Shown: piece after piece, positions 1 through 38,683 of the stretch
Numbering within the stretch: the stretch's first letter is position 1
How the letters are laid out: each line of letters begins with the position of its first letter
Virus record (IMG/VR): IMGVR_UViG_3300033388_001850
Span: 1 to 38,683 of that record
Direction: 5' to 3' (one strand)
DNA length: 38,683 bases
Source of the DNA: a virus
Notes under the pieces: model-generated
What the model was told of the DNA's origin: nothing
The model's input: the letters and a program-made list of their open reading frames with translations, nothing else
The model's database searches: none
Made by a program: the position numbers and the translations under genes

Positions 1-18
1 TTTACACCAACACCATAG
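1..18 (+). CDS. Tail tube protein, C-terminal end (partial, duplicated by contig overlap)
   Basis: The first 18 bases read FTPTP then stop in the frame of the tail tube protein whose full copy is at 38063-38587. It is not a separate gene; it appears because the circular contig was cut here. Confidence 0.9.
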   Translation, partial: FTPTP

Positions 19-29
19 AGAATAAACAC

Positions 30-59
30 TTACCCAGCCTTTCAAGGGTTGGGTATTTT
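30..59 (+). terminator. Intrinsic terminator after tail tube gene
   Basis: A stem of about 9 bp pairs TACCCAGCC with GGTTGGGTA (one G-U pair) around a short loop and is followed by ATTTTT. It separates the highly expressed tail tube gene from the tail chaperone-type genes and may act as a partial terminator that lowers their expression. A second copy at 38599-38628 is the contig overlap. Confidence 0.8.
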
Positions 60-78
60 TAAATAATGAGGAGGTTTT

Positions 79-534
79 ATGAACAATTTTAATTTTAATA
101 CAAAGACAGGTACACCAATTACATTAGACGGTGACACGGAACCATCATTCTATATTGATGCTAATGATATGACTTTCATGGAAACAGCTATCACACTTCA
201 TAAATCTTATGATAAATTTACAAAAGATATGCAAACCGAATTAGATGCTATTGATAAAACGGTTGATGATATCGGAATACCTGTTCATTCTCTCGAGATT
301 GTAGAAGTTTTAAAAAAATCATTTAGTAATGTTTTAGGTCAAATAGATTTATTACTTGGTGAGGGTGTATCTGAAAAAGTTTTCAAAGGTAGAGTTAATT
401 TTAATTTATTAGATGATTTTATGGTGTTCTTTACTGATGTAGTTGAAGATACAAGAAAAAGTTCTTTAAGTGAACACAAAGGCAATCGAGAACAAAGACG
501 CGCTACTAAAAACAATAAAAAGGTTATGGAATAA
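79..534 (+). CDS. Tail assembly chaperone-type protein (A118 gp14-like position)
   Basis: A 151-residue protein encoded directly after the tail tube gene, where siphophages of Gram-positive bacteria carry the tail assembly chaperone. The C-terminus has the NREQRR motif (residues 136-141), which is common near the end of such chaperones; the rest is acidic and helical, with no membrane segment. The ribosome site is GAGGAGG, and the stop overlaps the next start (TAATG). Placing it as the chaperone G analogue is inference from position and that motif. An A-rich stretch near its end (516-522) could in principle allow a -1 shift into the next gene, but the heptamer is not canonical. Confidence 0.65.
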   Translation: MNNFNFNTKTGTPITLDGDTEPSFYIDANDMTFMETAITLHKSYDKFTKDMQTELDAIDKTVDDIGIPVHSLEIVEVLKKSFSNVLGQIDLLLGEGVSEKVFKGRVNFNLLDDFMVFFTDVVEDTRKSSLSEHKGNREQRRATKNNKKVME

Positions 535-1139
535 TGAATCTATTAATTAATAACTTCCCAGAAGCAATTAAGGTTGATGGTGATATCTTTGATGTCAATT
601 ACAATTATAAAGATTGTATAGAAATCATGATCGCATTAGAAGATAGGTATCTAACTAATAATGAAAAAGCTAATATTGTCGTTGATTTTTTATATGAAGA
701 ACGTCCGACTAATATGGTTGTCGCATTAGAACAAGCTTTAAAATTTCTATATTGTGGTGAAGTGGGAGAAGAAAGTACCACCACACAAGGCAAATCAAAG
801 CCTAAGGTATATTCTTTTACTAAGGATAACAAATATATCTATAGTGCTGTTGATGATGTGCTGAATGGCAAATTGAGCGATAACAAACCGGTGCATTGGT
901 GGTTATTTATGCTTGCATTGTCAGAAATATCTGAAAAGTCTATGTTGTCAAAGATAATAGATCTTAGATTAAAAAAACATAAGGGCAAATTATCAAAAGA
1001 AGAACATTCAATTTATAACAACTTACGTGATATACTAGAACTAGAGATACCAGAAGAAAACAAATTATCTAGTAAAGAAGAAGAAAACGCGAATGCATTT
1101 GATAGATTATTAAAGGCTGGTGCGAAAAGTGGAACTTAA
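534..1139 (+). CDS. Phage Gp15-family tail assembly protein
   Basis: A 201-residue protein resembling the bacteriophage Gp15 family (Listeria phage A118 gp15 and relatives). Family-like features are the N-terminal FPEAIKVDGDIFDVN stretch, the RPTNMVVALEQALKFLYCG segment and a charged C-terminus. In this family the gene lies directly before the tape measure gene and is thought to act as the second tail assembly chaperone (GT role). The start overlaps the previous stop by one base, so the two are probably translationally coupled. Confidence 0.75.
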   Translation: MNLLINNFPEAIKVDGDIFDVNYNYKDCIEIMIALEDRYLTNNEKANIVVDFLYEERPTNMVVALEQALKFLYCGEVGEESTTTQGKSKPKVYSFTKDNKYIYSAVDDVLNGKLSDNKPVHWWLFMLALSEISEKSMLSKIIDLRLKKHKGKLSKEEHSIYNNLRDILELEIPEENKLSSKEEENANAFDRLLKAGAKSGT

Positions 1140-1269
1140 AAAAGTGAAATGTACTCATTGTGGTTACGAAATGCCGATTACAATATCTAAAGATGCTAAA
1201 TGTAAGGGTGTATTTGTAAGATGCAAAGCGCGACATTGTAAAAAAATATTTGAAGTAATAATTAAATAG
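1129..1269 (+). CDS. Small zinc-finger protein (Com-like, KTR-type Cys-rich)
   Basis: A 46-residue protein starting with GTG inside the end of the Gp15 gene. Cysteines at 8, 11, 25, 32 and 37 form a CxxC...C...C pattern typical of a zinc ribbon, and the ending FEVIIK is typical of small phage proteins found between Gp15 and the tape measure gene in Bacillota phages. Similarity to the Mu Com type of mRNA-binding zinc finger is suggested by pattern only. The exact start is uncertain because no strong ribosome site is visible inside the upstream gene. Its role may be regulatory during tail assembly, but this is unproven. Confidence 0.8.
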   Translation: MELKKVKCTHCGYEMPITISKDAKCKGVFVRCKARHCKKIFEVIIK

Positions 1270-1332
1270 TAATCTAAAATTAAGTAGAGCCGTTGAGCCG
1301 ATAATTTTCACATAAATAAAAGGGGTGATACT

Positions 1333-3594
1333 GTGGCAATATTTGATGGTTCTCTTAATTTTGATACTAAGATTGATGAAAAAGGTTTTAACAAAGGTAC
1401 TGCAAAAATGTCTAAATCAGTAAAGAAACTTGGCGCTCTAATTGCTGCAGCATTCAGTGTTAGGGTATTGGTTGGATTTAGTAAACAAGCTTTAAAAGTT
1501 GCTTCAGATCTTCAAGAGGTGCAAAATGTTGTTGATGTAGTGTTTAAAGAAATGTCAAAAAGCATTGATAATTTCGCTAAAAATGCCATTGAAAAATTCG
1601 GTTTAAGTGAATTATCCGCTAAACAATACGCAAGCACGTTAGGTTCAATGGGTGCTTCTATGGGAATAGCTGCACAACAAAATCTTGAAATGTCTAAGAC
1701 TTTAACCGGTCTTATTGGTGATTATGCATCATTCCACAACATAACTCAAGATAGAGCCGCAACAGCTTTAAAAGGCATATACACTGGTGAAACAGAAGCT
1801 TTAAAAGGCATTGGTAAAGTAATGACACAAGTTAACCTTCAAGAATTCGCAAGACAAGAAGGTATTACCAAGTCGATTAAATTAATGAATCAACAAGAAA
1901 AAGTAATGTTGAGATTTAATTATATTATGAGTGTTTCAGAGAATGAAATGGGCGATTTTGCTAGAACTAGTCAATCGTGGGCCAATCAAACTAGAATACT
2001 TTCAGAAAGATGGAAACAATTATTAGGATTGATTGGAGACAATTTAATTAGAGTTTTAACTCCAGCTATACAATTATTAAACAAGTTGGTAAATCTGTTG
2101 ATCATTGCTACAGAACAATTTAATGCTTTCTATGCTGCAGTTAATGGGAAAGAAGCAGATGTTAATAATCAAGTTGCTTCTAGTATCTCATCAAGCGTTG
2201 ATGAACAAGATAATTTAACCGATGCTGTAGAAGATACAAACAAAGCTTTAAAAGGTACTCTTGCTAGTTTTGATGATGTTAATGTGTTACAAGAAAAGTC
2301 TGCTGGATTGGCTGATATTGAGCTTGAACCGTTTACAGTTGCAGAAGCTTCGGACACGGAAGATTTAGCAGAGTCAAATCAAGAAATGGGTAAAATATTT
2401 AATTCTTTAATGAGGATTTATGAAGCTATACAAGCTATAAAAACAGGTTTCTCAGAACTTTTTACAAATATATCTGAAAACACTGAACCTTTTATAAAGT
2501 GGATAAATGAAGAATTACTACCAGCATTTACAGTTGGTTTAGGACTACTTCATCAAGAATTTTCAAGGTTTGTATATGGGTTAGAGCCTTTATTAGATGT
2601 ATTAACCGGATTCACAAACGACATCTTAGATACAATAATAAAATATTGGGGTGATAATTTACCAAAAATAGTTAATGACGTTATTGCACCATTTGGCGAA
2701 AACTTATTAATTGCATTAGGTGGCATATTGGATAGTATAGCCGTTTTATGGAATAAGCATGGTACTAAGATATTTACTAACATTTCAGAAGCATATCAAA
2801 GCACAGCTGATTTATTAACTAAAATATATGATAAATTCTTAGGACCTATAATCGAAAAAGCTCTTGAAGCTTGGGGATGGTTATGGGAAAATCATTTAAA
2901 TGGCCTTATATATGAAGTTGGTAATTTCGTTTTAGAATTAATTGATGCCGTTGTTTCAATTTATGATGGTTTCATATTACCTTTGGTTAGTTTCTTGGTT
3001 GACATATTAGGACCTATATTTGTAGATATATTTAAATTTATAATAGATGTGTTAGCAACGTTTATTGGATTTGTTGCAGATGTAGCTGGTGCGCTGTTAA
3101 GAATTTTAAGCGGTATCATAAAATTCATAGTCGGTGTGTTTACTCTTGATTGGGATAAGGCTTGGAGTGGATTAGGTGATATATTCTTAGGGATCATGGA
3201 TGGTATTATTGCAATATTTACCGGTGTTATTAATTTAATCATTGATGGTATGAATTTCTTAGTAAGAGAGTTGAATAATATAAAAATAGATGTTCCGGAT
3301 TGGGTTCCTGGTATTGGTGGTAAACAATTCGGTTTTGATATAAGTGAACTTCAGAAGCTTCAAACCTCTGGGTTTAGAATTGGTAGAGATGTTCCAACAT
3401 CAGTTGCTTCAAGTGTTCAAGCACCTGTTGGCAATCAATATGGTCAAGGCGTTGGAGCTGGTACACAAACAAGAACAGAAACTATAGTAATTAAATTTGA
3501 AGGTGATCTTGCGGATATTGCTAGACTTATGAAACCAGAACTTGACGATGAAAGCAAACGAAAAGGTCAAACAATGGAGGTACAAGCCGAATGA
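1333..3594 (+). CDS. Tail tape measure protein
   Basis: A 753-residue protein and the longest gene in the window, in the expected place after the Gp15 gene. It starts with GTG after AGGGGTGAT. The N-terminal third is a helical tape-measure region with a hydrophobic stretch near residues 33-50; residues about 524-646 form a long run of hydrophobic helices, as in tape measure proteins that enter the host envelope with the DNA. No lytic transglycosylase or peptidase motif was seen. From the usual rule of about 0.15 nm per residue the tail should be near 110 nm, which is an estimate only. The stop overlaps the next start (ATGA). Confidence 0.92.
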   Translation: MAIFDGSLNFDTKIDEKGFNKGTAKMSKSVKKLGALIAAAFSVRVLVGFSKQALKVASDLQEVQNVVDVVFKEMSKSIDNFAKNAIEKFGLSELSAKQYASTLGSMGASMGIAAQQNLEMSKTLTGLIGDYASFHNITQDRAATALKGIYTGETEALKGIGKVMTQVNLQEFARQEGITKSIKLMNQQEKVMLRFNYIMSVSENEMGDFARTSQSWANQTRILSERWKQLLGLIGDNLIRVLTPAIQLLNKLVNLLIIATEQFNAFYAAVNGKEADVNNQVASSISSSVDEQDNLTDAVEDTNKALKGTLASFDDVNVLQEKSAGLADIELEPFTVAEASDTEDLAESNQEMGKIFNSLMRIYEAIQAIKTGFSELFTNISENTEPFIKWINEELLPAFTVGLGLLHQEFSRFVYGLEPLLDVLTGFTNDILDTIIKYWGDNLPKIVNDVIAPFGENLLIALGGILDSIAVLWNKHGTKIFTNISEAYQSTADLLTKIYDKFLGPIIEKALEAWGWLWENHLNGLIYEVGNFVLELIDAVVSIYDGFILPLVSFLVDILGPIFVDIFKFIIDVLATFIGFVADVAGALLRILSGIIKFIVGVFTLDWDKAWSGLGDIFLGIMDGIIAIFTGVINLIIDGMNFLVRELNNIKIDVPDWVPGIGGKQFGFDISELQKLQTSGFRIGRDVPTSVASSVQAPVGNQYGQGVGAGTQTRTETIVIKFEGDLADIARLMKPELDDESKRKGQTMEVQAE

Positions 3595-3971
3595 TAATAA
3601 AACTTGATGGTAATGAGTATGATTTATTTGTAACAGGTTTGAATATTAACGGTGAATTTCTGTATAAATACGCCGAGCGTGTTGAAAGTGGAGAGTTTAA
3701 ATCAGAAGCGATTGGTTTCTTTGAGAATCAAACGTTGTCTATAAAAGGTGATAACGATCTTAGTTTTGTAGAATTTTACGAATACCTTTCGACATTAAAA
3801 TCCGATGGTACTTATAATGTGCTTACAGAAGTTTTTAGTCCTGTTGGTACATACGAGTTCCTAATGTACCCGAATAGATTAAATATAAATTTAAAAACAA
3901 TTGATAAAAGTGGTTCTAATTGGTGGGCCACTATGGATATTACTTTCACAGCTGTTAATAAGAAGGTGTAA
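3591..3971 (+). CDS. Small tail protein (A118 gp17-like position)
   Basis: A 126-residue protein between the tape measure and the large baseplate protein. It looks beta-rich, with a C-terminal WWATMDITFTAVNKK strand, and matches the size and place of small tail-tip proteins in A118-like phages (DUF6711 type, by recollection). It may be a distal tail or tail-completion component. Function is inferred mainly from synteny. Confidence 0.6.
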   Translation: MIIKLDGNEYDLFVTGLNINGEFLYKYAERVESGEFKSEAIGFFENQTLSIKGDNDLSFVEFYEYLSTLKSDGTYNVLTEVFSPVGTYEFLMYPNRLNINLKTIDKSGSNWWATMDITFTAVNKKV

Positions 3972-3972
3972 A

Positions 3973-5613
3973 ATGGCTAAAACGAGAGCAGAAGTAAATT
4001 TAAGGTTGTTCGATGCTAGTGCTTTGATAGATGCGGAGTATACAGCGCCAGATATACAACCGTTTTCAGATTTGGATGATTTAAAGGTGGATTTCGATCC
4101 GCCTTATGATTATGCAACTTTAGAGCCTAATCAATGGATGTTAGATGGATCTATGAAAATATTCCCTGATGATATGTCAACTATAGAAGTAGGGTATTGG
4201 TCACTAAGTCAAAGTGATGCTTTAATGGCGTTAAATGTACCTATGTCGATAAATTTCGATAACACTCATTCTACTATCGGTATAACATTTATATTTTATC
4301 CTGGCGACTATGCTACAGATATAGATATAAGCTGGTATGATGCGAGTGATGATTTAATAATCGCTAAGAATTTCTTGAATGATAGAAATGTTTTCTTTGC
4401 AGACGAAGCTGTTATTGATTATAAACGTGTTGAAGTTGTATTTAATAAAAATAATAAAGCAGAACATTATATTAAACTTAGTCAAATCGGTTTCGGTGCT
4501 GATATAATCTTTACAGAAGATGATATTAAACAATGCCAAATAGTTGAAGAATTAAACACAGTGTCAAACGAAATTAGTATTAACACTATGACTTTAAATG
4601 TATTAATCCGTGATTCTGATTATATTAGTAAAATTTATAAAGTTTTACAAGATCAACAAAAACTTATAACTTCAGAGTATGTTAATGATGTTAAAAAAGA
4701 GATGGGTACTTTTTACTTGAAAACACGTAAAAATCCAAATGAAAACTCTATACAATTTACATGTGAAGATTTCCTTGGTGTAATGGCTAATGAAACTTAT
4801 CTTGGTGGTATTGTAAATGATACCGTAGAAAACATACTTAACAACATATTCGGGACTTATGGCACAAGCCTATTCACGATATCAGATGATATAAAAAACC
4901 TTGTAGTAAGCGGATATATACCAATTACAGACTATAGGAGAGCAATACAATTAGTTGCTTTTTCTGTTAATGCTGTTGTTGATTGTTCACGAAGTAATAA
5001 AGTGAATATTTATAGGTTGTCCACAATTAGTCCACAGGATGTTGATAAGTCGAGATATTTCAGAGGTAGCAGTCAACAAGAATTGAAAAAAGTAACAGGT
5101 GCTTCACTTAACTTACAATCTTATACGGTCGGATCTGGAACAACAGAAGTTTACAAAGTTACTCATATAGCTGGAACTTATCAAGCGTTGTTTAATGCAC
5201 CGTTCACTAGTTTATCAATATCTGGTGGTTCAATAGATTCTAGTGGTGATAATTATGTTATATTTACAACGACAGGTGGTTTAGTTACCATCACAGGAAC
5301 ACCATACAATATAAGTAATCAAGTTTTCTTAATTGAAAAGCCTAACATACTACCTACAGAGACAGAAAATACAATTAAGTTTCAAAATTCTCTTCTTTGG
5401 GATGGTATTCAAAACCTTCAATATATATATGATCATTTGATTAATCTTAATGAAAGAAAAGTTAAATTATTATTAGAAACTGAAAAAGCTGGCAATTTTG
5501 TAAGCGTAGATGCTTTATATGGTGAAAAAATAGAAGGATATGTTGAATCAATGAAGATTGATTTATCTGGTGGTTTTATAGGTGAAACGACAATAGTCGG
5601 GGTGATTGTATGA
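3973..5613 (+). CDS. Tail tip / baseplate protein
   Basis: A 546-residue protein in the position of the distal tail/tail-associated baseplate proteins of A118-like phages. The start at 3973 (MAKTRAEV) is preferred over an upstream in-frame codon because it follows AAGGTG and avoids a long overlap. The N-terminal half has repeated beta-rich segments similar to carbohydrate-binding or tail folds; the C-terminal half resembles the hub domain of tail proteins, with the ending GYVESMKIDLSGGFIGETTI. The stop overlaps the next start. The assignment rests on size, order and general character. Confidence 0.65.
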   Translation: MAKTRAEVNLRLFDASALIDAEYTAPDIQPFSDLDDLKVDFDPPYDYATLEPNQWMLDGSMKIFPDDMSTIEVGYWSLSQSDALMALNVPMSINFDNTHSTIGITFIFYPGDYATDIDISWYDASDDLIIAKNFLNDRNVFFADEAVIDYKRVEVVFNKNNKAEHYIKLSQIGFGADIIFTEDDIKQCQIVEELNTVSNEISINTMTLNVLIRDSDYISKIYKVLQDQQKLITSEYVNDVKKEMGTFYLKTRKNPNENSIQFTCEDFLGVMANETYLGGIVNDTVENILNNIFGTYGTSLFTISDDIKNLVVSGYIPITDYRRAIQLVAFSVNAVVDCSRSNKVNIYRLSTISPQDVDKSRYFRGSSQQELKKVTGASLNLQSYTVGSGTTEVYKVTHIAGTYQALFNAPFTSLSISGGSIDSSGDNYVIFTTTGGLVTITGTPYNISNQVFLIEKPNILPTETENTIKFQNSLLWDGIQNLQYIYDHLINLNERKVKLLLETEKAGNFVSVDALYGEKIEGYVESMKIDLSGGFIGETTIVGVIV

Positions 5614-5993
5614 TTTTCGTAACAGATAGGCAAGCAGTACCCCAAACTTATTATAACTATGACGATCTTAATAGAGTTGAATTAAATTCTATAGACATTT
5701 CTATATTTCTTAGTCAATATGGATATGGGAATGTATTAACCGGAAAAACTGATTGGTTGATTTCGGACTTTCCTAGAGATACAGCAATGCAAAATTATAT
5801 TGATAATGTTAACTATTTAAAAAACATATTTTACTCATTGGCACCAGACCCACCAACAAATATGAATAATATTGATTATATTGATGCGAATAATATTGAG
5901 AAAACTCAAGAATCGGTATATAATTTAATTAACGAAACAGTTAGAATTTCGCCTAAGTTGGCGTTTACGTTAGGAGGTTCGCGTTTTGGCTAG
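5610..5993 (+). CDS. Baseplate-associated protein
   Basis: A 127-residue protein that opens with a YNYDDLNRVE motif, as seen in small proteins encoded between baseplate and fibre genes in many Clostridia and Bacillota phages. It probably links the tail tip to the receptor-binding protein. It overlaps its neighbours at both ends (ATGA with the gene before and an overlapping TTG start after), so it is part of one translational unit. Its molecular function is not known. Confidence 0.55.
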   Translation: MIFVTDRQAVPQTYYNYDDLNRVELNSIDISIFLSQYGYGNVLTGKTDWLISDFPRDTAMQNYIDNVNYLKNIFYSLAPDPPTNMNNIDYIDANNIEKTQESVYNLINETVRISPKLAFTLGGSRFG

Positions 5994-6960
5994 AAAAGAT
6001 TATGAAGATCAAATAACTGTTCAAGAACAATATAAAATAACCGATACAGGTGGTACTACAATACCAGGATTCGGACAAGTTGTATTCACAAGAGTTGACA
6101 CACCAAGCCAAGTAGGTGATTCTTTTCTTGCTGCAGATGCTAATCAAATCAGTGATTTAGTTGAGTATATATCAATCGGAACTGTAACAGCTCAAGAAAT
6201 TGTTGTTGATACATACGCTGACAATGCTATAATACCGATTGAGGTTGGACAACTTGTAACAGGTGGCCCAATAACAATTAAATACAATGGTGGTCTTGCA
6301 TTGCCTTTATATTCAGATATCGCATTAACTGAAGCTGTTGAAGAATTAGAAATTGGTTTGTACCAAGTAGTTAAAAGAGGGACGCCTTTATCGTCTTTTT
6401 ACTTGACACCTAAGGGTGGTGCAATTAAAATAGGTAATTTAGTTATGTACACGGCCACAACAGCTGCGGGTACGGAACAGACTAGGCAAACGACAAATGG
6501 TGAAGGCGTTATAAAATATGTTGCTGCAAATAGACCGTGGGCGATAAGGATTGACGGTACTAGATACCCAACAACTGGTTTTTTCCAATCTACCGTTGAC
6601 GGCCCGCTGAGACTCAATGCAAAGTTTGAATCGCAAGTGATACTGTACCAAACGACAGGAAGTTCAGTTCAACAAATAAGAGCATCTATAGTATTTAAAG
6701 ACGGTACAAGTTTATATGGTAGTACGAATACGGCTTTCGGATTATCCTTGTATCACTCATACCCAGGCAAGGGTGTTGTTAACTCTATACACTATGGTTT
6801 ATTCTCCCTCAAAATTGACGGAGTATTTATTGTAGGTACTCAAACTGCGTACGGTGTGAATGGTAGGATATGTAGTCTAGGTTTTCCGTTTGAAACCGGA
6901 ATAGAAGTTTGGTATAGTGCTGGTAATGGTGACCCACAAATAAACTATGAAACATTATAA
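5986..6960 (+). CDS. Tail fibre / receptor-binding protein
   Basis: A 324-residue, mostly beta protein that is last in the tail operon, the usual place for the receptor-binding protein. It starts with TTG, supported by AGGAGG at 5973-5978 with good spacing. The N-terminal ~70 residues carry a motif seen in fibre attachment domains (FTRVDTPSQVGDSFLAADAN), and the C-terminal part is rich in Gly, Ser, Thr and Tyr. No enzyme motif was seen. The assignment is by position and composition. Confidence 0.6.
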   Translation: MARKDYEDQITVQEQYKITDTGGTTIPGFGQVVFTRVDTPSQVGDSFLAADANQISDLVEYISIGTVTAQEIVVDTYADNAIIPIEVGQLVTGGPITIKYNGGLALPLYSDIALTEAVEELEIGLYQVVKRGTPLSSFYLTPKGGAIKIGNLVMYTATTAAGTEQTRQTTNGEGVIKYVAANRPWAIRIDGTRYPTTGFFQSTVDGPLRLNAKFESQVILYQTTGSSVQQIRASIVFKDGTSLYGSTNTAFGLSLYHSYPGKGVVNSIHYGLFSLKIDGVFIVGTQTAYGVNGRICSLGFPFETGIEVWYSAGNGDPQINYETL

Positions 6961-6969
6961 GGAGATTCC

Positions 6970-7098
6970 ATGAAAGCTGTAATAGTCATTGACGAGATAA
7001 GACAAGATGAAATTTCACAATATCGTTATATAGAATATTCTGACCACACAGAAGAAAAACCACATTGTTCTAAAACATATATATATGAAGATCTTTAA
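6970..7098 (+). CDS. Small hypothetical protein after tail fibre
   Basis: A 42-residue protein with a good ribosome site (AAGGAG) and ATG start at 6970. It has an amphipathic N-terminus and an HCS motif near the end; there is no membrane segment. It follows the tail fibre gene closely and ends the tail operon. Similar short genes of the XkdX type sit here in other phages, but I cannot show homology. Confidence 0.6.
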   Translation: MKAVIVIDEIRQDEISQYRYIEYSDHTEEKPHCSKTYIYEDL

Positions 7099-7109
7099 AC
7101 CACCACAAT

Positions 7110-7138
7110 TTGTATATTCCCCACTTTAATGATAGTAT
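7110..7138 (+). promoter_or_regulatory. Candidate promoter for lysis region
   Basis: TTGTAT (7110-7115) and TAGTAT (7133-7138) are separated by exactly 17 bp, followed at once by a perfect dyad (7139-7158). The -10 box is not ideal, so strength is uncertain. Confidence 0.5.
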
Positions 7139-7158
7139 TACATTAGGTGATTAATGTA
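7139..7158. promoter_or_regulatory. Inverted repeat, possible operator
   Basis: TACATTA and TAATGTA form a perfect 7-bp dyad with a 6-base spacer, just downstream of a candidate -10 box. It could be an operator or a hairpin in the 5' leader of the lysis mRNA. Confidence 0.45.
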
Positions 7159-7173
7159 GAAAGGTTAATTAAT

Positions 7174-7461
7174 ATGGATAATGCAAGTTTAGCAAGTGAT
7201 TTATTAAAAGTATTGAATGCACAACTAAAGCGGTATTTTGTGATTATTTTAATTTTAATATTGGCTTTGGCTGGCACCAACGCTTATTGGATTTGGGATT
7301 CTTCCCAATGGGAGTATGAAACCACAACAGTTGATTCTGAAGGTAATGGTATTGCTGTTTACAGTGGTGACGGGGATGTGGATATTAATGGCGAAAGTGA
7401 AAGTAAAGAAGAAAACACGCAAGACGAAGAAGAAGTGAAAATAGATTCTTCAAACGATTAG
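7174..7461 (+). CDS. Small single-pass membrane protein
   Basis: A 95-residue protein with one membrane helix (about residues 21-41) and an acidic, low-complexity tail rich in Glu, Asp and Ser. The region before the tail (TTTVDSEGNGIAVYSGDGD) resembles small membrane proteins encoded in the lysis region of many Bacillota phages. ATG at 7174 with GAAAGG upstream is preferred over a GTG at 7147 lying in the leader dyad. It may be a holin helper or spanin-like factor; no function is established. Confidence 0.6.
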   Translation: MDNASLASDLLKVLNAQLKRYFVIILILILALAGTNAYWIWDSSQWEYETTTVDSEGNGIAVYSGDGDVDINGESESKEENTQDEEEVKIDSSND

Positions 7462-7470
7462 GCGGTGCCT

Positions 7471-7671
7471 ATGTATAAATTTGATTTTAATAAAACCGAA
7501 TATGAATATTTCATTGATCAGTGTCCCTTCACTGACGAGGAATTAAAAGTATTTGAAATGAGAAGACGAGGTAAAAGTGTTTGTTCTATGTCTTATGAAT
7601 TAAACATTTCTGAACGTACTGTAAAACGTAGAGTTGCATCAGTTTACCGAAAAATTATGAAATTACTGTAA
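7471..7671 (+). CDS. Sigma-70 region 4-like HTH protein
   Basis: A 66-residue protein with a helix-turn-helix of the sigma region 4 / LuxR type at about residues 19-60, including FTDEELKVFEMRRRGKS and SERTVKRRV. Small proteins of this type are often encoded between tail and lysis genes in phages of Bacillota; some may tune late transcription. ATG at 7471 with GGCGG upstream is favoured, though a GTG at 7465 is also possible. Too short to be a complete sigma factor. Confidence 0.65.
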   Translation: MYKFDFNKTEYEYFIDQCPFTDEELKVFEMRRRGKSVCSMSYELNISERTVKRRVASVYRKIMKLL

Positions 7672-7686
7672 CCCTCTTTTCATAAA

Positions 7687-7735
7687 TGGCATCAAATAGA
7701 CATTAATTTGTCATGTTTGGTGTCATTTTATTTGT
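7687..7735 (+). terminator. Probable terminator hairpin
   Basis: GGCATCAAATAGACA pairs imperfectly, with several G-U pairs, with TGTCATGTTTGGTGTC, and ATTTTATTTGTT follows. It lies between the HTH gene and the holin-like gene. The weak U tract makes strength uncertain. Confidence 0.5.
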
Positions 7736-7795
7736 TAGAATTAATTAAGAGGACTAATTAACAAATAAAGTTATATTTAAAATTATCTGTATATA

Positions 7796-7804
7796 TGGTA
7801 TCAT
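7796..7804 (+). promoter_or_regulatory. Extended -10 promoter candidate
   Basis: TGGTATCAT has the TGn extension and a -10-like box about 20 bases before the holin-like gene; no good -35 box is seen. Low confidence on its own, but it follows a hairpin. Confidence 0.3.
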
Positions 7805-7824
7805 TAAGAAAGAAGGCGTATTGA

Positions 7825-8166
7825 ATGACTATTAAAGAGGTAATTGAAATTATGAATATTATAAGCGGAATTATAATCGCTGTAGCTGGTCCACTACTTT
7901 TAGCTGGTGTTATTTTTATTATACGGTTGATTAAAAAGAATGTTACAAAAGATAAAGATGCACATCAAAAGCTTACAAATGCACTTGTAGCTATACAAAA
8001 GAACTACTTCATACAAATATACTATACTTCTAAAAAAGAGGGCGGTATACGTCTTTATGAGCGCGATATGCTTGAAGAAATGCACAAGAGTTATAAGGAA
8101 CTCGGTGGCAATAGTTACATTGATAAAATTATGGAAGAAATAAAATATATGAAAACTTTAGACTAA
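7825..8166 (+). CDS. Holin-like membrane protein
   Basis: A 113-residue protein with one strong membrane segment (about residues 12-34) followed by a charged Lys-rich stretch and a helical, possibly coiled-coil tail. It lies directly upstream of the endolysin gene, the normal place for a holin. ATG at 7825 follows AGAAAGAAGG. It does not match a holin family I can name with certainty; a second holin candidate lies after the lysin (9777-10136), so the two may work as holin and modulator. Confidence 0.55.
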   Translation: MTIKEVIEIMNIISGIIIAVAGPLLLAGVIFIIRLIKKNVTKDKDAHQKLTNALVAIQKNYFIQIYYTSKKEGGIRLYERDMLEEMHKSYKELGGNSYIDKIMEEIKYMKTLD

Positions 8167-8187
8167 TATTTTTAGTCTTTTTTTATT
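8158..8187 (+). terminator. Intrinsic terminator
   Basis: AGACTA and TAGTCT pair around an AT-rich loop and are followed by a run of seven T. It overlaps the stop codon of the holin-like gene and would separate it from the lysin gene. Confidence 0.7.
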
Positions 8188-8189
8188 TG

Positions 8190-8198
8190 TGATATAAT
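8190..8198 (+). promoter_or_regulatory. Extended -10 promoter before endolysin
   Basis: TGATATAAT carries a perfect TATAAT with TGn extension, about 20 bases before the lysin start and directly after a terminator. No clear -35 box, as is common for extended -10 promoters. Confidence 0.5.
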
Positions 8199-8219
8199 CA
8201 TGTTAAAGGTGGTGTTTAT

Positions 8220-8942
8220 ATGTTGGAATTTAAAGATGGAATACTAGTTAGTTGTCCTTTGCCTTTTGTCATTGCATTGATACCAAAAGATAATAACACT
8301 AGTAGATCACAACTCGGTTTAATATCAGATTCAATTACGATACATAACTTCGGTGATGATAACAAACCAACAGCCGAACAAGTTGCAGATTGGATTGATA
8401 AGGCTTATGACAGATATTCAAGTTGGCATTTTACTATTGGGTTGTACAAAGGGAAATTAACAATTATTCAAAAGTTGCCGATTGATGAGGTCGCATGGGC
8501 CGCTGGTGACGGTAAAAATGGTCCGGGTAATAGAACTTCACTTCATATTGAATGTGAAGAAACAAAAGAAGCCGAAGAGTTTATGATCAAGTTTCTACAG
8601 TTGTTATCAAAGTATTTAAATATTACAAAAATAGTACCGCATAAACATTGGACGGATAAATATTGTCCTAGAATGATACTACCAAATTGGAAAGAATTTA
8701 TTAGAAAGGTGAATGGTGAAATTATGTTAACTAGTAAAGAGAAACAAACGATTTTGAAAAAAACAGGAGATTACAAAGGTCCTATTGATGGTGATTTTGG
8801 TCCTAACAGTAAAAAAGCTCGTGATGCTTTTGCAGATAGAGAACTCGAAAAGCTGCATAACCTAGAGAATGTACCACAAGATATTGTTGCAGAGTTTAAC
8901 ATTTTAAAAAATAGAGTTGCAGCACTTGAAAAAAAGCATTAG
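8220..8942 (+). CDS. Endolysin: N-acetylmuramoyl-L-alanine amidase
   Basis: A 240-residue Amidase_2 (T7 lysozyme/PGRP fold) that cleaves the bond between muramic acid and the stem peptide. Zinc ligands are probably H42 (SITIHNFG), H141 and C149 (IVPHKHWTDKYCP). Residues about 170-205 look like a short peptidoglycan-binding repeat (GPIDGDFGPNS), followed by a coiled-coil-like linker (206-240). The gene ends at codons AAA AAG CAT TAG. The heptamer A AAA AAG at 8930-8936 would allow a -1 shift into the frame of the next domain, making a fusion of about 447 residues; the short 240-residue form would be the unshifted product. No signal peptide, so export probably depends on a holin. Confidence 0.92.
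   Translation: MLEFKDGILVSCPLPFVIALIPKDNNTSRSQLGLISDSITIHNFGDDNKPTAEQVADWIDKAYDRYSSWHFTIGLYKGKLTIIQKLPIDEVAWAAGDGKNGPGNRTSLHIECEETKEAEEFMIKFLQLLSKYLNITKIVPHKHWTDKYCPRMILPNWKEFIRKVNGEIMLTSKEKQTILKKTGDYKGPIDGDFGPNSKKARDAFADRELEKLHNLENVPQDIVAEFNILKNRVAALEKKH
8930..8936 (+). promoter_or_regulatory. Candidate -1 ribosomal frameshift site A AAA AAG
   Basis: In the amidase frame the bases read A AAA AAG, the same heptamer used by E. coli dnaX. A -1 slip allows full re-pairing of both tRNAs and continues GCA TTA GAG CCA ATT GAA in the frame of the downstream domain with no stop. The 0-frame stop TAG is two codons later. A short palindrome (TGAATATTCA) follows about 14 bases downstream; no strong stimulatory stem was found. 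A length error in the run of seven A is the main alternative. Confidence 0.6.
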
Positions 8943-9562
8943 AGCCAATTGAATATTCATATAATGGTATAGATGTTGTTGAATTGCCGCTTGGCGTGTT
9001 AAAAGCTAAACTTGATCCAGGTAATGGTTATCAGATAGCTAAAACATTAGATAAATTTATCAATGCTACTTTTGTATGGTGGGTCGATAGTAAAAAAACA
9101 AAACCTTATCCTCTAACACCTTTAGTTTCTGAAGGTGAGTTGTTATCTGATAATGTGTATATTAATGATGATGGCGATCCTATGCCGTTGTTTATAATAT
9201 ATACAGATGGAACATGTGGAATTGAAATTACAAGAAACTTATCGTCCAGAAAAGATATTCGATTGGCCGTTGGTGGGATTGCTTTATTCCCTAAGATTGA
9301 TTTCTCAGGGTTTAAGAAGTCTAATATTAATAGTTTGACTTATCCAACTAAAAGAATTGCAATTGCTTATAATGAACATACAAATAAAGTTTGTTTAATT
9401 GCGTGTGACGAGAACATAGATATTTATGATTTCCTCGCTAGATTGATACCTTTTGGTTTCTCTTTAATACTCGGTTTAGATTCTGGCGGATCTGCACAAT
9501 GGGTGTTTAATGAGAGCAAACGATTAACAGGTAGATATATGATAGGCTGGTTGTATTGGTAA
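8936..9562 (+). CDS. Phosphodiester glycosidase-like (NAGPA) domain, probable C-terminal part of endolysin
   Basis: A reading frame of 208 codons from the slip site to TAA. It resembles the phosphodiester glycosidase (NAGPA, DUF2233) family: an INATF motif in the place of the family's ING(G)F, a TKRIAIAYNE strand, and the GLDSGGSAQ motif matching the family's LDGGGS near the C-terminus. Such enzymes cleave sugar-phosphodiester bonds, so here the target may be teichoic-acid or capsule-like wall polymers. The only start codon is a TTG at 8984 that has no ribosome site and would cut off about 16 residues that look like part of the domain. Translation by -1 frameshift from the amidase is therefore the best explanation. 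Confidence 0.75.
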   Translation, partial: ALEPIEYSYNGIDVVELPLGVLKAKLDPGNGYQIAKTLDKFINATFVWWVDSKKTKPYPLTPLVSEGELLSDNVYINDDGDPMPLFIIYTDGTCGIEITRNLSSRKDIRLAVGGIALFPKIDFSGFKKSNINSLTYPTKRIAIAYNEHTNKVCLIACDENIDIYDFLARLIPFGFSLILGLDSGGSAQWVFNESKRLTGRYMIGWLYW

Positions 9563-9573
9563 AAAACAGATTG

Positions 9574-9615
9574 GCACTTAACAGGAATTTAAATGACCTA
9601 TTAAGTGCTTTTTTT
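9574..9615 (+). terminator. Strong intrinsic terminator after lysin
   Basis: GCACTTAA pairs perfectly with TTAAGTGC, an inner AGG/CCT extends the stem after one mismatch, and seven T follow. It ends the lysin transcript. Confidence 0.9.
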
Positions 9616-9699
9616 AGTGTTAAAATTTAACCAAGAAGTAATAAAAACTATAGATATTATGAAAACAATTAAATAACCAATGCGCTTTAATCACCTTTT
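9616..9699. other. Intergenic stretch with no recognised feature
   Basis: A short A+T-rich gap between two terminators. I see no open frame with a ribosome site, no repeat and no clear promoter. Confidence 0.5.
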
Positions 9700-9731
9700 A
9701 AAAGGACTCACATTTGCTTGTGGGTCTTTTT
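9700..9731 (+). terminator. Intrinsic terminator
   Basis: GACTCACA (9705-9712) pairs with TGTGGGTC (9719-9726; one G-U) around a 6-base loop, with T-rich tail. The promoter of the next gene overlaps its 3' arm, so it would insulate that promoter from upstream transcription. Confidence 0.75.
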
Positions 9732-9743
9732 ATATGGTATACT
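9714..9743 (+). promoter_or_regulatory. Promoter for second holin-like gene
   Basis: TTGCTT (9714-9719), 18-bp spacer, TATACT (9738-9743) with TGG extension directly upstream. It overlaps a terminator hairpin. Confidence 0.55.
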
Positions 9744-9776
9744 ATGTTTGTAAACGAAACTATATTAGGAGGTGTC

Positions 9777-10136
9777 ATGAACATATTAAACTTTTTACTA
9801 GGCTTGATTTTTACGTATTGGGCCGACATTGTAGTTATTTTATTATTCGCAACGTTCTTGTGCTTTGCTTGGTTCAAGTTAGATAAGAAGAAATGGGTTA
9901 AAAACGTTCTCTTCACTCTAGTTGTAAAAGCTGAAAAAGATTTCGGTGCTGGAACTGGTTTAATAAAATATAAAATAGTTGTTGATGAATTTTACAATCT
10001 TATGCCTAAGATCATGAAACTGTTTATAACTCGTAAGATGATTGATTATTATATTGAAAAGGCGGTTGAAGAACTCAAAGAGCATTTAATAACAGGAACA
10101 ACGCTCGAAGGGGATTATTTAAAATCATATGAATAA
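9777..10136 (+). CDS. Holin candidate (LLH-like)
   Basis: A 119-residue protein with an N-terminal hydrophobic region (about residues 3-33) and a cytoplasmic tail containing VVKAEKDFGAGTGLIKYK, a pattern found in phage holins of the LLH / superfamily 6 type in Bacillota. The start at 9777 follows AGGAGGTGTC; in-frame codons further upstream lie inside the terminator. It has its own promoter and terminator, an isolated unit at the end of the lysis region. A role as the main holin is likely but rests on family pattern recognition. Confidence 0.65.
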   Translation: MNILNFLLGLIFTYWADIVVILLFATFLCFAWFKLDKKKWVKNVLFTLVVKAEKDFGAGTGLIKYKIVVDEFYNLMPKIMKLFITRKMIDYYIEKAVEELKEHLITGTTLEGDYLKSYE

Positions 10137-10143
10137 CGAATCG

Positions 10144-10175
10144 AAATCCTGATTAATGATGATCAGGATTTTTTT
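10144..10175 (+). terminator. Strong intrinsic terminator
   Basis: AAATCCTGAT and ATCAGGATTT form a perfect 10-bp stem with a loop of about 8 bases and a T run. It ends the holin unit and marks the boundary to the early genes. Confidence 0.92.
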
Positions 10176-10189
10176 AGTGCAAAATATTT

Positions 10190-10267
10190 TGCGTATCATT
10201 TTTAATTAATAAGTATTATAATATGATCACCACCTCAAACGAGGAGGATTATAATTTTAGATACGCA
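10190..10267. repeat. Nested inverted repeats (structured intergenic element)
   Basis: TGCGTATC (10190-10197) pairs with GATACGCA (10260-10267); inside it ATTATAAT (10215-10222) pairs with ATTATAAT (10248-10255); innermost CCACCTC and GAGGAGG pair with one mismatch around AAAC. The element contains two TATAAT-like boxes and a strong Shine-Dalgarno-like GAGGAGG inside the stem, with no ATG, GTG or TTG start at proper distance. It could be a non-coding RNA, a regulatory DNA cruciform, or part of a replication or packaging site. Confidence 0.6.
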
Positions 10268-10300
10268 TAAAAAGGGTTGGGTTCGTAATAGCTTAATCTT

Positions 10301-10333
10301 AAAAGACTTGGTGTCGAAAGCCTGGTCTTTTTT
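10301..10333 (+). terminator. Intrinsic terminator
   Basis: AAAAGAC pairs with GTCTTTT; an inner GG/CC extends the stem after two mismatches. A T run follows. There is no protein gene directly upstream, so it would end a short RNA from the structured element at 10190-10267 or stop residual read-through. Confidence 0.75.
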
Positions 10334-10349
10334 AATTGCATAAAAACAC

Positions 10350-10378
10350 TTGACTTCGGGCGTCATTGGGGTTAATAT
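10350..10378 (+). promoter_or_regulatory. Strong early promoter
   Basis: TTGACT (10350-10355), exactly 17 bp, TAATAT (10373-10378). It drives the RHH gene at 10401 and probably the ATPase gene. The spacer contains TGAC and GTCA half-sites separated by 7 bases, a possible weak operator. Confidence 0.8.
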
Positions 10379-10400
10379 GTAATCAAAGGGGGTCGCTAGT

Positions 10401-10577
10401 ATGAAAATTAAAAAATCAAGAACACAACCAAGAACAAATAAATTAGGATTCAGATGTAACGATGAAGAATTTGAAGTTATTTTTAAAGCTGCTTCGTTAG
10501 ACAACTTAGCACCAGCAACATATTTAAGAAAATTGGCGTTAGATGATGCCAAAGCAAAAGGAATTAAAATAGTTTAA
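10401..10577 (+). CDS. Small MobC/RHH-like DNA-binding protein
   Basis: A 58-residue basic protein. The N-terminus KIKKSRTQPRTNKLGFRC followed by a helix with EEFEVIFKAASLDNLAPATYLRKLAL resembles ribbon-helix-helix proteins of the MobC/plasmid mobilisation type. ATG at 10401 follows AAGGGGG. It is first in the early operon and may regulate its own promoter. No relaxase is present, so a mobilisation role is unlikely. Confidence 0.65.
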   Translation: MKIKKSRTQPRTNKLGFRCNDEEFEVIFKAASLDNLAPATYLRKLALDDAKAKGIKIV

Positions 10578-10595
10578 AGTCTGGGAGGACAAAAG

Positions 10596-12239
10596 ATGAA
10601 TATTAAGACATTAAAAGTAAATAATTATGTAGGTATTACAGAATTAAGCATCAATCCAGGTATGATTAATGTATTTAAAGGTCCAAAGGGTTCGGCTAAA
10701 ACTTCAATATTAGAAGCAATTGGTACTGGATTCAAAAACGAAAAAGTTAGAACCGAAGTCGTAAAGCATGGTGAAACAGAAGCAACTATATTCATTGAAA
10801 CAAATGATCACTTAGAAATTAACAGAAAACTTAGAACTGAAAAAGCTGATTATCTTAAACTTACAAAAAGTGGTGATGCCATCAAATCAACGGAAACTGA
10901 ATTAAGAAAATTTATCTCTGGTGACATATTCAGACCATTAGCATTTTTAGAGCTTTCAGAAAAGGATCAAACAAAACTTATTCTTTCTATGATTGATATG
11001 AATTATTCAAGAGAACAAATTATCGAATGGTTCGGTGGTGTTGATATCTTAACAAATATTAATACTGATAAACATTTACTAATGATTTTAAAAGAAATCG
11101 AAACTAGATATTACACTCTTAGACAAGATGTTAATAGAGAAGTTATCACTTTAAAATCACAAGCAAAAGGTATTGAAGATGATTTACCAGCTAATTATAA
11201 TGGTGATGAATGGGAAAAAGTATCACTTCAAGAGCTTTACAATGCCGTATCAGAAGCAGAGAAGGTAAACCAATACATTCTTAACGGTAACACCTTTAAA
11301 ACCTCGTATGACGATAAAATAGAAGGTATACTTGATGCTTTTAATAATAAGGTCAAGTCACTTAATCTTAAATACAGAGAATTAGAAACAGACATTAGCG
11401 ATATTATGGATTTGGCTGAAGTTAAGATTAAAAAAGCTGAAGATACTGTTTTTAATTCTAAAGAAGTGATTGACCAATCTAACAGAAAATTAAATTTAGA
11501 GCTTGACGAAAAAATTGCAGAACTTAAAAAAGATTATGATGTTAAAAAACAAGCTGCTAAAACAGCGGTTCTTGATTCGATAGATGATCAAAAAGAATTA
11601 ATTAAAATTCAAGAGACTAAGATTTCAAATAAACAAGTCGAATTATCTGGTCTTTCTGAAAAGAAACAACTTGAATTTACAGCATTAGAAACTGAAAAAG
11701 AAACTAGTACAAAACACGAAAATGAATTATTCTCTAAATGGGATAAATATCTTTTAGAGACAGAAAAAGTTGAGATTGAACCACTTAAAGAAGCTGCTGA
11801 GAATGCTGAGTCTATGCGTAACCATCTTAGAGAATGGGACCGTATGAAAGAGATTAGAAACGTTAAAATCGCTGAGAAACAAGTTTTATCCGATAATTAC
11901 AGTACGATTGTTGATGTTGCTAGAAATAAACCATCAGATCTTATCAAACAACACAAGTTACCAATTGACGGTATTAGTGTAGATGCTGACGCAAGAATCA
12001 GAATTAACGATATCTTGTTAGATGGTCTTTCAGAAGGTGAAAAACTAGACGCTGCCTTTAAAATTGCATTACAACGTATGGGAGAATTGAAAGTTATCTG
12101 CGTTGATGGATTTGACAGACTTAATAGAACTGAACAGGATAAATTGATTTCGATGTGTGAAGAAAACGAGATCCAGGCATTCTTTACAATCACCGAAGAT
12201 ACATTGAACGGTGAAACTATTTACTCTGATCATATATAA
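10596..12239 (+). CDS. RecF/SbcC-like AAA ATPase
   Basis: A 547-residue ATPase of the SMC/RecF/Rad50 type. Walker A is GPKGSAKTS (residues 29-37), then a long coiled coil (about 190-440), an ABC signature LSEGEK (478-483) and a Walker B VICVDGFD (500-507). The position after the Walker B aspartate is Gly rather than the usual catalytic Glu. There is no zinc hook CxxC in the coil. Next to an annealase candidate and a RecE-like nuclease, it probably works in phage recombination or replication. It ends just before a terminator. Confidence 0.85.
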   Translation: MNIKTLKVNNYVGITELSINPGMINVFKGPKGSAKTSILEAIGTGFKNEKVRTEVVKHGETEATIFIETNDHLEINRKLRTEKADYLKLTKSGDAIKSTETELRKFISGDIFRPLAFLELSEKDQTKLILSMIDMNYSREQIIEWFGGVDILTNINTDKHLLMILKEIETRYYTLRQDVNREVITLKSQAKGIEDDLPANYNGDEWEKVSLQELYNAVSEAEKVNQYILNGNTFKTSYDDKIEGILDAFNNKVKSLNLKYRELETDISDIMDLAEVKIKKAEDTVFNSKEVIDQSNRKLNLELDEKIAELKKDYDVKKQAAKTAVLDSIDDQKELIKIQETKISNKQVELSGLSEKKQLEFTALETEKETSTKHENELFSKWDKYLLETEKVEIEPLKEAAENAESMRNHLREWDRMKEIRNVKIAEKQVLSDNYSTIVDVARNKPSDLIKQHKLPIDGISVDADARIRINDILLDGLSEGEKLDAAFKIALQRMGELKVICVDGFDRLNRTEQDKLISMCEENEIQAFFTITEDTLNGETIYSDHI

Positions 12240-12243
12240 ATCA

Positions 12244-12270
12244 AAAGGGCCTAACGGTCCTTTATTTTTT
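12244..12270 (+). terminator. Intrinsic terminator
   Basis: AAAGGGCC and GGTCCTTT form an 8-bp stem (one G-U) with a TAAC loop and a following T-rich run. It ends the ATPase unit. Confidence 0.88.
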
Positions 12271-12283
12271 TATTTAAATGCTA

Positions 12284-12312
12284 TTGACTTACAACCGTTT
12301 TAGTTGTAATAT
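12284..12312 (+). promoter_or_regulatory. Strong promoter for RHH/recombination operon
   Basis: TTGACT (12284-12289), 17-bp spacer, TAATAT (12307-12312). The spacer is occupied by an operator-like dyad. It has the same boxes as the promoter at 10350. Confidence 0.85.
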
Positions 12313-12319
12313 GGTTGTA
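12289..12319. promoter_or_regulatory. Operator-like repeats for RHH repressor
   Basis: TTACAAC (12289-12295) and GTTGTAA (12303-12309) form a perfect 7-bp dyad spanning the promoter spacer; a third half-site GTTGTA starts at 12314, 11 bases after the previous one. Spacing of about one helical turn suits cooperative binding by the Arc-like protein encoded directly downstream. Confidence 0.65.
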
Positions 12320-12332
12320 GGAGGTAACGAAA

Positions 12333-12464
12333 ATGGCAAGTATTACAATTAAAGATATACCAGAAGATATTCACAAAAAAATGAAAAGAATTGCTTTTTA
12401 TGAAGGAAGGTCACTAAACAAACAAATCATCTTATTGATGAAGAAAGCTAAAGAGGTAAAGTAA
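12333..12464 (+). CDS. Arc-like ribbon-helix-helix regulator
   Basis: A 43-residue protein: MASITIKDIPEDIHKKMKRI gives the RHH beta strand and first helix, and GRSLNKQI the turn into the second helix. This is the typical Arc/MetJ or FitA antitoxin-like fold. GGAGG lies upstream, and the stop overlaps the next start (TAATG). It probably represses the promoter that carries repeated GTTGTA sites just in front of it. No toxin is adjacent, so an antitoxin role is not supported. Confidence 0.8.
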   Translation: MASITIKDIPEDIHKKMKRIAFYEGRSLNKQIILLMKKAKEVK

Positions 12465-13381
12465 TGAATAATAGTATGAATATTTATAACAATGACAACG
12501 GTTCGAAAAATGAAGTTGCTAAAACCGGCGCTGATATGATGGTTAGTAGACAAGCTCAGGAAGTTCAAGCTGCAATGATCATTGCTAAAAGATTTCCTAG
12601 AGATGAAGAAATTGCTTATGGTAGAATAATAAAATCTTGTCAACGCGAGTCTTTAGCCAAAGATGCAATGTATTCATACCCTAGAGGTGGTACAAAAGTT
12701 ACAGGCCCAAGTATTAGACTTGCTGAAGTTTTAGCTCGTAATTGGGGTAATTTAGATTACGGTATTATAGAATTAGAACAAAAAGGTGGCGAGTCTCAAG
12801 TTATGGCGTATGCGTGGGATCTTGAAACAAACACTCGTCAAACTAAAATCTTTTCAGTACCTCATAAAAGATTTACTAGAAACGGCACTAAAAAATTAGA
12901 AGATCCTAGAGATATTTATGAATTGGTAGCGAATCAAGGCGCCAGAAGATTGAGAGCTTGCATACTTGGAATTATACCAGGTGATGTTATTGATAAAGCT
13001 GTTGAACAATGTCAATTAACAATAGCTTCTAACTTAAAAATGCCTATTTCTGATTTAATTAGAGATATGTTGATTATATTTAAAGAAAAATATGGTGTTT
13101 CTAAAGAACATATAGAAGAATATTTTGGATTCAAAACAGAAGCTTTTACATCTTCTGAATACAACAAATTAATTGGTATCGGTAAAAGTATTCAAGATGG
13201 TATGAGTAAAAGAGAAGATCATTTTAATATTAAAAGTGAAAAAGAAGTACCTAAAACATTTGTTAAAAAAGAAGAATCAGAAACGAAAGCACCAGTTAAA
13301 CCAGAAAAACAAGTTGAAGGATTCCAACCAATCGAAGGTGACACAGACGGCACGCCATTTAATCAGGAGGGTAACGAATAA
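12464..13381 (+). CDS. Putative recombination / ssDNA annealing protein
   Basis: A 305-residue protein of a conserved phage family. The core has AKRFPRDEE, YPRGGTKVTGPSIRLAEVLA, AYAWDLETNTRQTK and an NQGARRLRACIL stretch. These are well conserved in phages of Bacillota next to RecE-like nucleases, which suggests a single-strand annealing partner (RecT, ERF or Rad52-like). The C-terminal ~70 residues are charged and low complexity, ending in an acidic tail, as in proteins that recruit partners. The family placement is from memory of the pattern and could be wrong; the partner nuclease follows at once. Confidence 0.6.
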   Translation: MNNSMNIYNNDNGSKNEVAKTGADMMVSRQAQEVQAAMIIAKRFPRDEEIAYGRIIKSCQRESLAKDAMYSYPRGGTKVTGPSIRLAEVLARNWGNLDYGIIELEQKGGESQVMAYAWDLETNTRQTKIFSVPHKRFTRNGTKKLEDPRDIYELVANQGARRLRACILGIIPGDVIDKAVEQCQLTIASNLKMPISDLIRDMLIIFKEKYGVSKEHIEEYFGFKTEAFTSSEYNKLIGIGKSIQDGMSKREDHFNIKSEKEVPKTFVKKEESETKAPVKPEKQVEGFQPIEGDTDGTPFNQEGNE

Positions 13382-14241
13382 TGAATAAACACAATTTGAC
13401 AAGTAAAAACTATTTCGGTGCATTGGCTGAAGCTAAATATTTTGGATCTTCATCAATAAAAGCTTATGATCTTGGACATACAGGTATTGAAGTGTTCGGT
13501 AATCTAGTTGAGGGCGGTTGTTCTGCTCGAGAAGTTGCGGTTATTAAAGGTGATTATGAGAAACCAGATAAAAAAGTTTTCTTAGTCGGTCAATATGTTC
13601 ACGCATGGGCCGATTCGAAAGAATCTTTTCAAGAGTTATGTGCTGATAACTATGATGCGATTTATACTAAAGGTGGAAAACCTAGATCAGACTTTGTAAG
13701 AGCTGATTTAATGATTGAAGTATTAAAGAATTGTCCTATTGTAACAGATATGAAGAATTGTGAACACGAAGTAATTATGGTCGGTACAATTGCTGGTGTT
13801 GAAATTAAAATCATGGTCGATTTATTAGATCTTGAACGTGGGTATTTTGCAGATTACAAAACTACTCAGAAAATAGGCAAATTAACATATAAAGATGGTA
13901 AAAAACTTTCTTTTATTGATACCTATGATTATAAGCTGCAATTTGCCATCTATGAAGAAATAATCTATCAGAACACAGGTAAACACCTTGATTGTTATAT
14001 CATCGTAGTAGATAAGAAACCAACACCAGAGCATAACATTATCTATTTGGGTAATGTAGATAATCAATTATTCTATGCTGAGAAGCTTGAAGAAGTCGAA
14101 CTAAAATTACCTCATCTACAATTAGTTAAAACTGGTAAGGCTGATCCGGTAAGATGTGAATCGTGCGCTTATTGCATCTCAACAAGAGTGTTAACCGGTC
14201 CTGTTAGTCTTGAAGAATTTGAAGAAAGGTTGCGTGAATAA
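13381..14241 (+). CDS. RecE-like PD-(D/E)XK exonuclease
   Basis: A 286-residue nuclease of the RecE C-terminal / DUF3799 type. The catalytic set is H74 (YVHAWAD), D147 (IMVDLLD), D158-x-K160 (ADYKTT) and Q187 (YKLQFAIYEE). Three cysteines (C259, C262, C265; RCESCAYC) near the C-terminus resemble the Cys cluster of related nucleases; a fourth ligand is not clear. It should resect DNA ends for the annealing protein encoded upstream. The start overlaps the previous stop by one base (AATAATG). Confidence 0.85.
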   Translation: MNKHNLTSKNYFGALAEAKYFGSSSIKAYDLGHTGIEVFGNLVEGGCSAREVAVIKGDYEKPDKKVFLVGQYVHAWADSKESFQELCADNYDAIYTKGGKPRSDFVRADLMIEVLKNCPIVTDMKNCEHEVIMVGTIAGVEIKIMVDLLDLERGYFADYKTTQKIGKLTYKDGKKLSFIDTYDYKLQFAIYEEIIYQNTGKHLDCYIIVVDKKPTPEHNIIYLGNVDNQLFYAEKLEEVELKLPHLQLVKTGKADPVRCESCAYCISTRVLTGPVSLEEFEERLRE

Positions 14242-14242
14242 T

Positions 14243-14653
14243 ATGAAAACAATAAACAAAGAACATTTTGAAGATTTTAATGAGTTTTTAGTCGAAAACG
14301 GTTTTAATCCTTGCAGCTTGGTAAAATCAATAGAAGAATTAAGACTCATACAAACATTTTTATTTGAGATAGATGGTCAAATTATTGCTAAATCAAAAAG
14401 TGATTTAATCAAAGAGTATTATTCTAAAGCTAGAGTTATTAAAGATAGTTGCGAATATTGTACACCCGATAAAAATGGTATATTCAAAAAATGTTACAGT
14501 GGATATAAGAGTGAACATACTCAATTATCGAAGGATGGAGAAGATTTTGTAATAGATGTCAGTATTCATTCGTTTGATGTAGAAAACGATACAAAACACG
14601 TCGAATCATGTTTTGATATTAATCATTGTCATGTATGCGGTCGCAAACTATGA
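14243..14653 (+). CDS. Hypothetical Cys-rich protein
   Basis: A 136-residue protein with two cysteine pairs, CEYC in the middle and CHVC near the C-terminus (HCHVCGRKL), that look like a split zinc ribbon. It begins right after the nuclease stop; ATG at 14243 is preferred, with AAAGG somewhat far upstream. It overlaps the next gene by ATGA. Function unknown. Confidence 0.6.
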   Translation: MKTINKEHFEDFNEFLVENGFNPCSLVKSIEELRLIQTFLFEIDGQIIAKSKSDLIKEYYSKARVIKDSCEYCTPDKNGIFKKCYSGYKSEHTQLSKDGEDFVIDVSIHSFDVENDTKHVESCFDINHCHVCGRKL

Positions 14654-15108
14654 GAAATAAAAACAAACACTTAGGCTATTATACTGGCGCTGAGTTTGAA
14701 AAAGTGATCATTGAGCAGTTATCAAAAGAAGGGTTTGAACCTGTAAAGGATAAAACCCTTTCAGATGGCAAACGTAGGGTTAAAGATCTAAAAGCCGATA
14801 TACAAGTTAATACAGGCCATAAATTAGAATGTAAAACCACTACAGATAAACAAAATTTAACTTTCTCAATGTTTGAAAATGGTCGAAAGGTAAATATTAA
14901 ATTTCATCAAATTTGTGCCGCTGATTACTTCGTATTTAAATTTAGACCAAACCCGACTTACATTGTAAAGAAAACCGATTTTCTTATATGGTGGTCGAAT
15001 TTACCTACAAATAAAAATGGTAAAACTAAGATGAGTATCATTTGGAAAGATGTTGAAAAGATAGGGTTCGAATTAGTAGATTTTAGTTTCTTGAAGGAGG
15101 ACAAATGA
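14650..15108 (+). CDS. PD-(D/E)XK resolvase-like nuclease
   Basis: A 152-residue protein with the pattern of Holliday junction resolvases and related small nucleases: an N-terminal GxEFE helix (YTGAEFEKVI), then KADIQVN and LECKTT forming the D-(X)n-ExK catalytic core. This matches Hjc/RecU-like or VRR-type endonucleases. It lies in the recombination operon, so resolving or debranching phage DNA is a sensible role. The start at 14650 overlaps the upstream stop (ATGA). Confidence 0.7.
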   Translation: MRNKNKHLGYYTGAEFEKVIIEQLSKEGFEPVKDKTLSDGKRRVKDLKADIQVNTGHKLECKTTTDKQNLTFSMFENGRKVNIKFHQICAADYFVFKFRPNPTYIVKKTDFLIWWSNLPTNKNGKTKMSIIWKDVEKIGFELVDFSFLKEDK

Positions 15109-16133
15109 GATATATAAAAGATATAATGTTAGAAGCTGCATTTATGCATATTTTAGATGCTGGTTCAGATGAAGTTTTAATTTCTAAAAAAGCATTAACA
15201 ATAAATGAATATTCTGAAGAGTTTATTCGTAAACATATCATCAAATGTTTAAATGATGATGAAACAGTTAAAGCAAGACCGTTTTCAGATACAAGTTATT
15301 TTGTTGAAAATGCTAAATTACTCATTAAAGATTGGAACAATTTAAAAGATGTTAGCGCCACTTTTGCTGAAACGTTATTTAAATCTGTTAAAAATACTGA
15401 TTTAATACCGTGTGATTTCTTAATGGTTCAGTATATTGCAGATGAACAGCGTTGTTTTGCCATATTAAAACTTGATCATACAGAAAGATTTAAGCATGAT
15501 ATTAATTTTGAAGGTGAAGATCTTGTTATTAGCTTATCTAGTGACGAAGTGGCCCTACCTAATGCCGGAACTCAAATAAGAAAAGCTGTTTTCTTTACTA
15601 AAGCACCAGAAGATACAATTGATATTATTGTTATTAATAAACGTGAAGCTGCTGATGATGGTGATGAAGATTATTTTACAAAGTGGTTAGATTTAGTAAT
15701 CGTTAGAGATGATACAGAAACAACTAGGAAGTTACGTCCCAATATAGAAAGATGGACACAAAAATGTTTATCTGATCAAATCGAAACAGCTCAACAAATA
15801 CGCGCGTCTGTAGATTCTATTTTATTATCAGATGATACTATATCTATCGACAAAGTGTCTGATATGCTTTTTCCTGGTGATGATACCAAAGAAATAAAAG
15901 CTATGTTCACAGAGGATTTAAGAGCTGCTGGTATACCTAATCAAGTTATCAACATTGATAAAACTTACATTGAAAAGAAAATGAAAAAGAAAATTATCAA
16001 AACTGATACTGGCGTTAGTATTACCAATGAATTTGATTTTTACAAAGATTCTCAGAAATACATTGAGAAAAAGAATGGAGATGGTACCATTGATATCATC
16101 TTAAAAAACGTTAGAAACATTATTGTTAAATAA
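15105..16133 (+). CDS. Nucleoid-associated protein NdpA-like (37-kDa family)
   Basis: A 342-residue protein of the NdpA/YejK family (NA37 domain) in both length and sequence: an N-terminal FMVQYIADEQRCFAILKLDH core and the DYFTKWLDLV motif in the middle. The family binds DNA and is frequent in phages of Bacillota near recombination genes; its role in infection is not established. ATG at 15105 overlaps the previous stop after GGAGGACAA. Confidence 0.85.
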   Translation: MRYIKDIMLEAAFMHILDAGSDEVLISKKALTINEYSEEFIRKHIIKCLNDDETVKARPFSDTSYFVENAKLLIKDWNNLKDVSATFAETLFKSVKNTDLIPCDFLMVQYIADEQRCFAILKLDHTERFKHDINFEGEDLVISLSSDEVALPNAGTQIRKAVFFTKAPEDTIDIIVINKREAADDGDEDYFTKWLDLVIVRDDTETTRKLRPNIERWTQKCLSDQIETAQQIRASVDSILLSDDTISIDKVSDMLFPGDDTKEIKAMFTEDLRAAGIPNQVINIDKTYIEKKMKKKIIKTDTGVSITNEFDFYKDSQKYIEKKNGDGTIDIILKNVRNIIVK

Positions 16134-16147
16134 AAGAGAGGTGAAAA

Positions 16148-16327
16148 ATGTTAAAAACAATTGCTGACATAGATTGCATTCATAAGTTAAACGAACGATT
16201 TGAAAAGAATAAAAAAACAATTGATAGATTGACTCTGGAGAATAATTTTATTCCTAAAAGGATTAAACAAGTTGAAAGTTCAGAACGCAACCAGCTTACT
16301 TTGAATGATCTAATCATTAAGCGATAA
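16148..16327 (+). CDS. Small hypothetical protein
   Basis: A 59-residue basic, helical protein with a good ribosome site (GAGAGGTG) and ATG at 16148. It closes the recombination operon, ahead of a terminator. No family recognised. Confidence 0.6.
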   Translation: MLKTIADIDCIHKLNERFEKNKKTIDRLTLENNFIPKRIKQVESSERNQLTLNDLIIKR

Positions 16328-16351
16328 CCGTTCCATCCTATAAATCTAATT

Positions 16352-16376
16352 AAGGCCTTGTCCGGGGTCTTTTTTA
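16352..16376 (+). terminator. Intrinsic terminator of recombination operon
   Basis: AAGGCC and GGTCTT pair (one G-U) around an 8-base loop, and a run of T follows. It separates the recombination genes from the PAPS-reductase operon. Confidence 0.7.
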
Positions 16377-16405
16377 GTTGTGCAAGAATTTGCATTGTTT
16401 TATTG

Positions 16406-16434
16406 TTGACAGCGTACATATGTACATGTATACT
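16406..16434 (+). promoter_or_regulatory. Consensus promoter with palindromic operator
   Basis: TTGACA (16406-16411), 17 bp, TATACT (16429-16434). The spacer holds the perfect palindrome GTACATATGTAC (16414-16425), overlapping ATGTACAT (16420-16427). A dimeric repressor bound here would block RNA polymerase; the phage wHTH or XRE proteins are candidates. Confidence 0.88.
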
Positions 16435-16471
16435 TAGGTTAGTTAAACAAGTTGATAGTAAAGGGGGATTT

Positions 16472-17449
16472 ATGAAATTTGAACATTATAAATTAAATTT
16501 AGCACAATCATTGCCTTTAGAAGTTAAAGTTATGAAAGCTGAATCTAAAATAATTGATGCTATAATGGAGTATGGCATAGATAGTTTATATATTAGTAAC
16601 TCTGGTGGTAAAGATTCAGATGTTTTGATTGATATATGTGATAACGTTTGTGAAAAACTAGAACTCAGAAAAATACCAAAAGTTTATTGCGACACTGGTT
16701 TGGAATATAAATCCGTAAGAGAAAAAGGTTTAAAATCGGACGTTGTTATAAAACCAAAAATGACTTTTATAGAAATATTAAAAAAATACGGTTATCCAGT
16801 AATAAGCAAAGAACAATCTCAATTTATATATGAATATAGACACACAAATTCAGACGATTTAAGAAATACGAGATTAAACGGCAATAAAAGTGGTAGAGGT
16901 AAAATTTCTAAGATAAACTTCCCGTTAGTTGATTCAGATTTTGAGATAAGCCATATGTGTTGTTATTATATGAAGAAAAAGCCTTTTATTAAATATGAAA
17001 AAGAAACTGGTAGGATTGGAATATTAGGATTGTTAGCCGATGAAAGTCAATTAAGAAAACAAGGGTATATTAAAAATGGCTGTAATGCTTTTGCAAAAAA
17101 AAGACCACAAAGTAATCCATTATCACCATTTACTTATCAAGATATATTACAATATATAAAAATGCGCGATATTAAAATAGCTGAAATATATGGGGAAATA
17201 ATAACTGTATCATTCTTCCCTTCAGTTTTAGATTTAACAGGTGTAGATAGAACAGGGTGTGTATTTTGTATGTATGGTAGCCACAAAAATAATTTTGCTA
17301 AATTTGAAATATTAAAAAAACAAGAACCAAAAAAATATGATTATTGTATGAAAGGAGGAAAATATTTAAACGGAAAATGGATTCCAAATAATGGCTTAGG
17401 TATGGAAAAAGTTATTAACGATATCAAGAAAATAAGGGGTAATAAATGA
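16472..17449 (+). CDS. PAPS reductase-family protein (PP-loop)
   Basis: A 325-residue protein of the phosphoadenosine-phosphosulfate reductase / N-type ATP pyrophosphatase superfamily. The PP-loop is SGGKDS (residues 44-49), and the CDTGLEYK stretch (73-80) is typical of this group. Extra cysteines C163, C164, C204, C263 and C266 (last two as CVFC) could hold an iron-sulfur cluster as in DndC-type proteins. Phages often carry this gene; roles proposed include sulfur supply and nucleic acid modification, but none is shown here. ATG at 16472 follows AAAGGGGG; an upstream in-frame codon would extend across the promoter. It is first in a long operon and overlaps the next gene. Confidence 0.85.
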   Translation: MKFEHYKLNLAQSLPLEVKVMKAESKIIDAIMEYGIDSLYISNSGGKDSDVLIDICDNVCEKLELRKIPKVYCDTGLEYKSVREKGLKSDVVIKPKMTFIEILKKYGYPVISKEQSQFIYEYRHTNSDDLRNTRLNGNKSGRGKISKINFPLVDSDFEISHMCCYYMKKKPFIKYEKETGRIGILGLLADESQLRKQGYIKNGCNAFAKKRPQSNPLSPFTYQDILQYIKMRDIKIAEIYGEIITVSFFPSVLDLTGVDRTGCVFCMYGSHKNNFAKFEILKKQEPKKYDYCMKGGKYLNGKWIPNNGLGMEKVINDIKKIRGNK

Positions 17450-17589
17450 AAATTACAATTACAGCGTTAAGAGGTAACATATTCAACACGATTAAAAGGT
17501 TAAAGAAAACAGGTGAGTTGGAAATAACACATAAAGGTAAAGTTGTTGCCACTCTATCACCAGTAAAGAAGGTGTCAGATGAAAAATAA
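17446..17589 (+). CDS. Phd/YefM-like small protein (orphan antitoxin-like)
   Basis: A 47-residue protein with the Phd/YefM N-terminal pattern: a short helix pair then LEITHKGKVVATLSPV, which matches the family's beta hairpin. It is truncated compared with the usual 70-90 residues and lacks a C-terminal toxin-binding tail; no toxin gene is next to it. Start and stop overlap the neighbours, so it is coupled to the PAPS-reductase gene. It may be a small DNA-binding regulator or an anti-toxin factor that protects the phage from host Phd-Doc systems; both are guesses. Confidence 0.65.
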   Translation: MKITITALRGNIFNTIKRLKKTGELEITHKGKVVATLSPVKKVSDEK

Positions 17590-17959
17590 AAGATATATAC
17601 CAGGCGCGATAGGTTGTTTCATAGCTTTAATGCTATTAATCGGCCTAGTATTCGGAACTAAATTAATACTTGAAACAAACGCTCGTCTTGATTCAATGGA
17701 ATTAAAACAAGAACAATTGCAAGAATTTGTAACAGTTAAAGCTATTGATCTTGTGGATTTAAAAATTTTATTAGATGAACAAGATATATTAAATTCATCA
17801 TTCAACAAACGTATTCACGCTAACTTCAATCATACTAATGACAACTATTCAGATATACTTGAAAACCATATGCGAATTGATGAAGTTTCATATGAAGGTT
17901 TATTATTGATCATTGAAGAACTTGAGAAAGAAATCGAATTGTTAAAGAAGGTGAAATGA
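17579..17959 (+). CDS. Membrane-anchored coiled-coil protein
   Basis: A 126-residue protein with one membrane helix (about residues 8-28) and then a long helical, probably coiled-coil region up to the C-terminus, which ends in a Glu/Lys-rich stretch. It overlaps the previous and the next genes. Function unknown; a role in superinfection exclusion is possible, by topology only. Confidence 0.6.
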   Translation: MKNKRYIPGAIGCFIALMLLIGLVFGTKLILETNARLDSMELKQEQLQEFVTVKAIDLVDLKILLDEQDILNSSFNKRIHANFNHTNDNYSDILENHMRIDEVSYEGLLLIIEELEKEIELLKKVK

Positions 17960-18276
17960 TGAAACAATTAATATTAAGCAGCATACCAACAACAGGGCGT
18001 ATTACACGCTCTGAGTTATCAGAATTAACAGGATTATCAGACCGATGTGTCAGACAGGAAATTGAGTTGCTTCGTAGGTCTGGCCACAAAATACATTCAT
18101 GCAGCGATAAAAAAGGTTATACCATCGTTATAACTGATCAAGAGGATAAAGAACTATTGCTATCATACTTTAGCCGCTTAAAATCAGAATATGAGACGTT
18201 GGTTGCCATGTATGGTACTCAGAAAATAGATGAAATGTTGTTTGAAATGATTAATAAATCTGTTTATACAGGTTGA
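17956..18276 (+). CDS. Winged-helix DNA-binding regulator
   Basis: A 106-residue protein with an HTH_11 / DeoR-type winged helix in its N-terminal half: GRITRSELSELTGLSDRC and VRQEIELLRRSGHKI form the helices, followed by a wing (KKGYTIVIT). The C-terminal half is helical. It may regulate one of the promoters in this region, such as the one carrying the GTACATATGTAC palindrome. Either of two adjacent ATG codons (17956 or 17959) can be the start. Confidence 0.7.
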   Translation: MMKQLILSSIPTTGRITRSELSELTGLSDRCVRQEIELLRRSGHKIHSCSDKKGYTIVITDQEDKELLLSYFSRLKSEYETLVAMYGTQKIDEMLFEMINKSVYTG

Positions 18277-18287
18277 TTGGAGGGAAT

Positions 18288-18650
18288 ATGAAAGAATTTG
18301 ATCCTGATTTGGTTGATACTTATGATTACGATGATTTTTATCTTGAACCAGACGAATTTTTAGAATCATTAAAACATTATGGTGATGTACATTATTTAAA
18401 AACCGTTGAACCACATTTTACTGACATTTATTGCGGTTGGAAAGGGTGTGAAGTTAGATTTAATGATAGAGATTATAAGGTTGATGATGTTTTGTATCTG
18501 CAAATTTATGATAAAAAGACTAATACAATAGGTAAAGATTTTGTTATTGCTCATGTAAACCATATACTTAATGATTCTAATTACTGCAAAGAAGGATTTG
18601 TGATCATGAGTATTACTATAATCGACAGTTATATGTGGTTACCATTTTAG
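18288..18650 (+). CDS. DUF3850 / ASCH-like protein
   Basis: A 120-residue protein. After an acidic N-terminus (rich in Asp, Glu and Tyr), the part from VHYLKTVEPHFTDIY through EVRFNDRDYKVDDVLYLQIY to the C-terminal VIMSI matches DUF3850, a PUA/ASCH-like fold that is often phage-encoded and thought to bind RNA. ATG at 18288 with GGAGGG upstream is clear. The acidic extension is not typical of the family. Confidence 0.7.
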   Translation: MKEFDPDLVDTYDYDDFYLEPDEFLESLKHYGDVHYLKTVEPHFTDIYCGWKGCEVRFNDRDYKVDDVLYLQIYDKKTNTIGKDFVIAHVNHILNDSNYCKEGFVIMSITIIDSYMWLPF

Positions 18651-18661
18651 GAGGTGACATT

Positions 18662-19087
18662 ATGAAACTAGGAACTAAAGTTAAATGTAAAGGGTATCTC
18701 AAGAAAGTTGATACTAAACATGTTGCGTTAGAAAGTGAAAAAGCTGATTATAATATTGATACTGATGATATTAATAAAATGATGGCCGCTTTAGAAATTA
18801 ATCATTTTTGTACTAATAATGATGTAATTTTTATTGAAGATGAAGTTTCACAGGATATTAAACAAGTTATTCAGTGTGATTTTTCCGGTGTTGTAGTTGC
18901 TAAAAAACTAGTTGCTACTTCGAGATGGTATTCAGTTGTTGATCATGAATATAGGAGTTATAGTTCTGCACCAGGTATTGATTCTGGTATTGAAGTAGCT
19001 CATTGTAATTATATTGATTGCTATCAAGTATTCTTCAGAATGGGTGGAAGTCGATTAGTGCCTATTGATATGTGCGAGGTGATATAA
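18662..19087 (+). CDS. Hypothetical protein
   Basis: A 141-residue protein, start at 18662 after AGGAGGTGAC. It begins with a beta-rich stretch (KLGTKVKCKGYLKKVD) and has a second beta-rich region near CDFSGVVVAKK. No family can be named with certainty. Its stop overlaps the next start (TAATG). Confidence 0.55.
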   Translation: MKLGTKVKCKGYLKKVDTKHVALESEKADYNIDTDDINKMMAALEINHFCTNNDVIFIEDEVSQDIKQVIQCDFSGVVVAKKLVATSRWYSVVDHEYRSYSSAPGIDSGIEVAHCNYIDCYQVFFRMGGSRLVPIDMCEVI

Positions 19088-19512
19088 TGCCATTAGAATA
19101 TAAAATATACGGTTGTAAATTTAAATGTGGTTATAAACATACACCAAATCAAGTAAAAGTATATGATCACGAAAAAATATGTTTTAAAAATCCAGATAAT
19201 AAAACTTGTTTTACTTGTAAACACGCTGATCACTTTGGCGCTTGTCATGGTGATACTGGTGAATATGGTCAACCTATTACACCAGATGAAGCACCTTACA
19301 GAGAATGTGGGAACGGTGATTACTTGAGTGATTATCATGAAAACCTATATAAAAACATTGTTGAAGGTGACAAAAGTATGTTATTTGCTAAAAGATTACA
19401 TTCAAGATCTATTGATGAAGATGGGAAAATAAGAGCATATACTCTTTATGACGATTTATATCAATGTATAAATGTACATTGTGAAGGATGGAAATTAAAA
19501 AATGAAAAATAA
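19087..19512 (+). CDS. Hypothetical Cys-rich protein
   Basis: A 141-residue protein with many Cys and His (CKFKC, CFTCKHADHFGACHG) in its first half, probably a zinc-binding module. The second half is charged and ends with CINVHCEGW. It overlaps genes on both sides. Function unknown. Confidence 0.6.
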   Translation: MPLEYKIYGCKFKCGYKHTPNQVKVYDHEKICFKNPDNKTCFTCKHADHFGACHGDTGEYGQPITPDEAPYRECGNGDYLSDYHENLYKNIVEGDKSMLFAKRLHSRSIDEDGKIRAYTLYDDLYQCINVHCEGWKLKNEK

Positions 19513-19633
19513 AAAAGTTTGCCCCAAATCAATCTCCGGCACCTGTAAAAAATACGTTATGATCAATTATATAAATCATTGCTGCGTGTATGATTGTAAA
19601 GTGAAGGATATCAACTTTAATTGCGACATTTAG
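19502..19633 (+). CDS. Cys-rich micro-protein
   Basis: A 43-residue protein starting inside the end of the previous gene, with seven cysteines including a CC pair. Probably binds a metal. Function unknown. Confidence 0.5.
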   Translation: MKNKKVCPKSISGTCKKYVMINYINHCCVYDCKVKDINFNCDI

Positions 19634-19641
19634 GAGGACAA

Positions 19642-19785
19642 ATGAAAAATAAAATGAGAAAATATACACATAATGGCGTTGAAATGGTCCAATTTGTAAA
19701 TTCAGATAACAATACCACTCAGACTTATACGGTCGAAGAAGTGTTAAAATTTATTGAAGGTGATTTGAAGGAGGAAGAGAAGTGA
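19642..19785 (+). CDS. Small hypothetical protein
   Basis: A 47-residue protein with a strong ribosome site (AGGAGGACAA) and ATG at 19642. It is acidic towards the C-terminus (GDLKEEEK). Its stop overlaps the next start (GTGA). Confidence 0.6.
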   Translation: MKNKMRKYTHNGVEMVQFVNSDNNTTQTYTVEEVLKFIEGDLKEEEK

Positions 19786-19964
19786 ATCAAAAACAAAGAA
19801 CTGAAATAATCGAAAATTATTATCGTGCATCAACGGCGATAATGAACATCGGTACAATCGAAGGTATTCCAAAAGAATTAGAAAATATTTGTATTAATGC
19901 AACTAGATCAACCGTTAAAATAATAGATTTTATTAATGATAATAAGGAGGTTTCAAAATGTTAA
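19782..19964 (+). CDS. Small hypothetical helical protein
   Basis: A 60-residue helical protein starting with GTG after AAGGAGGAAGAG. No family recognised. It overlaps both neighbours. Confidence 0.55.
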   Translation: MNQKQRTEIIENYYRASTAIMNIGTIEGIPKELENICINATRSTVKIIDFINDNKEVSKC

Positions 19965-20296
19965 AAGTGTTTATGGTTGATGATATGACTTGGGTAGCTG
20001 CTGAGTCGGAACAAGAAGCAATAGATTATTGTATAAATGAAATGGGTCATGATATAGATGAAGTTTACACAGAAGAATGCGATGTTAACAAGCCTGATGC
20101 TATGTGGTGGAATATCGAACCCGAAGAAGTTCCGTTAAATCTTGCCGGCATGTATAATATGCAAGATAATACTAATGTAATCAATGGTGTAACTTACGGA
20201 ACGTGGGACGGTTCTCCAGCTAAAATGATTTCTTATACAGAAGCTCACAAACTGTATAACGAGAAGATGCCGTATATCATTGCATCATGCCTATAA
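19958..20296 (+). CDS. Hypothetical protein
   Basis: A 112-residue acidic protein with a good ribosome site (AAGGAGG). The N-terminus (LKVFMVDDMTWVAAESEQEAID) looks like small phage proteins of unknown function that start with a beta-strand and a short helix. It is last in the PAPS-reductase operon, before a terminator. Confidence 0.6.
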   Translation: MLKVFMVDDMTWVAAESEQEAIDYCINEMGHDIDEVYTEECDVNKPDAMWWNIEPEEVPLNLAGMYNMQDNTNVINGVTYGTWDGSPAKMISYTEAHKLYNEKMPYIIASCL

Positions 20297-20304
20297 TAAC
20301 AATC

Positions 20305-20334
20305 AAACAGCCGTAAAAAGCTGTTTTTTCTTTT
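20305..20334 (+). terminator. Intrinsic terminator
   Basis: AAACAGC and GCTGTTT form a 7-bp stem around an A-rich loop, and a T run follows. It ends the PAPS-reductase operon. Confidence 0.85.
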
Positions 20335-20352
20335 GAAACGCTCGAGTTTTTG

Positions 20353-20381
20353 TTGACTTGTGTTTTGGCCCGTGATACAAT
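20353..20381 (+). promoter_or_regulatory. Strong promoter for repressor/replication genes
   Basis: TTGACT (20353-20358), 17 bp, TACAAT (20376-20381), with a TGA extension before the -10 box. It lies directly after a terminator and drives the XRE and replisome organizer genes. Confidence 0.87.
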
Positions 20382-20402
20382 ATGACTAGGAGGTGACACA
20401 TA

Positions 20403-20597
20403 ATGCTAAATACGAACAATTTAAAAGCAGAGAGAGCGAGAAAAGGTTTAACTATGGAACAGTTGGCAGCAAAGCTAAACTTAACCAGGTCAGCTATACA
20501 TAGATACGAAAATGGCGTATCTCAACCACCGGTGATCATATTGGTTAAGATGGCCGAAATATTTGATGTAACTACAGACTATTTATTAGGAAGGTGA
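20403..20597 (+). CDS. XRE-family HTH regulator
   Basis: A 64-residue single-domain HTH_3 protein similar to Cro/cI DNA-binding domains: KAERARKGLTMEQLAAKLNL then SAIHRYENGVSQPP and an FDVTTDYLLGR ending. It has no dimerisation or autocleavage domain, so it acts more like Cro than like a full lysogeny repressor. It is translated just before the replisome organizer and may control the replication promoter. Confidence 0.88.
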   Translation: MLNTNNLKAERARKGLTMEQLAAKLNLTRSAIHRYENGVSQPPVIILVKMAEIFDVTTDYLLGR

Positions 20598-20601
20598 TCA
20601 C

Positions 20602-21459
20602 ATGGCAGAACGTCGAATGTTTGCATTAAATATAATAGATTCTGATGCATTCATATGTATGCCACTCGTTTCTCAAGCTTTATATTTCCATCTTGGAATG
20701 AGGGCAGATGATGATGGTTTTGTGAATAGCCCTAAGAAAATATTAAGAATGATTAATGCAGAAGAAAAAGATTATGATTTACTTGTTAAAAAAAGATTTT
20801 TATTAGAATTTGATTCTGGTATTATTGTCATTAAACATTGGCGATTGCATAATAAAATACGTAAGGATCGATGTAAAAAAACGCTTTATACTGAAGAATA
20901 TGAACTGCTACAACATAAGGAAAATGGCGCTTACACGATGTTGGTTGACAATCCGCAACCAAAACGCGCAAAAAGGGTGCATAGGTTAGGTAAGGTTAGG
21001 TTAGTTAAGGTTAGTCTAGGTAAGTCTAATAATACTGGTGATTCGGGCGAGCCGAAACCACCGAAGAATGATTACAAATCTGTATTTGAATATTATCTTT
21101 CTTTAGAACTTGTTAAACATCGGTCTTATAATGATGAAATGTCAAAAGCAATGAAAAAAGCTATCAAAGCATTAAACTGTGATACTGAACATTTAAAAAC
21201 ATTATTAGATAGACATAAAAAGAAAGTTGAAATTTCATTAGAAACAGATTATCCAGTTAAAGTAAGATCTATTACTGAGTTTTTCGGTCAATGTAAATTT
21301 AAATCTACTGAATTAATTTGTAGTGAATACGATGATCCGTGGATTGAACCAAATCGAGAAACATTTATGGATAAAAAACAGGATTCTAAAAACGAGTTCC
21401 AAAATTTTGATCAAAGAGAACATAAAAACCTTAACGATAGGTTTGGGATGAAAGGATAA
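20602..21459 (+). CDS. Replisome organizer / DnaD-like replication initiator
   Basis: A 285-residue protein. The first ~100 residues (MFALNIIDSDAFICMPLVSQ, LYFHLGMRADDDGFV, KHWRLHNKIRKDR) match the N-terminal winged-helix domain of phage replisome organizers. The middle has a repeated RLGKV-RLVKV-SLGKS stretch encoded by three 15-bp iterons, probably the origin. The C-terminal part is helical and charged. The protein should melt or mark the origin and recruit the host helicase; no phage helicase, loader, primase or polymerase is visible elsewhere in this window. Confidence 0.82.
   Translation: MAERRMFALNIIDSDAFICMPLVSQALYFHLGMRADDDGFVNSPKKILRMINAEEKDYDLLVKKRFLLEFDSGIIVIKHWRLHNKIRKDRCKKTLYTEEYELLQHKENGAYTMLVDNPQPKRAKRVHRLGKVRLVKVSLGKSNNTGDSGEPKPPKNDYKSVFEYYLSLELVKHRSYNDEMSKAMKKAIKALNCDTEHLKTLLDRHKKKVEISLETDYPVKVRSITEFFGQCKFKSTELICSEYDDPWIEPNRETFMDKKQDSKNEFQNFDQREHKNLNDRFGMKG
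20984..21028. repeat. Iterons: 3 x 15 bp in the initiator gene, probable origin
   Basis: Three head-to-tail 15-bp units: GGTTAGGTAAGGTTA, GGTTAGTTAAGGTTA and GTCTAGGTAAGTCTA, in frame with the initiator gene. As in lambda O and several phages of Bacillota, repeats inside the initiator gene are typical binding sites of the protein itself and mark the origin of replication. It is the only array of this kind I see in the window. Confidence 0.7.
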
Positions 21460-21463
21460 AAAG

Positions 21464-21865
21464 ATGAAAATAATTGTATCAAGTGAAAAAGAAAAAGAAT
21501 TAATGGAAAGATTTATAGAACAAATTTATGATGGTGATTTATTACCAACTTGGTTTAGTAAAGATTTAGATGAAGCTATCAAACACTATGGCAACGAAGC
21601 TATTGATTCAACTGATGCGGATTTTATAACTAACGGATTCAGAGAAGCTGCTTTATTTGTTGGCCCAACTATAGAATTTCAACAAGAAGATAACATTTTA
21701 AATGGTACTTGTCACAAATGTAATAGTTATGTTGAAGGTACTGAAGATGGTGATCCAATATCTTATGATGATTATTTAGAATGGCAAATAAAAATTTCTG
21801 AAAATGAACTAGAATGTATAAAATGTTACTTTGGTGAAGAAAGAACTGAGGTGTCCAATGAGTAA
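21464..21865 (+). CDS. Hypothetical zinc-ribbon protein
   Basis: A 133-residue acidic protein. Two cysteine pairs (CHKC near residue 84 and CIKC near 120) form a split zinc ribbon in the C-terminal part. The N-terminal half is helical. It overlaps the next gene. Function unknown. Confidence 0.6.
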   Translation: MKIIVSSEKEKELMERFIEQIYDGDLLPTWFSKDLDEAIKHYGNEAIDSTDADFITNGFREAALFVGPTIEFQQEDNILNGTCHKCNSYVEGTEDGDPISYDDYLEWQIKISENELECIKCYFGEERTEVSNE

Positions 21866-22280
21866 AGTATTAGGTGATATGATAAAAACTGATTTAAACT
21901 GGTTTTGGAGTAGTGGTTGTTTTGATGAAGTTAGATACAAAGAATTAATGAACGAATTAGACGAACTCCAACAAAAACAATGCAATAAATGTCCAAATCC
22001 TAGAACTGATGAAACTTGTGGTAAATGTAATGAAGAAAAAGAAGAAACGAATTGTTGCAAATGTGGAGAACTGTCATTTAGTCATACAACAATTGATGAA
22101 AAAAATTATTGTGAAAGTTGTCTAGAATACGTCGTAAAAACAGGTGCTGCATTCATAGAAATTAATCAAAGTAAGCATTGGGAACGATTAATTGATGATA
22201 TTTATAGATGTGATTATTCTTTCGATGAAGGTGATTTAATGTATTTTTATAAAGATAAAGTGAAGGTGTCTAATGACTAA
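21858..22280 (+). CDS. Hypothetical protein with Cys clusters
   Basis: A 140-residue protein. The middle contains CNKCPNP, CGKC, CCKCGE and CESC, a treble-clef or double zinc-ribbon pattern, flanked by helical parts. ATG at 21858 follows TGAGGTG and overlaps the previous stop. Function unknown. Confidence 0.6.
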   Translation: MSKVLGDMIKTDLNWFWSSGCFDEVRYKELMNELDELQQKQCNKCPNPRTDETCGKCNEEKEETNCCKCGELSFSHTTIDEKNYCESCLEYVVKTGAAFIEINQSKHWERLIDDIYRCDYSFDEGDLMYFYKDKVKVSND

Positions 22281-22671
22281 ACCAACAGAAAAAATGATAG
22301 ATGATACAATAGGCGATATTAATTACATTGGTTTAAGTAGATGTGTCGGAACATGGGATATGTTAAAAGGCACTGAAATGATGAATGTCATTGATGAGTT
22401 AATTGTAAAAGCTGCTAGAGTTGATGAGCTTGAAAAAGAACAATCGAATGTGGATCAATATATCCAAGAGGTAGCATATATATTGTTTAATCATAACATT
22501 GATACTGATATGTGTGATAAATATACCTCTCACTTCAAAGAACTTCAGAGACTTGCTGAGGTTGGTGAAGCTTTAGAATTGTTTGAAACTTCTGAACTTG
22601 ACTATGATGGTGTTGTTAATAATATTACCGGACTACTCGCGTGGAGTAGAAATGAGGTTAAAAATGGATAA
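22273..22671 (+). CDS. Hypothetical helical protein
   Basis: A 132-residue acidic, helical protein with no metal or membrane motif. ATG at 22273 lies after AAGGTGTC, overlapping the previous stop. Function unknown. Confidence 0.55.
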   Translation: MTKPTEKMIDDTIGDINYIGLSRCVGTWDMLKGTEMMNVIDELIVKAARVDELEKEQSNVDQYIQEVAYILFNHNIDTDMCDKYTSHFKELQRLAEVGEALELFETSELDYDGVVNNITGLLAWSRNEVKNG

Positions 22672-23029
22672 TCTTAAAAATATTATACTCGAACAAAATA
22701 TATTTTGTAATGATTGTTACATTCAACAGTTAGGTGTTAAAGCTACAACCGATGATGATACAGAACAACTCAAAACATGTTATGCATGCTGTGAAGATTG
22801 TTTATCTGCTTCAAATTGGCAGCCTACACCTGGTAACAAAGATTTTATGATTGATTTTGAAGATTTAGTTATTGGTGCTATATTGGTAAGTTACTGCGGC
22901 GATGAACATGAAATACAAGAAGTTATCAGAAAAAAATGCAAACCTGCGTTGCTAAAGATTAAAACCAAATTACCAATACCGGAATATATTCGCGTTGAAG
23001 ATACTATTTTTTATAGTTTGAAAGGTTAG
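22664..23029 (+). CDS. Hypothetical Cys-rich protein
   Basis: A 121-residue protein; the first third has CNDC and CYACCEDC, a likely zinc-binding module. ATG at 22664 (after GAGG) is chosen; an ATG at 22652 with GGAG upstream is also possible and would add four residues. Function unknown. Confidence 0.55.
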   Translation: MDNLKNIILEQNIFCNDCYIQQLGVKATTDDDTEQLKTCYACCEDCLSASNWQPTPGNKDFMIDFEDLVIGAILVSYCGDEHEIQEVIRKKCKPALLKIKTKLPIPEYIRVEDTIFYSLKG

Positions 23030-23037
23030 GCGAATAA

Positions 23038-23259
23038 ATGAAAAAGAGAGCATTTAAAAAGATGTTAAAACCTATATTAACCGGCGAAATCATTTATAAA
23101 CATTTTAGAAAAGTTAATAATGCTAAATTTCCCAACCCACGAAGTAATAACAGTAGAAAATTAAATAGAATACCAATTTGGCATAGAAAATATAAGCATG
23201 TAAAAAGAATGATACCATTAAGTAACATACATAGGATGTATAGAAAGGTTGGTGATTAA
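23038..23259 (+). CDS. Small highly basic protein
   Basis: A 73-residue protein with a very high Lys/Arg/His content and almost no acidic residues. Likely binds nucleic acid or membranes, but no fold is recognised. The ribosome site is weak (TTAGGCG). Confidence 0.5.
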   Translation: MKKRAFKKMLKPILTGEIIYKHFRKVNNAKFPNPRSNNSRKLNRIPIWHRKYKHVKRMIPLSNIHRMYRKVGD

Positions 23260-23431
23260 TATCTGGTGTTGTCCATATGATCATTATGATACTTGTACAA
23301 ACTCAGGTTATATTGATTTTGTATATATTGACGATAAAGTAAAGTTTAAATTTAAAAAAATGATTAAACCATTAAAAACGCAACATATACCAAAGGTTAG
23401 GGTATGTATTAGGAATAAGTTGAGGAGATAA
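23252..23431 (+). CDS. Small hypothetical protein
   Basis: A 59-residue protein overlapping the end of the basic protein gene. The GTG at 23252, 4 bases after AGAAAGG, is the best start; a TTG at 23249 is also possible. It starts with a Cys-pair (WCCPYDHYDTC) and ends with a basic tail. Function unknown. Confidence 0.4.
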   Translation: MINIWCCPYDHYDTCTNSGYIDFVYIDDKVKFKFKKMIKPLKTQHIPKVRVCIRNKLRR

Positions 23432-23432
23432 G

Positions 23433-23792
23433 ATGAAACAAAACATCAGTAAAAATCAAGTATTGAGTTTAAATGATAAACAATATGTAGGTTTGTTAAA
23501 TGCTTTGTATGGTACTGATCATAAAATAGAAAATTTAAGTAGAGGTTCAGCCGGTTGTGATTTTGGCAATGAAGATGGTTATTTTACTAGTGCTTTGGAA
23601 ACTAGAACTAATATTGGTAAGATGATTGAGATATTAGGCAACAAACTTTGTTCTATACATCCGTTGTATGAAGAAGATGGCGAAAGTGACAAATTATGTT
23701 GGTGGGAAGTTATCGTTAACGGTAAAACTATGAGAATGATTGAATTATGTGATGCTTTGTTTGAAGCCATTAAAGAGGTGTTTAATGTTTAA
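23433..23792 (+). CDS. Hypothetical protein
   Basis: A 119-residue protein. The middle contains a repeated Gly/Asp-rich stretch; the C-terminal half contains LCWWEVIVNGKTMRMIELCDALFEAIKEVF, partly helical. It follows GAGGAGATA. No family recognised. Confidence 0.55.
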   Translation: MKQNISKNQVLSLNDKQYVGLLNALYGTDHKIENLSRGSAGCDFGNEDGYFTSALETRTNIGKMIEILGNKLCSIHPLYEEDGESDKLCWWEVIVNGKTMRMIELCDALFEAIKEVFNV

Positions 23793-23946
23793 TTTCTTAA
23801 AAAAATTCAGATTCTTAAAACCGTATAAAGTAAAAGTTTGTATGAATCAAGAGCACGCCGTTAAAATCTTCAATCTTAAAAATCAGCGTGGCATAAAAGT
23901 TATTATTAGATACCAGGACGGCACTTGGATAGCAAAATATAGGTAG
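23785..23946 (+). CDS. Small basic protein
   Basis: A 53-residue basic protein starting at 23785 after AGAGGTG. The start overlaps the previous gene. It looks like a small beta domain with a YQDGTWIAKYR ending. Function unknown. Confidence 0.5.
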   Translation: MFNFLKKFRFLKPYKVKVCMNQEHAVKIFNLKNQRGIKVIIRYQDGTWIAKYR

Positions 23947-23954
23947 GAGGTTTT

Positions 23955-24236
23955 ATGTACGAATATAGTTTTAAAACAGATTTCAAATTAGAATCTTGTG
24001 AAGGTTGTCCGATGTCACATCATACCGATATGGGCGATTGGGAATGTGGTCATACAGACGGACCAATGGAATGCAGCGAAATAACGCGTCCTGTTGATTG
24101 TCCTCTTGTTGAAAAAGAAATATCAAACGAATCAAAAGATTCATGTAAAAACATTAAATGCGGTGGTCATGATATTGCTCAATATGATAATTGTATATGG
24201 ATGCAAGATATTAGAAATTGCACTGACAGAAAATAG
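23955..24236 (+). CDS. Hypothetical Cys/His-rich protein
   Basis: A 93-residue protein with a strong ribosome site (AGGAGGTTTT). It contains CEGCPMSHH, CGH and later CKNIKC, CIW and NC, eleven cysteines that suggest one or two metal sites. Function unknown. Confidence 0.55.
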   Translation: MYEYSFKTDFKLESCEGCPMSHHTDMGDWECGHTDGPMECSEITRPVDCPLVEKEISNESKDSCKNIKCGGHDIAQYDNCIWMQDIRNCTDRK

Positions 24237-24254
24237 AAAGGAAATGTGATTCTA

Positions 24255-24380
24255 ATGATTGCACTTAAATGTGTTTTATCAATATGTATTTTATGGATGT
24301 GTAGCGATTGGTTAAAAGAAAATAATAATTTGTTCGGCTGGTTGGTAACATTGTTTTTATTATTTATATTGTGGATATAG
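24255..24380 (+). CDS. Small membrane protein
   Basis: A 41-residue protein with two short hydrophobic segments (residues 2-17 and 25-41), a likely membrane hairpin. ATG at 24255; the ribosome site is weak. Function unknown. Confidence 0.45.
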   Translation: MIALKCVLSICILWMCSDWLKENNNLFGWLVTLFLLFILWI

Positions 24381-24389
24381 GGAGGTTTT

Positions 24390-24725
24390 ATGAAGAAGGT
24401 AACAATATTAGGTCAAGTATATAAGATTAGAGAATGTACTGAAGAAGAATATCCGAAATTAAGAATCTCGAATGCCAATGGGTTATGTGAATGTTATTCG
24501 AAAGAAATTGTTCTTGATAAAGAAACTTACGAGTCGCCAGATCCAAAATCTTATGCGAAAATAGATTTATGGAAAAAAAGATTAACGCGTCATGAAATTA
24601 TACACGCATTCTTCCACGAGTCTGGAATGGCAGATTATAGAGATGATGAAAAAATAGTCGAATGGTTAGCACTTCAAATGCCTAAAATATTCAAGGCGTT
24701 TGAACAATTAGAAATTATGGAATAA
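24390..24725 (+). CDS. Minigluzincin-like metallopeptidase
   Basis: A 111-residue protein with the zinc motif HEIIH (residues 68-72) and a downstream glutamate in EKIVEWLA that can be the third ligand, as in SprT- or ImmA-like phage zincins. It is small and soluble, with no signal peptide. It may cleave a host or phage regulator or a prohead component; neither is shown. It lies in the accessory block before the terminase genes. Confidence 0.72.
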   Translation: MKKVTILGQVYKIRECTEEEYPKLRISNANGLCECYSKEIVLDKETYESPDPKSYAKIDLWKKRLTRHEIIHAFFHESGMADYRDDEKIVEWLALQMPKIFKAFEQLEIME

Positions 24726-24734
24726 GGAGAAAAT

Positions 24735-24929
24735 ATGAAAATGGTTATTGTATATATGTTGTTAGTTTTAGCAGAAGTTGTTGTATTTTCTTGGGGTTGG
24801 TTTAATGGGTTAATTGCTTTTACAATCGTTGTAGTTGTTATTAATAAATATACAGAAGAAAAAGAATCGAGTGAAAAAGATTATGCAAAGCTAGGAAAAT
24901 TAATTGTTAAAAAGATAGAAAAATTTTAA
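24735..24929 (+). CDS. Small membrane protein
   Basis: A 64-residue protein with two close membrane segments within residues 3-38 and a charged helical tail (TEEKESSEKDYAKLGK). ATG at 24735 after AAGGAG. Function unknown. Confidence 0.55.
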   Translation: MKMVIVYMLLVLAEVVVFSWGWFNGLIAFTIVVVVINKYTEEKESSEKDYAKLGKLIVKKIEKF

Positions 24930-24930
24930 T

Positions 24931-24959
24931 AAAAGTTGTCCCTTTTGGGACTCTTTTTT
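24931..24959 (+). terminator. Intrinsic terminator
   Basis: GTCCC and GGGAC pair around TTTT, with AGT/ACT-like flanks, then a T run. It ends the accessory block transcript, ahead of the small zinc-ribbon gene. Confidence 0.75.
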
Positions 24960-24987
24960 ATGTTATGGTTAATATAGAGGTGATAAT

Positions 24988-25248
24988 ATGAAATATTGTA
25001 CAAATTGTAATAAAGCTATGAAACCAATAAAAAAGCCTATTAGTTGGCCTTTGTTTATATTGCTGAGCGTCCTTACATTGGGGATATTAGCCGTAGTGCA
25101 ACTTTTGTTTCATGTAGTATTTAAACGTAAAAACAAGTGCCGTGAGTGCGGTGATAAGATGATTAGTATTAATAAATATAGGAAACTGTTAGAACTTCAA
25201 AAAGAATTTGAATCATTAGAAAGTATAAATAACACCGAAGGGCCTTAG
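24988..25248 (+). CDS. Membrane protein with zinc ribbon
   Basis: An 86-residue protein: CTNC at the N-terminus, one membrane segment (about residues 19-45) and CREC after it, then a helical C-terminus. A split zinc ribbon on each side of a hydrophobic segment is unusual; the cysteines can come together if the segment forms a hairpin. AGAGGTGA precedes the start. Function unknown. Confidence 0.6.
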   Translation: MKYCTNCNKAMKPIKKPISWPLFILLSVLTLGILAVVQLLFHVVFKRKNKCRECGDKMISINKYRKLLELQKEFESLESINNTEGP

Positions 25249-25262
25249 GGCCTTTTTTTTAT
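25238..25262 (+). terminator. Intrinsic terminator before terminase genes
   Basis: AAGGGCC and GGGCCTT pair apart from one G-G mismatch around TTA, with an eight-T run after it. It overlaps the 3' end of the previous gene. Confidence 0.75.
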
Positions 25263-25275
25263 TTATAATCATGTA

Positions 25276-25284
25276 TGTTATAAT
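25276..25284 (+). promoter_or_regulatory. Extended -10 promoter for packaging genes
   Basis: TGTTATAAT: perfect TATAAT with TGn extension, about 19 bases before the small terminase start. No -35 box. Confidence 0.5.
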
Positions 25285-25302
25285 GGTTATGAGGTGGTGT
25301 GC

Positions 25303-25818
25303 ATGACTAAAAAAAAGAATCCAAAGAAAAAAGGTAGACGGGGTAAGTATTACACCAACGTCCAACCCAGACTTATAGAGATCGAAGGTTGGTGCCGTGA
25401 AGGATTAATCGATGAACAAATATGGCCTAGACTAAGTATTTCAAAGACTTCTTTCTATGATTATCAAAATCAACATTCGGAGTTTTTGGACGCTCTAAAA
25501 AATGGTAAGAATATTGTTGATTATCGTGTTGAAAATTCTTTGTTAAAAAGTGCTGAAGGCCATGAGAAAATAATAAAAAAAGCCTTTAAATTAAAAAAAG
25601 TTTGGTATGATGAAAACGGCAAACGATGCGAAGAAGAAACAATCGCATATGCTGATGAAATCTTTTATTATCCACCTGTTCCGGTTTCAATGATATATTG
25701 GCTAAAAAATAGAAAGCCAAACCAATGGAAAGATAAGCCAGATACTAAAAAAGATGTTGCACCTGTTACTATTATCAATGCGTTACCTGGTGCCGAAAAG
25801 ATTGGTGGTAAAAAATGA
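25303..25818 (+). CDS. terS: Terminase small subunit
   Basis: A 171-residue protein with a basic N-terminus, an HTH-like region (IDEQIWPRLSISKTSFYDYQ) and a central helical block (SEFLDALKNGKNIVDYRVENSLLK) as in small terminase subunits of Bacillota phages. It should recognise the packaging site and guide the large subunit. ATG at 25303 follows GAGGTGG. It overlaps terL by four bases. Confidence 0.85.
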   Translation: MTKKKNPKKKGRRGKYYTNVQPRLIEIEGWCREGLIDEQIWPRLSISKTSFYDYQNQHSEFLDALKNGKNIVDYRVENSLLKSAEGHEKIIKKAFKLKKVWYDENGKRCEEETIAYADEIFYYPPVPVSMIYWLKNRKPNQWKDKPDTKKDVAPVTIINALPGAEKIGGKK

Positions 25819-27272
25819 TTATTGATATAGCCAAACAATTAGCACCTAATTTTCACGAAACGTTTAATAGTCTCGTAGTGCATCAAATAGATTCCGGTGG
25901 TCGTGGTGGAACTAAAACAAGTAAGAATGCCTTAAAGGTTGTTAATCATGTTGTATCAGATGATGATTGCAACGTTGTAGTAATTAGAAGGCATAAGAAT
26001 ACCCTTAGACAATCAGTATTCTCAGAGATTAAAAGAGCATTCAAACGTCTTGGTATGCGTGAAGGTGTTCACTATAAGGCCAATGTATCGCCAATGAAGA
26101 TAACATATTTAAAAAACGGTAATACAATTTATTTTGGTGGCCTTGATGATCATGAAAAATTAAAAGGTATGATTGCTGATGATTCAGAAGATTTAGAAAA
26201 TGATTACATTGCAAAATTCGAATCGTTAGAAGAAATGCTGCAACTTTATATCGAAACTGGTGAGGATGATTCAGAAGAAATTGACGAAGCATCAATAAAG
26301 ATTGTGTGGATGTCTGAGATAACAGAAATCAAAGATGAAGATGATATTCTTCAAACTGTTGCGACATTCTCACGTGGTAATAAAGATTATTTCTGCGTTC
26401 TTTATGAATATAACCCACCAAAAAATAAATTCCATTGGATTAACAAATGGACCGAAATAATGGAAATTAGGGATGATTGTATTCATATACATTCTACATA
26501 CCTAACAGTACCCGAAAAATGGCTTGGACCAATCTTTATACAACAGGCCCTTGCGCTTAAAAAGAACGACCTAGACCGATATAATCACATATACTTAGGT
26601 ATGGTTACTGGACTTGACGGTCTTATTTACAATTATGATCATCTCCAGATACGTGACGAATTAATAGAAGGTGAAACAATCCTCTATATTGATATCTATC
26701 TTGATACAGGGCATCAAACATCTGCAACAGTGTTCTTGTGCGTTGGAATGACGAGTAGAGGACGAGTTATTTTGTTAGACACTTATTACTACTCACCTAA
26801 CGGAAAGAACGTTAAAAAGGCACCTAGTGAGATATCAAAGGATCTTTGGGACTTCTTACAGCTCATGTGTGAAACTTATGAATGTTCTCAAGATACAATG
26901 ATTATTGATTCTGCAGAAGGTGCATTAAGAAATCAATTTAAAAAAGATTATACAATTGAATTACGACCAGTAGTTAAAAAAACAAAAGTAGGTATGATTG
27001 ATTTAACATATGACTTTATGGCATTAAAGAACTTCTATGTAATAAATAACCCTAACAACTGGATTGTTTTAAAAGAACATCAGGATTACGGATGGAAAGA
27101 AGGATCGGTTGAAGCTGGAAAGCCGGAACCGGATAAATCAGAAAAGAAATTGAAAGAACATTATTATAATACTCACTCTGATTCTATATCTTATTTCTAT
27201 GCAGAACATAGTTGCGACACATTGCAATATGGTGTTATAATGAATTTAAGAAAGTATAACTTAAAATTCTAG
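25815..27272 (+). CDS. terL: Terminase large subunit
   Basis: A 485-residue packaging motor: Walker A-like SGGRGGTKTS (27-36), Walker B IKIVWMSE (161-168), and nuclease aspartates D297 (IYLDTG), D365 (MIIDSAEG) and a C-terminal HSDSISY. Between GMI (about 120) and the Walker B strand there is a long acidic stretch (about 121-160) with many Asp and Glu, longer than I expect for this family. The ATPase drives DNA into the prohead and the nuclease cuts it. It overlaps terS. Confidence 0.93.
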   Translation: MIIDIAKQLAPNFHETFNSLVVHQIDSGGRGGTKTSKNALKVVNHVVSDDDCNVVVIRRHKNTLRQSVFSEIKRAFKRLGMREGVHYKANVSPMKITYLKNGNTIYFGGLDDHEKLKGMIADDSEDLENDYIAKFESLEEMLQLYIETGEDDSEEIDEASIKIVWMSEITEIKDEDDILQTVATFSRGNKDYFCVLYEYNPPKNKFHWINKWTEIMEIRDDCIHIHSTYLTVPEKWLGPIFIQQALALKKNDLDRYNHIYLGMVTGLDGLIYNYDHLQIRDELIEGETILYIDIYLDTGHQTSATVFLCVGMTSRGRVILLDTYYYSPNGKNVKKAPSEISKDLWDFLQLMCETYECSQDTMIIDSAEGALRNQFKKDYTIELRPVVKKTKVGMIDLTYDFMALKNFYVINNPNNWIVLKEHQDYGWKEGSVEAGKPEPDKSEKKLKEHYYNTHSDSISYFYAEHSCDTLQYGVIMNLRKYNLKF

Positions 27273-27280
27273 GAGGGTAT

Positions 27281-27382
27281 ATGCCAACAGGACTATACAC
27301 ATACAGTAGTGTTAAGAAAATCAAAAGAAATAAAAAAGGAAAGATCGCGAAAAATTGGCAGAAATCAAAGTTTAACTATTAG
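27281..27382 (+). CDS. Small basic protein
   Basis: A 33-residue Lys-rich protein starting after AGGAGGG at 27281. The strong ribosome site argues that it is real. Function unknown. Confidence 0.5.
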   Translation: MPTGLYTYSSVKKIKRNKKGKIAKNWQKSKFNY

Positions 27383-27393
27383 GAGGTATCAAA

Positions 27394-27648
27394 TTGAAAA
27401 AAGATTTAGAAATTGTAAAAGAAGATGAAGTTGATGTTATGTTGTTCTCGTTATCTATTAATTCTAAAACATTGATGGATTCACAGGTTCAAAGTATCAC
27501 AAGGATCAATGATGGTGATTACTTGACAGATGCCGAGATGGAACAAGTTAAACAACACCTTGCCGAAGCAGCTGGTATCATAATTGAAAGACTTCAAGAG
27601 GTTAATTTAAAAGCCATGCAGAAAATAGTTGATAAAGTAAAGCAATAA
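27394..27648 (+). CDS. Hypothetical protein between terminase and portal
   Basis: An 84-residue acidic helical protein that starts with TTG after AGGAGGTATC. No motif recognised; in related phages small genes of this kind sit between terminase and portal. Confidence 0.6.
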   Translation: MKKDLEIVKEDEVDVMLFSLSINSKTLMDSQVQSITRINDGDYLTDAEMEQVKQHLAEAAGIIIERLQEVNLKAMQKIVDKVKQ

Positions 27649-27663
27649 TTCACGAGGTGAAAC

Positions 27664-29109
27664 ATGAATATTAAGAGGTGGTTTATGAAACTTTTACAAA
27701 TTGCACAAAAAATAGTTCCAGAAGCAGCCATAAATGACGAGTATTACAACGTCTACATAAATATGTGGAAATCTTTGTATGAAGGTTATTATGAACCTTG
27801 GCATAAATTACCGCTTAAAGATGGTAATTCTCGCGATATGGCTAGTATGCAAGTTGCTAAATTGGTATGTGAAGAAATGTCTAATTTAGTGTTCACTGAA
27901 AAAGTAGAAATTATCATTGATAATAAACAAATTGATGATTACGTTAAAAAAGTATTAAAAGATAATGGTTTCCAAATCAATCAATCGAGAATGTATGAGT
28001 ATATGTTTGCCCTTGGTGGTGCTGTAAATAAGGCATACCGACAGAATGGTAAAACGGTTATAGATTACATCACTGCTGATAACTTTATACCTACAGAGTG
28101 GGATAATGTAAGAATTACAGCTGGTATAAGTATGAAAGTAACTAAAGATGGAAAATATAATTATATACTTACTGAGAAAAGTTCTTTGGTTACTTCTCAA
28201 AAAAACAAAGATAAAACTATGGCATTGTTAGAATATCGACTATTCAAACAGAAGATAGGTCAATCAGATACAGTTGGCGTTGAAATTAATCTTAAAGAAA
28301 AATATCCAAAGCTTGAAAAGATAATGTATGTAGATCCTTCAGAGTTGCCATTATTTAGTTATGTTAAAACGAATATCGGTAACAATATTGATATGAATAG
28401 TCCTTTAGGTGTGAGTTTATTCGGTAATGCTAAAGATACTATGAAGTCAATCGATATATGTTTTGATAGTTTTCAAAGAGAATTTGTGCTTGGTAGAAAA
28501 AGAATAATTGTACCTAGTTACATGTTGAAAACTATTATTGATCCTGTAACTAAAGAAAAAATTAGATATTACGATTCTACAGTTGATATCTATGAGGGAT
28601 TAAATTTTGATTCAGAAAATAAGTTTAATATCAAAGATGATACTCAAGAATTGAGAGTAGAAGAACACGTTGCAGCAATGAACGCTTTCTTAAATATATT
28701 ATCATTACAGATGCACGTTAGTCCTGGTTTTGTTTCGTTTGATTCTCAAGGTGGTTTAAAAACTGCTACTGAGGTTGTATCTGAAAATTCTAAAACATAT
28801 AGAATGAAAACTAAACAAGAACAAGCGATTGAAAAAAATATATTAGAACTGATTGATATAATTGTTACTCTTGCTAAAGCTTATGACGAAATACCATCAT
28901 CAACAACTTACAAAGTTGAACTTAAGTTTGACGATTCAATTATTGATGATAAGCCAGCTCAGAAAGTACAAGATAATATGGATATCATGAATGGTATGAT
29001 GTTACGTTGGGAGTATAGAGTTAAATGGTATGGTGAAACTGAACAAGTTGCTAAAGCTATATTAAAAGACGTTGTAACTACTGAACCAAAAGGACCTAAC
29101 GAAAGTTAG
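27664..29109 (+). CDS. Portal protein (SPP1 gp6-like)
   Basis: A 481-residue portal of the SPP1/A118 type: the N-terminal WKSLYEGYYEPWHK segment, the stem/crown region, and the LDIIVTLA-like clip region. It forms the dodecameric ring at the prohead vertex and the channel for DNA. It follows the terminase and precedes the fibre block. ATG at 27664 after GAGGTG. Confidence 0.9.
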   Translation: MNIKRWFMKLLQIAQKIVPEAAINDEYYNVYINMWKSLYEGYYEPWHKLPLKDGNSRDMASMQVAKLVCEEMSNLVFTEKVEIIIDNKQIDDYVKKVLKDNGFQINQSRMYEYMFALGGAVNKAYRQNGKTVIDYITADNFIPTEWDNVRITAGISMKVTKDGKYNYILTEKSSLVTSQKNKDKTMALLEYRLFKQKIGQSDTVGVEINLKEKYPKLEKIMYVDPSELPLFSYVKTNIGNNIDMNSPLGVSLFGNAKDTMKSIDICFDSFQREFVLGRKRIIVPSYMLKTIIDPVTKEKIRYYDSTVDIYEGLNFDSENKFNIKDDTQELRVEEHVAAMNAFLNILSLQMHVSPGFVSFDSQGGLKTATEVVSENSKTYRMKTKQEQAIEKNILELIDIIVTLAKAYDEIPSSTTYKVELKFDDSIIDDKPAQKVQDNMDIMNGMMLRWEYRVKWYGETEQVAKAILKDVVTTEPKGPNES

Positions 29110-29125
29110 AATGGAGGATTTTAAC

Positions 29126-29299
29126 ATGAGTGAAATGCATTATAATTCAATAGATGGTATTCATTACGGCACTTTAGCACAAAGAGACGCATCAACAAAT
29201 TTACTTGCTGAACCATCAACAAAAGCTTATGTGTATGGTACCGAATCAGAATCAGGCATCTTATACATCAGTGACGGAACTATTTGGACTCTAGCATAA
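29126..29299 (+). CDS. Small fibre-associated protein
   Basis: A 57-residue protein with a beta-rich sequence (YGTLAQRDASTNLLAEPSTK and GILYISDGTIWTL) typical of phage head- or tail-fibre accessory proteins. ATG at 29126 is chosen because GGAGG is 8-9 bases upstream; an ATG at 29111 is also in frame. It begins a block of fibre-like genes placed inside the head module. Confidence 0.55.
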   Translation: MSEMHYNSIDGIHYGTLAQRDASTNLLAEPSTKAYVYGTESESGILYISDGTIWTLA

Positions 29300-29309
29300 G
29301 GGGGTTATT

Positions 29310-31232
29310 ATGGGTTTTAGAGAATATTTGCTTACTCGTAGTAGATCGGCAAATAATAATAATAGATTTAAAATGTTCTTAGATGATTCATTGGATTATC
29401 TAATTAAGAACTGTAATTTAATATCATACAACACACCTACAACAGACAAAGTAGGTAAATCATCAAGAACAGCTGTAAGAGGTAAAGCATTGGTAGGTGA
29501 TGGGGCTACTTATGGAACGGTTGATTTTGTTACTAATGATTTATATGATATTGAATTAATAACAACAGGAGCTTTAGTTGGTCAATATTTATTAGATTTT
29601 AGATTTAACGGTGGAATTGGAAGTGTGAGATATAACTCATCAGCTATATTAGTAGCGTCTAGTGGTGTTGTCACTTCTGATATTTTACCAGATGGAACTT
29701 ATTTAGAAAAAGTAGTAGGTATACAAATAACATCGACAGTTATGTATTTATTATCACACTACACGGTTGGCGATGAATATTCAGGGAATTTATTATCACT
29801 CAAATTAACAAATCAATCAGATGGTGAAGTATTTACAATCAACTTTGAATCAAGACAAGATGATGGTTTAATCCCATTTAATAACAGCGGTGAACCTATC
29901 ATGGTTGAACAGTTTCTATCTCCAGCAATAGCTACTATTAACAGTAACATAGGTAGTGAGCAGGATGAATCTGATAAGGGTGTAACGTTTGTCAAGGCAT
30001 TGGGTAAGAATAAGTTTAATAAAGAGTTAGGTTTATTGGGATTCTTTTTAAATTCTAGTGGTGTGGCATCACCTTCGGGTTCAGGGACTGGAATAAGCGA
30101 TTTCACATTGGTCGAACCGAGTACAACTTATTACATTTCAGGGTTTAGTGTTAGCCTTGCTAATCAATGTTATTATGATAAAGATAAAAATTTTATCAGT
30201 TTAGATGCTAGCACAAACTTGCTTACAACACCTTCTAATTGCATGTATATCAGGTTAACAATTCCAAGTTTTGCAACTGCAAAAGAAGCCGCCCAATTAG
30301 AACTAGGCACAGTACCAACAGCATATGAAGCCTACAAAGGCTACTCATTCGACATACTAGGTTTAATACCTATACAAGATGGCACACCAATTCTAGGCAA
30401 TAACGCTTATACTATCGATGGTAGAATAACAGCAGAGCATAAGGGTAGAATTAAGCATGATAAAAGGGTTGTTGATGGGGTTGTTGATTATGATACTGAT
30501 AAATATACCGTTTTAGATGCCGGAGCAAGCATTGTAGATGATAAATTACAAATAATTTCAAATGGAGTTAGCTTTGTAGATGCAATGTACGATATAGTTC
30601 TTGATGAATCAACAGAATATACGATTGTTTGGGATATAGAAGTAAATACAACTACGGTACTTAGTCAATTTGTCAGTGTAGAAAATACAGGTTTTAACGA
30701 TGGAGCTAGACAATATTTCCCATTAGCAACTACGGGTGAATTTAGACAAAAGTTTACAACATTAGCAACTATAACAGCACCATATATACACACTTTTACA
30801 AGAACTGGCGCACCAAACGGTGAAATAATAAAAGCATCATTCAAAATATATAAAGGTGATAAGTTGATAGGAACACTACCAACCCACGCAATATATGAAT
30901 CAGGTAACTCTATAACACCTGACCAAGTGTATGATGGTTCACCTAATGATGGTGTATTTAAAATAGCTAACGTTAATCAGGTAGTACCGTTTGACGATTT
31001 AGCAAACATATCATATCAGCAAGTATATGTATCTGAAGATAAACAAAAAATATTAACATTCGCTGAACCATTAGTTCGACATTCTGATTGTGATTCTAAG
31101 GCTAGAAGATTTGTTGATATTAATGAACAGCTTTATGTACAGATAGGAACTACAGGAGAATATGAGCCATTCTTAGTAGATGGTGAAAAGTTTATGGTAC
31201 TTAAAGAAAATGCTAGTAAGGTGGTGGAATAA
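29310..31232 (+). CDS. Large fibre-like protein in the head module
   Basis: A 640-residue, mostly beta protein. It contains a QLELGTVPTAYEAYKGYS motif typical of phage fibre domains, and carbohydrate-binding-like regions rich in Tyr, Ser, Thr and Asp (about residues 190-340 and 380-520). It lies between portal and minor capsid genes, not in the tail operon. A head fibre or a receptor-binding decoration is the best guess; a second tail fibre is less likely by position. AAGGGGG lies before the start. Confidence 0.6.
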   Translation: MGFREYLLTRSRSANNNNRFKMFLDDSLDYLIKNCNLISYNTPTTDKVGKSSRTAVRGKALVGDGATYGTVDFVTNDLYDIELITTGALVGQYLLDFRFNGGIGSVRYNSSAILVASSGVVTSDILPDGTYLEKVVGIQITSTVMYLLSHYTVGDEYSGNLLSLKLTNQSDGEVFTINFESRQDDGLIPFNNSGEPIMVEQFLSPAIATINSNIGSEQDESDKGVTFVKALGKNKFNKELGLLGFFLNSSGVASPSGSGTGISDFTLVEPSTTYYISGFSVSLANQCYYDKDKNFISLDASTNLLTTPSNCMYIRLTIPSFATAKEAAQLELGTVPTAYEAYKGYSFDILGLIPIQDGTPILGNNAYTIDGRITAEHKGRIKHDKRVVDGVVDYDTDKYTVLDAGASIVDDKLQIISNGVSFVDAMYDIVLDESTEYTIVWDIEVNTTTVLSQFVSVENTGFNDGARQYFPLATTGEFRQKFTTLATITAPYIHTFTRTGAPNGEIIKASFKIYKGDKLIGTLPTHAIYESGNSITPDQVYDGSPNDGVFKIANVNQVVPFDDLANISYQQVYVSEDKQKILTFAEPLVRHSDCDSKARRFVDINEQLYVQIGTTGEYEPFLVDGEKFMVLKENASKVVE

Positions 31233-31697
31233 ATGTATGAATCTAATTTAACAGGTGCTTTCATAGACCAACAATTAACAGATAAATTAATAACTCCAGA
31301 GGGCGGTATTGCAATTAAAATGATTAACAAAACAGGTTTACCATCTGTAAAAGGTTCGGTTCTTGCAATAGAAAACACTATAGAAAAAGGTGTTAAACTT
31401 CAAACCGTTGAATACGACTCTGTAGGTGTTGTGTATGAAGATGGCATTGCAGACGGTGAGGAAGTTTGGGTTGTTATATCAGGAATAGCAGAAGTGCTGT
31501 TAGAAGATGGAACAGGTGGAACTATGGGATATTGGACGTTTGCTGCTGATACAGATGGTAGAGCGGATATGCTACAACAACCACCAGGCGGAACGATAGT
31601 TGCAATAGACAATCATTTCAAAGAAATCGGACATTGTACAGAAACCGTTGCAAGTGGTACTGATGTGCTTTGTAAAATAATGATGCACTTTAATTAA
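31233..31697 (+). CDS. Capsid decoration / fibre-associated protein
   Basis: A 154-residue protein with the pattern of small proteins in Bacillota phages that follow a fibre gene (NKTGLPSVKGSVLAIENT, VYEDGIADGEEVWVVISGIA, PPGGTIVAIDNHFKEIGHC). These form beta-rich domains, perhaps a decoration or fibre base. The ATG follows the previous stop closely, after GGTGG. Confidence 0.55.
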   Translation: MYESNLTGAFIDQQLTDKLITPEGGIAIKMINKTGLPSVKGSVLAIENTIEKGVKLQTVEYDSVGVVYEDGIADGEEVWVVISGIAEVLLEDGTGGTMGYWTFAADTDGRADMLQQPPGGTIVAIDNHFKEIGHCTETVASGTDVLCKIMMHFN

Positions 31698-31707
31698 GGG
31701 GGATTAT

Positions 31708-32208
31708 ATGTCTTATGAATCAAATAACACAGGGTTGGAAATGGACGCCGGAGCAACATTGGCAACTAATCCCACTATGTTTACAATTAAAACTACATCT
31801 GAAAATCCCTCACCTCACGATTTAATCGATGGTGATTGGCAAGACGTTAACTTTGTAGATATTGTGGCAACTATACACGGTGATTTCACTTATATAGGTG
31901 GCATACTTACTTATATAGGTGTAGATACATTGGAAATGAGTATACAAATTGGTAGTTCTATCTTTTGTAACACTATAAACACTAAGGTTCATATAGGACA
32001 ATGGTTAAACGGAGCAGAAGATCAAGGCGCTATCGCAGTAAGTAAATCTGAAAGTAATGTTTCTATAGTGCCGTTTGGTTTATTGCCACCATTCACAATC
32101 GAAACGGGTGACACATTAAACCTTAGATTATTAGCAGATAATGATTGTCATGTTGATATGTTCCATACATCAGTAGAAATAAGCACTAAAAAAATATATG
32201 TAACGTAG
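31708..32208 (+). CDS. Beta-rich fibre-tip or decoration protein
   Basis: A 166-residue beta-rich protein (many Thr, Ile, Gly; short helices absent). Size and composition resemble C1q/TNF-like trimeric tips of head or tail fibres. Good ribosome site (AAGGGGGAT). Homology cannot be shown by eye. Confidence 0.5.
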   Translation: MSYESNNTGLEMDAGATLATNPTMFTIKTTSENPSPHDLIDGDWQDVNFVDIVATIHGDFTYIGGILTYIGVDTLEMSIQIGSSIFCNTINTKVHIGQWLNGAEDQGAIAVSKSESNVSIVPFGLLPPFTIETGDTLNLRLLADNDCHVDMFHTSVEISTKKIYVT

Positions 32209-32217
32209 GAGGGTACA

Positions 32218-32574
32218 ATGACTGAAATAACAATGAAACTATCTTTACCTTTAATCAGAGTATGCATAGATGAAGGCGCAATAATCGATGAAGATCTAAT
32301 GTTTGCTGATTTATCATACTTAGGTGATGTAAAGACTTCTAAGTGCGAACCTGACTTAGGAGATGGACGTAAATCATGGGAATCACAGTATTATTGTGTT
32401 ACTCGTGAAGGTAGAGACTATGTATGCGTAGGAAGAAGTGAAATTAACTCTAAAGGTAATGCTACAGGAAACTTTATGCAATTACCTGATGGAGAGTTTG
32501 AAAAGTGGGTTTTAGTATTTACATCTGATAATATGTACCCTTATGAGGATTTACCAGAATTAGAAGAAGCCTAA
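32218..32574 (+). CDS. Hypothetical protein at end of fibre block
   Basis: A 118-residue acidic protein, start after AGGAGGGTAC. It closes the block and its stop lies inside the terminator at 32563. Function unknown. Confidence 0.5.
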   Translation: MTEITMKLSLPLIRVCIDEGAIIDEDLMFADLSYLGDVKTSKCEPDLGDGRKSWESQYYCVTREGRDYVCVGRSEINSKGNATGNFMQLPDGEFEKWVLVFTSDNMYPYEDLPELEEA

Positions 32575-32587
32575 CAGCTTCTTTTTC
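32563..32587 (+). terminator. Intrinsic terminator after fibre block
   Basis: AAGAAGC and GCTTCTT pair over a CTAACA loop and T-rich tail. It overlaps the previous stop codon and separates the fibre block from the head genes. Confidence 0.8.
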
Positions 32588-32592
32588 TTAAT

Positions 32593-32621
32593 TTGTATAA
32601 TATCGCAACATTTGATAAAAT
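32593..32621 (+). promoter_or_regulatory. Promoter for minor capsid gene
   Basis: TTGTAT (32593-32598), 17 bp, TAAAAT (32616-32621) with TGA extension. It follows a terminator, so it probably starts a separate transcript for the minor capsid gene. Confidence 0.55.
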
Positions 32622-32639
32622 GAGTTAGGGGGTGATCTT

Positions 32640-33380
32640 GTGCTTACACCAAGTTATATTGATAGAATGTCTGACGATATGGTTGAATTGTATTCCGAAT
32701 ATGAATTAACTGTATTAGAAGATATATCAAGACGAATATCTAAAATGAATTATTTAACACCAACAGCAGAGTTTCAACTTGAACAATTAAGACAATCTGG
32801 ATTAGTTAGAAGAAATGCTATTGTTGAAATTTCAAAACTTACAGGTAAATCAGAAGAAGAAATTATAATTGTATTTGAAAGTGCTGGTATTCAGACGCTT
32901 AAAGTTGACGATGCAATATATAAAGCTAACGGTTTGAATCCTATTCCTTTGAAAGATTCACCAGCTATGATCAATTTATTAAATGTAGATGCTTTAAGAA
33001 CTAATGCTGAACTAATAAATTTAACAGGAACAACGGCGATATCAAGTCAAAGATTATTTATAAAAGCCACTTCATTAGCACATTTACAGGTTCAGAGCGG
33101 TGCTATCACTTCTGATGTTGCCATTAACAACGCTGTTAAATTAGCTTCTAAGGATGGTTTACTTGTTACTTATCCTAGTGGAACTAAAAGATCTGTTGAA
33201 GCTGCTGTAAGAAGTAATGTACTCACAGGGGTTAATCAATCCGCTTTAGCAATACAAGATATGCGAGCTGTAGAAATGAATTCTGATTTAGTTGAAACAA
33301 CGGCTCATGCCGGTGCTAGAGAAGGTGAAGGTTTTAAAGGTCATGTTAATTGGCAAGGAAAGGTATTTAGAAGGAACTAA
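32640..33380 (+). CDS. Minor capsid protein, N-terminal part (split gene)
   Basis: A 246-residue fragment of the phage_min_cap2 / A118 gp4-type minor capsid protein that sits near the portal. It starts with GTG after GGGGTGAT and ends at WQGKVF followed by four extra residues (RRN then stop). In relatives this point continues through KYPDF and NCRHSFYPF. The continuation is found at 34084-34468, after an inserted HNH endonuclease gene. The two parts together have about the usual length (about 370 residues). Confidence 0.85.
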   Translation: MLTPSYIDRMSDDMVELYSEYELTVLEDISRRISKMNYLTPTAEFQLEQLRQSGLVRRNAIVEISKLTGKSEEEIIIVFESAGIQTLKVDDAIYKANGLNPIPLKDSPAMINLLNVDALRTNAELINLTGTTAISSQRLFIKATSLAHLQVQSGAITSDVAINNAVKLASKDGLLVTYPSGTKRSVEAAVRSNVLTGVNQSALAIQDMRAVEMNSDLVETTAHAGAREGEGFKGHVNWQGKVFRRN

Positions 33381-33388
33381 GAAAAGCT

Positions 33389-33416
33389 TTGATTTATTCC
33401 TAATATATGTTATATT
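33389..33416 (+). promoter_or_regulatory. Promoter of homing endonuclease gene
   Basis: TTGATT (33389-33394), 16 bp, TATATT (33411-33416) with TGT extension. It lies entirely within the insertion, giving the endonuclease its own transcription. Confidence 0.55.
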
Positions 33417-33432
33417 TAATTTAGGAGGTTTT

Positions 33433-34077
33433 ATGAAAGCTAAAAATTTGTTGGGTAAAGTATTTGGAAGGTTAACCGTAATTGAAAGAATTGAAAATAA
33501 GAATAGTAGAACACAATGGAAGTGTCGTTGTGAATGTGGAAATGTACATAATGTTATAAGTAAAAGTTTGGTTAATGGCAGCACTAAAAGTTGTGGTTGT
33601 TTGCGTAGAGAAATTGTAATGGAATGTAATACTACTCACGGGTTATCTAAAACAAGATTGCATAAAACATGGCGTGGAATAATACAAAGATGTAATAACA
33701 AAAAAAATACACGATTCAAATATTATGGTGGTCGTGGTATAATCATTTGTGATGAATGGTTAAACAATTTCAAATCTTTTTACGATTGGTCTATAAAAAA
33801 TGGTTATTCTGACGATCTAACAATAGATAGAATTAATAACGATGGTAATTATGAACCGGGTAATTGTAGATGGATAACAATGTTGGAGCAATGTCATAAT
33901 AGAGGGTTACACCCCAAAAATAAAAGTGGTTGTTCTGGTGTTACCTTTGCAAAAGATAGAAACAAGTGGAGAGCATCCATAACTATTAATTATAAAAAAA
34001 TAAACTTAGGATCATTTAAAAATATTGATGATGCTATAATTGCAAGAAAACAAGCGGAACGAAAATATTGGAGGTGA
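33433..34077 (+). CDS. HNH/AP2-type homing endonuclease
   Basis: A 214-residue protein. The N-terminal part has a Cys-rich zinc site (C31, C33, C35, C54, C56; CRCECG and SCGC), the middle an HNH-like core TIDRINNDGNYEPGNCRWIT (130-149), and the C-terminal ~45 residues an AP2 DNA-binding domain (SGVTFAKDRNKWRASI and NLGSF). This arrangement is typical of phage homing endonucleases. ATG at 33433 follows TAGGAGG; an in-frame codon further upstream lies inside the capsid fragment and is not used. It should cut capsid genes that lack the insertion. Confidence 0.88.
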   Translation: MKAKNLLGKVFGRLTVIERIENKNSRTQWKCRCECGNVHNVISKSLVNGSTKSCGCLRREIVMECNTTHGLSKTRLHKTWRGIIQRCNNKKNTRFKYYGGRGIIICDEWLNNFKSFYDWSIKNGYSDDLTIDRINNDGNYEPGNCRWITMLEQCHNRGLHPKNKSGCSGVTFAKDRNKWRASITINYKKINLGSFKNIDDAIIARKQAERKYWR

Positions 34078-34083
34078 TTTAAG

Positions 34084-34468
34084 TTGGCAAAATACCCAGA
34101 TTTTATATCAAGCACTGGTTACGGAACTGTAACAGGTCTCGGAGGAGCTAACTGTTGACTGCAGACATTCTTATTTCCCATACTTTGAAGGTTCAGAAAA
34201 AACTTATCCTAAAGAATTATTAAAATCTTATAAAAAAGATGATGTAACGTATAACGGTAAAAGTATGTCGTATTATGAAGCTACTCAGAAACAAAGGTAC
34301 TTTGAAAGAAATATCAGACATTACAAAACTGAATCTAAAATGATGTCTGCAGCTGGTCAAGATCCTACTTTTGCAAACTCAAAGGTTAGACAATGGCAGA
34401 AAAAGAATCGTGAATTGGTAGACCAAACAGGTGTCAAGCGCCAATATACACGCGAAAAGATTGCATAA
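34084..34468 (+). CDS. Minor capsid protein, C-terminal part, with TGA interruption needing a 7-base skip
   Basis: The TTG start at 34084 follows GGAGGTGAT. It encodes AKYPDFISSTGYG then GGANC and meets TGA at 34156. The downstream frame carries RHSYFPYFEG, then VTYNGKSMSYYEATQKQR to TAA at 34468, which matches the C-terminal part of minor capsid proteins of this family, where NCRH is a continuous motif. Exactly 7 extra bases (TGACTGC) interrupt it. Skipping from TGT (34153) to TGC (34160) restores the motif; a simple +1 shift would add Asp-Cys. Alternatively the fragment is inactive or the 7 bases are an error. A separate start at 34265 is only part of this frame. Confidence 0.7.
34141..34165 (+). 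promoter_or_regulatory. Candidate translational bypass (hop) site
   Basis: Take-off codon TGT (34153-34155) is followed directly by TGA C, then by a matching Cys codon TGC (34160-34162), and translation could resume at AGA. Both Cys codons are normally read by one tRNA. A Shine-Dalgarno-like GGAGGA lies 6 bases upstream of the take-off codon. The layout is a short version of the T4 gene 60 bypass, where a stop follows the take-off codon and the landing codon matches it. Confidence 0.4.
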
Positions 34469-34489
34469 TTTTAAATGTAATGTTATACT
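34461..34489 (+). promoter_or_regulatory. Promoter inside the end of the minor capsid gene
   Basis: TTGCAT (34461-34466), 17 bp, TATACT (34484-34489) with TGT extension. The TTGCAT box overlaps the last codons of the capsid gene. It would start an RNA near 34496 that runs straight into the terminator at 34515. Confidence 0.65.
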
Positions 34490-34515
34490 AAAGTTGTCTT
34501 TTGTCCGACATTACA
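34476..34515. repeat. 8-bp inverted repeat
   Basis: TGTAATGT (34476-34483) and ACATTACA (34508-34515) are perfect inverted copies, 24 bases apart, flanking the -10 box and start point of the short RNA unit. It may be a regulator site. Confidence 0.45.
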
Positions 34516-34566
34516 AAAATAACATCAAAATCCTTTTTCGTAGGGGGATTATGATGTTATTTTTCG
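34496..34566 (+). ncRNA. Candidate short non-coding RNA of about 70 nt
   Basis: A promoter (34461-34489) and a very stable terminator (34515-34566) leave a transcript of about 70 bases with no open frame with a start and ribosome site. The RNA would be mostly hairpin. It sits just before the main late promoter. It is a prediction from promoter and terminator placement only. Confidence 0.4.
34515..34566 (+). terminator. Very strong intrinsic terminator before late genes
   Basis: AAAAATAACATC (34515-34526) and GATGTTATTTTT (34553-34564) form a perfect 12-bp stem; an inner AATCC/GGATT stem extends it. The A run on the left side could also make it work on the other strand. It isolates the late promoter. 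Confidence 0.92.
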
Positions 34567-34570
34567 TTTA

Positions 34571-34599
34571 TTGACCTAAAGGGACATTCGTTATATAAT
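34571..34599 (+). promoter_or_regulatory. Strong promoter of the head/tail operon
   Basis: TTGACC (34571-34576), 17 bp, perfect TATAAT (34594-34599), directly after a strong terminator. It should drive scaffold, capsid and downstream genes. Confidence 0.88.
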
Positions 34600-34682
34600 T
34601 AAAGAGTAGATAAACAGGTTGGAGAACGTAAAACTCAAAACTCTAGGTGGTGGCACACGTAAAAACGTCTGTAGGAGGGCAT

Positions 34683-35243
34683 ATGAAACGAGAATTTTTA
34701 AAAGCTTTGGGTGTAACTGATGAGAACATCAATAAGATCATGTCAGAGAATGGCGTTGACATTGAAGTTGAAAAGGCTAAAACGACAACTGCTATCACCG
34801 AAAGGGATGGTTACAAACTTTCACTTGATGAAACTCAAATCGAATTGAAAAAGTTTGAAGGATTGGATATCGAAGCACAAAAGAAAAGTATCGTTGATAT
34901 GCAAACAAAGTATGATACAGATACGAAAGCATTAAATGATAAAATTACAAGACAAGATTACATGAATGGAGCAGAAAAGTATTTAAGAGATGTTCCGTTT
35001 AGTAGCGAATTTGCAAGAAAGCAAGTTCTATCAGAATTTGAAAAACAGGAATTTAAACAGGATGGCGAGAAGTTTCTCGGTGCTGATGATTGGATTAAAA
35101 ACATGCAAACTAGTTCACCAGATGCCTTTAAGGTTGTAGCTGATGAAGAAAAAGTTGATGTTGGTACTAATATGACCAAAACCAAAAATCAAGAACCGGT
35201 TGCTGATATGAGTTCTGCTTTAACAGATTACTATAAGAAGTAG
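34683..35243 (+). CDS. Scaffold protein (GP20-like)
   Basis: A 186-residue acidic, helical, coiled-coil protein just upstream of the major capsid gene. The N-terminus (KREFLKALGVTDENINKIM) and the general layout match phage minor structural protein GP20 / scaffold proteins. It should guide prohead assembly and be removed later. ATG at 34683 after TAGGAGGG is preferred over a GTG-type start in the leader. Confidence 0.85.
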   Translation: MKREFLKALGVTDENINKIMSENGVDIEVEKAKTTTAITERDGYKLSLDETQIELKKFEGLDIEAQKKSIVDMQTKYDTDTKALNDKITRQDYMNGAEKYLRDVPFSSEFARKQVLSEFEKQEFKQDGEKFLGADDWIKNMQTSSPDAFKVVADEEKVDVGTNMTKTKNQEPVADMSSALTDYYKK

Positions 35244-35256
35244 GAGGTAACACTTA

Positions 35257-36228
35257 ATGATTACTTTAGTACAAGCAAAAGTTGGTATGGCAAACAAGGT
35301 TGACCAAATGGTTATTGATGAGTTTAGAAGAAATTCTATGCTAATGGATATGTTGATGTTTGACAACTCAGTATCACCAGGTACAGGCGGATCTACATTA
35401 GTTTACGGTTACGTTAAATTAAAAACACCTTCAACAGCAGCTTTTAGAGCTTTAAATGATGAATACACAAACAACGAAGCAATTAGAGAAAGTGCAACTG
35501 TTGAATTAAAAATCTTTGGTGGCGAATTCAAGCTTGACAGAGTTATCATTAAAACTTCTGGCGCAGTTGAAGAATTAGGTTTCCAATTGAAAGAAAAAGT
35601 TAAAGCAGCTAAAAATTTATTCCATTATACAGCAATTAACGGTGATGATTCTGTTAGTGCTTTAGAATTTGATGGATTAGATGTATTCTTAACAGGATTA
35701 TCAACTGAGTACAACACTGCAGCAGACGTTGATTTATCGACTTCAGCTAATATTGACTCTAACTACAGAGCTTTCATTGATGCGTTTAACAAGTTTCTTA
35801 AAAAATTAGATGGTAGACCAACTGCATTGTTAATGAATGGTGACATGCAAGCTATCATGGAATCAATTGGTCAAAGAATGGGTTACTTTACCCAAACTGA
35901 AGATGCTTTTGGTGTTGACGTTTCTATGTTTAAAAAAATTCCTATGCTTGATATGGGTGAATATTGGAACGGATCATCTTCTGATTTAGTTATTCCAATT
36001 GATGATACAACAAAAACTACTGATATTTACGCAGTTATCACAACTGATATTGATGGATTTATCGGTGTTTCTTTAGATGGTAATAACCTAGTATCAACTA
36101 GTTTACCAGATTTAAACGATCCTGGTGTAATTAAAACAGGTGATGTCGAAGCAGTTCTTGCTGTTGCTCTTAAGAACTCAAGAAAAGCCGGAGTATTTAG
36201 AAGAATTAAAATCGAAGTATCTGCATAG
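35257..36228 (+). CDS. Major capsid protein (HK97 fold)
   Basis: A 323-residue protein in the standard place after the scaffold, with a sequence typical of HK97-fold capsid proteins of A118-like phages: VQAKVGMANKVDQMVIDEFRR at the N-terminus, GTGGSTLVYGYVKL, the E-loop and P-domain helices, and a VLAVALKNSRKAGVF ending. No N-terminal protease-cut delta domain is visible. Strong AGGAGGTAAC ribosome site. Confidence 0.92.
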   Translation: MITLVQAKVGMANKVDQMVIDEFRRNSMLMDMLMFDNSVSPGTGGSTLVYGYVKLKTPSTAAFRALNDEYTNNEAIRESATVELKIFGGEFKLDRVIIKTSGAVEELGFQLKEKVKAAKNLFHYTAINGDDSVSALEFDGLDVFLTGLSTEYNTAADVDLSTSANIDSNYRAFIDAFNKFLKKLDGRPTALLMNGDMQAIMESIGQRMGYFTQTEDAFGVDVSMFKKIPMLDMGEYWNGSSSDLVIPIDDTTKTTDIYAVITTDIDGFIGVSLDGNNLVSTSLPDLNDPGVIKTGDVEAVLAVALKNSRKAGVFRRIKIEVSA

Positions 36229-36236
36229 GAGGGACC

Positions 36237-36479
36237 ATGAAAGTTGTTAAAATTGCCAAAATTAAAGGTATGAATCCTTTTACCGGTGAAAAATACGGTT
36301 TGTTATTTGTTAAAGGTAGTGCAATAACAGATAGTGATTATTTAGCACATAGATTGTCACAGAAAAAAGGCTTTACAAGTGCTAAGATTACTAAAGCTGA
36401 AGCAGCTAAGATTGGTTTGGTATTCCCTAAAACGGATGCTGAAATTGCTGCAGAAGAAGAAGAAACAGAAACAGAATAA
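36237..36479 (+). CDS. Small head protein
   Basis: An 80-residue protein after the major capsid gene, basic at the start and acidic at the end (EEEETETE). It may be a head decoration or connector part; in related phages a protein of this size is found here. Good GGAGGG ribosome site. Confidence 0.55.
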   Translation: MKVVKIAKIKGMNPFTGEKYGLLFVKGSAITDSDYLAHRLSQKKGFTSAKITKAEAAKIGLVFPKTDAEIAAEEEETETE

Positions 36480-36503
36480 ACATAATATTATTAGGAGGGT
36501 ATG

Positions 36504-36869
36504 ATGGTAACTATTACTTATTTATATTACACAGATACATATAAGGGTTTCACTGTACCCTCTGCTAAATTTGATTTCTACATTGAGAAAGCGATTGATT
36601 ACTTTTACGAAAATACACCAAATGCAACTGATGAAGAACGCGAGGATGTTGATACTTTAGATTCTGTTAAAAAAGCATGTTGCGAAATTGCAGATGATCT
36701 TTATAAACAGGATAATAATAAGAATAACATTTCTAGTCAGAAGTCGGGTAGTTATGCCGTATCGTATGATACTAGCGCTGTGAGCGAATCTTTAGGAAGT
36801 TCCATATATTCTATACTCACAAGACGTTTAGGCCGTACAGGGTTATTAGATAGAGGTGTGTCATGCTAA
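36504..36869 (+). CDS. Head-tail adaptor (connector)
   Basis: A 121-residue helical protein in the first connector position, like SPP1 gp15 / HK97 gp6-type adaptors (EKAIDYFYENTPNATDEE and DSVKKACCEIADDLYK). ATG at 36504 has ideal spacing to AGGAGG; the ATG at 36501 is also possible. It should attach to the portal ring. Confidence 0.72.
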   Translation: MVTITYLYYTDTYKGFTVPSAKFDFYIEKAIDYFYENTPNATDEEREDVDTLDSVKKACCEIADDLYKQDNNKNNISSQKSGSYAVSYDTSAVSESLGSSIYSILTRRLGRTGLLDRGVSC

Positions 36870-37261
36870 TTAATGCAGAATGTACAATCTATCATAAGAG
36901 TTTTGATGCTGTAACGGCAACTTATGATACTATTACAAGACTTAACCCTATCGAATGTTTCTGGGATGATGTAAAGAACAGAAATAAATCGAATGCTGGT
37001 TTTGAAAATGCTGATAAATGTTTTATTATGATTCACGATCTAACTAATTATGTAAAGCCTAAAGAATGGGAAAGTTTAGTCGTAAAAGGTGATGCATGGA
37101 CCGTTACAGAAGGTGATAAAATAGTTAGGGGTAATATTGCTGTTAGTGTTCCTTTTGAAGATTTAGACAAACTTTATGACGATGTGTTTAATGTGACATC
37201 TGAAGATTTAAAAGATATGGGTACATTATGTATGCATCATATAGAAATAGGTGCTAAGTAA
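36863..37261 (+). CDS. Head-tail stopper-like protein
   Basis: A 132-residue protein in the second connector position, with beta-rich sequence (INAECTIYHKSFDAVTATYD and WTVTEGDKIVRGNIAVSV). Matches small minor capsid / stopper proteins of A118-like phages. The start overlaps the previous gene and the stop overlaps the next. Confidence 0.65.
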   Translation: MLINAECTIYHKSFDAVTATYDTITRLNPIECFWDDVKNRNKSNAGFENADKCFIMIHDLTNYVKPKEWESLVVKGDAWTVTEGDKIVRGNIAVSVPFEDLDKLYDDVFNVTSEDLKDMGTLCMHHIEIGAK

Positions 37262-37629
37262 TGTTTAATAATGTTAAACAACCCAAAAACACTACTGAAG
37301 GTAGGCTTACATTACAATGGAATTCTAAATTTAGTGATTTTAGAGGTAAACAATTTGATGCATCTCAGAAAAGCATTGATTCTGATGTATTAAGGCTTTG
37401 TTGGCCTTTAGTTCCATTTGATAAAGGTGATTTAAACAGATCGGCGATATTCAATACAATTATCGGAAGTGGCTTAGTGAAATATGCCACGCCATATGCA
37501 AGAAGATTATATTACAATCCTGGTTTCTTATTCCAAGGCGGACCCGTAAGAGGTGCTTATTGGTTTGAGAGAATGAAAGATAAGGATTTGCCAGAAATAA
37601 AGCGTAATGCTGGGAGGGAATTTACTTAA
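37261..37629 (+). CDS. Minor capsid / tail completion protein
   Basis: A 122-residue protein of the Minor_capsid_2 type: DSDVLRLCWPLVPFDKGDL and ATPYARRLYYNP followed by GAYWFERMK are typical of tail completion proteins (gp10-like family). It works at the head-tail joint or the tail terminator. Both ends overlap neighbours (TAATG). Confidence 0.78.
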   Translation: MFNNVKQPKNTTEGRLTLQWNSKFSDFRGKQFDASQKSIDSDVLRLCWPLVPFDKGDLNRSAIFNTIIGSGLVKYATPYARRLYYNPGFLFQGGPVRGAYWFERMKDKDLPEIKRNAGREFT

Positions 37630-38057
37630 TGAGTATGGTAAAAGCAATAAAAGAATATATCAGAACTTGTCCAAGTATAGATGCTGGATTAGCTTTTAAT
37701 ATTGATCATATCATTAATGAAATAAGTTATGCTGTAACTTTTTTACCTAACAACCCGACGTTAACGGAATATATCAATGGTGATAAACTTAAACAGACAC
37801 AATTTGCGCTTACTGTTAAGGCTAAGACTAACTTAGGGAAAGAATACATTGATAATCAAGAGTTGCTTGAAGCGCTTAATGATTGGTTTGAACTTCAGAA
37901 TTGCAATGATAACTTTCCAATCTTAACAAATCCACTTCAAACAGCTGAATCAATTGAAATTGTAACAGCTGGTTATTTATCAGATCAGAATGAAAGTGGT
38001 AAAACTGCAGATTATCAAATACAATGCGTATTTATATACAAACAGAAGGGAGACTAG
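37629..38057 (+). CDS. Tail terminator-like protein
   Basis: A 142-residue protein in the tail terminator position before the tail tube gene (Minor_capsid_3 type; KLKQTQFALTVKAKTNLGKEY, CNDNFPIL and TADYQIQCVFIYK). It probably caps the tail tube. Overlaps the previous gene by one base. Confidence 0.72.
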   Translation: MSMVKAIKEYIRTCPSIDAGLAFNIDHIINEISYAVTFLPNNPTLTEYINGDKLKQTQFALTVKAKTNLGKEYIDNQELLEALNDWFELQNCNDNFPILTNPLQTAESIEIVTAGYLSDQNESGKTADYQIQCVFIYKQKGD

Positions 38058-38062
38058 TTAAA

Positions 38063-38587
38063 ATGGCTAAGATTAAAAGAAAAGAACTGAAAACGTTCAT
38101 TAATACAACTTATGGTACAACTGATGTTTATGAATTGCTTGGAGCAGATTTGGAAGAATTCATTGTTGCCATGAATATGGAAGTTGAAGCGACTAAAAAC
38201 ATTCTTGGTGGTTCATCTATTAATATCACTCAAGGTAATAAAACTGCTGCTGTTGAACCTTACTATGCTGATACGGGTACAGGATTGTTTAAAGTATTGC
38301 AAGAAATTATTAACGAAGATAAAGAACTTGATCAATTAATCACAGATATAGTTAATGTTGAAGCTTGGGAAACACCTGATGGCGCAAACTACCCAGCCTA
38401 CAAAGACATTTCTAAGATTGAAATCGTTAGTGCTGGTGGTAACACGGTAGGATATCAAATCCCGTTTAACTTACATCTTACAGGTGATAAGGAACTTGGT
38501 GCATTTAACCCAACTACTTTAGTTTACATTGAGGGTACATGGTCAAGCCAAGTATCGCCATATGGAACATTTACACCAACACCATAG
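38063..38587 (+). CDS. Major tail (tube) protein
   Basis: A 174-residue protein with the beta-rich look of tail tube proteins (SSINITQGNKTAAVEPYYAD, ITDIVNVEAW and a GAFNPTTLVYIEGTW end). Start at 38063, right after AAGGGAGAC, is preferred over an in-frame start upstream inside the previous gene. It forms the tube on which the tape measure sets the length. The final codons appear again at 1-18. Confidence 0.85.
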   Translation: MAKIKRKELKTFINTTYGTTDVYELLGADLEEFIVAMNMEVEATKNILGGSSINITQGNKTAAVEPYYADTGTGLFKVLQEIINEDKELDQLITDIVNVEAWETPDGANYPAYKDISKIEIVSAGGNTVGYQIPFNLHLTGDKELGAFNPTTLVYIEGTWSSQVSPYGTFTPTP

Positions 38588-38683
38588 AGAATAAACACTT
38601 ACCCAGCCTTTCAAGGGTTGGGTATTTTTAAATAATGAGGAGGTTTTATGAACAATTTTAATTTTAATACAAAGACAGGTACA
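38570..38683. repeat. Terminal overlap, copy 2 (identical to 1-114)
   Basis: The last 114 bases repeat the start of the window, with the tail tube end, a terminator (38599-38628) and the first codons of the next gene. This supports a closed circular sequence. Confidence 0.95.
38648..38683 (+). CDS. Tail assembly chaperone-type protein, N-terminal end (partial, duplicated)
   Basis: The first 12 codons of the gene whose full copy is at 79-534, shown again because of the contig overlap. Confidence 0.9.
   Translation, partial: MNNFNFNTKTGT

Follow-up and report, generated by a model that had tools for sequence, protein, structure and literature searches.

Within this viral genome, a lysin reading frame closes only a few bases after a second long coding region opens in another frame, and the question is whether the two make one protein or two. 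The window, that is, the stretch of DNA analyzed here, covers the virus record from end to end (38,683 bases) and has a G+C content of 32%. Its lysin ORF (8220-8942) matches Pfam Amidase_2 (E 1.6e-10) and a PHROG amidase/endolysin family (E 7.6e-20), and the Amidase_2 domain is followed by a peptidoglycan-binding-like segment and a coiled-coil-like linker, the linker being described by eye. With this domain, matches to PHROG lysis families and an adjoining holin-like gene, the product has the features of an Amidase_2 phage endolysin.

At the end of the amidase frame, the sequence of 8926-8942 reads TT GAA AAA AAG CAT TAG. A preliminary description of this DNA had pointed to A_AAA_AAG as a slippery heptamer; it is present in the sequence, and the 0-frame codons (GAA at 8928, AAA at 8931 and AAG at 8934) place it in the correct X_XXY_YYZ phase, with the 0-frame stop close behind. 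The -1 frame is free of stops from 8930 to 9559 and ends at 9560-9562, and the two frames share just ten bases (8930-8939), within which the heptamer falls. After the slip, 208 codons follow, and 239 + 208 residues make a predicted fusion of 447 amino acids (aa), so the open frame and the protein length given in the preliminary description were both right. Among 10,984 codons in the 48 ORFs that reach 100 aa or more, A_AAA_AAG occurs in frame twice, and one of these occurrences is the lysin slip site. The features of the locus and the lysin relatives are collected in Table 1.

Table 1. Positions of features in the window, and loci of related lysins
Feature	Position or locus	Strand	Basis or remark
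Terminator-like hairpin plus T7, 5' boundary of lysin unit	8160..8184	+	fold z -4.2; 0/200 shuffles as good
Shine-Dalgarno sequence AAAGGTGGTG, amidase	8205..8214	+	sequence; duplex energy -11.4 kcal/mol
0-frame lysin ORF, 240 aa	8220..8942	+	Amidase_2 domain at residues 37-151
TGA shutting the -1 frame directly 5' of the slip site	8927..8929	+	sequence
Slippery heptamer A_AAA_AAG	8930..8936	+	0-frame phase; inside A7 run 8929-8935
-1-frame NAGPA-type (PF09992-like) coding region, 208 aa	8936..9562	+	homology over residues 1-208, profile, fold
0-frame stop TAG	8940..8942	+	sequence; one codon past the heptamer
Possible weak downstream stem, GCCAA/UUGGC base	8944..8995	+	-11.5 kcal/mol, z about 0; 7 nt past the heptamer
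TTG, earliest possible start in the NAGPA frame	8984..8986	+	residue 17; no Shine-Dalgarno; use would cost most of the first beta-hairpin
GLDSGGSA, counterpart of the conserved NAGPA motif LDGGGS	9473..9496	+	sequence, alignment
Terminator-like hairpin plus T7, 3' boundary of lysin unit	9573..9615	+	-13.0 kcal/mol, z -3.6
Small membrane protein, holin candidate	9777..10136	+	Pfam Phage_holin_6_1 E 0.003, under curated cut-off; phrog_15303 E 3.9e-18
In-frame Amidase_2-NAGPA	L027/L095, L043/L094		L095 by Pfam, others by eye
In-frame Amidase_3-type-NAGPA, various linkers	L026, L029, L032, L033, L034/L035, L045, L050		L034 by Pfam, others by eye
In-frame Amidase_3-PGB-NAGPA	L030		domains by eye
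In-frame Amidase_3-NAGPA-PGB	L036		domains by eye
In-frame Amidase_3-SLH-NAGPA	L098		domains by eye
UGA sites (coordinates on the lysin strand)	L046 1489-1500; L048 1453-1464; L047 1384-1392		

We then asked what the -1 frame encodes. The 208-aa segment alone matched no Pfam, PHROG or NCBIfam family and nothing in phage records. A tblastn search of plasmid records returned a Monoglobus protein with 25.5% identity over residues 1-208 (E 3e-6), whose matching part is a Pfam NAGPA domain, and homologues aligning end to end with the segment match Pfam NAGPA above its cut-off. Similarly, a profile of the relatives matched a solved NAGPA structure (6pku, E 5.3e-5). A structure model of the domain, built from 14 sequences and of moderate confidence (pLDDT 62, pTM 0.66), matched guinea pig NAGPA in Foldseek (E 1.8e-6) and in VIA-align (Z 14.0, rmsd 3.4 over 176 residues, model residues 1-194), pointing to a NAGPA fold. 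The NAGPA motifs are conserved as INATF (N43, F46) and LDSGGSA (D182, G184, G185, S186), where S replaces one G; the likeness of GLDSGGS (about 9473-9493) to NAGPA, noted earlier from the letters, is thus backed by profile and fold. Judged by the profile match and the modeled fold, the downstream segment is a complete NAGPA-type (phosphodiester glycosidase) domain. A weak phmmer match of the segment to 6-phosphogluconate dehydrogenase was dropped as chance, and a domain model built without an alignment (pLDDT 36) was useless.

No ATG, GTG or TTG lies ahead of the domain in the NAGPA frame of the window, and the near starts have no Shine-Dalgarno (SD) sequence, with SD energies of -2.9 kcal/mol for TTG 8984 and -1.5 kcal/mol for GTG 8996 versus -11.4 kcal/mol for the amidase start. 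Since residue 1 is already covered by the sequence and fold matches, the first beta-hairpin lies upstream of or across TTG 8984; in the model it is formed by E5-9/E12-18, and a start at this codon would cut through it, in agreement with the earlier reading of this TTG. The -1 frame therefore encodes a protein that is homologous from its first residue and lacks a start of its own, and the selection on it was measured in relatives (dN/dS from relatives only).

The surroundings also make the amidase and NAGPA halves look like one gene, because terminator-like hairpins flank the pair on both sides and none was found at the amidase stop. A simple consensus terminator scan lists neither boundary hairpin, since that at 8160-8184 has only two G-C pairs and that at 9573-9615 has a long loop; the one weak candidate of the scan inside the NAGPA part is about the same number as in shuffles. 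Small membrane-type ORFs at 7825-8166 (phrog_4105) and 9777-10136 (phrog_15303) flank the lysin, both in PHROGs without an assigned function, and their proteins are likely to be holin or lysis partners. Some gut phages have a stand-alone PG-binding-NAGPA protein beside a separate lysin-like gene (L003 236-940, L004 3959-4705); in L003, its gene comes after a homologue of ORF 7825-8166, the ORF that precedes the lysin in the window.

Single-sequence searches of IMG/VR, INPHARED phages and GTDB genomes found no close relatives of the window lysin, and no close relatives of its neighbor genes were found. The A7-G site itself is therefore known from one case, and the recurrence in relatives that the preliminary description had looked to was seen for the -1 offset, in five lysins, and not for the heptamer. 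More distantly, phages and prophages of Clostridia encode in-frame amidase-NAGPA lysins, which were found in viral contigs and in Clostridia genomes (Table 1). Five prophage lysins (L037, L040, L042, L086 and L087) carry NAGPA in the -1 frame and are cut at the boundary between the N-terminal part and NAGPA; the N-terminal part has Amidase_2 in four of them (with SLH by Pfam in L086) and Peptidase_M15-PG_binding_1 in L037. The junction in all five is AAA AAA AAY TAR, with exactly nine A's, and no significant downstream structure was found there. Because runs of nine or more A's occur at about 0.1 per kb in the split-lysin loci, A9 at five of five junctions is far from chance, even when the relatedness of four of the five lysins in their N-terminal part is taken into account. 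In three further prophage lysins (L046, L048 and L047), NAGPA lies in the same frame as the amidase, with a single in-frame UGA between them; ACC UGA AGA GCA is common to L046 and L048 although their third codon positions are only 39-46% identical. These UGA codons are candidates for programmed readthrough in Clostridia phages. The split lysins come from one order of 249 genomes; nothing new came from two small orders that were also searched, and a class-level search run twice drew almost identical genome sets.

In all eight split relatives, the first ATG, GTG or TTG in the NAGPA frame lies 66 to 547 nt past the stop, within the domain. The independently started glycosidase that would have spoken against a fusion was thus not seen in them, as all eight lack a usable start where NAGPA begins. 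Below the break, NG86 dN/dS was 0.18/0.88 for L040/L042 and 0.20/1.97 for L086/L087, ratios that are rough because the synonymous distances are near saturation; by these comparisons, NAGPA is under purifying selection in the relatives. Taken together, the five A9 lysins with their -1 shift, the three with UGA at the same domain boundary and many in-frame fusions support the core of the preliminary description, an amidase-NAGPA lysin made through a -1 shift. The interruption of distant relatives at this very boundary between domains makes it very probable that a single gene gives these phages both a short and a long enzyme. Other loci of the same host order (L044 1215-2043 on the minus strand, L088 and L089) hold NAGPA fragments with extra frame breaks or truncation; in contrast to the lysins split at the boundary, they seem to be genuinely decaying. 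Four loci (L072, L074, L082 and L099) were set aside because their NAGPA genes lack an amidase partner.

On this comparative evidence, we consider it likely that the window has one lysin gene, in which recoding by a -1 ribosomal slip would append NAGPA to a fraction of the molecules, giving 240 aa alone and 447 aa fused. A ribosomal shift is favored for the window because the canonical ribosomal heptamer stands in phase. Its main rival is programmed slippage of RNA polymerase, which would stutter on the A run so that some mRNAs gain one A and ordinary translation gives the fusion. The five -1 relatives, with exactly A9 and no significant downstream structure, fit polymerase slippage as well as or better than a ribosomal slip. 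In IS1447 of a Clostridium, A9 slips at about 16% in each direction and seven A's, the length of the window run, are enough (PMC6211511). In the window, however, a G breaks the run into the classic ribosomal heptamer in exact phase, and further A7 runs in the lysin gene (at 8757 and 9092) lie away from any frame transition, so for this locus we regard polymerase slippage as rather unlikely. Whichever of the two slips, products of 240 aa and about 447 aa are predicted.

The split could also be accidental, through a sequencing or assembly error or a recent A-run indel in an in-frame fusion gene. Homopolymers are prone to indels, in-frame relatives exist, and the minor-capsid gene of the window is also broken in frame; yet in eight other loci the split falls at this boundary too and bears a fixed signature, A9 or UGA, and the remaining genes of the window are intact, tightly packed phage genes. 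The recurrent boundary splits, the lack of a usable start and the purifying selection on NAGPA in relatives make error or decay improbable. Had the run been misread, eight A's would indeed give a single open frame, as the preliminary description held, and so would five, but six, which it also named, would not join the frames. Separate translation of NAGPA, whether ribosomes reinitiate or use a non-canonical start close to the end of the amidase frame, seems very improbable: the amidase stop is close to the NAGPA frame, which contains ATT 8948 and ATA 8969, but there is neither an SD nor a standard start before the domain, TTG 8984 would cut the conserved first hairpin, and the first standard starts of the eight split relatives fall inside the domain. 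In-frame readthrough of the window TAG was ruled out, because more 0-frame stops follow soon after and the 0 frame has no NAGPA coding.

With a ribosomal slip, most ribosomes would stop at TAG 8940 and make the 240-aa amidase, whereas a fraction, with two Lys tRNAs on A_AAA_AAG, would slip back one base and continue in the -1 frame. These would make the 447-aa protein with its C-terminal NAGPA-type domain, and the predicted junction peptide is ...ALEKKALEPIEYSYN... The probable target of the NAGPA-type domain, for binding or cleavage, is a glycopolymer of the wall, and the phage would make short and long lysin in a fixed proportion: the short form would cut the peptidoglycan amide bond, and the long form could bind a wall polymer attached through phosphodiesters or take it off. 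From the features described above we infer the decoding event, the rate at which it happens, its agent (the ribosome and not RNA polymerase) and what the long form does.

Pseudoknot-free folding found no significant downstream structure after the slip site (z about 0), and no SD-like stimulator was found 5' of the heptamer, the best upstream anti-SD pairing being -2.7 kcal/mol. With stimulators present, A_AA.A_AA.G ranks among the most efficient -1 motifs of E. coli, and heptamers without stimulators reach at most about 10x a 0.055% background there (PMC4066793). At such low unstimulated rates little of the long form may be made, unless the host is more prone to slippage than E. coli.

The second frame break of the window lies in a MuF-like minor capsid gene, which is interrupted (32640-34468). 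Its N-part (32640-33380) ends ..GHVNWQGKVF and is followed by an HNH-type gene (33433-34077); the continuation, KYPDFISSTGYGTVTGLGGANC, has an SD and a TTG of its own and runs from 34084. The frame breaks again at about 34154, with an apparent 7-nt extra TTGACTG before CRHSYFPYFEG. Rfam had no match in the window, and hence no intron match at this gene.

In the short lysin form the catalytic N-terminus would be retained, and in the long form a wall-polymer-type domain would be added to it. That the decoding trick varies from phage to phage while the boundary stays the same suggests that selection acts on the ratio of the isoforms, not on the fusion itself. We lean towards the view that recurrent, selected recoding in phage lysins (at A_AAA_AAG, A9 or UGA) adds NAGPA to a share of the molecules and that the short/long ratio matters for lysis. 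The split lysins give a clear test of the role of NAGPA in phage lysis. Because gene callers cut such lysins in two, the NAGPA domain is missed, and no NAGPA-lysin match was found in PHROGs.

The heptamer A_AAA_AAG and the direction of the shift are identical to those of E. coli dnaX, in which the shifted product is the shorter one and an SD and a stem-loop stimulator are present; in the window, the shifted product would be the longer one and no counterpart of these stimulators was found. In-frame amidase-NAGPA lysins (L027/L095, L034, L043/L094 and L098), several of them in phage lysis cassettes, have the same two modules in the same order but, unlike the window lysin, hold them in a single open frame, making recoding unnecessary. 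The five -1 relatives share with the window lysin a 0-frame stop right past an A run, a -1-frame NAGPA and no usable boundary start, and differ in having A9 and then Y-TAR instead of A7-G and in the kind of their second N-terminal module, SLH or PG_binding_1.

Recoded lysins and NAGPA lysins each have precedents, and the joining of an amidase to NAGPA in a lysin is not in itself new. The preliminary description knew of no amidase-NAGPA lysin made in this way; the fusions as such do exist in frame, but the open-licence papers searched yielded no recurrent recoding point at which a -1 slip or UGA adds NAGPA to a lysin. CHAP-NAGPA-SH3_3 endolysins tabulated in a human gut phageome survey have NAGPA inside an endolysin, as here, with CHAP in place of the amidase and no mention of recoding in the searched text (PMC13284279). 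A Lactococcus phage lysin (1994), named as a known frameshift case in the PRFect paper, is a precedent for a recoded lysin (PMC10885494). Two isoforms from one lysin gene, as proposed here, are also made by the phi2638A and CTP1L endolysins, whose short isoform comes from an internal start (PMC12203907, PMC4777826); that short form keeps the C-terminus, whereas the short form of the window lysin would keep the N-terminus. The two phi2638A isoforms together lyse better than either alone (PMC12203907), which makes a selected short/long ratio plausible for the window lysin.

Follow-up and report, generated by a model that had tools for sequence, protein, structure and literature searches.

A homing-endonuclease-like gene and a linked short insertion in the Phage_min_cap2 gene of phages: a candidate case of translational bypass

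How could a phage make a conserved head protein from a gene that is interrupted twice? The question is raised by a virus genome (IMG/VR record IMGVR_UViG_3300033388_001850, positions 1 to 38,683) that we analysed as a single stretch of 38,683 nucleotides, hereafter the window, in which the Phage_min_cap2 gene is split by an HNH homing-endonuclease-like gene and broken again shortly downstream. An earlier note on this DNA, made from the letters alone, had read the locus as a gene cut in two by an HNH/AP2 homing endonuclease with its own promoter, and had proposed that the virion uses a two-chain minor capsid protein.

A minor capsid gene in three pieces

The window represents a phage genome in full: its first and last 114 bases (1-114 and 38570-38683) are identical, and through this exact terminal repeat the record can be joined into a circle. 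Profile searches found terminase, portal, scaffold, major capsid, connector, tape-measure and lysis genes, and the structural genes other than Phage_min_cap2 are whole, while no integrase was found among the window ORFs scanned. Neither of the two findings that the earlier note had named as capable of overturning its reading was made: the closed genome contains no intact second copy of the broken gene, and the window carries no intron signal. Phage_min_cap2 is located between the portal and scaffold genes. Four genes of unknown role (640, 154, 166 and 118 aa; 29310-32574) lie between the portal gene and Phage_min_cap2, which are adjacent in two other loci of our survey (L291 and L522). On the other side, a strong hairpin (34513-34599, fold z -4.8), followed by T residues and then by an 11/12 promoter match (34571-34599), separates Phage_min_cap2 from the scaffold gene.

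Close inspection reveals that the gene lies in three pieces, not two, all on the + strand. The N-part (32640-33380; GTG start, 246 codons; PF06152, E 7.5e-55, profile 1-244) ends in WQGKVFRRN and a stop codon, confirming the border at WQGKVF that had been set from the letters. It is followed by the HNH gene (33433-34077, +), whose frame differs from both flanking Phage_min_cap2 frames and whose end overlaps the ribosome-binding site GGAGGTGAT (34070-34078) and TTG start (34084; the pair spans 34070-34086) of the split-off part. From this start the middle piece (34084-34158) reads the 24-codon frame LAKYPDFISSTGYGTVTGLGGANC, which begins (TTG)AKYPDF and ends GLGGANC before a UGA at 34156-34158. 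The remaining C-terminal piece (34160-34468; 102 codons beginning CRHSYFPYFEG; PF06152, E 2.6e-22, profile 275-366) occupies a third frame and has its first ATG only at 34265. Compared across all frames, the three pieces match the PF06152 profile at positions 1-246, 251-276 and 273-366, with 186.8 bits for the N-part and 79.7 for the C-terminal piece (cut-off 26.3) and 14 for the middle piece alone. The family is not found here as an uninterrupted frame with its N-C-x-H motif: the match runs through three frames, and the motif is broken by 7 nt, which correspond to 34156-34162 if the insertion is placed after UGU.

These borders change the earlier interpretation in part. The HNH gene does split a conserved head gene, though not simply in two, and the split-off part does start after GGAGGTGAT and a TTG with AKYPDF, but it is not the intact C-part that had been supposed, since a UGA closes it after 24 codons. 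The loop that receives the HNH gene tolerates splitting, as described below; a plain two-chain product, however, cannot be read from the DNA, because the second chain is cut short within the invariant N-C-x-H motif, 24 codons from its start. The second break therefore calls for a ribosome hop, a frameshift or a restart that would yield three chains; otherwise, the gene is dead.

The HNH gene encodes 214 amino acids (phrog_374, E 1.4e-87) and sits in the Phage_min_cap2 loop between VF and YPDF. Its product has zero Pfam matches at E<=0.05, and the AP2 label derives solely from the names of some tblastn hits, similar phage proteins annotated AP2. Upstream of it lies a candidate sigma-70-like promoter on the + strand (33389-33416; TTGATT, 16 nt, TATATT with a TG element; 9/12). 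Sites of that score are no more frequent in the window (9) than in shuffled sequences (mean 10.5), but each of the four HNH-split genes described below has, as judged by eye, a TATAAT-like element in this position. To the eye, the exon end (33357) resembles the beginning of the HNH gene (33454); this likeness was taken as chance, a comparable match between loci having an E of 0.43.

Recurrence of the HNH gene and the short insertion

A profile built from ten relatives was run over all loci. Phage_min_cap2 was present in 429 of the 519 sequences examined, giving 228 distinct genes, 224 of them spanning the region, once three duplicates of the window (L001-L003) and repeated contigs had been dropped (the viral scans covered at most the best 80 loci each, ranked by similarity). 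Five partly overlapping genome surveys (391, 395, 394, 392 and 393 genomes, with matches in 41, 44, 50, 52 and 32, respectively) were read as row lists, from which 12 odd-looking regions were examined at base level; two of these were HNH splits. Among the matches listed, the Cys and the His of N-C-x-H are both present in 216/216 single-piece genes, and zero insertions or deletions occur in these genes from profile column 267 (the Asn) to 275, while the HNH-bearing loop (columns about 242-249) varies in length among the surveyed genes. In an AlphaFold model of an intact relative (L020, mean pLDDT 84.5) a short strand (residues 242-244) directly precedes the HNH split, and N-C-x-H belongs to a stretch without regular structure (259-274). 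The model is silent on function because a fold search with it gave no PDB match at E<=0.001; a PDB sequence search gave no convincing match either.

Twelve of the 228 genes among the matches listed are in more than one piece, and in two of these (the window and the viral contig L245) an HNH gene occupies the loop; searches with the HNH protein alone found L245 as the sole further HNH gene inside Phage_min_cap2 among the matches listed. Isolated stops or shifts account for four others (L118, L178, L290 and L516). In two more (L274 and L291, the latter being bajarodcaudo virus 3, PQ006094.1, annotated as a complete genome) the same loop is split by other sequence and N-C-x-H is intact. Because unrelated ORFs split it in these phages with the motif left intact, the loop evidently tolerates splitting. 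The ORF in L291 (1489-3336) encodes 219 aa of unknown function, and both halves of the gene are annotated as minor capsid protein; in L274 (1519-3310) an additional C-terminal domain extends the N-part, and the C-part has a new start at an ATG. Finally, in 3/228 genes among the matches listed (L022, L225 and L260) an intein separates the N from the C of N-C-R-H at their exact junction. The inteins (approximately L022:4029-5000, L225:2029-3000 and L260:589-1563) are in frame and roughly 310-330 aa long; Intein_splicing was matched in L022 and L225, and the intein of L260 was recognised by eye. The literature searched, as far as its texts were accessible, holds no report of an intein at the N|C bond of Phage_min_cap2. 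In L395 (1763-3624) an intact Phage_min_cap2 is closely followed by a further, related HNH gene (42% identical), perhaps as a homing gene that targets Phage_min_cap2 without splitting it.

The genome surveys added two HNH-split genes from bacterial genomes (L522 and L523), and all four HNH-split genes carry an insertion of 6-8 nt within the N-C-x-H codons, as does one gene without an HNH gene (L144). Among the matches listed such an insertion occurs in 3/228 genes (the window, L245 and L144), while the remaining 225 are free of it; for the two HNH genes to fall by chance among the three inserted genes of 228 has a probability of 1.2e-4, one of the two being the index case. The layout of L245 is that of the window: an N-part ending WQGKVFRWNQ and a stop, an HNH gene whose product is 53% identical to that of the window, GGAGGTGAACA with an ATG, YPDF, and then AAC TGC CGT UGA with 8 extra nt. 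L522 and L523 likewise have the HNH gene in the loop and a ribosome-binding site and ATG ahead of the split-off part, so that such a site and start codon precede YPDF in 4/4 HNH-split genes; their motif insertions read AAT-AGGTAAAT-TGC and TGT-ACAGGGC-CGG, respectively. Across the loci the inserted sequences differ in length and sequence and fall at different codons of the motif, and the C-terminal frame is free of other lesions in 4/5. The exception is a 2-nt shift in L523 (3028-3100, +), about 25 nt past the 7-nt insertion; the outer frame is restored, since 7 nt and 2 nt make 9 nt, and this second shift may reflect decay or a second adaptation.

L144, identified as such only after its insertion was known, turned out to be a relic in which the HNH gene is lost and the ribosome-binding site and start codon are kept, now in frame and useless. 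Its loop contains TTTAGGATAACAAGAAAGGGGGTGAAATTGGCAGTT, a ribosome-binding site followed by TTG GCA GTT (compare ATG GCA GTT in L245), around which the N- and C-parts are re-fused in frame with the UGA kept. Such a pair of ribosome-binding site and start codon in the loop proper was seen in L144 alone among the 191 loops read, two other matches lying beyond the loop.

L245 can be compared with two HNH-less sisters that have intact genes (L222 and L224, the latter sharing its sample number). It is about 90% identical to them up to L245:2055, unalignable across the HNH region, and about 90% identical again from 3001, the first base past the insertion. A cut near the insertion, mended as in homing by copying that extends over the HNH gene, would be expected to leave such a replaced tract. 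Of the 30 differences between L245 and L222 past the insertion, 25 are at third positions, a bias that shows selection on the frame and does not date it relative to the insertion.

A candidate ribosome hop and its alternatives

The following sequence of events would account for this arrangement. An HNH endonuclease gene splits Phage_min_cap2 at a length-variable loop, leaving the downstream part with its own ribosome-binding site and start. Some 70 bp further on, N-C-x-H holds a 6-8 nt insertion that is linked to the HNH gene, as its recurrence and the edge of the L245 tract show. The N-C-x-H place would be the target of the enzyme, and the insertion would protect its carrier from cutting. Ribosomes would begin at the downstream start codon, read 24-35 codons, meet the insertion and hop over it, the peptidyl-tRNA leaving one codon and landing on a matching one. 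The hop would restore N-C-R-H exactly, and the head protein could then function as two chains. In the window the proposed hop site, drawn from the sequence and its comparison with the 216 intact genes, is UGU-UGA-C-UGC (34153-34162, +), with a take-off Cys codon at 34153-34155, the stop at 34156-34158 and a landing Cys codon at 34160-34162; its product would give the tryptic peptide YPDFISSTGYGTVTGLGGANCR followed by HSYFPYFEGSEK.

Matched codons are available in the window (UGU over UGAC to UGC), in L144 (CGC over UGA to CGA) and in L522 (AAU over AGGUA to AAU). Matched take-off and landing codons thus occur in 3/5 loci, against 5.8% of simulated random insertions (P 0.002), and a stop directly follows an intact codon in 3/5 (the window included), against 9.5% (P 0.007); both tests are post hoc and include the index case, and short duplications would inflate the matched-codon result. 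Neither L245 (CGU to GGC) nor L523 (UGU to GGC) offers a landing codon that matches, and no hairpin was found at the three hop sites folded (fold z +1.0 in the window, -0.66 in L245 and -0.45 in L144). Hopping fits most cases and not all, given these two unmatched loci, the second shift of L523, a possible UUG restart in L245 and the missing stem-loop.

Could the genes simply be dead? The HNH enzyme, or an intein endonuclease of the same site, might have cut N-C-x-H, with faulty repair leaving the small insertions; no full C-part would then be made, and the phages or prophages would be defective or helped by intact relatives. Variation in length, sequence and motif codon is what repair scars would show, and the inteins at the exact N|C bond of three genes indicate that mobile elements do use this place as a target. 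Two of the five cases come from bacterial genomes, one of them with the second shift. Against this, HNH-split genes with an intact motif, which would be the living ones, number 0/4, the C-terminal frame is otherwise free of lesions in 4/5, the halves of L144 have been fused again in frame around the relic, and the window closes on itself with its other structural genes whole. We regard death of the gene as unlikely. A protein of three chains, with termination at the UGA, a restart nearby and a domain assembled from the parts, seems distinctly improbable: in L245 a UUG that shares bases with the UGA (UUGA) would open the reading frame of the last piece, but the window has no in-frame ATG, GTG or TTG from the UGA until the ATG at 34265, 105 nt on, a start there would lose CRHSYFPYFEG, L144 has no start at its insertion, and the break would fall inside the invariant C-x-H.

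Other forms of recoding would add residues to the motif, in the window by a +1 frameshift at UGU-UGA-C of the kind used by release factor 2, and in L144 by reading through the UGA. The sequence UGAC, which the window has, makes for a leaky stop, and a GGAGGAG is located 5 nt upstream of the UGU in the window. A slip from UGU to GUU would nevertheless keep almost no pairing, as we reason, the product would be N-C-D-C-R-H at a place with zero insertions in 216 genes, and the three frames involved (0, +1 and +2) demand one mechanism tolerant of any frame, which makes this reading harder still to credit. We consider it very improbable that RNA splicing, intein splicing, or a sequencing or assembly error causes the break. 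Inteins do occupy the N|C bond in three relatives, but no Rfam intron reaches gathering score in the window (the matches in 33300-34200 are at chance level), only some 70 nt of the insert lie outside an ORF, and the window pieces contain no splicing domain, their flanks matching PF06152 only and the HNH protein no Pfam family. With neither an intron core nor a splicing domain, a group I or II intron or an intein in the window was ruled out. Base-calling error does not explain an insertion that is met again, next to an HNH gene of this kind, in records unrelated to one another. An intein remnant was also considered as the source of the 7 nt (the Cys codon coming first, as L022 suggested) and set aside, as it leaves the association with the HNH gene unexplained.

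Taken together, these comparisons make a cassette that joins the HNH gene to a linked insertion at or near its target very probable. In every case a good ribosome-binding site and start precede the split-off part, of use only if ribosomes pass the insertion. We lean slightly towards the whole explanation, a homing cassette that includes ribosome hopping. More tentatively, we suggest a recurrent cassette in relatives of the phages and prophages of Clostridia and Bacilli, in which an HNH gene would travel with a 6-8 nt self-protection insertion in the invariant motif, which ribosomes would hop.

Known parallels and implications

T4 gene 60 is the best-known example of translational bypass linked to a homing gene, and the comparison drawn here follows the accessible portions of the papers cited. 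In T4, mobA separates gene 39 from gene 60, and the latter contains an insert of 50 nt that is bypassed (PMC5009743, PMC3014915, PMC2988022), with a stop after the take-off codon, matched codons, and a gap that may protect against the nuclease (PMC5009743, PMC3014915). The earlier note had cited this split under the name of MobE, a mislabelling, as mobA splits 39/60 and mobE splits nrdA of phage Aeh1 (PMC2988022). As in the Phage_min_cap2 cassette, the HNH homing gene sits at the split of a conserved gene, and the split-off part has its own start with a non-coding insert shortly after it; as in the window, a stop comes right after the take-off codon and the take-off and landing codons match. 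The cassette differs in its gap (3-5 nt, from an insertion of 6-8 nt, versus 50), in having no hairpin that we could find, in affecting a minor capsid gene in unrelated phages, and in occurring at five loci rather than one with an insert sequence that is not fixed, its bypass being inferred. The two seem to operate in a similar way, but we do not claim membership in the T4 type, because no hairpin was found and the bypass is a proposed one.

Other systems share single features, again as far as the sources could be consulted. In the mobE-split nrdA of Aeh1 and the split DNA polymerase 43A/43B, too, a free-standing homing gene marks the point where the coding region is divided, and the two polypeptides are active as a pair; the available text does not describe a second downstream insertion in either (PMC2988022). 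Stop-hops in constructs (Weiss 1987) and the short byp elements of Magnusiomyces mitochondria, both summarised in PMC5009743, resemble the Phage_min_cap2 insertion in their short gaps, their matched or partly matched codons and an A site that holds a stop or an unused codon; unlike it, the former are synthetic and the latter mitochondrial. According to the same 2016 review, in the part available, no natural in-frame stop-hop was known (PMC5009743). The inteins of L022, L225 and L260 are mobile elements in the same gene and at the same invariant place, and differ from the cassette in being in frame, with a splicing domain (L022 and L225), and in lacking both the short insertion and an HNH gene in the loop. 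The literature searched, largely outside subscription papers, contained no report of a Phage_min_cap2 homing cassette with bypass.

If the proposed explanation is true, the cassette would add a second natural system in which homing is linked to translational bypass, one both independent and repeatable, and L144 (CGC-UGA-CGA), its HNH gene lost and its halves re-fused, would be a candidate for a natural in-frame stop-hop. With four separate records, intact sisters at about 90% identity and one relic, the order of insertion, protection, recoding and loss becomes open to comparison. And if ribosomes need no hairpin to hop gaps of 3-5 nt, short bypasses may hide in many genes that are annotated as broken.
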